From contig JAHLKH010000069.1 of NCBI GenBank assembly GCA_025526915.1, positions 58,362 through 122,361 on the forward strand: a stretch of DNA of 64,000 bases. Reading direction: 5' to 3'. How positions within the stretch are numbered: the first letter of the stretch is position 1; each line of letters begins with the position of its first letter. The DNA comes from Entophlyctis helioformis. Its lineage: Eukaryota > Chytridiomycota > Chytridiomycetes > Chytridiales > Chytriomycetaceae. Position numbers and translations under genes: made by a program. Below, piece after piece: positions 1-64,000 of the stretch. The notes beneath the pieces were generated by a model that did no database searches, had not been told where the DNA came from, and saw nothing but the letters and a program-made list of their open reading frames with translations.

Positions 1-634
1 TCTTGCCGGGCCCGCCACGCTTGGACAGCGTCGGGTAGGTGGCAAACTGGGCCACGTCGCCGGCGCCGGCGGGCGAGACGGACTGGTGGCGGGACATGGT
101 CTTTGACTGCCGCGGCAGGTCGTCGTCGGACTCCTTGCGGATGTACTTGTTGTAAACAAAGGTGCCGCTGGCGCCAAAGACGACGAGGCCGAGGAGCACG
201 CCGACGACGGCAAATGGCGACAGGCTCGAGCCGGGCTGCGAGTCCTGCGACGAGGCGGTCTGCGGGGCCGCTGGGTTTGCAGGGATGCGGGGCGGGTCCG
301 AGAAGGTCGGCAGCGGGGCGAGCGGCTGGCCGACGACGGGGCGGGGGGCCGGCTGGTTCTGCTGGTTCTGCTGGGTGGTCGACGGGGAGGCGGGCTGGGC
401 CGTGGGGCGGGCAGGCGGGCGGGCCGGCGACGCCGACGGGGACGGGGCCGTGCGGGGGGCGCCGGGCTGGTCGGACGGCTGCGGGTTGGGCGGGGCGGCA
501 GGACCACCGGGCGAGCCTGGAGCACCGGGAGCGCCGGGCACGGGGATGACGGGGTCGCCTGGGTTGGGCAGCAGCTGGGCGGCCGACAGCGACGCCAGCG
601 AGAGCGCCGCAAGGACGGCGGCGGTGAAGCGCAT
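1..634 (-). CDS. Secreted or type I membrane protein with Pro-rich ectodomain, 3'-partial
   Basis: An open frame starts at ATG 634-632 and stays open for 211 codons to the window edge. It begins with a clear signal peptide (MRFTAAVLAALSLASLSAAQ). A low-complexity segment of about 110 residues rich in Pro, Ala, Gly, Ser and Gln follows (PGAPGAPGSPGG type). Near residue 150 there is one hydrophobic helix (PFAVVGVLLGLVVFGASG), followed by a basic/acidic stop-transfer (YNKYIRKESDDD) and a cytosolic tail rich in Ser and Arg. This is the layout of a single-pass cell-surface protein with a glycosylated stalk. I recognise no catalytic domain and cannot name a family. The C-terminus lies outside the window. 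The frame was missed by simple ORF calling because its stop is off the edge. Confidence 0.7.
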   Translation of the reverse strand, partial: MRFTAAVLAALSLASLSAAQLLPNPGDPVIPVPGAPGAPGSPGGPAAPPNPQPSDQPGAPRTAPSPSASPARPPARPTAQPASPSTTQQNQQNQPAPRPVVGQPLAPLPTFSDPPRIPANPAAPQTASSQDSQPGSSLSPFAVVGVLLGLVVFGASGTFVYNKYIRKESDDDLPRQSKTMSRHQSVSPAGAGDVAQFATYPTLSKRGGPGK

Positions 635-1275
635 GGCGGGCGGTAGTTGAGTGGTGGTAGTTGAGTGGTAGTTGAGTGGTAGTCGAGTGGTAGTCGAGTG
701 GTAGTTTGTGGTAGTTGCTGGTAGCTGGCGGTCTATGCGGCTGCAGTCCGTGTGGTTGGCACCTCGAGGTTGATGTTAGCGGCCGTCAGGCAGAAATCGC
801 GGGCGTGCACTGAAACAGGCGCCGGGTGGCGCACAGGGCCAGAGGGCCAGAGGGCCGGCGGGCCAGCGGGCCAGAGAGCACAATGGCCAGCCGCGCTCGG
901 GCAGATCGGCGGACACACACTGGGGCGGGCACTGGGGCGGGCACTGGGGCGGGCAAACGGGAAGAGAGGACGGGGCCGATGGACGCTCGCTGCCGTTCAA
1001 GTGGCTGCCGTTCAAGTGGCTGCTGCTGCGTGTGTGCGCGCACGCTGCTCGGGCGGCCGGCTCTTTTACATGCGCGCTTACAGGGCAAGCACAGCAAGCA
1101 AGCGCAAGCGCAAGTGCACAAGCACAGCGAGCACATAGCCACAAGCGCAAGCCCAACGGCTTTCCAGAAAACCGCACAGCGCTCGTGCCACTGCCACAAC
1201 CCGCCGTGCTCGCCCCGATGCTCCCCTCCGCTCGTGCTGGCCGCGCTCGCCGGCCTTGCGCACCAGGCCGCCGCC
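635..1275. promoter_or_regulatory. Divergent intergenic region with an 11-bp repeat
   Basis: This lies between the minus-strand gene starting at 634 and the plus-strand gene read from 1276. Positions about 645-706 hold an imperfect 11-bp tandem repeat (GAGTGGTAGTY, about five copies). Positions 926-955 hold three copies of a GGGCGGGCACTG unit. The frame of the downstream gene is open through most of this stretch without a convincing ATG. It includes a signal-peptide-like run just before Met1276, so part of it may be coding (an unseen first exon or an indel). Confidence 0.4.
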
Positions 1276-2562
1276 ATGGACTGGCTGCTCTTCACCCGCA
1301 GCCGCGCCTGCCTCACGCCCACGTACCGCTTCTTCCCGTGGGACGGCATCGTGCCCACCACGCTGCCCTCGGAGCCGCGCCGCTGCATCTCGTACAACGC
1401 CCAGCGATTCGTCTACACATTCACCGACGCCTCCAAGAGCGCCGTCGCCCTGAGCAGCTGCTCCAGCGTCGACTGCTCGTCAAACTGCAGCGTCGTCGAG
1501 ACGGCCGTCTTGTGGGACAGCCGCTCCGCCCAGCCGTGCACCAACGTGTACGTGCCCGTGTCGGCCAAGCCCGTGCTGGCCATCGACGACATCAACGCTG
1601 GCCTCGCAGCCGCCGGCGCAGTCGGCCTCGTGGGCAACGGCCCGTCGGCGTCGGCCTACCACCTGCGGCTCATGTTCCTCGAGACGTCCTCCTGCAGCGG
1701 CGTGCCGTCGCTGGCGCGGGTGCACTACCTCTTCGAGACGTGCGGCAGCTACAACAGCAGCCACTATGCCCGCACCGTGTTTGACAACGGGCTGGCCGAT
1801 CCGCAGCGCACCTACGACCTGCTCGCGTGCACAGACAGTGCGTGCCGTGTCGGCTGCAGGACCGTCGAGCGGCCACCCGTGCCTGCCCTGCGTGGCGCGG
1901 CTGCCGATTGCTCCATCGACGACATGTACGGCAACTCGCTCAGCTACGAGGCCAGGGCGTTGACCAACAGCTCGCAGTTTTACGTGCAAGGCTCGCTGCA
2001 GCCGTCGCCTGTCCCGCCCGGTCCAACCCGCGACGCTGGCAGCAGCGCGACGACGGCACCGTTCCCGCCTGCTGCGATTGCAGGCATTGCCGTTGGAGCC
2101 GTCGTCGTTGTTGCTGTCGGCATTCTCGCGCTCTTGCTTGCTCGCCGTCGTCGCCAGTCGGCAGCTGCACGCAACAAACACAACAGCGACGATAGCAGCA
2201 GCGACAGCGACAGCACAACGGCCAATGGCAAGATCAGCCAGCCCGACGCTATGTCGCCGCCAAAGATTGTCGGCATCCTCCCGTCGGCCAACACGCCTGT
2301 CACCTGCCCAGCCGACGCGTCGCTGGAACGATCGCTGCCGCCGTCCTACGAGATGGCTGCCCACACACCCGCACACATGACCAAAGTCCATGCCGTGCCC
2401 GACCACGACGACCAGACGTACGGCCTCATGGAGCTGCCCACCGAGGCGGCCATCGACCGCGACAACCAGACGTACGGTGTCATGGAGATCACTGATCCGG
2501 CCGCGCTTGACCGCGCCAACCAGCAGTACGGCGTCATGGAAGCCAACTACCGCCGGTCCTAA
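1276..2562 (+). CDS. Single-pass membrane protein with Cys-rich ectodomain and triple YGVME tail
   Basis: ATG 1276 opens 428 codons. The in-frame codons just upstream (1231-1275) read LVLAALAGLAHQAAA, a good signal-peptide core, but no in-frame ATG precedes it nearby. The real start is therefore probably in an upstream exon or hidden by a base error. The ectodomain of about 270 residues is rich in Cys (CSSVDCSSNCS, ACTDSACRVGC) and Asn-glycosylation sequons (NCS, NSS). A helix (IAGIAVGAVVVVAVGILALLLA) near residue 275 is followed by RRRR. The cytosolic tail is Ser/Asp-rich and ends in three 18-residue repeats, each with QTYG(V/L)ME or QQYGVME. YGVM fits the YxxPhi sorting motif and could also be an SH2-type phosphotyrosine site. 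I do not recognise the ectodomain family. Convergent with the zinc-finger gene. Confidence 0.6.
   Translation: MDWLLFTRSRACLTPTYRFFPWDGIVPTTLPSEPRRCISYNAQRFVYTFTDASKSAVALSSCSSVDCSSNCSVVETAVLWDSRSAQPCTNVYVPVSAKPVLAIDDINAGLAAAGAVGLVGNGPSASAYHLRLMFLETSSCSGVPSLARVHYLFETCGSYNSSHYARTVFDNGLADPQRTYDLLACTDSACRVGCRTVERPPVPALRGAAADCSIDDMYGNSLSYEARALTNSSQFYVQGSLQPSPVPPGPTRDAGSSATTAPFPPAAIAGIAVGAVVVVAVGILALLLARRRRQSAAARNKHNSDDSSSDSDSTTANGKISQPDAMSPPKIVGILPSANTPVTCPADASLERSLPPSYEMAAHTPAHMTKVHAVPDHDDQTYGLMELPTEAAIDRDNQTYGVMEITDPAALDRANQQYGVMEANYRRS
2401..2547 (+). repeat. 54-bp coding tandem repeat (about 2.7 copies)
   Basis: Units begin at 2401, 2455 and 2509. Each encodes D-x-x-(D/N)-Q-(T/Q)-Y-G-(L/V)-M-E. 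The copies differ mostly at third codon positions outside the core, which suggests selection on the tyrosine motif. Confidence 0.75.
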
Positions 2563-2783
2563 CGCCTCCCCCTCTTCCCCCCTCTTCCCCCAACTCTATT
2601 ATTTGCTTGGTGGCGTGGAATGAACCGCCCGAGATCAACACGATTGTCGTCACTGGCGCGTTGGAAGGTGACCAAAGTGGATGAGGACAGAGTGGAAGGT
2701 GGACAGAGTGGATACGCAAGGATTTATTACAGGCTGGAGGGCCAGAGGGCAGGTGTGCCGTGTGCCGCGAGAGGGCAACGTGT

Positions 2784-4636
2784 CTAATAGGAAGTGTACG
2801 TGTGGCCGGGGTACCACGCACCGGCCCGCAACGGCGGCAGGACGACGTCCGTGTCGGTCGTGGTGGTGGCGACCGTGGCCGTGACGGCCGCCGTGTCGAC
2901 GGTGGTGTCGGCGGCCATGGACAAGCCGATGCTGCGCAGCACGGAGCGCAGGGATGGCAGCTGCACGATGCGCTGCGACTGCGAGTGCGGGTATGGCTTC
3001 TGCTGTTGTTGTTGCTGCATGCATGCGGCGTTGAGCAGCAGATCGAGTGGCGTGTCGGGTTCGGAGGCGGGTATGGTGGTGGCGGCAGCGTGGGTGCGAT
3101 GGCTGTGGCTGTGGTTGTGGACGTGGCAGTCGCGTGCAGCGTTGTGGTGGTAGTGGTAGTTGTGGTGGTGGCCACCGACCGGCACAGCGGGATCTGCCCG
3201 CATGTCCATAGCCAAAGACGACGCCGACGACACGGGCGACGACACGGACGATCCAAACGACGATGCCGTGTGGCTGCGTGCGTGCTGGGTGTGGTCGTCA
3301 AACGTCAAGCCAAGGGTCGACGCCGGCTGGTCCATGTCGACGGCCGACGGCGACGGCCCGCGCTGCGGCATGGACGCAACCCGCCCGGCATCATAGACAG
3401 GGTGCACCATCGTGACCGACATCTTGCGACCGCGTCGCCGCAGCGACATTTTGTGTTCCTTGCGCTGGTGGCGATGGAGGGCTGCGCAACAGACACACAA
3501 GCGTGGAGAGTTAGCAACATGCCGTACACACACACCATACACACACCATACACGCAGGGAGACAATCACAACTCACCCGAGCGGTGGAAATACGCCATGG
3601 GGCACATGTTGCACTTGTGTTCGGGCACGCGCTCAGTGCGGTGCACCTGCATGTGCACCGTCAGGTTGCTCTGTGTCGACAGGGTGCGGCCGCAGACCTC
3701 GCATATGAAAAAGGCCGACTTGCGGGCGTGGGTGAGCCGCACATGGTCGATGAGGTCGAGCTTGGTGACGAACATGGACGCAGCCGACGGCGGGCAGATG
3801 GTGCAGTCGAACGTGCGCGCGCTGTACTGATCGGCGACGGGCGGCGTGGCGCGCGTGGTGTGTGTGGTGGTGGTGTGTGTGGTGGTGTGTGTGGTGGTGG
3901 CGGGCGAAGTCGTGTCGGGTGATGCGGGCACAGACGGCCGCCTGCCGCGCTGCATCGATGCGGATGCCGCCGGAGATGAGATGGGATTGATGGCGCAGCT
4001 TGTGCCAGGCTGCGCAAATTTGCCGGCGTCGCTTGGAGCAGATTGCGGGTCGTTGAGCATGTGCACCGACGCTGGCCAGGCGTGTGGGCGAGGCTGCGTG
4101 CGAGGCTGCGGGTGGAGCTGGAGGCCAAGGTCTTGGTGTGTGTGTGCGTGCGGGTGCGAGTATGCGGGTGCAGCGGATGGCGACAGCGGCCCGTGGGCAG
4201 AATGGCGCACTTGGACAGATGCGGCAAGACCCGCAGGCGCAGCAACGGGCGAGGTGCCGCTGGTGCTGGTGCCAGTGCCAGTGCCAGCGCCAGCGCCAGT
4301 GTGAGTTGCGGATGCAGATCGAGAAGACGGCGATGGTAGCCTGTGGGTGCGGGGCATATGCGTGTGCGTGTGCGTGTGCGATGGAGCGTGCAGGACGGGG
4401 CCGTCAGCCGGGCGGGCGGCGTGTGCGTGCTCGAGTGTGTGCTCGTGTACGTGTGCGTGCGGGGCACGGATGGCAGCAGCGGGCAGGAGCGGCGACATGG
4501 CAGGCGACATGGCAGGCAAGCAGGTGTTGGAGCGAGGGATCGCAGAGCAGGCGGGGGCCACGGCGTTCAAAAGCATTTTGGCCGTCGCACACACACGCAC
4601 GTCTGCACGCTTGCTCGCCCGCCTGAACACCCGCAT
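2784..4636 (-). CDS. C2H2 zinc-finger protein, two exons
   Basis: Exon 1 runs 4636-3577 and exon 2 runs 3481-2784. The intron 3576-3482 (GTGAGT..GCAG) restores an uninterrupted third finger. The spliced length is 1758 nt, 585 residues. The first about 260 residues are low complexity (His, Thr, Pro and Ala runs). Three C2H2 fingers follow: CTIC..H..H with an enlarged loop, CEVC..H..H, and CNMC-x12-H-x4-H, the last crossing the splice junction. After the fingers comes a disordered C-terminal region with His-rich and Gln-rich runs. It is probably a nuclear DNA-binding regulator, but fingers alone do not define a target. The start is uncertain: ATG 4576 (A at -3) is an alternative, and the frame is open to about 4852 without ATG. 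Confidence 0.7.
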
Positions 4637-5393
4637 GCCCACATGGCAGGCGTCACGCGGTAATGGGCTCACCAACGCGGGCTCATCCGCGTGGGCTGTG
4701 CTGCGTTGAGATAAGGCGTGTGGTGCACCAGACGCCTGCACAACGCCTCTGCGCACTGATGCTCCGCTTGGGCCACACGGTGCACGTTCCACGTGGTATG
4801 CGAAAGTCGGCTGACAAATGGTTTGGGCGGCGCTTGAGCCAAGACTCAACAACGGGCCATTTCGGGCTTGTGCGCCGTGTGCCGTGCGCCTCTCGGGATG
4901 CTGCCGGTGAGCAGCGTTGCTCCTGCTACTGCTGCTACTGCTGGTGGTTGCTGCTACTGCTGCTGGTTGTTGTTGTTGCTGGTTGTGGCGGCCCTGCGTA
5001 GGCGGCCTGTTGTGCGCTGCCTACGGTGGGTGCACACACACGTACACACAATCACACACACGTACACACACACAGTCACACTCTCGCCCACATGCTCCAT
5101 TATCATCAGCGACCCGCAGCACATGGCCAGCCTCGCTCATGCCACGCGCAGCCGCACCCGCACATGATCCCAGGCCGCTGCCATCGCCCGTAAGTGCACT
5201 TTGAATCTCGTCAATCTCCAGACACGCGGCTCGCTGGCCGTCACATGGACGCATCCACATGGCCGTCTCGTTGTCGCATATGGCTATAAATGGGTTTAAT
5301 GCTGTTACACACGCACAAGATGCTCAAGATGCTCAAGGTCAGAACCCGTCAGACTCTCTGTCAGAGCAGGCACCAAACCAACTCCACTGGTGC
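4637..5393. other. Intergenic, microsatellites
   Basis: No gene seen. It holds a CTG/GTT-rich run at about 4918-4990 and a CA/TG-type microsatellite at about 5033-5088. It is presumably the promoter of the zinc-finger gene plus the 3' flank of the kinase gene. Confidence 0.5.
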
Positions 5394-8300
5394 TCACACC
5401 CCAAACAGCCCTCGATGCAGCTTGCGTTGCTGCGCAGTCGTCCTGCCCATGGCACCGGGCTGCGGCTGCGGCTGTGTCTGCACTTGTGCCTGCTGCTGCT
5501 GTGTCTGCTGCTGCTGTTGGGCGATCTGCATGGCCTGTCCTTGCTGGCTCTGCTGGCCATGCATCCGCTTGGCCGATGTGGTCGTGCCGCCCGCGACTCG
5601 TCCGCCGCCGCCTGTCCCTGCCCCTGTCCCTGCGCCGTTGGCTGCGAGAACAAGCGGCGGCAGACTCGTCGAGTTGCGGCCGGCGTCTGCGAGGGTTGCT
5701 CGTGATCCGTAGTCGCTGCTGCCTATCAGACTGCTGCTCAGCGTACGGCTGTGCTGTGTGTGGCTCGCACTGCCATACGTGTTGCTGTTGCTGCCGTACA
5801 TGCCATGTCCCCCGCCGCCTCCGCCTGCATGGTTGATGTTGTGGTTCGACTGCCGGTGCAGCCCTTGCACCCGGCCATGTGCGTTGGGCAACTGCGGCAG
5901 CTGGAACTGCTGCTGTGGCGACTTGAGCTTGGGCAGTCCCGCCTGATGCTGCTGCTGAGCCGCATACGTGGATGCATGGCCGTTGCTGGCTGGTTGTGGC
6001 GGTGGCAGCGACAGCGCAACAGGCGGTGGCAATCCAGTGCCGCGCAACCGTCCGCCTGGCACAGCAATCCCGCTGGTGGCTTGGTACGCGTTGCCCCCAA
6101 ACCCGACACCTGCGTTGCCGCCTATCCCCATGCCGCCGAGCGTGGGTGCCATGAAGCGGCCGTGAGCATACATGGCAATCGTCGATGCCGCTGGATTCGT
6201 TGGCGACCGCACGCTTTGTCCTGCTCAGGTACCGTCTGTGAGTGCAACGTCCCACTTTGGTGCATCCATGCCACCAACAAAGACATCAGTCACCTTGGAT
6301 CTGCATCAGGGGATCCTTGGACCGCCGCCGCTGCTCGGTCGGTGCATATGCTGGTTGTCCAAGACCCTTTTGGAACAGGCCGGCAAAGAACCCGTTCGGT
6401 TTCCGTAATCCCGACAGCCCAGACGACGCCATGGCAGGCGGCGGCATGAGTGCAGGCGGCATTCGCTTGGTTGGCGACGGTGGCGCCAGGTCCTGCTGCG
6501 AGTGCTTGAGTGGCGGTAACGACGGCATCTGGCTGTCTTGCTGGTGCGGCGACACGGTCGACTTGCCCCATGGCACGTCATTCGGCTCTGTGAGGCTCCG
6601 CTGGCGATCGCGGTGGTCATGGCTGTCGCGATGTGGTGATGGCGGGCCGTCGTCTAACAAGGACGGTGATGCGCCGTGATGCGCGTCGGGATGTGTGGCG
6701 GACGGGCCATACTCGTCGGCGTGTATGAGTTGCGGCGGTTTGCGGCCCAGAGTGACGATGGGCTGGGGAATGTGCTTGGGGATCTTGGGTGGCGGAAGAA
6801 CGGCTGGCTTGCGCGCATACGCCATTCCGGTAGTCTCGTCGGGCTGGAAGGGATGCCGTTGACTGTGCTGCTGCTGCTGCTGCTGGTCGGATTGTGACAT
6901 GGACAGGGATGTGACGGAAGCGGCATGCGTCGATCGGGACGGAGATGGCTGCAGAGGTGTGTCTTGTGCGTGGTTTAAGCTCATTCGTGAGGCGACGGTG
7001 GTGTCAATGTGCGGCTTGTCTGGATGCGGGTGTTGGTGTTGGTGCTGCTGCTGCTGCTGCTGCTGCTGGATGTGCTGCGACTGTTGCTGCTGCTGAGCGT
7101 GCATTGGCTGCTGTTGCGAGTGATCTTGCTGCTGAAACTCGCGAAATGGCTGCCGTTGCGACCCAGCTGCTCCTGTCCCGGCCGTGGGTCCGCCGCCACC
7201 CGTACCGGAAAGTGCGGCCCCGTCGTGCTTGCGTATCAACAGGTCCTCCTTCATCTTGGGAGCACTTGGCAGCTCTCCCATACCAGCAATGCCGCCAATA
7301 CTCGGCAAGGGACGGTACATCTTGCCCAGCGATTCAGGCACGCCGTTGAGAGCATCAGACGATCCTGCAGCTGTCGCAGCGCTGTTCCGCATCGGAATCC
7401 CGTCCTGCACCACCGTGTTGGCTCGCGTGTGGATACGCGACCCATCCTCCGTGCCAGCAACTGCGCCGGTGGTTGAATTGGTCACGCCGCTGATCCCCGT
7501 GCCTCCCCTGAAGATGGATTTGGTGGATCCACTGGCACCCCCCATACCCGACGCATTCGTGCCAACCAATCCAAGAAGCTGTCGCGATGCTCCACGCGAC
7601 TTGAGATTGCCCTCTTGCGATGGATCGCGTTCTCTGTCCACGCCCGTCATGGATATCGATCCAAGAGACGCCATATTGCCGTGCTGGTCGTCCCGTAAGG
7701 ATGCCATGGTGCTGCTCATTGGGCTTCTGGTGCTGCTGTTTAAGCCCATGCTTGCACTGGCTCCAATGATTTGATTGCCGGTGATGCTCAGACCGTTGTA
7801 CCCCGAGCCCGAATCGATGCTCGCCATCATGGATCCACTGCCCATGGACATGGTCGATGACATGAGACCAGGGCCGAGCAGGATGCGTGAGCCGCCTAGC
7901 CGTTGTGGCGATCGAGACCGCGACCGAGATCGCGATATGCTGGTCGAGGCGGGCCCTACCATTCCAGAGCCCATGTCATAGTCGAGATCCATGTTCAGAA
8001 ACTCGAGTGATGCAGAAATGGTGCGGCCCCTGTTCTCCTTGTCGCGGCTCGCTTCCCAGCCGGCGGTTGATCCCAGCTGCAACGAGGCGGCAGATGCAGC
8101 ACCGCCAGATAACGGCTGTATGGTGCCATACGGGTGCGTGGATGCGTGCGGTTTGGAGTGGGTAGCATGGTGGCTGCTGGCCGTGACGGACATGCCGGTG
8201 CGGGACGCTGAACTGGCACGCCCAAGATCGCCCAGAGAATACTGTGCGGCTGAATCCTCGAGCTCGGCTGGCGTGGCCAGATTTGCGGCATTGAGAGGCG

Positions 8301-10239
8301 ACTCCCACATGTCGGCGAACCATGGATGCTGGAGCGACTCGGTGGCTGTGGGGCGTCTGTGCGGATCGTATCGCAGCATGTCTGCCATGATCTGCACAGC
8401 GTCGTCGGATGCGTTGGGAACAACCTCGGCAATGGGCACAGGCGGCATGCTGGGGAACTTGAACGACATGTTGGCAGCCAGTCGCAGTCCTTCCTGCCAC
8501 GAGCCGCCGCCCACCAAGCCGAACCGCAACGGCCGCGACAAGATGGCGTGTTTGTCGTAGTATGCTCCTTCTTTGGGGATGCCGCCGCGTTGTGACGGCG
8601 CGCGACTGAGATTGTTTGCAGACTGCGTTACAGCGGCAGCCGCACCCACTCCGCCAGACGTTGCAGTGCCATGGCTCGTGTTGTATCCAGTGCCGTGTCC
8701 ATGTGTGTTGGAGCTGGCGATCCCACCCGCATTCCCACCCGCGTTCCCATTCCCGTGTCCATGGCTGTGGCTGTGGCTGTGGCCGTGGTCTGTTGCTGCG
8801 CGCGGCCCAGGTGCGGCTGGTGTGGATGTCGTTGCAGAGAGAGCGGCGGGCGGAAGAACAGACATGGCGGACATGGCAATGCCCGACACGCCAGTCGTGG
8901 TCGGCGTGTTCAGCATGCTGTTATCGCCCGAGTCGGATGTGGGCGTGCCGCAGATGGAGCATATCCGAAAGATCTCGTCAATCTCGGTTGTTCCGGAAAC
9001 AGCGGCCGCAGCGTGAACAGCTCGGCGAGAATGGCACCCACGGCCCACATGTCGATTGGCGATGAATACGCGACGGATCGCAGCAGGACTTCTGGCGCGC
9101 GGTACCATCGCGTCGAGACGTACTCTGTGTAGGGCGGTAGACTGCGTGTTTCCCGTGCGAGTCCAAAATCGGCAATCTTGACCACCTCGCCCACCAGCAG
9201 CAGGTTTTCTGTTGTTGCCAAGGCCGAATGATGTGAGTCGATGGCATCTGCCGGAGACTGTCCAAGGAGACATGCCTGGCTTCATATCCCGATGGAAGAA
9301 TCCGTGCTTGTGCATGTACGCCAATCCTTGCAGCACTTGGAATCTGTCACGGCGGGCATTAGCGCAGACACTGGCAGTCGCAGTGACACTGGCACTGCAC
9401 TTGCATCTGACACACGCACCGCACTCACATGTACTTTTTGACGTCTGCCTCGGGAAACAGCCGGCCGTCCTGGTCTTTCATGAGCTGGTACAGGTTGCCG
9501 TCTGCAAACTCGAACACGAAATGCAGCTCGTCGTTCTCGCGGATGACCTCGCGCAGCCGGATGATGTTCAAGTGGTTGTTGAGTTTCTTGAGCGACTGGC
9601 GATCACCAACCAGCGGACACGCAGGTGTTAGTGCGCAGCGCAGGGCCAGAACGCGCAGGATGCGCGACAGAGGGCCACGGGAGGAGCGGCGCACCTTGAC
9701 TTCGCGCAGCGAGAGGCACTCGCTCCAAGAAAAGTACTTTTTCTTCATCTTCTTGACGGCCACCTGGTGACGTCCGTGGGCGGTTGTGGTTGGCGTGGTT
9801 GTGGCCGTGAGTGTGAGTGTGCGGCAGCCACAAGCACCGCAGAGGAGCGACGCGGGATGATATGCATGTCCATGTCAATGTCCATATCGATGTTGATGTC
9901 ATGTCCATATCCATATCCATAGCCATAGCCGTTGATGGTGCGGGTCCGTGACGGGCGTGAGACAGATGCAGATGCAGATGCAAGCAGAGCACGTGTGTGT
10001 CAGTGACGAGGGCCAGCCGTGCGGCCCAGTCGGCCAAGCCGAGTGCCGGCGGCTGCCCGATTCGCAGCGAGACGCGCGAGCCCAGGAAGCGACCGAGACC
10101 GACGACCGAGAGACAGACGACCGAGAGACAGACGACCGAGAGACGCACGCACCTTTTCGCCATTCTCGAGGTTCTCGGCCTCGAGCACCGTGCCAAACGA
10201 GCCATCGCCCAGCTCCTTGACGATGCGGTATTTGTTCAT
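5394..10239 (-). CDS. MAK/ICK (RCK) family protein kinase, seven exons
   Basis: Exons: 10239-10153, 9763-9695, 9595-9429, 9343-9276, 9208-6294 and 6220-5394. The fifth listed exon carries one apparent missing base near 8993 ([12 protein letters not shown]); adding one base gives 4134 nt, 1377 residues. The kinase domain is N-terminal: G-loop [43 protein letters not shown], a TEY activation motif ([15 protein letters not shown]) and a Cdc2-like CMGC core. Sequence order and motifs match metazoan MAK/ICK, algal LF4 and yeast Ime2 relatives, which control cilium length or meiosis. An insertion of about 140 residues rich in Gly, His and Asn sits between DEIF and the late helices. The tail of about 900 residues is disordered with poly-Gln. 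The fourth intron (9275-9209) is GC-AG. Intron 1 carries a short 14-bp repeat. Confidence 0.88.
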
Positions 10240-10541
10240 GTGTCCGGCTGCGGCTGCGGCTGTTGGGACGGGACTGTCTGTGCGTGTGTGTGGGCGTGAG
10301 ACGCTTGCTTTGCGGGGCAAGACGTGCTCGTCGTGTGATTCAAGGGCAACAACAAAGTCGAGATTTGCGACGCGAAGTGACGCGTCAATCCCAACAGCTG
10401 TCCTTGAAGCCATTCAACCACCATTCAACCACCATTCAACCACCGCCAATGACAAGGACAAAAATGTGTTCAATGAATGTTGGAAAGAGGGCGGGAGACG
10501 GGGCGTGTCTGGCAAGGGAGGCAGAGGCAGAGGCCGGGCCA
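10240..10541. other. Kinase upstream region, 11-bp repeat
   Basis: The gap between the kinase start and the stop of the aspartic proteinase. Three and a half copies of CACCATTCAAC lie at about 10408-10443. No coding signal seen. Confidence 0.45.
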
Positions 10542-12392
<1,851 letters not shown>

Positions 12393-12423
12393 CGGTGGGA
12401 TGTTTTGTGGAAACTGGGGACGT

Positions 12424-13494
12424 TTATTGTGGGTGCTTGGGCAGCCAGATCTGTGCTGGCGAGGTCTGTTCTGGCGAGATCCGGCGGGGCAGTGCAGTTG
12501 AGTTGCAGTTGCAGTTGAACCAGCAGCAGCAGCAGGATGGGCAGGGTCGCCAAAGTACTCGGCCAGCTGGCGAGCAAAGCCGACGTTGGGCTTGGCGACC
12601 GGCCGGCGCTTGCGCACATGCGCGTACGCCTCGTCCAGCGACATGCCGGTGGCAAGCACCAGATACGCAATGACCAGCGTGACGGATCTCGACACTCCCG
12701 CTGCCCGTGCCGCGCCAGTCGGCCCGCAGTGTCCGTGTGCGCGCGCAAGTCAGTCGGCCCACAGCGATCATGTGCGAGCAAGCCACCAGCGCCAGCGGGC
12801 ACGCACCATGGCAATGCACAAGCACGCGTGCACCGGGCACCGCGAGCGCGCTGTCCAGAAACGCAGCCACGGGCTCAAAGTACTGCGCAATGTTCTGCGA
12901 CGGCCGGTCGGCGATCGGCGCGCTCCAGTACACGAGCCTGCTCAGCGCGCCGCTGCTGTCCATGGCCGCCCACTCGCGCGCACGGGCCGCCAGCACCGCG
13001 TCGGGCTCCGTGCCGTCGTCCGTGTGCAGCAGGTCGGTGATGCCGTAGCGGTCGAGCGCGGCCTGCACACCGTGGGCGAACACGTTGTGGCAGCCGCTGA
13101 CATTGACAATGTGCGTGATGGCCAGGCGGGTGAGCGTGGGCGGGCTGTGGGCGTGCCTGGCTGCGCCGAGATACAGGATGGAGCCGGTGGGCGGCGGCGG
13201 CGGGGTCTCTGCGGTCTGTGCAGTCTGTGGGGTCTCTGTAGTCTCTGCGGTCTGTGCATCCGGCTGCGTGTGTGGCAGCGTGGCAGACGACGGCAGCGGC
13301 AGTGGCAGTGGCGGCCAGATCTGGTCGGGCAGCGAGTCGGACGGCTGCTTGAATGCCAGCGCAAACGACAGGCGCGTGAGCAGGTTGACCACAGCGGGCG
13401 ATGTGCCTCTGGGCGGCCCGTCCGTCTGCGGCGTCTGTGCGGGCTTCGTGCCGGCGGCTGCTGCATCTCGCGCGGGTTCATGTGTGTGCTGCAT
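12424..13494 (-). CDS. Dual-specificity protein phosphatase
   Basis: Exon 1 runs 13494-12807 and exon 2 from 12700. The splice GTGCGT..CAG joins VHCH to AGVSRS, giving a perfect HCxAGxSRS cysteine-phosphatase signature. The general-acid loop (APIADRPSQNIAQYF) and the last helices (SLDEAYAHVRKRRP...GFARQLAEYFGDP) match the DUSP fold. The first about 110 residues are Pro/Thr-rich and disordered. As sequenced, exon 2 has no stop and reads in frame into the signal peptide of the proteinase gene. One missing base in the GCT-repeat region (about 12430-12560) would place a TAA at 12426-12424, giving 321 residues and an AATAAA poly(A) signal at the stop. The spacing to the next ATG would then be only 31 bp. 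Substrate unknown; MAPK-type phosphatase activity is inferred. Confidence 0.8.
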   Translation of the reverse strand: MQHTHEPARDAAAAGTKPAQTPQTDGPPRGTSPAVVNLLTRLSFALAFKQPSDSLPDQIWPPLPLPLPSSATLPHTQPDAQTAETTETPQTAQTAETPPPPPTGSILYLGAARHAHSPPTLTRLAITHIVNVSGCHNVFAHGVQAALDRYGITDLLHTDDGTEPDAVLAARAREWAAMDSSGALSRLVYWSAPIADRPSQNIAQYFEPVAAFLDSALAVPGARVLVHCHGACPLALVACSHMIAVGRLTCARTRTLRADWRGTGSGSVEIRHAGHCVSGACHRHVAGRGVRACAQAPAGRQAQRRLCSPAGRVLWRPCPSCCCCWFNCNCNSTALPRRISPEQTSPAQIWLPKHPQ

Positions 13495-13740
13495 CTGGGC
13501 CCGATATTCATACAATTACCAAGGATTTTGGAATTAAATTCGTCGCAAGAGGCGTCGAATGAAGCCCACATATCACACGATGGAAGGTTCGAGTCAGCAA
13601 CGAGCATGCGACGACAGGCGGGCGAGGCACATCCAACGAGGGTCTTACCTTTATCGTTAGAAAAAGTGACCCGTTAGGTCGATCGGGAGGTCCCCCGATT
13701 CAAAGTTGGTAGTCAAACAAGTCACTGTGTGGGATGCAGG
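13495..13740 (-). ncRNA. Candidate guide-RNA/element-end region downstream of the Fanzor exon (speculative)
   Basis: The stretch is visibly less GC-rich than its neighbours. It holds a short perfect hairpin: ATCGGG at 13682-13687 pairs with CCCGAT at 13694-13699. Fanzor and TnpB nucleases use an RNA encoded at, and overlapping, the 3' end of their gene, so this is where such an RNA would be expected. Nothing in the sequence proves transcription. No inverted-repeat end or target duplication of a Fanzor transposon could be fixed here. Confidence 0.15.
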
Positions 13741-16700
13741 TCAAGTGACTTGAGGGCAGGCTGTCTGCGTGTTGGTCGCTGCTGGACGACGGATGGACCG
13801 TGTCTTGAACGCCACAGGACGGCAGGCTGATCTGGTCCCATGAGGCCACATGCGACTTGAAGTGTTTCCGCGTTTGAGGCTGTGGGACAACAGGCGGAGC
13901 ATCTCGTGCACCAGCTGGATGAATAGATGCATTGCCTCGATGTCTGCAAGGTACTCTGTCGTGGCTGGATTGCTGTCGGCTTTGGTGTGTGTCAAGTAGA
14001 GCGGCCGGTGTCCAAAGAGCAGATGCCACAGTGCGACCATCCCGATGTTGGTGGCTCCAAGCACATCGCGGTGGTAGACGGTCGTGCATGGTATGCACTC
14101 GTAGCGTCGCAGGTTGGTGCGGTTCTCGTATGGGATCCGCTGCTTGCACTGCGGGCACATCTGGCTGGTCAGGTTCTCGTTGCAGCGGTAGATCTGTGTG
14201 TGTGTGTGTGCATGATCGTGTGTCAGTTGGTGCACAGATGGATGGATGGATGGACAGCATGGCATCAGACGCACATAGGCATATCCAGATGACCGCAGAT
14301 GCCTGATGAGAAACCTCTCAAACACAGCGTGCCGGCCACCTTGACCTGTAAAGTCGATGCCAAATGCCCACACAACGGGAATGTCCTTCTCTGTTGGCTT
14401 GTCACAGCGGCCTTGAGACGCAGCAGATGCGCGCTCTCCAGTGGTCGAGCCTGCCAGCTTCATGATGCCCTCAAGAGCGTTTCCGCGATCAGACGTGCGG
14501 CTGCTGCGCATGGTGAACCGCTTGGCCTTGACCTTCTGTGGAATGCCATGCCATGCCATGCCATCCAGTGCAATCAGCAGGCGATCAAGCAGCTTGGCGG
14601 CCGTGTCAATGGGCATCCAGAACAGAGAAACCGTACCCGTGCATTCAGGAATGGCGTGCAGTACGCACGGCAGCGCAGATCCCAAAAGGCTCTCTCGCCA
14701 GGCTTGATGTTGGATCGGCATGCTTTGCTGTCTTGAATGCAATGGCCGCCTGGATGTCGGCTGCCTTGGCATATCGATTGTTGAGCCTGGCACAGGAGGC
14801 AGGCACTGTGAGTTGATCTGGTCAAGAGTGCGCGTGGCAGAGTCATTGCATGCATACCACCGCTGAAAGTCACGCTCAGCTTGAAACATGCCAGAGGAGA
14901 GCACGTAGTTGGACTCGAGCTTATACGAAAAGTCTCTGAGATCAACCAAGATGCTGGATGCGCCATACAGGTACCGCTGGCCCCAATCAAAGCTGACAAC
15001 GCGAACAGTCTGGTAGCCTTGGTCAGTGAACAGATTGTTGGCGTTGATGATGTCGCGCAGTCGCTGTGAGGCGTAAAAGTTGCGCTTGCCCTGTCATGCC
15101 ATGACATGAGTGAGGAATGTGCAATGCATGTGCACCAATGCGCGAGGTTGGCATGCAAGTGGCTTACAGGATTGGTCCTTTTGGCTTGGTGGCTGACGGG
15201 TTGGCTGGATTGGCGGCTGTGGATGGCATGTCAGTCGGTGTGGACAACAAGTGCTTGTCTGGATTGGCACAGCAACTCACATTCGCCGTTAATGTAATCG
15301 GGCTCAGCCATCAGCCTCGTCAACAAGCCACGGCTGCTCGCCTGAAGACGCCGCGTTGGGATCTGCAGATCAAGGCGGCAGTCAGAACCAATGTGTGCAC
15401 CAAAGCATTCAAGCACGCCACATACACCAAGGTGACTCTGGACGGTTTGTGCGGCAGTCCAGTGCCAGCTGGTAGATGCTGTATCCATCTGTCATGATGC
15501 TGCCAAGTAGGATCGCCTTGGCTGGTCTTGCTGGACGCACAGCATCAATCGCAGCCTTGATATGCTCCTCGCGCTCCTTGCCATCCAGACCCTGCTCGTC
15601 GGCCTCTCGCGTCGCCTTGGCTGTGGCATTGGCAACCGCGTCCATCTCATCTTTGGCTTCTGAAGGTGTCTGGAAGCGACCTTTCTTGGGGCGGAGACCT
15701 GGGAGAAGGATGTCAAAGATGCAAACCTCGCGACTTGCGCTGAATGCGTCTTGGATGTCCTTGTTGGATGACGCAAGAGCTGACTTGGCATCTTTGTAGC
15801 CTTGGAGAAAAGTGCAGTGTCAGCATCAAATTGTGTACACATGGCATATACAGGCAGTGCGACCAACCAAGTGCAGCCAGAAGCTGTAGTCTCAATGCCT
15901 GCAAAGCAGGATCCTGATTGCCACGGATGCGCTCATCCTTTGTCCTCATCACCGCCCAGAAGAGGGTGGTCTCAGTAATGAGGACAAACGGATCGCGGCC
16001 TGCAGGCTGCGGACACAGCTTGAGGGATGAGCCTGCGAGATCACACAACTGCTTGAACTTGCCGGCCTCTGACAGCGACTTGTTGCGCACGACCGCCGTG
16101 AGCCTGTGCAGTGCTTGTGGGATCTCGACAACGCGTCCGTCTTGTCTGGTCGACAGTGGCGTGCCAGACGTGGCGTCCCCGGTGGCTGTATCCATTGCCT
16201 TGGCAAATTCCACTGCCTTGTCAGCAGATATACCAGGAATCAGTCGGTGGATTGCCCAGTCAATGAGCATCGACTGGTGGGTCATGAAGTGCACAGCAAG
16301 CATGCCACAGATGCCCCGTGCCAGATTTTTGTAGATGTTGTTCCAAGCAGCTGCACACAAACTGTCGTCAAGCCTGCCAGGCAAAACGGCATGCATCGTG
16401 CTTGCGTCCATGTGCACAATGGCTGACAGCAATGAGCCGGCCTGCGTCGCGTCCATCTTGGCTGCCCGCGCCACACCAGCCCGCATCTTGGTCATGCTGT
16501 CCCGGATCATCTGCTGTGTCCATTCGCGGTTGATGATCATCTGCATGATGGTCACAATCCACGAGTGGGCCACATGCTTTGTCGCCCGCGGCATGACCGA
16601 CTCCTGACCGGTGAGAATGTAGCCCAGGTATCGCAGGAGCATATTAACAGCACCCTCGCCACTAGAGGTGCTGTTTGTGAGCACCTTGAGCAGATCATTT

Positions 16701-18634
16701 GCCGATGGTACTGCCCGTTGTAGTGGTGGCTCGATGGCTGGTGGTTGGGCATCGGTGCTGCTGGATGCGGCGGCTACTGCTGCTGGTGCTGCTGTTGCTA
16801 CTGCTGGTGCTGTGTCGTGGTGAAGGTGCAGATCTTGACCATCGTGCCCGCCTCAAGTCTCACCAAGTCGCCATAGTGAGCAATGTCGGTGTTGCTGCAG
16901 AGCGGGCCCTTGCCGTACATGCGCCGGGCATTAACTGGCCATCTGAGGACGCATCCAGCGGCGTAGAGCCACACGCTCTCGTCCTTGAAGGCATCAGGAT
17001 CAATAAAGACATATTCCATCTCACCATTCCTCCTGGCCTCCATGACGCAGAACTTGAGTGGCAGCGGTGCATCTGGGTCAAGTGCGACGAGCTCTTCGAC
17101 GATGGCGCCGATCATAGTGATGCATGCACGCCGCACGTTGGCCGTGTATCGGTACACGCCGTTGAAGATGCTTTCTGAGACCGAACCGCGGGTCTGTGTT
17201 GCCGGCGCCGTCTTGGCCTGGCGTCCAAAATACTTTGCAAGCATTGGATCTCCAGAGAGCATTTCCTGTGTGTAGCACAAGTCAACATACACAAAGCCAG
17301 ACATGCAGAGCGACATGGCAATCCAAACTCATACCTCCATTTTGACGATCTGCTCAGGGCGATCGTATGTGCTCTCCACTGGCCTTGCCTCATTGCCATG
17401 GATGGCAGCAGCAGCCGTCATGACTGGCAATGCCATCATGCGGTGGATCTTTTCAAGCATCTGCAGTATCGCCGATCTTTCACCACGCTCGTATCTGTCA
17501 AAGAACGCACCGGTCAGCACACACACTCAAGGCACATGCCATGCCATATGCCACTTACGCCCGTGTCTCGTCCTCAGATGGAGCCTGGCGGGCTTGCCTG
17601 CTCGCATCCTTCTTGTGCTCCTGGATGAACTTCTTGGTCTTGGCCTTCTCAGCTTGCTCAGCTCGCTCCTTATCACGCTCAGCCTGCATGGCCGGTGTGA
17701 CCAGGTATGGATCCTGCCGTGGTTGAATGCAATGTTAGGCATGCATCTTGAATGTGCACAAGATGCTCGCAATCACAAGCCTGCAGTTCAACTCACAGTC
17801 GTCCTTGTGTCTTGAAGCACACCAATGTGAAAAACCTTGTCGTGATCTGTGCCTCTGTCATCTGCGGCTCGAGGTGGCAGCAGCATCTTGCATGGTTTTG
17901 GTGGCTTGACGGCCTGTTGAGTGGAAGGATAAGCAATCGCAGCAAGCCGTCACATGCAAACAGAGCCAGCAAATGCAAAGACGCACCGGTACTCGATTGA
18001 TAATTGACTGCAGCATCTGCTTTGCTTGGTCATAACACTCGCCAAATTCTGATGCTTGGAAATCAGCATGCCTGACATCCGTTGGGTTTGTCAGGGCGTT
18101 GAGTGTCTTTATGGCCGTTTCGCGAATATCGGCAACAGCTTCTGGGGTCGCAATCCGTGTGCTCCTTCTGAGAGGCTGCTTTGTCTTTTTACCCTTGACT
18201 GTCACACAAATGCCGTGATCAGTGGTGAATACACAATGCCACACTGTGTCAACCCGTGCAGAGCAAACCTGGCTTCTTTAGACGCCTGAAAGATGCGCAT
18301 TTCAAGCCTGGATACTTCTTGAGCCGCTCATTCAGTCTTGCTATCACCTTCTGCTCGGCCAGTAATGGATCAAGCCGACAGCATTGAAGATCAGCAACAG
18401 CATGCAGTGGACAGCCAAGACACGCATCCAAGCCTCGCAAAACCCACCAATCCATGATAAAGAATCTTGCCAGCCGGGCTGAGCCTTGCATATGCTTCTT
18501 TAGCGATACGCCAGTCATGCACAGCCTGCAGCAGCTGCTTGCTTGCATTCTCGCAGATATCAGCAAGGATGTCGCGGCCGTTGAGAATGTCGTCGGCAAG
18601 GAGGTCTGCCGTGCATCGGAGAACGCAGCTAAAC
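13741..18634 (-). CDS. Fanzor (eukaryotic TnpB) nuclease half of an XPG-Fanzor gene, split by a retrotransposon
   Basis: Continues the gene that starts at 27004. Exons that splice cleanly: 18629-18448, 18350-18269, 18198-17987, 17913-17797, 17713-17559, 17494-17335, 17265-15868, 15800 to about 15450, 15090-14275 and 14193-13741. One or two small exons between 15450 and 15090 are unresolved, and one base seems missing near 16810. The long helical middle part leads to a Fanzor-like motif SIMTDGYSIYQL. RuvC-I is VVSFDWGQRYLYGAS (Asp at 14986-14988). RuvC-II is NENLTSQMCPQC (Glu at 14176-14178). The zinc ribbon is CPQC...CIPC. RuvC-III is HRDVLGATNIG (Asp at 14065-14067). All three catalytic acids are present. 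Known Fanzors are RNA-guided DNA endonucleases; the guide RNA is not identified here. Separated from its 5' half by the chromovirus, so probably not expressed as one protein now. Confidence 0.75.
18630..18634. repeat. Target-site duplication TAAAC (left)
   Basis: Five bases abutting the left LTR, identical to 25289-25293. Five bp is the usual duplication length for Ty3/gypsy integrase. Confidence 0.9.
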
Positions 18635-18891
18635 TGTAGCACTGGGCCTCCAGGCAGACTTGCCGGCTGGTTGCAGGGGCAGTGAGTATGCACGCGAGGA
18701 AGGGCGGGCAGACGACTTCATTGAGACATAAGCACGGACCTGGTTTCAGGGGCAGTGAGTATGCACGCGAGGAAGGGCGGGCAGACGACTGCAAGAACGG
18801 GGGCAACCAGAGCGGGGAACGCGGCCGGGCGATGTCTGTCCGGTCACGTGGGTCACGTGGATCACGTGACCGCGACCGAGCATCCGTTACA
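18635..18891 (-). repeat. 3' LTR of the chromovirus (257 bp)
   Basis: Begins TGTAGC and ends GTTACA, the TG..CA ends of an LTR. It equals the other LTR except for two substitutions noted near its left end and a 73-bp internal duplication. The duplicated core GGGGCAGTGAGTATG..ACGAC occurs twice around 18676-18789. Three CACGTG E-boxes sit at 18845, 18854 and 18863. Confidence 0.9.
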
Positions 18892-18899
18892 CTCCCCCC
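18892..18899 (-). promoter_or_regulatory. Polypurine tract
   Basis: Reads GGGGGGAG on the minus strand, immediately before the 3' LTR, the expected plus-strand primer site of an LTR element. Confidence 0.7.
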
Positions 18900-18944
18900 A
18901 GCGTAGACAGCCACTCATAAGAAAGAAGAGTGGATGAACAGCGA

Positions 18945-21900
18945 CTAAGAGGATGCAGGGGCGTTGCACACACGAGAGGCAGAAGTGCGGGCAACGATGG
19001 ACGCGTAGGACACAGGACGGGGAACCGTGCGCTCAGAGCGGCGAGGTGGGGCGGGATGGTTGAGAGGGGGGAGAAAAGAGAGAGAGAAGGAAGGAGGAGA
19101 AGAGGGAGGAGGGAGAGGAGGGAAAGATGGAGAGAGAGAGGGAGATGCGGGTGCAGCAGGTGCGATCGGCTCGTCAGCCGGAGCAGGTGCCGCGGGCGTG
19201 GCTGCCGCTGGAGCAGGGGCCACTGGTGCAGGAGCAGGCGCAGTGCGCTTGCGGCGAGAGGGCTTGGATGCCTTGGGCTGCGTGGGAGCGGGCGCCGCGG
19301 CGGGAGCAGGAGCAGCCGGTGCAGGAGCAGCCGGAGCAGGAGCCGCGCGCGTGGGCTGAACCGGTTTGGACGCCTTGCCCTTAGGCGCCTTGGTCGGTCG
19401 AGCGTGGAACGCCTCGACGAGGTCCTGGGCCTTGCGCATGTCGGCGGCTGGGACCCATGTGTTGTCGTCGGCTGGATAACCGACCCACTTGACCAGATAC
19501 TCGATCTTGCCGCGATAAGTGCGCGAGTCAACGATCCGCTCGACCTCGTAGTTGTCCGACGTGCCGTCGTCGGCGTGGTACTCGGGGTCCGGCCGGGAGG
19601 GCACATCCTTGCGGCCGGTGGGCGCAGACAGAGGGTCACGTATGGGCAGATCCGGTCAGCATGGAACACGTTGTGGACGCGGTGCAGCGAGGCAGGCAGC
19701 GCGAGCGTGTAGTTGAGGCCAGATTCGCCAGAGTCCAGGCTGGTGATGGCAAAGGGGCCGAGCCACTTGGCGGCCGTGAGCGGCGGGCGGTGCGAGTCCG
19801 CCGGCCAGGAGATGCCCTCAGCATTGAGGAGCACCATGTCGCCGACCTTGTACGCAGGGTGACGGCGGCGACGCTTGTTTGCCTGAACGGCCATGGCTGC
19901 CTGGGCTTTGCGCCGATTCAGAATGGCCGAGTCGCGAGCAGCAGCCATGTCCAGCAGCAGGTCGCGGGCCGCGGCAGATGGTGCCAGGGCTGGCTCGGAC
20001 GGGAAGGACCGCGGGTGGCGGCCAAACGCCAGGAAGAAGGGTGCAAAGCCAGACGACGCAGACGGCGCGCAGTTGAGGCCAAAGCAGGTGGGACCGAGCA
20101 GCAACGGCCAGTCAGAGCCGTGGTAATCGGCCGCCTTGGCGAGCGCATCCTTGATGGTGCGGATGCTGCGTTCGGCCAGGCCGTCAGTCTGCTGGTGGCG
20201 AGCCGTGCTGAGGTTCTGCTTGATCCGGGCAGCGGTGCAGAGGCTCGACCAGAAAGCCGACAACCAGCGGGCGTCGCGGTCCGAGACGATGTCGACAGGG
20301 AAGCCCTTGCCCGAGCAGACCCAGCGAGTCAGGAAGAGCTCGGCCAGCTCCTGGGCCGACGACGAGCGGCGGCACGGGAACGCGTCGCAGAGACCGGACA
20401 GGCGATCGACCACAACCAGAGCAGCATCAAACGCATCGTCTTGTCCGCCCGCGGGCAGGAACATGACGTCCATGGCGACGCTCGAGAAGCAGTCGTCCGG
20501 GATCGCGAGTGGATGCAGCAGGCCGTCAGGCCGGTGGTTGGGCGTGCGGTGGCGCTGGCACACGTCGCATGAGGCGACATAGGCAGCAATGTCCTCAGAC
20601 ATTCTGGGCCAGAAGTACCGGTTCGACAAGCGGCTGGTGGTCCGCTGACGTCCCTGGTGCGCACCGAAGGGAGAGTCGTGGTAGTGGGCGAGCAGATCCG
20701 CGCGCAGAGACTGCGGCACATACAAGCGGTTGCCTTTGTACCACCACGCACCATCCAAGCACTCCATGTGCACTACGACCTTGCGGTCGGCCGGCGTGGC
20801 AGACGACGGGTCGGCCTTCCAGCCAGGCAGTCTGGAGGCAAATGGGTCGGCCGGCAACGCCGCACGCACGTCTTTCGCCCAGTCAGAGTCAGTGCGCAGA
20901 TTGGCAGCACGGATCGGGACAGGCGAGCGACAGTTTGTGCAGAGAGGGGCCTTTGAGGGATCGCGGGACAGCAGATCGGCCAGCGAGTTGAGCTCGCCAG
21001 GCACGTACTCGATGGATGTATCAAACTCCTGCAGAGACAGGACCCATCGAGCCTGCCGATCCGACAGGTGGGGCTGCGTGGCCAACCAGACCAGCGCCTT
21101 GTGGTCAGTGTGCGTGACAGAGCGCACACTGGACAGCAGATGACGGAAACGCGAGAAGAACTCCACGATGGCGAGCAACTCGCGTTCGTGGGTTGGATAG
21201 TTCATCTCGGCTGGGCTAAGCTTACGTGACCAGCAGGCCACCAGCTTCTCGCCATCTGGGTGGATCTGCGACAGGTAGCCGGCAATGACGTAGTTGCTGG
21301 CATCAGTGTAGACATGCGTTTCCAGAGCCGGGTCAAAGAACCGCAGCTCGGTCGCTTTCAGCACTGCCTGTCGCAGGTCTTCCACAGCCTGCTTTTGAGC
21401 AGGGCCCCACTCCCACTTGGCATTCTTGGCTAGCAGCTTGTAAAGTGGCAGACACATGGTGGCGTACGCCTTTGCAGGGTTCGGCCCACCAATGAATGAC
21501 TTTAACCACACAAGCTTGCCAAGCCAAGTTGCCAGAGTGGTTGTGTTTGAGATGTGTGGCGCTGCTGCCATGTCCTGCAAGTGCTTTGGTGCAATGGAAT
21601 AACCAGTGGGCGAAAGCACGTGACCGCAGAACTCAATGTCCTGCTGCAGGATCATGCACTTGGACGGCTTAATGTACAATTGAGCCTCCAGTAGCAGCTT
21701 GAGAACAGTGCGTAGGTGTTTGATATGCTCCTTGTACGTCGCGCTGTAGATGTAGATGTCATCCATGTACACCGAGACGCACGTGCCCAGCAGCTCATTG
21801 AGCGTCGACTGGATGGCTGTGTAAACACAGCCGGAGCATTGGTCAGCCCAAAAGGCATGACCGTGAACTCAAAGTGACCAAACTGGGTGGAGAACGCAGT

Positions 21901-24900
21901 TTTCCACTGGTCCTCCGCCTTAACACGAATGTTAAGGAAGCCCTCGCGGATGTCAAGCATCGAGCGGAAGGGTTTGTTTGCCAAGTTATCGCGGAGGGTC
22001 TCAATCTCCGGGATCGCACTGTGGAACTTCACCGAGATGTTGTTCAAGCCGCGGTAGTCGATGACCAACCGCAGCGAACCATCCTTCTTGCGGACAAAGA
22101 GCGTGCCGGCGCCCAAAGGCGATGACGAGCGGCGGATGTAACCTTTGGTGTACCACTCGTCCAGCTGCTTCTTGAGCGCTACGGATGCATCCTGGTTCAG
22201 TTTCTTGAGGCCACGACGCGGTGGCAGCTGCGCATCCTTAATGAAAGGGATCGCAATCTCGAACTCCGAGTCGTGCGCGCGGCCTTGCGGCGGGCAGCAG
22301 ACCTCATAGTACTCGATGAATGCCTTCTGCGTCTCCTCGTCCGGGCAGACTGGAAGGTAGGGGTACTTCTCCTTCAGCTCGTCCGGGGTGAGGCCGTTTG
22401 CGGCCGCGACGCGAAGGCGCGCATCGGCAGCTGCCTCACGGTCCTCAGGCAGGTCATCCACATAGACCAGCTCCGCATACTCGTCAGGATGGGCGAGGAT
22501 GTCCGACATGGTAACCACGATGTCAGAGTGCGGCCGGTTGTGGGGTGCAGCAGACGGCGGAGCGTCTTCGTGCTGCCAGATGTGGTGTACATCGGGGCGC
22601 GACTCGGTTGAGAAGCGGAAAACGCCGCGACGGAAGTTGAATGACGCCTTCGCGGTGGTGCGCAGCCACGGCATGCCCAGGATGACATCATCCACACCGT
22701 CATAGACAAGGAACCGCACTCTGCCAACAGCATCTGTTCTGTCAGCGAGCGTGAGGTAGACCTCTGAATCTAGCCTCTGCAAGTTGCCGTTGGCAAACTC
22801 GAGAGTCACCGCCTGCCGGGTGAACGGCCGGGCAGCGGCGAGCAGGCCGTTGGCATCCAACCAACGGCGAGCCACTAGATTCGCGCTGCTGCCAGTGTCC
22901 ACCAGGACGCTGGCGCTGCGATTGTCTAAGAAGACAGGGAAGGTGCACCGGTTCTCTGTGATGGGCATCACAGGAGCCAGGTGCCCCTCCTTTAGCCGCG
23001 ATGGCGGCATCACAGGACAAACAGGGTGATCAGGGGCCACAGAGGGCAACCTTTTATTCGCATCAGCCACAACTGGACTACTCTTCTTCATCTGCGTCGC
23101 TGTACTGGGTCCCGTCGTCTGAGAACGACGAGACGGTTTCGAGCGACCGCGAGCCGGAGCCATTGCTGGTGCGCCGTCGTCACGGGCAGGGACCGATGGA
23201 GGTTCGGTGTCAGCATTGGGCTTACGCACGGCCGCAGGCTTAGCCGCCGAAGCGTGCTTAGCCGCAGGAGCAGGAGGAGCCAGAGGGGGCGAGCGAACGT
23301 ACCCGGGTGCCTTGGCCTTTGCCGCGATGCGCCCGACCTTAGAGTGGGGCGGGCGCTGGCTAGGCGATCGGCTGGCATGGTCGGCTGTCGCAGCGGGCGA
23401 GGCGGCCTTACGCGTTTCAGATGCGCTGTTGTTGCCAGAGGGCGCAGGAGTGGCCTTGGGCGATGAGGAGCTCCAAGAACGCGGCGACGCGGCGGCTGTC
23501 TTGCCAGAGCTGGGCGTCGACTTGGCGTCTTGGGCCTTGTGAGCGTTGGCGAGGGCAGTGGCAATTGCAATGTCACGCTCGTGTTCCTCCGCGCCTGAGT
23601 GTCGCTTGATGAACGCCTCGCGGAGGGCCGAGTAGGTCGTGAGCGAATCCCATGCCTCGGGCTTGTCCTTGATGCGCGTGCGGAGGAATGTGAGCCTCTC
23701 CGCCTCCGTAAGCTGGGCGTCCTCGAACAGCCGCTCGGCTGCATGCAGCCAATCCTGCGGGACACGGCCATGGCACTCAGTGGGCGCAAAGTCACGCTCC
23801 AGCTTCTGGCGAGCCTGGCCTCGGACTCGTTCCGGGGCACTGTGGCGCGACACGAGGTCCGCAAGGAAGTGGGCGAGCGTCGGGGGCGGATCGTCTGTCT
23901 TGAGCGACTTGAACCAGGCGGTGGCGAATACACGGGCATCGCCTGTGAGGAGCGTCAAGAGGGTTGCACCAATGTCGCTCAGGGGGATCGCGTCCACGCC
24001 GGTTGCCTTGCAGGCGCTCTTGTAGGCCATCTCGATGGCCAGGACAAACGGCTCGAGGCTCTCGCGAGTGGCGTTCCAGTTGACCGTCAGCTGCGAGCCC
24101 TTGACCATGACAAGGCCGTTGAACGGCACCTGTCTGCCAAGCGATTCCGAGAACACCTTGGCCAAGTTTGGTGCACGGGCTTCCACGGCTGCTGGCAGGC
24201 GAGCATCCACCGAGGATCCCGACGCGTGGGCCGGACGCGAGTCCACCGAGGACCCAAGCGCCTGGACCGGATGCTCCGCAAGCAGGGTCGCCGTGGCTGA
24301 GGCCTGCGCCAACGCAGCGTTTGCCGTTTTGGTGGCCTTGGCGACGGCATCCGAGAAGACCTGCTCCAGTGCAATCACGGATTCCGACGTGTTGGCGACG
24401 CTCTTCTGCAGGCCCCGTATGGCCTCTGAGTTGGCCTCGACAGAGTCAAAGAGTGCCACCAGGCGTTGATGGTGGAGCTGGGTGGCGTTGGAGTAGGCCT
24501 CAGCCTGCCTGGCGGCCATGTCGCGGTCCGACTGCAGCTGAAGCCGCAGATCGTCGATGGCAGCGTGGGCGGCGGCCGCAGATGATGTGGTCGCCTTGAG
24601 TGCTCGGCTGGTGTCTGACGCCCCCGTGTGGAGGCGCACGAGTTCGTAGAACATGTGCTCTCCAGTGATGGTGAAGGGCCGCCTGGGGGCACTCCCAGCA
24701 CCGGGCTGGACGGCCGGCGTGCTGGAGAGGAACGCCTCTTGGCGCCGACCAGCGTCTGCGTCGTGGCGGCCCAACAGATCGGCCGAGGAGTGGCGGCGCG
24801 CTGGTGAGGCGCCAAAAGACGCGCCCAGAGCAGAGTCGGCCATCAAGACGGACGACGTACCCACAGGGTCGGGGCGGTGCTGGGACCTTGGGGGGGTGGC

Positions 24901-25014
24901 GTCGATGAACGAGCGGGCCGTATCGAACGAGGCCTCGCCGAGGAGGTCCTGGTCAGTGCCCAAGGGGGCGGCGGCCGAGCGAGCCGCGGGCTGGGGCGAG
25001 CGCTCGACGGCCAT
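18945..25014 (-). CDS. Chromovirus gag-pol polyprotein (two apparent single-base gaps)
   Basis: ATG 25014 opens Gag: coiled region, then the Gag core LEPFVLAIEMAYKSA..., with no CCHC zinc knuckle seen. Protease has VDTGSSANL at about 22885-22915. RT runs about 22300-21500 with VYMDDIYIY at about 21750-21775. RNase H has VYTDASNYV. Integrase has an HHCC-type region ending CDVCQ and DDE residues in AMDVMFL, SDRDARW and GLAERS. GPY/F-like KWLGPFAI comes next, then a chromodomain (YEVERIVDSRTYRGKIEYLVKW) at about 19560-19400 and a long Ala/Pro-rich basic tail. The frame breaks once in RT (about 21815, after VFTQ) and once after the GPY/F module (about 19637). One added base at each point gives 6072 nt, 2023 residues. 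Either two inactivating deletions or assembly errors. Confidence 0.9.
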
Positions 25015-25104
25015 CCAAAGGAAAAAAAAACGGAAAAACGACGGAAAAATCGATCGACGGCGGCGGGGAACGACGGCCGACGGCGTCGAGAGGGCGGTTC
25101 TTGC

Positions 25105-25288
25105 TGTAACACTGGGCCTCCAGGCGGACTTGCCGGCTGGTTGCAGGGGCAGTGAGTATGCACGCGAGGAAGGGCGGGCAGACGACTGCAAGAACGGGGG
25201 CAACCAGAGCGGGGAACGCGGCCGGGCGATGTCTGTCCGGTCACGTGGGTCACGTGGATCACGTGACCGCGACCGAGCATCCGTTACA
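25105..25288 (-). repeat. 5' LTR of the ch romovirus (184 bp)
   Basis: TGTAAC..GTTACA ends. It carries three E-boxes (CACGTG) at 25242, 25251 and 25260 with 9-bp spacing. It lacks the 73-bp internal duplication found in the other LTR. Confidence 0.92.
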
Positions 25289-25293
25289 TAAAC
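25289..25293. repeat. Target-site duplication TAAAC (right)
   Basis: Five bases abutting the right LTR, identical to 18630-18634. Confidence 0.9.
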
Positions 25294-27004
25294 ACAACAC
25301 GGCAGCCATTGAGCATGACAAAAACGTCGTCCAGCCACCTTGTGTTGACAATGTGCTTGGCGAGCACCATGACTTCATCCCGTGTAACGTGCCAAACCGC
25401 ACCACTGGCATTGCCCTTCCGCTGCTGTGCCGTGTGGCTCAAGCAGCAGTTGCTGTAGGCCGTGCATGCAGAGGCAGATCTGCCAGTGGCATCCATCAGA
25501 ATCAGTGCCATGAGAATCCTCCAGAGATCACAAGCATGCCAACTTTTTTCGAGCCGAGGCGGTCCTGTTGGCAGTCCTGCTGTTGCCATTGGATGATGCA
25601 TGCATTCATGTCAATGCCATGCTGTCCAAGTGCATCCCAAGCAAGACTTACAGCGGTATCATTTGAGCAAAAACATCCCCATAACAACCATGGCTTTGGT
25701 CTGTGAACTCTCCAATATCCGCTCCAGTTTCGTCACGGTCGAGAAACACCGCGAAGGCATTGCTGAACGATTGAGCAAGAGGCTTGCCGCCGATCTTGTA
25801 CATCTGCAACATAAATGAGGCCTTGAAGACGTCCACAAACATCCTGGCAAGGTCTGGGTCTTGCAGGCGTTGACAGAACTCTGCGACAGTGATCCCTGCC
25901 CATGTTGCCTCAAAACGAATGCATGCCATAATGCACTTTGCAGCCGTGACAATCCCTTGCAAGTCATCATTGCAGCATCACGCATAAGTCAAGGTCGCAG
26001 TGCATGGCATCCAAAATTGCAAAGCAGGCAAGCCAGCATACCAATCTCATCACAATGAAAATAGTCATTTCTCGCTGCTGCTGCTGCCAACCGGCAGATG
26101 TCAAGAATCTCTGGCAAGCCAAAGGTGGCTGCAATAGATGCTACACCTGGGTGGTTGTATGATCTTATCTGTGCAATCTGTCTGCCGCGCATTTGCAGCA
26201 GCAGGACAGGGCAATAGCCGGCACAATGAAAGATGAGGTCGGTATCACCACTGATGACGACGACCGGCACATTGCTGTCAAGAAAGGCGTGTGAGCCATG
26301 GATTGGAGAGGCATGCAGAAGATCCAACCAACCTTGCTTCGCGCACGCGGCATGCAATGCAAACATCCGCCTCATTATCGCAAAGGCACACAGATGACCC
26401 TTCCCCAAAGTATCCAAGAAGACCCCCAATGGCCCCACAGATTGCCGCCTTACGCTTGCATGTCAATGGAAACGCCCACTGGAGTGACTGGATCTCGTCC
26501 CTGGAAGGGCACTCAGTCAGCACGGCATGCAAATCAACAACAGCAAGTGGCATACTTTGTGAGCCTGTTGCCTTTCTGGTCTGCTTTTCGCTTGGCCACC
26601 ATTGTCTGGATCGACAATGCTGCTTCCAAATTTACCCGTGCCCGCTCAGTGCGGACAGCCTTGATATTGGTGTTGAGAAGCGAGCCATTGACATGGAGCC
26701 GGACCATGTGGAGCTTTCCAATTGATGCTGCGAGGCTGGCAATGAGCGGCTCGAGTGTCGGCGTCCAGTTTTCCTCTGGCTGTGCCAGCAGTATTGGTGC
26801 TGCTTTGTAGATATCGCCGGCAAAAAGACTGAGAACGTCCACATGCACAACACACTGGATGGGCGGACACTCTGTGTTGTGCTGCTGCAGTGTTTGATGG
26901 GGCTGTACCACGACCTGAATTGCACCCGAGAGAGGGTTTGTGGGATCAAAGGTTTTGCTACCACCTGCTTTGTCGATGGGAGGAGTCGCGCCGACGACTC
27001 CCAT
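25289..27004 (-). CDS. FEN1/XPG-like PIN nuclease half of the XPG-Fanzor gene
   Basis: ATG 27004 (MGVVGATPP, as in XPG-family N-termini). Exons: 27004-26556, 26500-26333, 26274-26042, 25955-25652, then an exon from about 25575 into the insertion site. XPG-N: CVVHVDVLSLFAGDIY (Asp at 26837-26839) and KLHMVRLHVNGSLL, where the usual FDG aspartate is Asn (26687-26689). XPG-I is created by splicing: DNEADVCIACRVREAS, then VPVVVISGDTDLIF with Glu 26371, Asp 26365, Asp 26244 and Asp 26238. A helix-turn-helix-like part follows (FGLPEILDICRLAAAA...YFHCDEIGGIVTA), comparable to the FEN1 H2TH. The family cuts flap or bubble DNA with two metals. The 3' end of this half joins in frame across the transposon to 18629. 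The acceptor near 25575 lies beside an A6 run and is not settled. Confidence 0.7.
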
Positions 27005-27446
27005 GTGTGTTGGGCGTGCTTGTTGGTTTGTTGTTGCGTGTTGTTGTGTGTCGTGGCAAGTCGCGATCTGGTGTTTGCATTGACATTCTCTGATTGTTTG
27101 GCAGCAATGAATGGAGCACTGGTCTGTGTGTGTGTGGAATGGCATGCTCCTCAGAGAGAGAGAGAGCGTTGCACATGACTATGCATTCGTCCCTCTTTAT
27201 CCATGGAGGACACACACGCACCGCCCAGCGAGACAGCAGGCGCTGCTACCTGCACCACTGCCGTTGCTGTGCTCGCATCGCGCAGTGTCAGCACTTCTCA
27301 AGGGCTCTCTAGATCGACCAATCACAGCGATTCCAACAGGATTGACCAATCACAGCAATTCCACCAGGGGTAATGGTATGAGAACCGGGCCTGGATTTGT
27401 GGTGAATTCGTTACAAACGCACTTAACGAGCAAGCCAAAGAGTCGA
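27005..27446 (+). promoter_or_regulatory. Divergent promoter with paired CCAAT boxes
   Basis: Separates the XPG-Fanzor start from the NDUFB2-like start. Two GACCAATCACAGC elements lie at 27318-27322 and 27346-27350 (28 bp apart), 97-129 bp before the complex I ATG. CCAATCA is the HAP/NF-Y site, common in promoters of respiratory genes. A short (AG) run lies at about 27157-27169. Confidence 0.55.
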
Positions 27447-27967
27447 ATGGGCGGACACGGACACGGACCCTACAACTACTCGTACCCGCGGGTGTTCCCG
27501 GTGCCCAAGGTCGGCGGCCGCTGGTTCCCGTCGCTGTACATGAGCTGCGCCATCTTCTTCCTGTCCTTCCGCTGCTACTACGAGGGCGGCCACCACTTTG
27601 TGAGTCGTCGCTGGCTGCGTCGCTGGCTGCGTCGTCGCCCGTTGTGATTGCCGAGTGAGCGAGCGGGCTGGCACTGGCTGGCACTGGCTCGTTGCCTGTC
27701 ACTGGTTGGAACTGGCTGGCACTGGCTGCTGCGCACGGGCCAGCACTCGCCCATTCCCGCCAGTGCGCCAGCCCCTGCAGCCGCAGCCGCCCGCCGCCCA
27801 GCACCAAGCCATGCGTCTGCTCGTCCTAACACCCCCACGCACCCCGCAACGCCAAACCGCAACAGATGGGCCATCACCCGTGGGAGGAGCCCAAGATGAT
27901 CGCTCACCTGGAAAAGGTCGACAAGAAGTTTGGCTCCCGTCTGGCCATCGACAACATGCACCACTGA
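27447..27967 (+). CDS. NDUFB2: Complex I subunit NDUFB2 (AGGG)-like, two exons
   Basis: Exons 27447-27599 and 27866-27967 (GTGAGT..ACAG) give 84 residues. The N-terminus MGGHGHGP is Gly/His-rich as in plant and fungal AGGG subunits. One hydrophobic segment follows (RWFPSLYMSCAIFFLSFRCYY), then EGGHHFMGHHPWEEP, matching the family's transmembrane helix and HPWE ending. This is an accessory single-helix subunit of the respiratory complex I membrane arm. The exon junction falls between HHF and MGHHPW, so neither exon alone would be recognised. The family call rests on a short protein and could be a related small complex I subunit. Confidence 0.7.
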
Positions 27968-28150
27968 TCCAGTGATCCACGGATCCACGGATGCATTCAT
28001 CTGCGCTCTCTCTTCTCGTCTCCTTTCATCCCTTCCTCCCCTATCACCATCCCTTTCCAACGTCTGCCGGCGTGTGCATGTCCCGTTTGTTTCTGACAAT
28101 TGAAGACAGGCATACACAGGCATACACGCAGACAGATTTTACAGACAGAC

Positions 28151-28174
28151 CGTCGGTCGGTCGGTCGGTCGGTC
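28151..28174. repeat. (CGGT)n microsatellite
   Basis: About five uninterrupted CGGT units in the convergent 3' space between the complex I gene and the long disordered-protein gene. Confidence 0.7.
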
Positions 28175-28234
28175 CGGCAATAGTCAACCATGTCATGTCA
28201 TGCTTTATATAGCAACAGATGTGCAGGAGGGCAA

Positions 28235-31200
28235 CTAGATGGGCTGGATTCTACGAGTAGGCGTGGGCGAGTGTGAGTGAGTGTGGGGGAGGGATCCGGG
28301 CGGCGCTGGCGACTTGGTGAACATCTGGCTGAGGAGCCGCCAGAGGGGCCGGTGTCGCGACGCGGCGAGATCGGGCTTGGTGGCTATGGCTGTGGTTGTA
28401 ACTGTGGCTGTGGTTGTAGATATGGCTGTTGACGGGCTCGAGCTTGGGCTTGGGTTGATGGGCCGGTAGGCAGGCGGCAGAGGGAGCGATGCGGCGTCGA
28501 GACCTGGCGGCGTGATGGTTGATGTGTTGGAGCTGCTGAACGAGTTGGATGATCGCCACGCTGTCGTGTCCGTGGGCGGCAGGTGCGAGTGTGCGGGTAC
28601 ATGCGCGTCCATCTTGTCCAATGCCGGCTCGTGGGTCTGCGGGGTCTGTACCGCTTGTGGCGGCATGTGCACGGCTGGCGGCTGGGGCTCGTGGCGAGAC
28701 GGTTTGACAAGCCGCCCTCGCGACTTGAATGGCCGGCTGTTGGCTACAGAGACTGTGCGCAGTGACGAGACGGTCGATGACGACGACGACGACGAGGATG
28801 TTGCGTGCGGCTGTGACAGAGGTGGTGTCGGCCATACCAGCACATCGGCAGGCTTGGATGACCGCGATCCGCGCGAATCGGTCAGCGATGTCCTGTCGCT
28901 GGACGCGAGCGTCGACTCGGACGGCATGGCGTGCATGGCCGACAGATCGCTCGGCTGCTGCCCGCGTCCCACGGCATCCTGGCTTGCCGCCTGCGCCGTG
29001 CGATCGCCCTCGCTGTCGTCGTCATACTCTGTCCTGTTGGCAGCCGTCCCAGCACCATCGCCGCCCGCAGACCCATGCGCAGCAAGCGCAGCAAGCGTGA
29101 TCACAGGCCCGCCGGCCGCAGGCACATGCGACAAGTCCAGCAGATGCTCCAGCTCTCTCAGCAGATCCGGCGGCTGGCCGTCAGCCGCAGCCTCTGGCGT
29201 CGTGTACGGCTGCACCACCACGTCCACAACAACTGAGCCGCGGTCGACGCGTGTGGGCTGCTGGCCTGGTCTCGCGGCCGCCGGCCGTCCTTGCCACATC
29301 GACTCGACGGATCCGGGCAGTCCTCCTCCGCCCGCTCCACCTGCTCCCTTCCGGCCATCATCGACCCTCTCGCGCGGCTCCCCGTTCTCGCTCGCAGCCC
29401 CTGTGCCATGGTCGCCTCCACCCTCGGCCACCAACAGACTCTCGGAATTCCATGCACGCAGCGGCTCGATCTTGCTGCCCTGTCCATCCCGCCCTGTACT
29501 ACTGCCACTGCTGCCCGCAGCACATCCTGCAACCATGGGCGCCACGTCAGAGAGGAGCAGCAGTGCCGGGCTTGGCGACCGCGAGTCGCGCGGCGTGGGG
29601 CATCCGCCCGCGAGCGAGCTGATGCTCGCACAGAGCGGCAGCAGCTGGCCGCTCTGGATACGCGATATGCGGTACAGCGAGAGATCCAGTTCGTCAAACA
29701 GCGGTGGGCCGTCCAGTGGCAAGGCGGGCGGGTCGCAAGGATCGTGGCCGTCGTCGACACTGCTGTCGTCGTCGTCGTCGTCGTCGTCGCCATCACGATC
29801 ATCATCATCGTCGTCATCGTCGTCGTCCTTGTTGTTGTTGGCATTGTTGCTGGTTGCTGGCTTTGGCTCTGGCTCCGGGTCAGGCGTCATGGGAGCCGAC
29901 GCATCAATGACGACAGCAGGCTGCTGCACGAGCTGGGACGGCGGTACGGGTGCTGGTGGTCGCGAATGCTGCCGTCGCACGAATGCCGGTCCGTGTCTTG
30001 GCAACGCCAGTGCCGGCGTCGTGTGATCGAGACAGTCCCTTTCAAACGACACGCGTGCAGGGACCATGGTCGCAACAAACTCGACAGTCTGCCTGCGACG
30101 TGCGTATCCCGTCATGGAGACGGATGACTCCACATCGCCAATCTCCTTGATGGCTGCTTCAAGGATCGTCGCATCGTCCTGGACCTCGACTGTTGTTGTG
30201 GTCTGCGCGGAAGTGGCATCCGCACCGGTGCCGTGTGCAGCCACCGGTCCACGAGACACGACACGATCCATGGCCATGTGTTGTGGTTTGTGCAATGGTG
30301 CGGGTGGCGATGGCTGCAGGCAGCCATAGTCTGCATCGTTGAGCGCGAGGAGAGAGTCGAGGGTCGCGTCTGCATCCAAGAGGTCTGGCGATGTATCGGC
30401 GCGCGTTGATGGCCGGCCAGACGACCCTCTGATCCCCAAATACGATGCACGCGATTCTCTGAACCCGGTGCCGGTGCGGCGGGGGTTGCGGCGACGCGAC
30501 GCGCTGCTGTTGGTGCTGCTGGCTGTGTGCGTGCTTGCGCCAGTGCCGCTATCCCTGCGTGCCGGGCTGGCTTTCGCGGTCGTCGCTGTTGTGATTGGTG
30601 TGACTTTGAACGGCTGCTGGCGGCTTGCGTGCCGTTGCGGCGTCATTTCGCCCGTGCCCGACTCTTGATCCGAGTCTTTGCTGTCGTCGTCACTCTCGCT
30701 CGTACCGTCACCGTCACTGTCGTCTTCGTCGTCGTCTGACCAGTTGAATGTCACCTGCCCTTGCCCGCGCTCAAGCTCCACCTGGCCATCGTGCTCGACT
30801 TGCACCTCGTCGTCATCATCATCACCATCATCATCGTCGTCGTCATTGTCATCTTCCTCCTTGTCCTCATCGTCGTCATCGTCATCACCAAGCTCGCCAA
30901 CGCCACTCGCGTGCTGTCCAGCAGTCTCGCCACTCGCGCCTCCGCGATCAAACGCAGCAACCAGATCCTCGACACGCGAGATGGATCGGCACCTGACCGT
31001 CTCGCTGAACGATATGCTCTTGCGTGCACCACTCACACCCCCGCTGCCACCCCCACTCCCACTTGTCTCGGTGCCAAGAACCGTCGCACCGGTGTGTGCT
31101 GCCCGCCGATGTCCACGGAACCGCACGCGGCTCTCTCCGCTCTCCGACAGCGGCGCATGCGCACCAAGCGACGACGACGACGACGCAGACCAAGGCGGCG

Positions 31201-33056
31201 TCAACATGGACGTGGATGCTGATGTCTGTGGCGATGCACTCGGCCCCGTCTCGGGTCGTGCAGACGACATCATATCGTTCCATCGCTTGTTGATGGACCA
31301 GATCGACTCGCGTTTGGGTGGGACGGGGTTCCAGCCGCGAGTGCCGCTGCTGCTGCCACTGCTCCTTGGCGTGGTGCTCGCGTGCCGGTCGTGCCGGTCG
31401 TCGTTGCCTTCGTCATCGCTCTCCGTGTCAGCGTCCGTGCCCGACACGGGTTGGTGCGTCCGTGCAAGCAGCGGCGGCGGTGTTGGTGGAGGCGGTTGTG
31501 CTGGCAAGGAGGCAGACGGGGCGGCTGGTGCATTCGACGACGACGACGACGAGGACGCGGGCGGCGACCACATTTTGGAGCGGCGCAGCGAGAGGGCGAG
31601 GGAGAGCCGCGATGGATGGCCGTTGGGGATCTGTTGCACGTGTTGCTGCTGCTGCTGTTGCGGGGCCGGAGGTTGGAGGGATGATGGCGTGCTTGGGATA
31701 TAGCCCGCGCCGCGGCCAGACGATAGCGCCCCGCGTGTTGGCTGATGTGGTGCGGGATGGCTGTCGGCGGGATGCGGCTCGTGTGGCGGGAGACCTGCCG
31801 AGCCTGACGCCGATCTGGCTGGCGGGCTGTGCACGGGATCGCCGGCGCTGGAGGGCGGCTGGTCTGGCGCGACGGCAGGCGACAGCGGCGGCGCGGATGT
31901 TGTGCGCAGCTGAATGCCGGTTGAGGCGGGAGGCGATGGACGATGGACGTGGCTTGACAGCGGGGACTGGTGGCCGACGGACAGCGTCTGGTACTGGTGC
32001 TTGTGGTGCAGATGTGCGCTGTGGTGGTTGTGGTTGTGGTGGTGGAACGGCGGTTGCGACACGATGCCGGCGGCGCGTGGGAGAATGGTCATGACGGTTG
32101 TTTTGGGTGTGGGCGAGGTCACGGCATGCGAGACGCGTGCGTGGAAGTAGCCGCTGCCGTGCGGCTCTGGTGGGCTTATGGCGTTTGGGTGGGATGGCGG
32201 TGCCAGTGCGTGTGCGTGTGCGTGTGCAGGCGGCTGCTGGTGCGGCTGTTGCTGGTGTAGGACAGCCGTGTCGCTGTTGAGGGTCGAGATGGATGCCGAC
32301 GACGCAGAGACTGGCGACTGGCGCGTCGCTGGGTTGCGCGACAATGCACTGGACAGCAGCGAGCCTGTGGTGGCGTGTTCTGCCTGCTGCGGATGGTGGT
32401 GGAGGTCAGAGGCTGCTTTGGCTCGCGACTGGTAAACGACCGAGACGGGCTCGACGGCAACAGGCACCAGACAGGGCGGCGCGAGCGGCGCCAGCTGCCG
32501 TCCGACTTTCGATGGGCTCTGCAGATCCAATCCGCACACGTCGCGCCAATTAGCACTCGATCACAGAGCAGCATGGCCAGCAGACCGGGCAATCACCACG
32601 GCCAAGATCGCGCTGTCTCGCTCCCTGCATGCATACCTGTGATCCTGCCGAAGCCGCCACTGGCGCAGCGCTGGCAGGCGAGTGCCCTGCACCTGTCGGC
32701 TTCTTGACGTTGAGCAGACTAGGTGCCGCACCAGACGCGATACGCACGCGACTGGCCAGCGCCGGATCGCTGCCTGGTGTGTCGGGATGCGCGGGTGCCG
32801 ACCCTTCATAATCCGTCACAAAGACCACCGACCCGTCCGCGCTCTCGCCGCTCCCCGCTGCACCCACCAGGTCCGACTTGGCCATGGTCAGAGCCGCAAT
32901 CGGCGACATGGCGCTGGCGGCGGCTGGCATGGGCGTGGCGCCTGCGGCTGATGTCCCAGCATGCTTGCGATGGGGTCCTGCCGAGCTGCCTGGCGGGCTG
33001 GTGGGCAGCGTCGGACCACCAGCGGTCTCGAACAGCGCCAGACCAAAGAGCTTCAT
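28235..33056 (-). CDS. Large disordered acidic protein, two exons, unknown function
   Basis: Exon 1 33056-32637 and exon 2 32518-28235 (GTATGC..TGCAG, phase 0) give 1567 residues. Starts MKLFGLALFETAGG. Almost all of it is low complexity: His/Gln runs, Ser/Pro-rich tracts, and two long Asp/Glu runs near residues 690-720 and 990-1020. Short ordered-looking islands are NPVPPKRESIWSINKRWNDM, then RKSISFSETVRCRSISRVEDL and YRISRIQSGQLLPLC. KSISF fits the (R/K)x(V/I)xF docking motif for protein phosphatase 1, which would suit a scaffold or regulatory subunit, but this is only a motif match. The plus strand of the same region shows long antisense ORFs caused by codon bias. Confidence 0.65.
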
Positions 33057-33134
33057 GTGGACAATGGCGCGACAAGATCGAGAGCAGGTCTGAGTGGACG
33101 AAGCGTGATTATTTCGGCTGGGGGATCCGCCCAT

Positions 33135-33146
33135 CCAATGACGTCA
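33135..33146 (-). promoter_or_regulatory. CCAAT overlapping a CRE (TGACGTCA)
   Basis: A palindromic TGACGTCA (33139-33146) shares its first T with a CCAAT box. It lies about 80 bp upstream of the disordered-protein ATG. TGACGTCA is the classical ATF/CREB bZIP site. Confidence 0.45.
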
Positions 33147-33212
33147 CACTTGACGAACGTGACTTGAGAAGAAGAGAAGGTACCAAACGGTCTGTATTTG
33201 CATCCGTCTGCT

Positions 33213-34584
33213 TTATTGGTCCGCCAACCGCTTGAGCCAGGCAGACAGGAGCTCGTATGTCCAGATGGTGAGCGCCGAGGCAGGAACGGTGCGCACGAGA
33301 CTGGTCCCAAACCCGCTGTAAAACCCGTACACGCCCTCTTCACGCAGGATGACGCGGGCCGACTGCAGCAGGCCGCGGTATTTAGGCATGCGATGGGACT
33401 CTTCGGCAGCAGGAGGATGCGCCGACGGTGGGGTCATGAAGAGTGCACGCAGATCCGAGCTGCTTGAGGGGGTTGCGGGCGACTTTCGGTTTCGCGTGAG
33501 CTGTGTCTGGAGCCTTGTGCGGATGACTTCATGGGGGTATGTTGCTGAGGACGCGGCCATTTTGGAGGCAGCTGATGCAAAGAGGATCCAAGATCCGCTG
33601 ACTTTTCCGTTCTCATCTGCCGGGCCGTGCATGTGAGTCAATGGCCAGTCAGCAAGGGGTGGCCAGTGAGCGGTGGACAGGATGGCCGACCTTGGAGCAC
33701 GATCTTGAGGCGTTCGTAGAGAGGGAACTGGATGGCGACGTGGCTGACACCGACAAGAGATGGACCCAAGCCCTTGTAGAGGGCAATCCAGCCCTCTTGC
33801 CGGTAAATGGTGGAGAGCGCGTTCAAGACAGACGTGTAGTAGTAGGGCGAGTCTGGCGCAGGGATGCGAGGCTGGGTCATGATACGCGCTGACATGGCAG
33901 ATGTGGGGTCAGTTGTGGGTCAGTTGCGCGGCAGTTGTACGACAGTTGCAGACTGGAGGTTGTGTGGTTGGAGGGGAATGCCGGCAGCACGGCGCTCACT
34001 TCTGACGACCCACAGGGGATTGGTGACCAGCGTGCTGATGGCGCCGGCCTGGGAGGCAGCCAGGATGTGGACAAGCGTCGTCTGCTGCGAGAGACCTGGT
34101 GTAAGCATGAGCGTGTCAGTCACGGCGGAGTGCAGAAAGCGATCGTGCGAGAGTACGAGACGACAGACGCACCCAAGAGGTCCTGCAGAGCGTCCTTTGC
34201 CCACTCGTAGACGGAAAAGTAGATGGCCCACGTGGGCAGGTAGCCGGCTGCCGTTGCGCCAACGCCGCGATAGAGGCCGGTGATGCCCTCGGTGGCCCAG
34301 ATGGACACCAGCCGCGTGGCTGTTGTGGATGAAGCTGGCCGCGACGCCGACGCCGATGCTGATGCCGAAGCCGAGTGTTGGGCCGAGTGCTGGGCAGATG
34401 CCTGGACAGGCTGGTCGTTCTGTAAGCGGATCTTGAGCATGTCGAGCGGGCAGGTGATGATGGCCGAGACGGCGCCGGCCCCGCCGCCGGCCGCAGCCTG
34501 GCGGACCCGCTCGCTGCGTCTGTAGTGACCGGACGGCCCGTTGGGAATGCGTGAGTGGGCAGCCAAGGCCAGGCATGCAGCCAC
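33213..34584 (-). CDS. NDT1: Mitochondrial carrier, NAD+ (NDT1/YIA6)-like, start exon unresolved
   Basis: Exons: from about 34584 to 34173, 34095-34000, 33888-33691 and 33616-33213. The three SLC25 repeats carry PLDMLKIRLQ, NPLWVVRTRIMTQ (made by splicing) and YPHEVIRTRLQTQ. GYLPTWAIYFSVYEWAKD, QEGWIALYKGLGPSLVG and EEGVYGFYSGFGTSLVRTVPASALT closely follow yeast Ndt1/Yia6 and plant NDT carriers. These move NAD+ (pyrimidine-nucleotide carriers are the nearest alternative) across the inner mitochondrial membrane. An Ala/Ser-rich low-complexity insert follows PLDMLKIRLQ. The frame is open upstream of the first helix but has no ATG there. A short 5' exon is missing from my model, so 34584 is only a boundary. 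Confidence 0.78.
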
Positions 34585-35052
34585 GCATTCAGGCAGGGCG
34601 ACCTACAGCCACGCAAAGCTGCCACTGCTGCTGCTGCTGCTGCTGCTGCTGGTTGGGTCGTGCGATGGTTGTGTAGCAGGTGTGGGCGTGGGCGTGGGCG
34701 TGGGCGTGGGCATGAGAGCTGCCAGGGGATGTCGGTCAAGTCGCTGTCAAGGAAGCCAATGCCGGTCGCTGTCAAGCCACTCACTGACAGCCAATGCCAT
34801 GCAAGCCCGGCCAATCAGCGCACGCCCACCAAGGGCCGCGAGGCCGCTCTCTGCGAGCCGCGCCGTCGCTCTTTCCCGCGCTTCAACCAGAGATCTCGCC
34901 CCCGCCCTCGCAGGTGAGTCGTGGCCGCCCCTGGCCTTGGCCTTGGCCCCTGTGCCCTCTCACGGCTGTCTGTCGGCTGTCTCACGCCCCTTCCGGTGCA
35001 GACCACCACCACCTCACACACCACCCACACACAGTCACCACCCACACACACA
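34585..35052 (+). promoter_or_regulatory. Divergent promoter with three CCAAT boxes
   Basis: CCAAT at 34756, 34791 and 34811; the last is CCAATCAGCG, as in the hydrolase promoters. A (CTG)n run lies at 34624-34651 and four GTGGGC units at about 34682-34708. Confidence 0.45.
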
Positions 35053-38000
35053 ATGTGCTACTGCCACGCCTCGCCCGAGACCGCCGCCGCCGGAACGCCT
35101 GCGCCCGCTGCCCGCGACGTGCTGCCCGCCAACGTCAAGCCCTCGCACTACGACCTGTCGCTCACGCCCAACTTTGACACCTTTGTCTTTGACGGCACCG
35201 TCGCTGTCAGGTGCGTCGGTGTTTGTCTCTTGCCTCGCTGTCTCTTGCCTCGCTCGCTGTGCCTCGTTGTGCCTTGGACCGCTCGCCGTGCTGGCCTCGT
35301 TCAAGCGGCCTTGTGTGCTCGCTGCTGCCTGTGCATGTGCATGTGTCGTTCCTTGCTGCCCTCCCTTGCCCTTGCTGCGGCCCTCTTGCCGTGGCATCCC
35401 TTGCCCCCCGGTCTGTGGATCCCCCGCCTTGCTGACCCTGACCACTGCGACCTCTGTCCTTGCGTCGGCCGTGTCGGCTCCTTGTCCCGTTCGCCGCATT
35501 GCCCCGCACCGCTCTCCGTCTGCCACGTCATTGAACCGCGTGCTTTGTCCTTGGCCTGCACCCGTGATCTGCCGACGCTGCCGTGCACCATTGCGCAATC
35601 CGCCACATCGACCTGTCCGTCTCTGTCCGTCTCTGTCCGTCTCTGTTGCAGCCTCGACGTCAAGGAGGACACCACCACCATTGTGGCAAACGCCTCGGAG
35701 CTGACCATCAAGTCTGCCAAGGTCGTCGTCACCCACGTCAAGACCGAGTCCACGTATGTGACTTGCCTTGGCTTGCGCACACAATCTCCGCCTGTTCAGC
35801 GACTGACCGCCGCCTGACCCGGCTCGTCATCTGACCCCTCTCGGATCATGTGCGCACCACCGCTCTGTCCTCTTGGAACCATCCAACAGCCAGACGGCAA
35901 AGGCCATCACAACCAACCAAGAAGCCGAGACGGTCACGTTCGAGTTTGACAATGCCCTTCCCGCCGGCGCCAAGGCCGTGCTCACGATCGAGTTCACTGG
36001 CATCCACAACGACAAGATGGCTGGCTTCTACCGCAGTGGCTACACCGACAAGGACGGCAACAAGCGCTACCTCGTCTCGACCCAGTTCGAGGCCACCGAC
36101 GCCCGTCGCGCCTTCCCCTGCTGGGACGAGCCCAACCTCAAGGCCACCTTTGACGCCACGCTCGTTATCGATGCCGCCCTCACCGGTCTCGGCAACATGA
36201 ACGTCGTTGACGAAAAGGTCTCCGAGGTCGACGGCAAGGCCATCAAGACGATCAAGTTTGCCCGCACCCCCATCATGAGCACCTACATTCTGGCCTTTTG
36301 TGTCGGCGACTTTGAGTTTGTCGAGACCGAGTCCAAGCCCAAGACGCCTGCCGACGCCAAGCCCATCAAGTGCCGCGTCTACGCGCTCAAGGGCCAGGGC
36401 GAAAAGGGTCTCTTTGCCAACGAAGTCTCGGCCAGAGTCCTCGAGTACTTCTCCGAGTTCTTTGACTGCGCCTACCCGCTCCCCAAGATGGACATGGTTG
36501 CCATTCCCGACTTTGCCGCCGGCGCAATGGAGAACTGGGGTCTCGTCACGTACCGCGAGACGGCGCTGCTTGTCAGCAGCCAGACCAGTGTCTCGGCCAA
36601 GCAGGGCGTCGCCTACGTGGTCGGCCACGAGCTTGCCCACCAGTGGTTCGGCAACCTGGTGACCATGGACTGGTGGAACGAGCTTTGGCTCAACGAAGGC
36701 TTTGCCACCTTTGTCGGCTGGCAGGCCACCAACCACGTCTTCCCTGAGTGGAAGGTGTGGACCCAGTTCGTGTCCAACGACTTTGCCCGCGGTCTTGGCC
36801 TCGATGCCCTCCGCAGCTCGCACCCCATCGAGGTCGACGTCAAGCACCCCTCGGAGATCAACCAGATCTTTGATGCCATCTCCTACTCCAAGGGCGCCTC
36901 GGTCATCCGCATGCTCTCGGCCTTCCTCGGCGCCGATGTGTTTGCCAACGGTGTCCGCGCGTACCTCAAGAAGTTTGCCTACTCCAACGCCCGCACCGTC
37001 GACCTGTGGGCCGCCCTGTCCGGTGCCTCGGGCCAGGACGTGGCCAAGCTCATGTACGCGTGGACCCGCGAGATGGGCTTCCCCATCATCACCATCAAGG
37101 ACGAGTCGTTTGACGCCACCAAGCAGGAGCTGACCGTGACGGTGCACCAGACGCGTTTCCTTGCCTCGGGCGATCTCACTGCCGAGGAGGAGGCCAAGAG
37201 CACCATCTGGTCGGTGCCCCTCACGATCGTCACGCACGTCAACCCCCACAGCCCGGTCCGCTACCTGCTTACCGAGAAGGAGGCCAAGATCACGTTCCCG
37301 TACTCGCAGGTCACTGGCAACTACTACAAGTTCAACTACCAGACGACTGGCTTCTACCGCGTCGGTCTCTCGGCTAAGCAGCAGTCTTCGTTTGGCGAAG
37401 CCCTCAAGCTCCACTTTAACAACCTCACGTCCGAGGACCGCATCGGCATCCTCTCTGACGCCTTTGCCACGGCCAGAGCCGGCCTCTCCACCACGGCCGG
37501 TGTTCTTGACATTGTCAAGAGCTTTGCTGCCGAGGACAACTACTTTGTACTCAGCGAGCTCGACACGCGTCTCTCGCAGCTTGTCAGCCTCTACTACAAG
37601 GACAAGGACATTCTCGAGGGCATCTACGCTCTCCAGCGCTCCATCTTCTCTCCCAAGGCTGCCAAGGTCGGCTTCGAGTACCTTGACACCGAGGACGATG
37701 TCGCGCACCTCAAGCGCACCCTTGTTCTCCGCCGCGCTGCCTCTGCCGGCGACGCTGCCGTCATTGCCGAGTTCCAGCGCCGCTTCAAGCTGTCGCTGGC
37801 TGGCGACGACAAGGCGTTCCACTCGAACCTGCGTGGCGCCATTTTCTACACGGTCATGACCAACTCGACCAGCACGGCCGAGTTCGAGGCCATTCTCGAC
37901 ATTTTCAAGACGACCACTGACGCGCAGGTGCGGTCTGTCGCCCTTGGCGTTCTTGGCTCGTCGCCCGACATCGAGATTGCCCACCGCGTGCTCGCCATGG

Positions 38001-38401
38001 CGCTCGACCAGGAGCAGATCCGCCTGCAGGACTCTGTGTACATTGTCAGCTCGGTGGCCATGGCGCCGCCCAAGGAGGCCGTGTACCCGCTCCTCTGGAC
38101 GTGGCTCAAGGCCAACTGGGACACGCTCCACGTCAACCTCAAGTCGTCTCTGGGACTTCTTGGCGGTACGGTCAGCATCGTCGTGTCTGTCCAGATTGGC
38201 GACGAGTTTGCCGACGAGGTTGAGGCCTGGTCGCGTGGCGACGACCTTGCCGCGGAGGATGCCAAGGCCAAGCGTGTCGATCAGATGAAGGCTGTCACGG
38301 CGCCGCTCAAGCAGGCTGTCGAGCGTGTCCGTGGATCGACCAAGTGGTACAAGAGCGACCGCGAAGGTGTCGCTGCCTGGTTCACCGAGAACAAGTTCTA
38401 A
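35053..38401 (+). CDS. APE2: M1 zinc aminopeptidase (puromycin-sensitive/APE2 type), three exons
   Basis: Exons 35053-35210, 35652-35753 and 35890-38401 give 923 residues. The N-terminus RDVLPANVKPSHYDLSLTP is the typical M1 start. GAMENWGLVTYRE (exopeptidase motif) and HELAHQWFGNLVTM...NEGFA (HExxH-x18-E zinc site) are intact, followed by the usual C-terminal helical domain. It removes N-terminal residues from peptides in the cytosol. Codon use is strongly biased (C/G third positions, few rare codons), as in highly expressed genes. The bias produces a full-length antisense open frame that is not a gene. The first intron is large for this window (441 nt). Confidence 0.93.
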
Positions 38402-38528
38402 TCGCTGCCCACTCTCTCTCTCTCTCCCAACGCTTGCGAGTGTGTGCCTTGTGTCTCTCTTTGTGAATGTTTCCTTCCAAATAAGCACCATTCTACCATC
38501 ACTGTTTAGGGTTCGATGTGTGCCGTGT

Positions 38529-38994
38529 TTATGAGTGCACGGCCACGCCAGTCAGATCGTGGGCTGGTGCTGGCCGTGGAGACGGTCCGAACCAGCCACG
38601 GTCAAGGACCACCTTGGACAGCAGCACGGCGAGCCCGAGCGCCGTCTCGACCACGAGCGGGATCGCGCCTGCCCATGCCCGCAGAAGCGTCAGGTACGCC
38701 AGTGTCAGCACCAAGCCGCCCGTGTACGCCGATATCCACAGCAGCGAGACGTCTCGAGCCGACTGGCGGTGTCGCACGGGCCAGATGGGGCCAGATGCGC
38801 CGTATGGGCCGGCAGATGGGTTGTTATGTGGGCGGGTGAGCAGGGGGCCGTGCTGGGGAGAGCGCTGCACGGATGGCGAGCAGACGTACACGGTTCTGCC
38901 ACATGACGACGAGCTGCGGGATGGCACAGATGCTCAGCAGGATGCCGCCTGCGATGCCGAGAGCGTCCGTGACGGCCGGCGGTGCGTCTGCCAT
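38529..38994 (-). CDS. Small PQ-loop membrane protein, two exons
   Basis: Exons 38994-38890 and 38762-38529 give 112 residues. It contains GIAGGILLSICAIPQLVVMWQNRSARDVS, a PQ-loop signature (helix-PQ-x-x-x-x-Trp-x-N-(R/K)-S-x-x-x-(V/S)-S). Two further hydrophobic helices follow (LLWISAYTGGLVLTLAYLTLL and PLVVETALGLAVLLSKVVL). PQ-loop proteins include lysosomal cystine and amino-acid exporters (two PQ repeats, seven helices) and shorter single-repeat forms that work as oligomers. This one has a single repeat and three helices. Substrate unknown. Tail-to-tail with the aminopeptidase. Confidence 0.75.
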
Positions 38995-39274
38995 GCTCGT
39001 GCTGTCGTGGTTCGCGATAAAGACGGCGAGAGCGACCCGCGACGCGATCTGTTATCCACGTCACGTGATGCATCCAGCACATGCATCCCACAACTGACTG
39101 TGCCTGTGACAGCAGATCCTTGAAAGCAATCAGTGTCACTCTCTCCTCATCGAGGGCCGAAGAGACAGGGTTATCAAACAATTACTTCAACCAATCTCGA
39201 CATTCGCCTTCATTTTTGGTCACTTTGGTGGCCATGCTTTTTGCAGCACAGCTTCAACCTGTAAACCCACACAG
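38995..39274. promoter_or_regulatory. Divergent promoter with E-box
   Basis: Lies between the PQ-loop gene and the RNF32-like gene. It contains GTCACGTGATG, an E-box at 39062-39067, the same core that is tripled in the chromovirus LTR. Confidence 0.35.
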
Positions 39275-41178
39275 ATGAGCAGCCATCGGAACGCCCCGCC
39301 ACACGCAGCAGCCTCTGCGACACCCACCTCGCCGTTCTTCCGCGGCCCGCTGTATGCAGCCGCCATCCAAGACCATCTGGCGCGGCTCCATCTGCATGCT
39401 GCCGGCAGCGGAAGCGGCACGAGCAGCACAGGCAGTCGCCTTGGACTGGCAGCCACGCCTCTGCCGAGTCTTGGAGGCCGTTGTGGCACCAACGTCGCGA
39501 GAAAGCCGGCGATGCCACTGAGCACTCGGCAGCGGCAGCTGCTCAGGTGGAGCAAGGACATGGAGCGACAGAAGCGGCAACAAGCTGCTGCAATGGCTGC
39601 CATGTCAGACGCAGCCACCGTCGCGTTGAGCAAGTCGGTTGACGCATTGTGTATCGCGTCTGCGGCTGGACCCGACACGCCGCCAGCAACAACAACAACC
39701 GCAGCAGCACAGATTCAACGGCGCGGTGGCATGCACGGCCATGTCCACATGACAGCGACCAAGACGGCGTCACGGCGGGTGCAAGGCAGCTGCTATGCCG
39801 AAGAGCCAGACATGGATCGCATCCTGGACGGCAACACTCGCCCACTGACGCTTGGTAGGCTGACCCAGCTGCATTGGCTTGCGTGCATACCTGCAGACAT
39901 CCATGCTTACCAGCCATGCGCGTGCCGTCCAGCCGAGAAGCTGGGCATCGTTCCCAAGCCACCAGATCCACTGTCGCCATCCGACTGGGCAGCCATCAAG
40001 TCCAAGACCTCTGCGCGCGGCGACCTCTCGCATCCATGCCCGATCTGCCAAGAGCCATTCACAACCCAGTCGCAGATCCTGCTGTCGTGCTCGCACATCT
40101 TCCATCAAGCGTGCATCCAGTCGTACGAGTCGTATGTGCAGCAGCGATGCTGTCCGCTGTGCAGAGAGACGGATTATGAGCGGCTGCTGACCAACGCGGG
40201 CCGCAAGGCGTATCGCGTGCGGTGTGCTGTCAAGTATGTGTGCCGCGTGTTGACACTCTGCGGTGCACTGTATGTCGCTTGTGGCTTGTTTAGCTGAACG
40301 AGAATGCTGATTGCACTGCAGGATACAGGCTGCATGGAGAATGGCACGGCAGGCACGTGCATACGCAGAGTACCGTCGGACCCATCCACCCAAGGATCCC
40401 AAACTGCTTGCCAAGTACCACTTGAACAAGGTGAGCGGGCGTACAAGCAGCAGGATCGCCAAGTGCTGGCATTGGCAGCTGACCAGTCTCGATATGCGAT
40501 CCAGCTGGCCATGTGCAGTCAGGCTCTTGTCGCATCCATGGCGTCTTCCAGCTACGAGCTGCAGGAAGTGCTGCAAGATCTGGATGCAGATCTGCAATCC
40601 AGTCGGCAGATCATCAACAGGTGCGCCATCATCGCAATCCAGCATTGCATTCGATGCGTGGCGGTTTCTGATGGTCGTGGCTGCCATCATGGCATCGTCG
40701 CCGGTGTATCCCTAGCACGACGGCGACCATGGAGAGTCTGCAGAGTCAAGGACACAGCGGATCGCACGCTGGAGCAGGACCGTCCAGCAGAGTGGACTGG
40801 GATGAAGCGCTACTCAAGGCAGCAGAACGCGAAGACGAAGCATGTCCCATCTGCATCATGCCGCTGACCGACGACGGATCCTTTACGCTCGCAGCGACCG
40901 CATCCACCAAGCGACGCACGTGTGGATCGTCTATTGCCCGCATCACTGGCGAGCTGCCTGTCAAGACTGACAAGGCTGGCGCCACGACCTGTGCCCGATC
41001 TGGCCATCGCCAGACGGCGATCAAGCGAGCTGCACGCAAGAGCCTGGCGCTGCTGAGCTGCTCGCATGTGTTCCACACGACATGCATCCAGTGTCTCGAG
41101 AGATTCGACATCCACTCGCAGTCGCACGTCTGTCCCGTCTGTCGCTGCCAGTACGAGCGCATCGACATTGAAGCCTGA
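39275..41178 (+). CDS. RNF32: RNF32-like protein: RING-H2, IQ motif, RING-H2
   Basis: Exons 39275-40233, 40322-40620 and 40716-41178. One base appears missing near 40431 (HLNK/GERAYK); with it the CDS is 1722 nt, 573 residues. First RING-H2: CPICQEPF...CSHIFHQACIQSY...CCPLC. The splice then creates VKIQAAWRMARQARAYAEYR, an IQ calmodulin-binding-like helix. A coiled segment and a second RING-H2 follow: CPICIMPL...CSHVFHTTCIQCL...CPVC, with a long insert between the first cysteine pair and CSHVFH. This order is that of animal RNF32. Probable E3 ubiquitin ligase with calmodulin control; targets unknown. In animals the gene is best known from testis, which fits a flagellated organism. Confidence 0.8.
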
Positions 41179-41225
41179 CCTGATGACACTTTGCGTTTTA
41201 CCTGACCGCGCAGAACCCGTCAATC

Positions 41226-41892
41226 ATGCTCAGAGCCGTGCGTGGTGCTGCAACGGCAGCGGCCGCCCGCAGCAACGCCATGCACACAGCCGCACAAGCC
41301 GCATGCGTCTCGGCACCCGTCTCGGCCCTTGCATCGCTGAGCGCTCTGGCCATGCGCCGCTCCGTGCTGGCTGCTCCCCGCTCCATGCACTCGCTCGCCC
41401 AGACCGTCGCTGGCAGCCGATCAACAACGGCGCTGTCTTTGGCAACAACAACGACGGCGACAGCGACAGCAACGACAGCAACAGCGATAACAGGCACCTC
41501 GCTGCTGTGCCGGCTCAAGCACACATACATCCGCAAGAAGGACATGAACAAGGTGTGCGGCAAGCGCAAGACCAAGTACTACAAGTTAAAGAACTGCAAG
41601 GCCGCCGTGTCCAGGTGCGTTTCCGCCTGCACGCTGCTCGCTGACCTTTGACCAAGATCCCGTGCTGACCCACCTCACCGCTCCCCACTGCCGACACCCA
41701 ACACACGACAGATGGATGGTCGTCGGCCGCGACAGTCTGTTCAAGCGCGCCAAGGCCGGCCGCACCCGCCTCAACCACAACCGTGTCGGCTGGAAGCGCA
41801 TCATGCGCAAGAAGCGTGTGCTCGCAACGGCCACCCAGCGCAAGCACCTCAAGAAGCTCATTCCGTACTACCGCAAAAAGTACATGAAGTAG
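41226..41892 (+). CDS. MRPL35: Mitochondrial ribosomal protein bL35m, two exons
   Basis: Exons 41226-41614 and 41712-41892 (GTGCGT..ACAG) give 189 residues. The first about 95 residues are Ala/Ser/Thr/Arg-rich with no acidic residues, as expected for a long matrix-targeting sequence. The mature part is very basic: HTYIRKKDMNKVCGKRK, then RTRLNHNRVGWKRIMRKKRVL and a C-terminal KHLKKLIPYYRKKYMK, which corresponds to the conserved end of bacterial L35. Only 47 bp separate it from the stop of the RNF32-like gene on the same strand. Confidence 0.75.
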
Positions 41893-42053
41893 TCTGTGCG
41901 GGGATTGGCAATGAATCGAGTACGCATGCATGCCGTTCGCCGGTTGTCCTTCCAGCTGCATCGCTGCATCGCTACTTGGCTGCATCGTTGCTTGTGTGCT
42001 CCTCATGGGATCGTCTGGATGCAAGTCTGGAATAGGCTGCAATGTGGTCGCAT

Positions 42054-42521
42054 TTATTCGTGCTGGATCTGCAGCTGGACAGCCTGCATACTCGCTCGTT
42101 GCAGGATCGGTCTCCTGGATGTGATGGTGATCTGCGGGAGCATGGTCGTGCACATCATCGCCATGTGGTTGCAACCAGCTTCATTTTGATGAAACGGACA
42201 GAATGCAACGGTTGCTACTGGGAGCTGCGACGGGCTGAGTGCTGCTCGAGCGAGATTATCGCTTGCCACTGCCGCCATGAGAGCCGCCGTGGAGCCGCCG
42301 TGAGAGCCGCCGTGAGAGCCGCTATGGCCACCACTGCTGTGGCCACTGCTGTGAGAGCCACCGCCAGCGCCTCCCTTGGATGCACCTTGCGAAGAGCCCT
42401 TGTCTGCGTAGCTCTGCGCGTGAGCACCCCACGATCCGGCAGGAACCTGTCCGCCGTGGTGGCCGGCCTCTGCCGACATGATGCGTGCCTTGTCTTCCTG
42501 CGTGATTGGGTTGCCGCTCAT
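42054..42521 (-). CDS. Small SMP/LEA-type stress protein, probable frameshift near the end
   Basis: ATG 42521 begins MSGNPITQEDKARIMSAEAG, then QVPAGSWGAHAQSYADK. This follows the seed-maturation-protein pattern in small fungal stress proteins (ITxEDAxRIQSAxA...SFAARAQSxADK). A Gly/Ser/His repeat region follows. As sequenced the frame runs to 42054. One added base near 42290 continues the (GGSH)n repeat and ends in GGSGKR with a TAA at 42258-42256, giving 88 residues. I think that is the true end. Likely a hydrophilic dehydration-protection protein; no enzymatic role expected. Confidence 0.6.
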   Translation of the reverse strand: MSGNPITQEDKARIMSAEAGHHGGQVPAGSWGAHAQSYADKGSSQGASKGGAGGGSHSSGHSSGGHSGSHGGSHGGSTAALMAAVASDNLARAALSPSQLPVATVAFCPFHQNEAGCNHMAMMCTTMLPQITITSRRPILQRASMQAVQLQIQHE

Positions 42522-42765
42522 TATGGTTTGGATGGAAGGAGGGGGCGGCTGCCAGCCACGCATTTTATAGGCATCCACGTGCTTGTGGGAACGGTTCACA
42601 CGTCAAGTCAAGACACTCGCGTTCAAACAACCAGTCACCGTCATGCTGCCGGCTGATCGGCCGTCTGACTCGGTCATTGGCGTTCACGCACATCAAATGC
42701 ACTCATTCTGATCGGCGTTGTGGCTGTCATGCCATGGTTACTGATTAACGCCGCAGCACATTCTT

Positions 42766-45273
42766 TCATTCGATGCAGTTGAAGGACATGACTGTCTGTA
42801 TCTCTGATGCTTTTTGTGTGTCATCGTCCATAAACATACAGGCAAACGGGTCCTCATCGGCACAAACTACCGAATCCTGAAAGTCAATCAGCCATGCTTG
42901 CCGTTGTCCATCCACTTCTGCAAAGACAAAGTTGCGCTTGGCGACATCGGCATGCATCACGCCTTTGGCGTGGACTGCCGCCATTGCCTCCGCAGCAAGT
43001 GCACGGTCTGCGATTGTCCATGCCGTGCGTTGGGGAGTGCCTCGCGACAGGATGAGGATGCCGCAGGAGGCTGTGTCATCCCAGATGGCCTTGAACAGCC
43101 GCGGAATGCGGACTCCCTGGAGTTCGGCCAGGATGGAATACACTCTCGCCTCGTGCTTCCATAAGAACTTGAGATCATGAACATCGAGGCGCTTGCTGGT
43201 CATCATGGTCTTGATCGCGCATGGCTGGCCGTCATAAACGCCGTCGTAGACAACCGCATCCCGTCCACTGCCGAGTTTGCTGCCAAAGGTCAAACCATGA
43301 CGCGCTCCAAGTTCCTGGAGTGTCGCCTCTTGTTCGCGATCCATGGCATCAGCCGCGCTTGGTGCTGATGGATGAGGCTGGGCAGCTGCTGTCCGATCTG
43401 CTGGTTCAGCAGCCTCGGCGGCGTCGGCGGCTTCGGCGGAAAGCAATGCACGATCCAGGCCAGATGGCAACACTGCATGCATCTGTGTGGCGTCCTTGAG
43501 ATGCTCGCTGCCATCATCGAGGTCCTCTTGAGCCTCAGTGTTCGCGTGGCTGTTGCTGTGGCCTGCTGGAGCGATGCTGCTGCTGTCATGCGCTCCATCA
43601 CTTGCAGAATCCTCATGATCTTGCTCAGAACCCGAGTTCGAGTCAGGAACTGATGAGTTGGAAATGATAGTATTCGGAAAGTTCATTATTGAACACGTTC
43701 ATATACACATCCTAGACAGGAACATCTTGATCCGAGCCACTCGTTGCATCCACACTGTCGTCGACTTGCTGCTGTGACGCCATGCCGCCAGCTTGTTCAT
43801 GTCGGCGCCGCGCCTCGAGGACCATCCCAAACAGAGCACCACTGACAGACAGCCGACTGGCTGAAGCCGCATGGTCTTCAACATCGGTCGTGATGTCAAC
43901 CGACTCATGCTCGGCAGCTGTCAGTGGCTGGAGCTGCTGGTTGTGCCGGATTGGTGGCGAGACCAAAACACCATCATCGCGCCGCTCGAAAAGCCACATA
44001 TGGCTCCAGCAGAACAAGATGCCCAGGCTTGGGCCATCTTTCGCCTTGATATATCCGGCAATTTGATTTGCCGAAAATGTGGCGGTGCTGTTGCTGTTGC
44101 TGTTGAGCGTGTCGAGCTGCGGATTGTTAATGTTTGTCGCCGCGATGGCTGCTGGCGACTTGTACTCGATCGCGAGCGCAGCCATGCCGTCAATTAACAG
44201 CATGGCGTCAGGCTTCTTTGGCGTCTTGGTGCCATTGGCCGTCTTGAGAGGCTGTTCAATGACAAACGCCTCATGCCCAGATCTGAGCAAGGGCGTCATC
44301 AACTTGAGCAGAACATTGGCGTTTAGGGCGACGCCTGCCTCATTGGTGACCGACAACGAGGCGAGCAACTGCTGCAGCCCATCAAGTGAAAGCTCCCTGG
44401 ACAGCATGAAGAGATGAGTCAAATGGGCAGGCTTGCAGATGTGGCACCAAACGCGATCATGACAAAGACAGCCTGTCACTTACATTGGCATGCTCCAGAA
44501 GGTTGGGTCGGCATCAAAGTCGAGGTGCTTGAGGATGCTCTTGACAAGGCGGTGCGACAATGTCTTGCCAATGTTCACGTTTTTCTTTGTCGTACCGCCG
44601 ATCTCAAACAGCCCATCCAGCAGTGGGAGCTTTTCGACCAGGAACTCCTTGCGCGTCATCCGAGGTTTGGATTCAAACGTAAGCTGTCGCAATGATAGGC
44701 AAAGTGTTCCCATCTGGTCAATGATGTGATCGACTGAGTGATTGGCCGATCCAGCAGTCGCAGCCGGGACAAGTGAATGCGAGCCTGGAGTGCACAGGCA
44801 CGGCCAGCCACAGAATGGTGTCAGCAATCTGTTGATCGCATGGCACATGCAGCCTCCATTGATATGCAGCAGCACTCACCAGACGGTTGCTCAACAAGCA
44901 GCTGGTCGAGTCTCGTATATGCCTTGTCAAGCATTTTTTCGCACGAGTCTCTTTCCTCGCGGCACGAGTCCCAGTACTCGCGGCACGACGTCCAGTGCTC
45001 GCGACACGACGTCCAGTACTCGCGACACGAGCTCCTCTCCTCGGTTGCTGCATCGAGAACAGCCTGAAGGTGAGCGTTGGCCGGATCGTTTTGTAAGGCT
45101 GCTTGCGCCGTCCGAACAGCCGCCTGTGCCGCCCTGACATCTGCCTGCGCATCATCGGCCGCTGCCTGCGCTCTCGTGACAGCCGCCTGTGCCTCATTGA
45201 CAGCTGCTTCGGCCTTTCGGACCTGCTCTTGCGCTCGATTGGCTTGGGTCTGCTGGCTTGTGACTTGTGACAT
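42766..45273 (-). pseudogene. Crinkler-like coiled-coil/REase/kinase gene, broken copy
   Basis: Same three-exon structure as the right copy: 45273-44880, 44784-44484 and 44396-42766. The coiled-coil exon is 14 residues shorter. Exon 3 is interrupted by a 66-bp insertion plus 7-bp duplication (43651-43723). This shifts the frame and brings a stop at 43712, between the REase and kinase domains. Removing exactly 73 nt restores a 751-codon frame, so the insertion is the only disabling change. The two halves could still make separate REase and kinase products. Confidence 0.8.
43651..43716. mobile_element. 66-bp insertion with 7-bp target duplication
   Basis: Flanked by CAGGAAC at 43644-43650 and 43717-43723. 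The paralogue has a single CAGGAAC (47530-47536). The insert is AT-richer than its surroundings and has no coding content. See findings. Confidence 0.65.
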
Positions 45274-45853
45274 TTGTGCTTGACGAATCGTGGGCAGGAA
45301 TGCCGAAAAACGATGAAATGTCTCATTGTGCGCCACTTATCATGTAAGCAGAAAGGGCTTGCCAAACAAGGCGATCGCCACAGAGGCGGCCGCTGGAAGC
45401 ATGCGATCATCAAGCAGCCAGCAGTCTGAAGCCATTTAAGGTCAATCAAGACAATCTGAATGTGCTTGTTGGCATCACTAGGGCTTGCACTCGAAAGGAT
45501 TGACATCATGGTCATGAATGCTGTGAGTGGTCAAGTGATCGCAGCTGTTATGTGATCTGCCACACATCATTCTGCTGGGCGCTATGGCAGCTTGATTGCA
45601 GTCTGCCATGCCAGCAAGCGTGGCACTGTCTGCTGGATCCCGTTGCTTCATGGCATGCGACATTCATCTGGAATCCGGCTGGTTGTGCACAATGTGCCAG
45701 CCACAGCAGCAGACCAGAGATGCGGTAGAAGCGCAACTGGCTGCTCAGAGCTATCCTCCCCACAACCCAACTGTCGCCACACATGCAACATGCTGGGATG
45801 CACAACAAGTACAGTGTATTGCAAACACAATCGAGATGATGACAGTGAGAGGT
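45274..45853. other. Upstream region of the left Crinkler-like copy
   Basis: Duplicated intergenic DNA. The position matching the E-box of the right copy reads CATGTA at 45341-45346. No gene seen. Confidence 0.5.
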
Positions 45854-46134
45854 CTAGGCGTGAGGAGACGCACGGGCAGCAGTCTCGTTGGCAATGGCGC
45901 GGATCATGGCCGCGTTGCTTGCACCCGTCTCTGCAACCATTTGCGAAAACTGTCCTTGGGGATCGCCCAGCAGTCTGGCTGGCGAATCGTACTCGAGCAC
46001 GCGTCCTTCGCCCAGCACAAGGATGCGGTCGTAGTCGGCGATCGTGTTGAGACGGTGCGCAATGGTGATGACGGTGACGCCGTCAAAGTCTGGGCGACGG
46101 ATGGCTGACTGGATGAACTCGTCTGTGGCGAGAT
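45854..46134 (-). pseudogene. Truncated 3' end of the ABC transporter gene
   Basis: Encodes the last about 90 residues of the ABCC gene (LATDEFIQS...[21 protein letters not shown]), beginning abruptly at the duplication breakpoint without start, Walker A or signature motif. Carried along with the Crinkler-like gene in the segmental duplication. Confidence 0.9.
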
Positions 46135-46179
46135 TCACAAACACGACTTTGCAGCAGCCCCAACAACAAACGCGGACCA

Positions 46180-46493
46180 ATGGCATTCTCGTTGATGGGC
46201 GGCGGGAAGAAGCCGTCCATGTGGAAGTCACTCATGGAGGACGACGACGACGAGGACGACTTTGACACGTTTGTCGGCGACAATGTTCTGGACGAGGGCG
46301 TTGCTGTCCAGCGAGCGTTTTTCGAGGAAGAGTGTGCCCGGCCCACCATTGTATGTGTTTACTGTCCATGCCCAATGCCGAACAGCAGACTAACAACACG
46401 CATGTTTAGCAAGGCGTGCTGGCCATCAAGGTCTGCTCTGCCGTCATTCCACAAGAAAGTGAGCTGGACTCTGCGGCATGTTACTGCTGCTAA
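46180..46493 (+). CDS. Small acidic protein ending CYCC, two exons, unknown
   Basis: Exons 46180-46350 and 46410-46493 (GTATGT..TTTAG) give 84 residues. Good start context (ACCAATGG). It begins MAFSLMGGGKKPSMWKSL, has a run DDDDEDDFDTF, then a mixed region (LDEGVAVQRAFFEEECARP) and a second exon VLAIKVCSAVIPQ ending ACYCC. A C-terminal Cys cluster could be lipidated (palmitoyl, or CC-type prenyl). No family recognised. It sits in the unduplicated spacer between the two Crinkler-like copies, only 46 bp from the duplication breakpoint, so its upstream control region has been replaced. Confidence 0.5.
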
Positions 46494-46651
46494 GCTGGCG
46501 ATGTCGCAGATGTACCAAATCGGCCTCAGTCTACCAGCCATCAGAGCCAGGTGTTGGCGCTCACACACGCTCAATACATCAAATGCACTCATTCTGATCG
46601 GCGTTGTGGCTGTAATGCCATGGTTTCTGATTAACGCCGCAGCACATTCTT

Positions 46652-49104
46652 TCATTCGATGCAGTTGAAGGACATGACTGTCTGTATCTCTGATGCTTTT
46701 TGTGTGTCATCGTCCATAAACATACAGGCAAACGGGTCCTCATCGGCACAAACTACCGAATCCTGAAAGTCAATCAGCCATGCTTGCCGTTGTCCATCCA
46801 CTTCTGCAAAGACAAAGTTGCGCTTGGCGACATCGGCATGCATCACGCCTTTGGCGTGGACTGCCGCCATTGCCTCCGCAGCAAGTGCACGGTCTGCGAT
46901 TGTCCATGCCGTGCGTTGGGGAGTGCCTCGCGACAGGATGAGGATGCCGCAGGAGGCTGTGTCATCCCAGATGGCCTTGAACAGCCGCGGAATGCGGACT
47001 CCCTGGAGTTCGGCCAGGATGGAATACACTCTCGCCTCGTGCTTCCATAAGAACTTGAGATCATGAACATCGAGGCGCTTGCTGGTCATCATGGTCTTGA
47101 TCGCGCATGGCTGGCCGTCATAAACGCCGTCGTAGACAACCGCATCCCGTCCACTGCCGAGTTTGCTGCCAAAGGTCAAACCATGACGCGCTCCAAGTTC
47201 CTGGAGTGTCGCCTCTTGTTCGCGATCCATGGCATCAGCCGCGCTTGGTGCTGATGGATGAGGCTGGGCAGCTGCTGTCAGATCTGCTGGTTCAGCAGCC
47301 TCGGCGGCGTCGGCGGCCTCGGCGGAAAGCAATGCACGATCCAGGCCAGATGGCAACACTGCATGCAGCTGTGTGGCGTCCTTGAGATGCTCGCTGCCAT
47401 CATCGAGGTCCTCTTGAGCCTCAGTGTTCGCGTGGCTGCTGCTGTGGCCTGCTGGAGCGATGCTGTTGCTGTCATGCGTTCCATCACTTGCAGAATCCTC
47501 ATGATCTTGCTCAGAACCCGAGTTCGAGTCAGGAACGCCTTGATCCGAGCCACCCGTTGCATCCACACTGTCGTCGACTTGCTGCTGTGACGCCATGCCG
47601 CCAGCTTGTTCGTGTCGGCGCCGCGCCTCGAGGATCATCCCAAACAGAGCACCGCTGACAGACAGCCGACTGGCTAATACCGCATGGTCTTCAACATCGG
47701 TCGTGATGTCAACCGACTCATGCTCGGCAGCTGTCAGTGGCTGGAGCTGCTGGTCATGCTGGATTGGCGGCGAGACTAAAACGATGCCATCGCGCCGCTC
47801 GAAAAGCCACAAATGGCTCCAGCAGAACAAGATGCCCAGGCTTGGGCCACCGTCCGTCTGGATGTATCCAGCAATCTGGTTTGCTGAATAGTTGGCAGTG
47901 ATATCACTGTTGAACGTGCCAAGCTGCGGATGGTTGGTGCTTGATGCCATGACGGCTGCTGGCGACTTGTACTCGATGGCAAGCGCAGCCACGCCGTCAA
48001 TCAACAGCATGGCGTCGGGTCTGCCAGATGCATTGAGAGGCTGCTCAATGACGAAGGTCTCATGCCCAGATCTGAGCAAGGGCGTCATCAACTTGAGCAG
48101 AACATTGGCGTTTAGGGCGACGCCTGCCTCATTGGTGACCGACAACGAGGCGAGCAACTGCTGCAGCCCATCAAGTGAAAGCTCCCTGGACAGCATGAAG
48201 AGATGAGTCAAATGGGCAGGCTTGCAGGTGTGGCACCAAACGCGATCATGACAAAGACAGCCTGTCACTTACATTGGCATGCTCCAGAAGGTTGGGTCGG
48301 CATCAAAGTCGAGGTGCTTGAGGATGCTCTTGACAAGGCGGTGCGACAATGTCTTGCCAACGTTCATCTCTTTGTTTGTCAAGCCGCCGATCTCAAACAG
48401 CCCATCCAGCAGTGGGAGCTTTTCGACCAGGAACTCCTTGCGCGTCATCCGAGGTTTGGATTCAAACGTAAGCTGTCGCAATGATAGGCAAAGTGTTCCC
48501 ATCTGGTCAATGATGTGATCGACTGAGTGATTGGCCGATCCAGCAGTCGCAGCCGGGACAAGTGAATGCGAGCCTGGAGTGCACAGGCACGGCCAGCCAC
48601 AGAATGGTGTCAGTAATCTGTTGATCGCATGGCACATGCAGCCTCCATTGATATGCAGCAGCACTCACCAGACGGTTGCTCAACAAGCAGCTGGTCGAGT
48701 CTCGTATATGCCTTGTCAAGCATTTTTTCGCACGAGTCTCTTTCCTCGCGGCACGAGTCCCAGTACTCGCGGCACGACGTCCAGTGCTCGCGACACGACG
48801 TCCAGTACTCGCGACACGAGCTCCTCTCCTCGGTTGCAGCTGTGAGTACAGCCTGAAGGTGAGCGTTGGCCGGATCGTTTTGTAAGGCTGCTTGCGCCGT
48901 CCGAACAGCCGCCTGTGCCGCCCTGACATCTGCCTGCGCATCATCGGCCGCTGCCTGCGCTCTCGTGACAGCCGCCTGTGCCTCATCGACAGCTGCCTGC
49001 GCTCTCGTGACAGCCGCCTGTGCCTCATCGACAGCTGCTTCGGCCTTTTGGACCCGCTCTTGCGCTCGATTGGCTTGGGTCTGCTGGCTTGCGACTTGTG
49101 ACAT
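46652..49104 (-). CDS. Crinkler-type effector-like protein: coiled coil, PD-(D/E)xK REase, kinase
   Basis: Exons 49104-48669, 48573-48273 and 48185-46652 give 756 residues. The N-terminal coiled coil is built of 14-residue AQAAVTRAQAAVDE units, followed by five heptads SCRE(Y/H)W(T/D) with Cys at the same position. A linker domain follows. A restriction-endonuclease-like fold has DAMLLIDG...ALAIEYKS (Asp and ExK of PD-(D/E)xK). After an acidic linker comes a kinase-like domain: LGSGRDAVVYDG, CAIKTM, HADVAKRNF and LIDFQDS (DFQ in place of DFG). REase plus kinase is a known architecture of Crinkler/CR effectors in oomycetes and chytrids. No signal peptide or LFLAK-type header is visible, so secretion is not supported. 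DNA damage or host targeting is inference from the family. Confidence 0.72.
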
Positions 49105-49684
49105 ATGTGCTTGACGAATCGTGGGCAGGAACGCCGAAAAACGATGAAATGTCTCATTGTGCGCCACATGTCACGTGACCAGAAAGGGCTTGCCAAACAA
49201 GGCGATTGCCACAGAGGCGGCCGCTGGAAGCATGCGATCATCAAGCAGCCAGCAGTCTGAAGCCATTTAAGGTCAATCAAGACAATCTGAATGTGCTTGT
49301 TGGCATCACTAGGGCTTGCACTCGAAAGGATTGACATCATGGTCATGAATGCTGTGAGTGGTCAAGTGATCGCAGCTGTTATGTGATCTGCCACACATCA
49401 TTCTGCTGGGCGATATGGCAGCTTGATTGCAGTCTGCCATGCCAGCAAGCGTGGCACTGTCTGCTGGATCCCGTTGCTTCATGGCATGCGACATTCATCT
49501 GGAATCCGGCTGGTTGTGCACAATGTGCCAGCCACAGCAGCAGACCAGAGATGCGGCAGAAGCGCGACTGGTTGCTCAGAGCTCTCCTCCCCACAACCCA
49601 ACTGTCGCCACACATGCAGCATGCTGGGATGCACAACAAGTACAATGTATTGCAAACACAATCGAGATGATGACAGTGAGAGGT
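49105..49684. other. Upstream region of the right Crinkler-like gene
   Basis: Between the Crinkler-like start and the ABC transporter stop, both minus strand. No gene seen apart from the E-box listed separately. Confidence 0.5.
49172..49177. promoter_or_regulatory. E-box (CACGTG)
   Basis: ATGTCACGTGAC, 68 bp upstream of the Crinkler-like ATG. Destroyed in the broken left copy. Confidence 0.35.
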
Positions 49685-52600
49685 CTAGGCGTGAGGAGAC
49701 GCACGGGCAGCAGTCTCGGTGGCAATGGCGCGGATCATGGCCGCGTTGCTTGCACCCGTCTCTGCAACCATTTGCGAAAACTGTCCTTGGGGATCGCCCA
49801 GCAGTCTGGCTGGCGAATCGTATTCAAGCACACGTCCTTCGCCCAGCACAAGGATGCGGTCGTAGTCGGCGATCGTGTTGAGACGGTGCGCAATGGTGAT
49901 GACGGTGACGCCGTCAAAGTCTGGGCGACGGATGGCCGACTGGATGAACTCGTCTGTGGCGAGATCGACGGATGCGGTGGCTTCGTCAAGGAGAAGGATG
50001 CGGGCACGCTTGAGGACCGCGCGGGAGAGACACAGGAGTTGGCGTTGACCGGTCGACCAGTTTTCGCCATTCTCAGAGACTGGCGCATCCAGCCCTTCGG
50101 GCAATTGGGCAATAGACGTCTTGAGGTCGGCGCGTTCAAGCGCTTCCCAGAGCGCAGCATCTGTTCAGAACGAGCCAGCAGCCATCATTGCATGTGTTAG
50201 ATGGATGGGATTGACCCTCATGACAAACAGACGGCTCACCATCATACTGCTGGAAGGGATCCAGGTTGGATCGGATGGTGCCAGAGAACAGCACGGGCTC
50301 CTGCGGGATGACGCCAACACGCTGCCGCAAATCACGCAGTCCGATCTTGGAAATGTCCACGCCGTCGATGACAAGGGATCCAGAGTCGAGCTCAAACAGG
50401 CGAAGCAGAGCAGACAGGATCGTGCTCTTGCCTGCACCTGTGCGGCCCACAATGCCGACCTTTTGGCCTGGCTGCACAATGAACGAGACACCGTGGAGGA
50501 CGGGCGGCAGGTCTGGCCGGTACCTGAGCACAATGTCGCGTGCCTCGATCTGGCCGTGCGTGGGCCACTCGGGCGAGAATGCAGCGAATGAGGCCATGGC
50601 GATCCCGTTCTGGCCAGCATCAGCCGTCTTGCCGACAGCCACTGCAGGTGCAGTAGCGGCCACCGATCCTGGCTCGATAACCTCTGCGGCCTCGGGCTCC
50701 AGCTCCTCAATGTAGTGGATGAGACGCTCGGCCGAGTTCATGTTGATCTCAACGTCGGTGGCCATTTTGATGCACCAGTTGAACGTCGACGTGATCTGCA
50801 GAGCGTACGAGAGCACCAGGCCGGCCGCGGCAGGACCAATGGACCTTTTGGACACGACCGCCATGATCGCGACGGCCAGCACCACGCCCGAGTTCAACGC
50901 CTCGAGGTTGAGCTGGATCCAGCGCTGGATGAGCAGCGACAGGTAGTACGCCTTGTTGTTTTCGTCGAGAAGAGCCATGTTCTTGACACGGAACCGCTGT
51001 GCCGCGTCATAGGCGCGGATGGTGGCCAGACCCGAGAGCATCTCAGAAACATTGGCGATGAGGGGAGAGCGCGACACAGAGTCGAGGCGCTTGAGCTCGC
51101 GGGCCGTGGCGCGGTAATAGGATTGGAGCATGTAGTAGGCGTACAGGACGGGGAAGACGGCCACAATGAACCAAGGGAAGACCGATGAGATGAGGACCAG
51201 GTTGGACATGCAGAGCGTGAACGTGAAGAAGACCACACGAACGGACTCTGGCAGGAGATTGTCCACGCCATCCACATCGCGACTGAACCTGTTGGCGGTA
51301 TGTGGCGTGTCAGAAGGATGCCGGCCAATGCGGCACGGGAGAGGCGAGGCGCCAGACATACCTGGACGTGATGCGGCCCAGAGGAGTCGAGTCAAAGAAC
51401 GAGATGGGCGATCGCAGGACACCAGCCAAAGCATCATCATGGATGTGCTGCGACGCAATGGCGCCAAAGTACGCGACCGTCAGGCCATACGCAAGGTTGG
51501 CGGTGACCTGGAACAGACCCAGACCGACATAGATGCCGATGTATTCGTCACGCTTCAGACCGAATCTGCCCGACGTCCAGTATGCCAGCCACTGGATGCA
51601 TGCATGTGATGAGTCAATGGTGGCCGCAGCAGAGGCCGCAGCAGCAACAGCAACAGAAGCAGAAGCAGCATGCGCCACAAACCTGGTCCGTCATGATGCG
51701 CGATGTATTCGCCAGGACGAGCAGTCCAGCCATGGTGACATACACAATGGTGCCACCAGCCAGGTTGCCGTACGACAGATAGAAATGCGCAGATACGGCG
51801 CCAGTGTTGCGTTCCTCGGCCTTCATGATGGCATTGTTGACCACAGGCTTCGTGTCGCCCTTGGCGGTCTTGTCGCGTGCACTCGACATGGATTCCCGCG
51901 ACTTGGCAGCAAGAGCGTCGCGCGACCGTCTGGGAGCGAGCTTGCCCTCACTGGCATCAATGTTGGGGTTGACGTCGGTCGAGTCCTCGATAACAACAAG
52001 ATCGCCCGCGATTCGCTTTGCGCTGACAGGCAATACGTCGGCCGGGTCTCCAGCTCCATCGTCACTGTTGCTGTCGTCATCATCGTTGTCACTGCCATCC
52101 GACTCTTCCAGACCGCCATACTCCTTCATGAGGGTGGCGAAGCGGGTGCTGGATCCCATGAGCTGCTCAAAGGTGCCCTGGGCCACCACGGCACCGGCGT
52201 CCATGACGACAATGTAGTCAACCGCGGGCAGGAAATGCAGCTGGTGCGTGACAAGCACACGCGTCTTGCCATGCAGCGCCTTGACAATGCAGTTCTCAAA
52301 CAGGTAGCGCCCGACATGCGCATCGACAGCCGAGAGCGGATCGTCCAGCAGGACAATGTCCGGGTCAAAGTAGACTGCACGGGCAATGCTGACGCGCTGT
52401 TTCTGGCCGCCAGACAGATTGATGCCACGCTCGCCAATCTCAGTTGCATCGCCGCCAGGCAGGATGGTGAGATCGCGCTCGAGGGAACAGTCGCGCAGCA
52501 CACGGGCATACTTGTCCGCATCGTAGGGGAGGCCGAACAGGATGTTGTCTCGGACAGATGCGTTCTGGATCCATGCCTGCTGCTGGCAGTAGCCGACCGT

Positions 52601-54354
52601 GCCGCGGAACGTGACGGAGCCGGCTGTGCGACGCATTTCGCCGACAAGGGCATTGAGCAGCGAGGATTTGCCAGAGCCGACCGAGCCGACCACTGCAACC
52701 AGCTTGCCGCGCGGGATGCTGAGATTGAGATTCTCAATCTTGAAGACAGACTGCGGCTGCGGCTGCGGTGACGGCGATCGGGACGAGGATGCATCGGCCG
52801 ACTCCTTGAGCTGCTCGGCAGCTTTCGACTTTTTGGACTTTTTGGGCTTCTTTCCTTGAGCGGAAGCTGCTGAGGCGTCCATCACCTGCTCCCACTCAAA
52901 CGACGCGTCCTTGACATGAACGGCCGGCTCGTCTGGCTCGTCCGATGCAGGCAGAAGCGCCGGTCCGGTCGAGAGCTCTGGAGCCAGCAGCAACGCGCCA
53001 ATGCGCGTGGCAGCAACCCACGCATCCGTGGCCTGCGTGAGCACGATGGGCAAGAACAGCATCGGAATGCGGAGAGCGTAAAAGAGCGACAGCGACGCAA
53101 AGATCTTGGCCGGGCTGAAGGGGTTGCCCAGGAGCGAGTAGCACACAAACGAGAACAGCATGGCGAATGTCGGGACGACCTGCGTGATGCTCGAGACGGA
53201 TGCACGGGCCATGAGGAAGCCGCGCACGTGGAAGAGCTCGCTTGCTCTGAGGCTGGAGAGCAGCTGCAGGAACGAGTGCTCCCAAGCGTAGATCTTGATG
53301 ACGCGGATGCCGAGCATGACTTCCTGGATGATCTTGATGCGCTTGTCGGCATACAAGTTGGCAGCGCGCCGGAAGCCGGTGAGCTTGCCGGTGATCCAGT
53401 ATTGGAAGGGGACGTATGCGACCATGATGGCAAATCCGACCAGGGCTGGTTGGATGGCATGTGTGAGTTTGCGGCTCGGCTGGCTGCGAGGCGGTGCACA
53501 ATGCAAGACGTACCACTCGGGCCAATCGTCCAGATAAGCAGGCCGGTGGCGAGGATGACTTGGAAAGGAGCAGCCCATCCGTAGTGCAGGAACTGGCATG
53601 CAAGGTCGATGCGGTTCGTGTCTGCCGTGCATGGTTGGTTGTGAGTGGCAGGCTCGACGCGCCAAGCAATTCGGTCGGCCGGCCCGGCCCGCAAGTGCCG
53701 CACAAAGGGATCGGGCGTGCGCAGACATCGACTCACCTGTTGCGATGATGTTGGTGATCTTGCCCACCGAGAGTACTCCTGGCGGGCAATGCCCGAGAGC
53801 AGCATGGCCTTTTGGTACAGAGCGACGGTCAGGCCGGTGCGCAGACGGAATCCCATCTTGGTTGTGCGCTCAAAGTGCCAGTTGTACGTCAGCGTCGTGA
53901 GGATCTGCGCCAGAAACAGCGCCGCCGCAAGCACGAAGCCGAACCAGTCGCCCTGGACAGGCAGGCCGGTCTGGAAGTCCTGCATCCACGAGATGAGAAA
54001 CAGCAGGATGACCGACGAGCCGATCTGGAAGACCGACTGGAGCATCATGAAGACGGCCGAGAAGAGGAAGTCGCTGCCAAAAGCGGTGTTGATGGCACGG
54101 AAGAGGCGCATCGCTGGCGGAGCCTTGGCAGCAACGCCCGTTGAATCCGCAAGGCCGCGGGCGACTTCGGTGCGCCATGCGGCCTCAAAGGTCGTGCCGA
54201 TGGTGTTTGCCTGGAAGGACGGATCGAGGCGCCACAGGTTGTGCTGCTCCAAGGGGCTGCGGTAGCCCGAGCGCAGCAGCGGGTTGAGCCAGACGTAGGT
54301 GTAGCGGGCCCACCACGGCGACGCAAACTCGGGCGAGGCCGTTGGGTCGGCCAT
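49685..54354 (-). CDS. ABCC (MRP-type) full ABC transporter, about seven exons
   Basis: Starts [31 protein letters not shown] (ABCC L0/lasso-like start, no TMD0). TMD1 is followed by NBD1: [13 protein letters not shown]alker A, LSGGQKQR signature, [15 protein letters not shown]alker B. An acidic linker follows, then TMD2 and NBD2: [19 protein letters not shown] signature (degenerate, W-S-T-G), [20 protein letters not shown]. Introns split the frame at [41 protein letters not shown] and QQYD/AALW. One base seems missing near 53770 (RQEYS/VGKIT). It exports organic anions or conjugates at the vacuolar or plasma membrane. Its last about 90 codons are duplicated at 45854. Confidence 0.9.
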
Positions 54355-54723
54355 TCTGGTGTTTGACGGAAAGCCGCAGTCCGCAAATTGTCGGTCCGCA
54401 ATCGGCAATCGGCGGCCGGCAATTGGGCGGAAGCGGGCGGCGAGTTAGATCGAAGCAGCGGATGCAGGCAGACTGGCAGGCAGGTAGGCTGACTAGATGG
54501 ATAGATGGATGACGGGATGGATGGATGCGTGGGTACGTGGTCGGCTGGCTGGATGCACGGCTGCGTGGATGCGTGGATGCGTGGATGCGCGAGCCTGCAA
54601 GGACGCTCTCAATCCAGCCAATCAGCGCCCGACTCTCACTCCAGCCAATCAGCGTCCAACTCTCAAAGGGCGGAAACGTCAGCTTGAATCGGCCTGGACC
54701 AGCCTGTTTAAGCACAAACTCAA
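54355..54723 (+). promoter_or_regulatory. Divergent promoter, paired CCAAT, ATGG-type repeats
   Basis: GGATG/GGTGC-type minisatellite at about 54496-54590. CCAATCAGCG at 54618-54622 and 54645-54649 (27 bp apart), about 75-105 bp before the hydrolase ATG. The same arrangement occurs before the second hydrolase. Confidence 0.5.
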
Positions 54724-56469
54724 ATGGCAATGCACAACGAACCGCTGCTTGGGGACCCTGCGCCTGCGTCGGTGACTGCTGCCGCGGCGACCGTCGTGCA
54801 GGTGCCGGCGTCGGTGTCGCTGCACGCAGACGCACACGCACACGCACACGCCGACGCCGGCCACAACCCAGATACGGCCAAGACGCAGCTGGAGCGGCTG
54901 GCGTCGCTGGGCCACTTTGCAGGCTTTGTGCTGCAGTTCCTGCCGACGCTTGTTCATTCGACGGCGCACTACTTTCTGCGCGGGCCGGCTGTGAGCCACT
55001 GGCCGCTCAACTTCCATGTCGTGTGGTCGGTGGTAGGTGCCATGCCGTCTGCCCTTGGTAGACCGGCTGCTGTGCCTGCCTGACTGACACCTGCTGGCTG
55101 CCGCCCCCTGGCTGCCGGAACAGGTCCGGTCGCTGATGCACTCGGCCAACAAGAAGGGCGACATCGAGGAGGCGCAGCGCTTCACAATGCGGCCAGGTGC
55201 ACTGCCCAAGACCGGCCGCATGCGATCGACCGAGCTGCCGCGCTCGCGGGCCGCCATCGAGTTCATGCGTGCTTCCATGACGGCTACGCCGTTCCCGCCT
55301 GAGGCCGAGCAGGACGGCTCCATCTACGCCGAGTGGGTTTGGCACGAAGCCGTGCCCGACAGCGGCCACGTCGTGTATATGCTGCACGGCGGCGGTTACT
55401 CGCTCGGCAGCGCTCAGATGATCCGACCGCTGTCGTACCGCATCGCCAAGATGGGCAAGGCCAAGGCCTTTGGTGCGTGCTGTGTCATGCCTTCTTTTAT
55501 ATCGTGTCGTATAGCTTGCCTGCTTGCCAACTGTTGTGCCGCTCTTGTCGTCCTTTGTGCGGTGCCTCTTGTCGGACTTTCACGTGAATTGCGCGCTGAA
55601 CCCGTCCGCTGACCTGCTCCTGTGACACGATCCCTGCAACGCGTCATGGTCGCATTCGCATCGCCATGTCCGCATCGGCAGCCATCAACTACCGGCTGGC
55701 TCCTCCGAACCCGTTCCCGTGTGCCGTCATTGATGCCATCTCGGGCTACGAGTTCCTGCTCTCCCAAGGCATCCCGCCGTCCAAGATCGTCTTTGACGGC
55801 GAGAGCGCTGGCGGCGGCCTCATCCTGGCCACGCTCCTTGCCCTGCGCGACATGGGCCTTCCACTCCCAGCCGGCGGTGTCCTCATGAGTCCGTGGGTCG
55901 ACCTCACCCACTCGTTCCCAAGCTTCCTCCTCAACGAGACGACCGACTACCTGCCGGCCCGCGCCGAACATCCCGCTCTTGGAGACCGCCTGCACTTTTA
56001 CGCGCCAAACGAGGAGCTACGCAACCAATTTGTCAGTCCCGTGTGGGCCAAGAGCCTGGCCGGACTGCCGCCCCTGCTCATCCAGGTCGGATCTGCCGAA
56101 CGGCTGTTTGACGAAGACGTCCATCTCGCCGAGCGCATCACGGCCGAGATTGAGGAAGCCAGAAACAAGTCTGCCGCTGCGATCGCGACTGCTGATACTG
56201 ATGCCACGCAACCATTGCAGCAACGACCGCCCAACTCGTTTGTGCGCCTGGAAATCTACACGGACCAGGTCCACGTGTTCCAGATGTTCTCGTTCCTTGC
56301 GGCGTCGCGTGCGGCCTTTAACCGCGTGGCCGCCTTTATCCTGGACGTTACTGGCAGGAGCGAGATCGCCCCGTTGACTGACGCAGATGGCCACTACAAG
56401 AGCACGCGCTCTGTCATTGACCACAAGGGCAATGTGGTTGATAACGACGATATCAAGGCCAAGCTCTGA
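54724..56469 (+). CDS. HSL-family alpha/beta hydrolase, copy 1
   Basis: Exons 54724-55032, 55124-55472 and 55682-56469 give 481 residues. The N-terminal about 100 residues include a hydrophobic membrane-type segment (HFAGFVLQFLPTLVHST). The hydrolase core has the oxyanion motif [21 protein letters not shown], nucleophile elbow GESAGGG, and likely acid and histidine in FDEDVHLAER and DQVHVFQMF. The HGGG motif and RLAP place it in the hormone-sensitive-lipase/arylacetamide-deacetylase group, which cleaves short-chain esters or sterol acetates. The substrate is not predictable. Tandem paralogue follows. Confidence 0.85.
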
Positions 56470-56861
56470 GGCTTGGTGAACAGTGCGTTCTGACTCTCCC
56501 CCGCCTCTTTCCTGTCCGCGTATGCTGTTTGTTGTGACGACCGACGTCTTGTGTGCAAACGAAGTTTGCCCATACCGCATCAATCCGTCATCTCTCTCTC
56601 TCTCTTCTGCTTGTGTGTCCCCCCTCCGGCTCTCCCTTGTCCATACAATGAATACTTTCTTTCCGTCAGCTCACCAGGGCTTGGCTTTTATTGTGCAGTA
56701 GGTAGAAGCCGGATAGATGTATGTGATGGATTGGTGGGCCGGCAAGGACCCAATCAGCGCCCGACTCTCAAGTCAGCCAATCAACGCCCGACTCTCAAAG
56801 GACGGAAACGACAGCTTGAATTCGGCGAAACCCGAATCTGCTTGCGCCGACACAAACACAA
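56470..56861 (+). promoter_or_regulatory. Spacer between tandem hydrolases, paired CCAAT
   Basis: CCAAT at 56750-56754 and 56777-56781 (27 bp apart), with the same GCGCCCGACTCTCA context as upstream of copy 1. The duplication therefore included the promoter. Confidence 0.5.
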
Positions 56862-58456
56862 ATGGCAATGCACAACGAACCGCTGCTCCGGGCACCTGCG
56901 TCTGCCTCGGCGACCGTCGTGCACGCACACGCAGACGCTGTCCACAGCCCAGACACGGCCAAGACACGGCTGGAGCAGCTGGCGTCGCTGGGCCACGTTG
57001 CGGGTCTTGCGCTGCAGCTCCTGCCGACGGTTCTGCATTCGACGGTGCACTACTTTCTGCGCGGGCCGGCTGTGAGCCACTGGCCGCTCAACTTCCATGT
57101 CGTGTGGTCGGTGGTAGTGCCATGCCGTCTGCCTGTGCCAGCCAGACTGCCCGTGACAGATCGTCAGTTCCAGCCCGACTAACGCTCTCTCGATGCCCGA
57201 GCAGATGCGCACGCTCTTCCACTCCGCTATCAAAAAGGGCGATATTGAGGAGATACGGCGCCTCACGAAGCAGCCGGGCGCACTGCCCAAGACCGGCCGC
57301 ATGCGATCGACCGAGCTGCCACGCTCGCGGGCCGCCATCGAGTTCATGCGTGCTTCCATGACGGCTACGCCGTTCCCGCCTGAGGCCGAGCAGGACGGCT
57401 CCATCTACGCCGAGTGGGTTTGGCACGAAGCCGTGCCTGACAACGGCCACGTCGTGTACATGCTGCACGGCGGCGGCTACTCGCTCGGCAGCGCGCAGAT
57501 GATCCGCCCTATGGCGTACCGCATCGCCAACATGGGCAAGGCCAGGACATTTGGTGCGTGTCGCTCCTGCCTTGCTGCCGTCCTTCTCTTGTCGGACTGC
57601 AACGTGGAATGCGCGCTGAACCCGTCCGCTGACACGTCATGGTCGCATCGCGTCGGCAGCCATCAACTATCGACTTGCTCCCCCGAACCCGTTCCCGTGC
57701 GCCGTCATTGATGCCATCTCGGGCTACGAGTTCCTGCTCTCCCAAGGCATTCCGCCGTCCAAGATCGTCTTTGGCGGCGAGAGCGCTGGCGGTGGCCTTG
57801 CCGTGGCCACGCTCCTTGCCCTGCGCGATATGGGACTCCCGCTCCCATCTGGCTGCTTCCTCATGAGCCCGTGGGTCGATCTCACCCACTCGTTCCCGAG
57901 CTTCCTCCTTAACGAGACGACCGACTACCTTCCAGGTCGCGTTGAACATCCCGCTCTTGGGGACCGCCTGCACTTTTACGCGCCAAACGAGGAACTACGC
58001 AACCAATTTGTCAGTCCCGTATGGGCCAAGAGCCTGGCCGGACTGCCGCCCCTGCTCATCCAGGTCGGATCCGCTGAACGGCTGTTTGACGAGAATGTCC
58101 ATCTCGCCGAGCGCATCACGGCCGAGATTGAGGAAGCCCGAACCAAGTCTGCCGCTGCGATCGCGACAGCCGATACTGATGCCACGCAACCATTGCCGCA
58201 ACGACCGCCCAACTCGTTTGTGCGCCTGGAAATCTACTCGGGCCAGGTCCATGTGTTCCAGATTTTCTCATTCCTCGCGGAAACGCGTGCGGCCTTTAAC
58301 AACATCTCTGCTTTTATCCTGGACGTTACTGGCAGGAGCATCGTCGCCCCGTCGATGGCGACCGTGGACGCGGACGGCAACTACAAGAGCACGCGCGCTG
58401 TCATTGACCACAAGGGCAATGTGGTCGATATCGGCGATGTCAAGACCAAGTTCTGA
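56862..58456 (+). CDS. HSL-family alpha/beta hydrolase, copy 2
   Basis: Exons 56862-57113, 57205-57553 and 57660-58456 give 465 residues. Same exon structure and motifs as copy 1 ([34 protein letters not shown]). It lacks 19 residues of the His/Ala repeat near the N-terminus. The first donor is GTAGTG instead of GTAGGT, one base shorter and weaker. Divergence is concentrated in exon 2 and the introns, so both copies look functional. Confidence 0.83.
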
Positions 58457-58610
58457 GATCTGGCAAACTGTGTTTCCTGATTCTTCCCGCCTCTCTCCTG
58501 TCCGCGTATGCTGTGTGTCCCCCTCTGGCTCGCACATGTCCATACAGTAAACAACCTCTTCACTTCAGCTCGTCAGGGCTTGGCTTTATTGTTGCTGCAA
58601 GTAGAAGCCG

Positions 58611-58686
58611 GATAGATGGATGGATGGATGGAAGGATGGATGGATGGATGGACGGAAGGACGGATGGATGGATGGATGGATGGAAG
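58611..58686. repeat. (GGAT)n microsatellite
   Basis: About 18 imperfect GGAT/GGAC/GGAA units between the hydrolase 3' end and the stop of the convergent CPS gene. Confidence 0.8.
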
Positions 58687-58698
58687 CAAGCCGCATGA

Positions 58699-61600
58699 TC
58701 AGGCGACCCATTCCTGCCAGCTGTGCACGGCATCGCGCTTGGCACGGTGCCCGCCACACTCGCCATACGTGCGGAGGGCATCCACAAGCACGACGGCGCC
58801 CTTGATCTCATTGACAAGGCCGAGGCCAAGATCGACGCCCATCCGTCGCACAAGGTACTTGACGTCATCGACTCCGGCCGCGCGACCGCCGCAGAGCGAA
58901 AACACAACCTCGATGTGGTGGCGGTCGACCAGTTTCTTGAACGCCCGGCGGTCGCTCAGGAGGCGGACGACTGCCTCGGCATCGCTGGCCGAGACGCTAC
59001 CAGCCAGCGAGGCAAGCGTATCCGCAACATGCACGCCTTCGGCAGCCAGCGCATGGACCGTGCCAACCGTGTCCGCAATGACGCGGTACCCCATGCCAGC
59101 AAGCTCGCGCGCAACATAGGCAGCCTCGCCCACCAGCGTGAGGCCGTCGACCGAGACCACGACACCGGCGCCAGCACTCATCGGCACGCGCTTAAAGTTG
59201 TTGTGGTTCGAGAACAGCGCCGTCACGAGCGCCTCGTGCACATCGCGGCCAAAGCATGCCACTTCGCCCGTCGACGCCATCTCGACGCCGAGCATCGGGT
59301 CCGCTCCCGCGAGCCGCGTCCAGCTGAACACTGGTGCCTTGACCGCCTTGTACCCACGGCCGGCACGCTGCCGCTCCCGCTGCTCCAGCATGAGATCCCG
59401 CCCGCCGTACTCGGCTGCGAGGCTGGCGTCCCCGACGACCGCCCGCGTAGCCAGCTGGATAAAGTTGGTGTCGAGCACCTTGGACACAAACGGAAACGAG
59501 CGCGACGCGCGCAGGTTGCACTCAATGACCTTGAGCGTGTACCCGGCCGCCCCATCGCGCGACAGAATGATCTGCATGTTGAACGGCCCCGTGATGCGGA
59601 ACGCCTTGGCCACCTTTTCCGCAATCACTTTGCAGTCGGCGACGATGCCGTCCGTGAGCCCCGCTAGCCCGATGCCCCGCTGGCGGTTGGCGCGCGCGCG
59701 CGGGTCCGTGATCTCGTCGTCGTAGACGGGCGGCAGCACCAGCGTGGCGTCGCCCGAATGCACGCCGGCATTCTCAATGTGCTGCGACACGGCGTACACG
59801 ACCAGCTTGCCGTCGGCACCAACGGCGTCCACGTCCAGCTCCTGTGCGCCTTGGATGAACTTGGTGATCACGACCGGGTGCTCGGGCGAGAGCGTCGTTG
59901 CAAGACTCAGGTATCGCTCGAGACTGGCGGCATCGTGCGCCACGTTCATGGCTGCACCCGAGAGCACGTACGACGGCCGCACAAGCACGGGGTACCTGTA
60001 TCACCACCATCACCACCCGTCAGCCAAGCAGGCCAGACAACAACGCCTATCCGTGCACACGCCAGCGCAAAACAACTCACGTCACGCGTTCCGCAAACGC
60101 AAGCGCCTCGGCCGTCGACCGCAGCTCCTTCCATTCCGGCTGGTCCACGCCAATGTCGTCGAGGATCCTCGAAAACTTTTCGCGGTCCTCGGCCGAGTCC
60201 ACGTCGACGGGGCTCGTGCCCAGCACCGCCACACCGCGCTGCCACAGCTTGAGGGCAATGTTTTGCGGCAGCTGCCCGCCGACGCTGACAATGCATCCGC
60301 TCGCCTGCTCCAGCTCGTAAATGTCGAGCACGCGCTCCAGCGACAGCTCTTCAAAGTACAGGCGGTCGCACTCGTCAAAGTCGGTCGACACCGTCTCTGG
60401 GTTGTAGTTGACCATGACCGTGCGGTGGCCGAGCGTCCGCAGCGCGCGGATCGTCGACACGCCGCACCAGTCAAACTCGACACTCGAGCCGATGCGGTAC
60501 ACGCCCGAGCCGAGCACCATGATGCCGCGCTCGTCAAAGCTCACGTCGTTGGTCGACGCGTTGTACGTCGTGTACAGGTAGTTGGTGGCCGCAGGGAACT
60601 CGGCCGCCAGCGTGTCGATGCGCTTGACAAACGGCACGATGCCGAGCGCCTTGCGCGTCTGGCGGACGGCAGCTTCGGATGCACCGGCCAGACGGCCAAT
60701 CTGCTGGTCAGAGAAACCGGCGCGCTTGGCGCGGTCGAGGAGGTTGCGGTGCGGCGGCGGTGACGACAAGGACGATGGCGATTCGGTCGCGGCCACGGTC
60801 GCGGTCATGGGAGCTGCAGACTGCGAGGCAGCCGCATCGCCGTGCTCAAACACCGTCTTGCCGTCGATGCCAGCGAGCTCTGTGCGGATCTTGGCAATGT
60901 TCTGCAGCTTGTACAGGAACCACTTGTCAATCTTGGTCAGGTCATGGATGCGGTCGACCGAGTACCCGCGGTCGAGCATGGCGTGTCCAACGGCAAACAG
61001 ACGCTGGTCGGTCGGGTTGGTGAGCGCCGCATCCAGATTCTCAAAGGGCAGCGACTGGAAGCCCTCAAACTTGGGATCGACCATGCGGACCGCCTTCTGG
61101 AGCGACTCTTCCCACGTGCGGCCAATGGCCATGACCTCGCCGACGCTCTTCATGGACGAGCCAATGTCGCGGGCAACGTGCTGGAACTTGGACAGGTCCC
61201 AGCGCGGGATCTTGGTGACGACATAGTCCAGCGACGGCTCAAAGTTGGCGGTCGTGGTCTTGGTGACGGCGTTGCGGAGCTCCGGCAGCGTGGCACCCAG
61301 CGCAATCTTGGCAGCCACAAACGCGAGCGGGTAGCCCGTCGCCTTGGAAGCGAGCGCGCTGCTGCGCGACAGTCGCGCATTGACCTCGATGACGGCATAC
61401 TCGAGCGAGTTGGGGTTGAGGGCGTACTGCACGTTGCACTCGCCGACGACGCCGAGATGGCGGATGATCTTGATGGCCGCCGTGCGGAGCATGTGGAACT
61501 CTTCGTCCGAGAGCGTCTGTGAGGGAGCCACGACGATCGAGTCGCCCGTGTGCACGCCGAGGGGGTCAAAGTTTTCCATGTTGCAGACGGTGATGCAGTT

Positions 61601-62906
61601 GTTCTCGGCATCGCGCACGACTTCGTACTCGACCTCTTTCCAGCCCTTCATGGAGCGCTCGACAAGGATCTGCGGCGACAGCGAGAGGGACTTTGTGGCG
61701 AGATGGTAGAGGGCGGGCTCGTCGTCGGCGAAGCCGGATCCAAGGCCGCCCAGCGCGTAAGCCGAGCGAACAATGACCGGGTAGCCAATGTTGGCAGCAG
61801 CCGCGAGCGCGTCTTCGACGGTGTTGACAGCAACCGACTTGGCGGCCGGGATGTTGATCTCTGTAGATCAGGTTGGATACGATGGAAAGACAAGATATGA
61901 GAAGCGGGAGAAAGACAAGCATCCAAGCCAGTCAGTCAGTCAACAGTCAGTCACGCAAAGCACGACAGTCGTGTCCACCTTGAAGGGCCTTGGCAAACAG
62001 GTCGCGATCCTCGGACAGCTCGAGCGTCTTGATGGGCGTGCCGAGCACCTTGACGTTGTGCTTGGCCAGGACGCCAGAGTTTGCGAGCTCGATGCCGCAG
62101 TTGAGGGCACTCTGGCCGCCAAACGTGAGCAGGATGCCGTCGGGCTTTTCCTTTTCAATGACGTACTCGATGTACTCTGGGCGGACGGGGACAAAGTAGA
62201 CGACATGGGCAAGATCGCGGCCGGTCTGGATGGTGGCGATGTTGGGGTTGATGAGGATGGTGTGGACGCCCTCTTCCTTGAGAGCCTTGATGGCCTGCGA
62301 GCCCGAGTAGTCGAACTCGCCGGCCTGGCCGATGGAGAGGCCGCCCGAGCCGACGATCACGACGCGGCGGGCGGCAGGCTCGCGCACCAAGGTGCCGGCT
62401 GGGACGTCCGAGTCTGGCGCGTGCGGCGAGTCTGGCGATGAGTGCGATGAGTGCAATGAGTGCGATGACGGTGATGACGACGATGACAGGGCACGGAAAG
62501 GCTCGTGCCAGCAGGACGCTTTGGCGGTGAGGGCCTTGAGCGCAAACGAGCGAAAGGCCGCAAGCGGGGAAGAATGAAACGGCGAGGCGGGGGCGGGCAG
62601 GCCGCACGTCATGGCAGCGGGGCTAGCGGGGCTGGAGGGGCCAGCGGGACTAGCGGGGTTGTAGGGGGCGGCATCGGCACCGGCACCGGCACCGGCATCC
62701 GAGGGGCGGGCGAGGGTCGACAGCGAGCGGGCGACGCGGGCTGGCGACGGGCGAGCAGACGCACGTTCTTGCACGTGCAAGCGGCGCACGCGACGAAGCA
62801 GCGATGGCAGCGATGGCAGCGATGGCAGCGATACGAGCGGGGCAGGCGGGGCAGGCGGGTGGGCGATGCGGGCGACGAGGGCCGCAGCAGCGCGGACGGC
62901 CGGCAT
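58699..62906 (-). CDS. CPA2: Carbamoyl-phosphate synthase large chain, arginine-specific, mitochondrial
   Basis: Exons 62906-61979, 61860-60081 and 59995-58699 give 1334 residues. The N-terminal about 200 residues are Arg/Ala/Ser/Pro-rich with few acids, typical of matrix targeting plus a disordered stretch. The first synthetase half follows: [21 protein letters not shown], then an ATP-grasp with ALGGLGSGF and [20 protein letters not shown]. After the oligomerisation helix comes the second half ([32 protein letters not shown]) and an MGS-like C-terminal domain. It makes carbamoyl phosphate from glutamine-derived ammonia, bicarbonate and two ATP, with the small chain Cpa1, for arginine synthesis. 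There is no fused glutaminase, DHOase or ATCase, so it is not the pyrimidine CAD-type enzyme. Confidence 0.92.
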
Positions 62907-63357
62907 GGCGTGTTGGCAGGACGGCTTACTGGCTGTTGGGCAGATGGGCCAGATGGGCAGATGGGGGCAAGAGGGCAGATGGGCAATGGAGCACGAGGGC
63001 ACAGGCAGTCACAGGCAGTTGGAGTGGTGCAGCAGGTGATCGGCGAGGTAGTCGTTGGCAACGACTTCGAAGCGGTGGCTGTAGACGCAGGGGCGCGGCG
63101 TGGGCGTGGGCGGGGGCGTGGCGAGGGACGGCGTGGTGGGCGGCGTGGTGGTTGGTTGGCTGGTTGGCTGGTTGGTAGGCTCGTAGGAAGGCTCGTAGCA
63201 AGGCTCGTAGGAAGGTTCGTAGGAAGGCTCGTTGAACGGCTCGTAGGACGGCTGGTAAGTTGCGCGGAAAGAAGGTTGCACAACGTCAGATACGATGAAG
63301 GACAGACACGACGGTTGCGACCTGCGAAACACGCTTTGACTGCAAGTGTCCATCATC
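62907..63357. promoter_or_regulatory. Divergent promoter with 12-bp repeats
   Basis: Shared by CPA2 and CGI121. A GGCTCGTAGGAA repeat (about six imperfect copies, 63176-63254) reads in an open minus-strand frame as SYEP units. A GGGCAGAT repeat lies at 62938-62986. Confidence 0.5.
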
Positions 63358-64000
63358 ATGGCGGTTCTGGCCGTGCCTGCGCTGCTGGACCTGCCGCAGC
63401 CGCCTGCCACGACGGCGACGGCGACGACAACGACAACGACAGCAGCAGCAGCAGCAGCAACCAGCGACATCCTCGGCTGCCCGCACGTGCATCTGTTCAC
63501 GGGCGTCGCCAACACCGCGGCCCTGCTGCCGCTGCTGCGGGCCCCGCCGTCGCCGCTCGGCCCGCCGTCCGCCACGTACCTCGACGCCGCCCGCCTGCTG
63601 TCGCCGTTCCAGCTGGCCGTCGCCGTCGCCAAGGCCCGCCTCAACGTGCTCGCCGGCCGCATGCGCACCCGCTCGCTGCAGGCCGAGATCCTGCTCGCCC
63701 TCTCGCCCGACACCTCCATCGCCGACGCCTTTGCGCGCTTTGGCCTGTCGTCGGCCACGTCCGCCATCCTCGTCGTCTCGCTCGATCCCAACGACGACGT
63801 GCGTCTGTCTGGCTGCTGTGTCTGTCTGTCTGTTGTCTGTCTGCTGTCTGACTCCCTCTATCCGACTCCCTCGCCCAGGAGGTCCTCGCCCGTCTCAAAC
63901 ACCACATCCAAGGCACCCATGTCGCCGACTCGCTCGATCTGGCTGCCTTGCGGGACATGGACGCCATTTCAAAGGTTCGATGCTCGCTCGTCTCTCTCTC
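63358..64000 (+). CDS. CGI121: EKC/KEOPS subunit CGI121 (TPRKB), 3'-partial
   Basis: Exon 1 63358-63798 and exon 2 63879-63974, then a probable donor (AAG/GTTCGA) and the window edge. After a Thr/Ala-rich N-terminus, the domain reads HVHLFTGVANTAALLPLL, LLSPFQLAVAVAKA, MRTRSLQAEILLALSPD, TSIADAFARFGLSSATSAILVVS. The order and conserved positions (K-T-R-(S/T)-L...EI...LS...I..A...FGI) match yeast Cgi121 and human TPRKB. The protein binds Bud32/PRPK and helps the KEOPS complex make t6A on tRNA. The C-terminal exon is outside the window. Confidence 0.85.
   Translation, partial: MAVLAVPALLDLPQPPATTATATTTTTTAAAAAATSDILGCPHVHLFTGVANTAALLPLLRAPPSPLGPPSATYLDAARLLSPFQLAVAVAKARLNVLAGRMRTRSLQAEILLALSPDTSIADAFARFGLSSATSAILVVSLDPNDDVRLSGCCVCLSVVCLLSDSLYPTPSPRRSSPVSNTTSKAPMSPTRSIWLPCGTWTPFQRFDARSSLS

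Follow-up and report, generated by a model that had tools for sequence, protein, structure and literature searches.

The locus examined here, in a window of 64,000 nucleotides from the chytrid Entophlyctis helioformis, raises the question of whether a single gene can join an XPG/FEN1-type nuclease to a Fanzor (TnpB-type) RuvC nuclease, as proposed in a first-pass annotation. The E. helioformis genome contains about 100 copies of a mobile element with XPG-like and Fanzor-like halves, and the window holds one of them on the minus strand (13497..27391, including a chromovirus), delimited by DNA alignment to the natural copy L041 and by conserved ends with differing flanks. The explanation that we favour, with some reserve for the whole of it including guide RNA and mechanism, is a DNA element of ~7.2 kb that has terminal inverted repeats and carries a single spliced gene, whose predicted protein of ~1,750 residues would comprise an N-terminal XPG/FEN1-like nuclease, a long middle region and a C-terminal TnpB/Fanzor-like RuvC nuclease with a zinc ribbon.

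The window copy and L041 share 96-97% DNA identity over 27392-25289 and 18634-13497. Exon 1 (26556..27004) opens with the ATG and holds the XPG_N-like part with the HVDVLSLF and HVDG aspartates, followed by exon 2 (26333..26500) with the XPG_I-like ENEADVCIA motif, exon 3 (26042..26274) with two further XPG_I-like motifs, SGDTDL and NDYF, and exon 4 (25652..25955), at whose start lies a helix-two-turn-helix-like GI..AAK stretch. Exon 5 is split by the chromovirus (18635..25288), a Ty3-type LTR retrotransposon with a chromodomain-like stretch and GTTTA on both sides; its 5' part lies at 25289..25452 and its 3' part, with the second GTTTA at its start, at 18448..18634, and L041 has the same site without the chromovirus. 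The halves are bridged by exons 6 (18269..18350), 7 (17987..18198), 8 (17797..17913), 9 (17559..17713) and 10 (17335..17494), and exon 11 (15868..17265) encodes the long middle region. Exons 12 (15426..15800), 13 (15281..15362) and 14 (15168..15216) lead to exon 15 (14858..15090), with the RuvC-I aspartate in DWG, exon 16 (14637..14786), exon 17 (14275..14535), with VVWAFGIDF in the region of the canonical RuvC-II, and exon 18 (13700..14193), in which ENLTSQMCPQC combines a shifted RuvC-II glutamate with the zinc ribbon (Pfam PF07282) and HRD represents RuvC-III. The exon placement given earlier, on the minus strand from the ATG at 27004 to 13741, was borne out by the alignment to uninterrupted L041, and the gene does reach this region, but 13741 marks where a shifted frame ends and the L041 stop codon aligns to 13702-13700. 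Frames and splice phases, which had been said to chain apart from the transposon, a single-base gap and two small unresolved exon joins, do so in the 18 open exons of L041, but in the window exon 13 is one base longer and exons 11, 14, 16 and 18 are each one base shorter than in L041; these differences probably account for the single-base gap and the unresolved joins noted before. The window copy is dead, a pseudogene.

Linkage of the two halves was followed through the genome, where the scored candidates comprised 93 RuvC loci and 131 XPG-like loci. An XPG-like part lies upstream on the same strand within 13 kb at 58 of the 93 RuvC loci, against 1 in the wrong arrangement, at a median distance of 5.0 kb; these counts were repeated with the complete locus lists. 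The exact RNA core described below follows downstream in 66 of 98 XPG-like loci (those on contigs below C219), against 4 in the wrong arrangement. Halves that are always unlinked, which had been named as the finding that would refute a composite gene, were looked for within this genome and not seen. The co-linear halves at these 58 loci and the 18-exon open chain of L041 (1,756 codons) show that the arrangement is not due to chance, and at least one copy has an open frame with the motif acids in place. The broken, chromovirus-interrupted state of the window copy might suggest an artefact of assembly or reading, in which unrelated exons were brought together by the insertion. This is refuted by the co-linear copies, which keep the same order of halves over many contigs (46 of the 58 at 4-6 kb), and L041, L043 and L044, which lack the chromovirus at the exon 5 site, align straight through it; we give this reading practically no chance.

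Whether the halves belong to one gene or to two was judged from splice sites, frames and coding constraint. L041 (C139) has 18 exons and 17 GT-AG introns without an internal stop, and the window aligned to it has GT at 17/17 donors and AG at 17/17 acceptors, so that all 34 splice dinucleotides are present. As coded, L044 has GT at 17/17 donors and AG at 16/17 acceptors (the aligned exon 12 acceptor lacks AG), and L043 has 17/17 and 15/17, respectively, the aligned exon 13 acceptor being among those without AG. In the complete L044 model an insertion breaks the frame from exon 13 on and gives 7 stops. Exons 2-12 of L043, checked exon by exon, are open in the L041 phase, and for 10 of these 11 exons the difference in length from L041 is a multiple of 3; exon 6, with the donor chosen, has an excess of 4 bases, which a GTAGGT donor lying 4 bases further upstream would cancel. 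In the pooled bridge exons dN was 0.22 and dS 0.44 between L041 and L044, and 0.57 and 1.19 between L041 and L043, while among single exons dN was not below dS in exon 10 (L044) and practically so in exon 6 (L043). The 3' third is similar between diverged copies even in its introns, so its conservation is not wholly due to selection. The NCBI models join exons 1-5 (P0011), 11-15 (P0007), 12-17 (P0001) and 17-18 (P0004).

Because every one of the 34 splice dinucleotides is in place and the exons between the halves show a constraint-like pattern, a single gene is the more probable reading. The alternative puts two adjacent genes on the element, an XPG-like one that stops close to where exon 4 ends and a RuvC one that begins at an ATG directly ahead of exon 5. 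It would fit the length of intron 4 (199-215 bases, the longest; the remaining L041 introns have 55-97), the TAA overlapping the exon 4 donor in L041, the ATG just ahead of the conserved CCLSHTAQQ in L043 and C239, and the absence of any scored protein covering both halves. The donor of L041 and L044 also lies further downstream than in other copies, and the aligned site has no good donor. However, a possible exon 4 splice donor was present in 7/7 copies read (GTAAGT in L041 and L044, GTATGT in L043, GCAAGT in L072-L075), the frame across exons 4 and 5 is preserved despite donor and acceptor shifts, which are multiples of 3, P0011 splices exons 4 and 5 together by way of a mini-exon, and three further copies reaching that far (L072, L074 and L075) have GTAAGT at the end of exon 5. 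We regard the two-gene arrangement as quite improbable. The end of P0011 in exon 5 was rejected as evidence for it, as an LTR-like insert terminates this model. The composite gene proposed at first is thus well supported as one gene with XPG-like and Fanzor/TnpB-like halves, by splice sites, frames, constraint and multi-copy linkage, but the labels "Fanzor" and "XPG/FEN1" apply only with caveats.

For the N-terminal half, the order of acidic motifs was compared with the catalytic positions of XPG_N and XPG_I. XPG_N-like aspartates (HVD/HID and HVDG) were found in 3/3 sequences, the XPG_I-like EAD in all five sequences covering that site, and the D-x-D and later D in 8/8. As in XPG, FEN1, EXO1 and Asteroid nucleases, the acids follow the order D, D, E-x-D, D-x-D, D, and then GI..A; unlike in those nucleases, the domain is part of a mobile element and its profile scores stay below the Pfam cut-off. 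PF12813 (XPG_I_2) matched all three alignment members (best E 2e-4) and was the top Pfam family for 3/3 NCBI models, with 14.8-17.4 bits where printed against a cut-off of 24.2, and every XPG score was below its Pfam cut-off; with the spliced L041 piece PF12813 ranked third (E 0.021), and single frames of the window gave zero XPG matches in Pfam. Host XPG sequences of the same genome (L001-L004) exceeded the XPG_I cut-off with 31.8-93.1 bits. An hhalign comparison with a profile of host XPG, EXO1 and FEN1-type sequences gave a score of 27.2 across 107 columns, with E 0.0015 and a probability of 17%, a score reached by 0/300 column shuffles, and by 20/300 under other settings; with a smaller alignment E was 0.04, and the RuvC control gave 0.28. 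The XPG profiles retrieved no XPG entry from the PDB, only unrelated proteins, and the AlphaFold2 model of P0011 (pLDDT 38) was too poor for fold comparison. The earlier assignment to XPG/FEN1 is borne by the ordered acid motifs and by profile matches below cut-off, but not by a solved structure or a confident fold model. The N-terminal half probably has an XPG-type fold, an estimate that was lowered slightly because PF12813 was not the top Pfam match for all sequences tried. The domain might instead be PIN-like and unconnected with DNA flaps, either serving as an RNase in the maturation of the element's guide RNA or being catalytically inert: 5_3_exonuc_N and NYN_YacP, which we take to be PIN-like families, were also among the weak Pfam matches, and motifs cannot give specificity. 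Such a role seems unlikely to us, as host sequences of the XPG/FEN1/EXO1 type in this genome have the same order of motifs and the same GI..A stretch following the last aspartate.

In the C-terminal half, PF07282 (OrfB/TNB zinc ribbon) was found on L041 with 7.6e-10 and 39.3 bits (cut-off 26.3) and on the window frame with 3.1e-9; a TnpB NCBIfam match (6.7e-5) was below its cut-off. The published long motif of Fanzors, as given in PMC3627910, is D-X(125,275)-[TS]-[TS]-X-X-[C4 zinc finger]-X(5,50)-RD, and 4/4 sequences contained it when the last gap was allowed 0-60 residues, this gap being 5 residues by eye in all four. According to PMC10711439 the RuvC2 glutamate of Fanzors lies six residues ahead of the zinc ribbon, DPG at RuvC1 is near exclusive to Fanzors, and the search expression sets 120-160 residues between D-x-G and E. 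The shifted glutamate (ENLTSQMC) was present in the 4/4 sequences tested and also in 15/15 distinct copies, but RuvC-I reads DWG in all 15 copies, DPG occurred in 0/4 sequences tested, and the strict Fanzor expression, in its form without P, failed in 4/4, the D-to-E spacing being 183 in L044 and 186 in L045. The name Fanzor thus agrees with three features, namely the shifted glutamate, the TNB zinc ribbon and the published long motif, but not with DWG in place of DPG or with a spacing above the published range. Catalysis by the RuvC part, as by the XPG-like part, and guidance by RNA are inferred.

A candidate guide (omega) RNA region begins at the stop codon and extends to the right end (13497..13706 in the window); in it, a near-invariant block at 13706-13664 is followed by a variable hairpin. 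The block of ~40 bases was near invariant across 35 copies (3' ends found by BLAST, minus L045 with a match of 183 of 204, L042, truncated by the end of the stretch retrieved, and identical duplicates), and in the hairpin pairing is kept while the sequence varies among copies; the RNAalifold covariation term was small (-0.38). The RNA core occurs 188 times, its backward control 0 times, and Rfam gave zero matches to the 3' region. This structured 3' RNA is a likely candidate for the guide RNA. The terminal inverted repeats lie at ends common to copies with different flanks, the left one being GGCCCGGTTCTCATACCATTACC (27369..27391 in the window) and the right one ...ATGAATATCGGGCCC (13497..13520); with the L020 form (GGGCCCGG...), 20 of 24 positions match by eye between left and right end. 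In a target duplication test of seven copies, own flank pairs averaged 2.9 and mismatched pairs 0.3, the matches being imperfect and of varying length, with one copy scoring below zero; these few flank pairs weakly suggest a duplication of 6-8 bases.

The element resembles SpuFz1, the Fanzor of Spizellomyces punctatus, which according to PMC10432273, PMC10711439 and PMC3627910 likewise has a RuvC nuclease with a C4 zinc ribbon and RD, belongs to an element with terminal inverted repeats in a chytrid host, has a conserved untranslated region from stop codon to right end, and also occurs in copies with Gypsy/Ty3 insertions; the glutamate six residues ahead of the first CxxC is shared with Fanzors generally (PMC10711439). 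The SpuFz1 locus measures 2.1 kb and has one ORF of ~630 aa, DPG at RuvC-I as in other Fanzors and a 75 nt scaffold, whereas here 18 exons encode a protein of 1,756 aa that starts with an XPG-like domain, DWG stands at RuvC-I and the 3' region has ~200 bases. With TnpB of IS200/IS605 and IS607 the element shares a RuvC-I of the form D-hydrophobic-G (DWG), the zinc ribbon, a candidate RNA region at the 3' end and NCBIfam TnpB matches, though below cut-off; unlike TnpB it is eukaryotic and intron-rich, with a shifted glutamate and a fused XPG-like domain.

The long middle region matched no known domain in Pfam, DDD/E transposase families included. The nuclease of AcademX transposons is of the XPG type, and we know of no TnpB/Fanzor part in them. 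An AcademX-like transposon could be imagined, in which the XPG-like nuclease belongs to the element's own transposition protein and a DDD/E transposase is concealed in the middle region. Such an element would move by ordinary cut-and-paste, and the Fanzor-like gene, a later addition to the fusion, would be a passenger or helper. In keeping with this, the element has terminal inverted repeats and that large middle region, Academ elements carry a helicase (AcademH) or a nuclease (AcademX), the latter being DNA transposons that encode a nuclease beside transposition functions (PMC10045372), and DNA transposons have often captured Fanzor1 (PMC3627910). Against it, Pfam gave zero DDD/E transposase matches in the middle region, and AcademX target duplications of 3-4 bp (PMC10045372) contrast with the weakly suggested 6-8 bases here. 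We hold such an origin to be rather unlikely.

Relatives were sought with the whole protein and with each half. The full-length 1,756-aa protein had no homologue among 7,994 scored candidates, and no protein of 966-3,073 aa among them spanned both halves, in each case among the matches listed. In the protein database the RuvC alignment retrieved 10 proteins, of E. helioformis alone, and the XPG alignment at least 4, only of E. helioformis among the matches listed. The search of both halves suggested earlier thus found them co-linear in E. helioformis, but no homologue in other species among the matches listed. Against the PDB the L041 RuvC part had zero matches, and the best that the RuvC profile gave were unconvincing matches over the zinc ribbon, at E ~0.6, to LaTranC and to a designed RNA-guided nuclease. 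A literature search for Fanzor with XPG found no description of the pairing, in agreement with the earlier statement that no such fusion was known; in the available portions of the Fanzor papers the proteins are about the size of TnpB or somewhat larger, and an XPG partner is not mentioned.

Returning to the fused protein that we favour, we suppose that the 3' RNA, extended into flanking DNA, would direct the RuvC part to a matching empty site, which the RuvC part would cut, and that repair of the cut would copy the element back or retain it. The XPG-like part may trim 5' flaps or ends at the RuvC break; that the protein would process the ends it cuts, as suggested earlier, is hypothetical. 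That a guided RuvC cutter and a structure-specific XPG/FEN1-type nuclease form one polypeptide, encoded by a high-copy element with its own guide RNA, which cuts a programmed site, processes the flaps itself and spreads by break and copy without a separate transposase, is a tentative and still doubtful proposal. If true, it would be a new architecture among eukaryotic RNA-guided systems and would give a clue to the way in which these elements repair the cuts they make or turn them to use. The combination of a TnpB-type DWG and a Fanzor-type shifted glutamate in one protein bears on the origins of Fanzors, and with ~100 natural copies in one chytrid genome these proposals would be testable now.

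The gene in the window (C69:58362-122361) belongs to a family with many copies in the genome of the chytrid Entophlyctis helioformis (29.6 Mb, 482 contigs), and all NCBI proteins matched by the window sequences belong to Entophlyctis helioformis. The copy on contig C139 (L041) was aligned to window positions 27392-25289 and 18634-13497 with 96-97% identity and lacks the chromovirus. In the window, this Ty3-type chromovirus with a chromodomain-like stretch lies inside exon 5 (18635-25288), and the retrotransposon is flanked on both sides by GTTTA, which is present once in L041. The L041 gene is composed of 18 exons and 17 GT-AG introns of 55-199 bases, and its coding sequence of 5,271 bases encodes 1,756 residues without internal stops. 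The window copy retains all 17 donors and all 17 acceptors of L041, and its exons 11, 13, 14, 16 and 18 are each off by one base in length; because of these changes in five exons and the interruption of exon 5, the window copy is a pseudogene. A minus-strand frame of 450 codons (13741-15093), which is open across three introns and has exon 16 out of phase, can mislead protein searches. Upstream of the element, at 28235-32560, the minus strand has an open frame 1,441 codons long with many low-complexity stretches. The C239 copy carries an LTR-like insert in exon 5, the end sequence of which is the same as that of the chromovirus, and a second LTR-like insert in exon 8.

The first-pass annotation had proposed a composite single gene, and this is supported by the splice sites, the open frame of L041, dN values below dS and the genome-wide linkage; the XPG-like and RuvC halves very probably form one gene. 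In the XPG part, 36-46% of residues are common to the natural copy L043 and either L041 or another copy, L044; L041 and L044 resemble each other more closely. When exon borders were placed according to the alignment, GT donors were present in L044 at 17 of 17 introns and AG acceptors at 16 of 17. The corresponding numbers for L043 are 17 of 17 and 15 of 17, and one of its two misses comes from a border placed one base off. The lengths of ten of the eleven exons compared differ between L043 and L041 by a multiple of three. The join of exons 4 and 5 is the delicate one, as it spans the longest intron and a TAA overlaps the donor in L041. A donor sequence is possible at the end of exon 4 in all seven copies read: it is of the GT type in three, GTAAGT in L041 and L044 (more downstream than in the others) and GTATGT in L043, and it is GCAAGT, the usual form of GC-AG introns, in four additional copies (L072-L075). 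GTAAGT ends exon 5 in L072, L074 and L075, and no match to exon 5 was found in L073. Among the NCBI protein models, P0011 connects exons 1 to 5, using a mini-exon inside intron 4, P0007 joins exons 11 to 15 and is then out of frame at exon 16, P0001 joins exons 12 to 17 and P0004 exons 17 to 18. At least one model is ended early by an LTR-like insert, and no protein covering both halves was present among the scored database proteins of 966-3,073 aa. The Nei-Gojobori estimates, given without a significance test, showed dN below dS in all three gene sections of both copy pairs, i.e., 0.29/0.67 for exons 1-4, 0.22/0.44 for the bridge exons 5-10 and 0.27/0.77 for exons 11-12 between L041 and L044, and 0.51/2.63 for exons 2-4, 0.57/1.19 for exons 5-10 and 0.37/1.17 for exons 11-12 between L041 and L043. 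Practically no gap was observed for exon 10 in the comparison with L044 (0.039/0.039) or for exon 6 in that with L043 (0.80/0.81).

All family counts are lower bounds, with scoring restricted to the best candidates. The RuvC frame had at least 119 genome matches (94 of 721 candidates scored) at no fewer than 93 loci, the XPG_I frame at least 150 at no fewer than 131 loci, the XPG_N frame at least 147 and the middle frame at least 180. A co-oriented XPG_I locus was located up to 13 kb upstream at 58 of the 93 RuvC loci (median 5.0 kb, 46 at 4-6 kb); the other 35 had no upstream co-oriented XPG_I locus, part of them being near a contig end, and an XPG_I locus was misplaced or on the wrong strand at one of the 93. 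Ten plus-strand loci among the 93 are no more than 5 kb away from the start of a contig. A 28-base core from the region between stop codon and right end was found at 188 genome sites with up to three mismatches, as compared to none for the backward pattern, and 100 of these sites, all exact and on contigs up to C219, were used for linkage with XPG_I. Contigs below C219 carry 98 XPG_I loci; 66 of them have one of these exact cores no more than 14 kb downstream in the same orientation (57 at 5-7.5 kb), and four have one in a wrong arrangement. The linkage is thus a feature of the element and not of the window. As to the 188 core sites versus 93 RuvC loci, there may be short or gene-less copies like the S. 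punctatus "ghost" elements, or the list of RuvC loci may simply be incomplete; PF07282 had 150 matches among 205 candidates.

Exon 18 of L041 reads NENLTSQMCPQC...CIPC...HRDVLGATNIG. The Cas12f1-like TNB domain of Pfam matched L041 above the cut-off (7.6e-10), and the TnpB models of NCBIfam were below it (6.7e-5 and 4.9e-4). The long motif published for TnpB and Fanzor proteins (PMC3627910) is present in four of four sequences, and the glutamate stands six residues ahead of the zinc ribbon, as described for Fanzors in PMC10711439. Fifteen distinct copies all carry DWG and the shifted glutamate, and HRD is present in 14 (L013 is frame shifted there). However, that paper gives DPG as near exclusive to Fanzors and a spacing of 120-160, whereas the sequences here have DWG and a spacing of 183-186. 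The RuvC and zinc ribbon assignment of the first-pass annotation is supported by the TNB domain, long motif and shifted glutamate, but DWG and the long spacing oppose strict Fanzor membership, and the C-terminal part is therefore named TnpB/Fanzor-like.

The N-terminal part carries HVD, HVDG, ENEADVCIA, SGDTDL, NDYF and GI..AAK in this order, and counterparts of the last four are present in sequences of the same genome which we take to be of XPG, EXO1 and FEN1 type, with presumably catalytic positions within these motifs. All eight sequences compared, close relatives among them, have D-x-D and the later D without variation, and the five of the eight that cover EAD all have it. XPG_I_2 was matched below the cut-off by three of three alignment members (best 2e-4), was the top match for three of three NCBI models (0.0087-0.014, also below cut-off) and came third for the spliced L041 piece (0.021), after DUF7742 (0.017) and FAD_binding_4 (0.020); single window frames had no XPG match in Pfam. 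A profile comparison with the host sequences brought the motifs into register in an alignment of 107 columns (score 27.2, E 0.0015, probability 17%); none of 300 column shuffles reached this score, and in another setting 20 of 300 reached the observed one. E was 0.04 with the three-sequence alignment and 0.28 with the RuvC control. Neither PDB profile searches nor AlphaFold2 added information on the fold of the N-terminal part. Of the XPG-N and XPG-I acids proposed earlier, the EAD and D-x-D motif order was retained, but Pfam gave XPG_I_2 only below cut-off. We consider an XPG-type PIN-like nuclease fold likely, and nuclease activity of this predicted fold would have lower odds. With the middle region unexplained, the XPG-like part and the middle may, less likely, form an AcademX-like transposition protein with a Fanzor-like tail.

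The 3' region is more likely than not the source of a guide RNA, by analogy with S. punctatus; there, according to PMC10432273, the guide RNA derives from the sequence that separates the stop codon from the right repeat and extends 14-15 nt into the flank. In 35 distinct copies, a near-invariant block of about 40 bases (ACTTTGAATCGGGGnACCTCCCGATCGACCTAACGGGTCACTT), which includes the core, starts at the stop codon, and mean column identity over the whole 3' region is 85%. The stretch after it varies in length and sequence, and pairing is possible in five of five forms folded, with hairpin z-scores of -4.9 and -4.1 for the two most changed forms and -1.6 to -2.9 for the other three; the outer pairs differ among the five. 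RNAalifold detected little covariation on the whole alignment because the paired columns hardly vary, the single-sequence fold was mildly unusual (z -1.95, 8 of 200 shuffles equally good), and Rfam had no match for the region. Diverged copies are very similar in the last third of the element, introns included, so that its uniformity is due not just to selection but also to recombination or gene conversion, and the 3' module seems to have been exchanged or homogenised between lineages. In L041 against L043 and L042, the DNA is very similar from about exon 13 onward (89.5% between the window and L042 over 1.4 kb), although the XPG parts of the copies are only about 40% alike in protein. At about 13650 of the window, AAGGTAAG followed by TTGCTGAC resembles a splice donor and branch site past the stop codon, and no acceptor was seen by eye after them within the element.

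The element ends in GGGCCCGG...ATTACC and its imperfect inverse, matching by eye at 20 of 24 positions. Flank pairs of seven copies were more alike than mismatched pairs, with no fixed duplication length. An identical 3' flank (TTATAAAGGATTTTTCAGATTTCGGG...) was found in four copies, on C10, C166, C202 and C215 (L047, L061, L068 and L050, respectively), and the 5' flanks, read for C10 and C166, differ from each other. This pattern points to duplication of the target, a one-ended event or read-through of the end.

The first-pass annotation knew of no described XPG-Fanzor fusion, and our searches of one paper library, including a full-text search for Fanzor together with XPG, likewise found none. 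Most simply, the element would be of Fanzor type and would have fused a structure-specific nuclease onto its guided nuclease. A guided cut at the empty site would promote copying of the element in repair, and the XPG/FEN1-type activity would take off 5' flaps at guided breaks.
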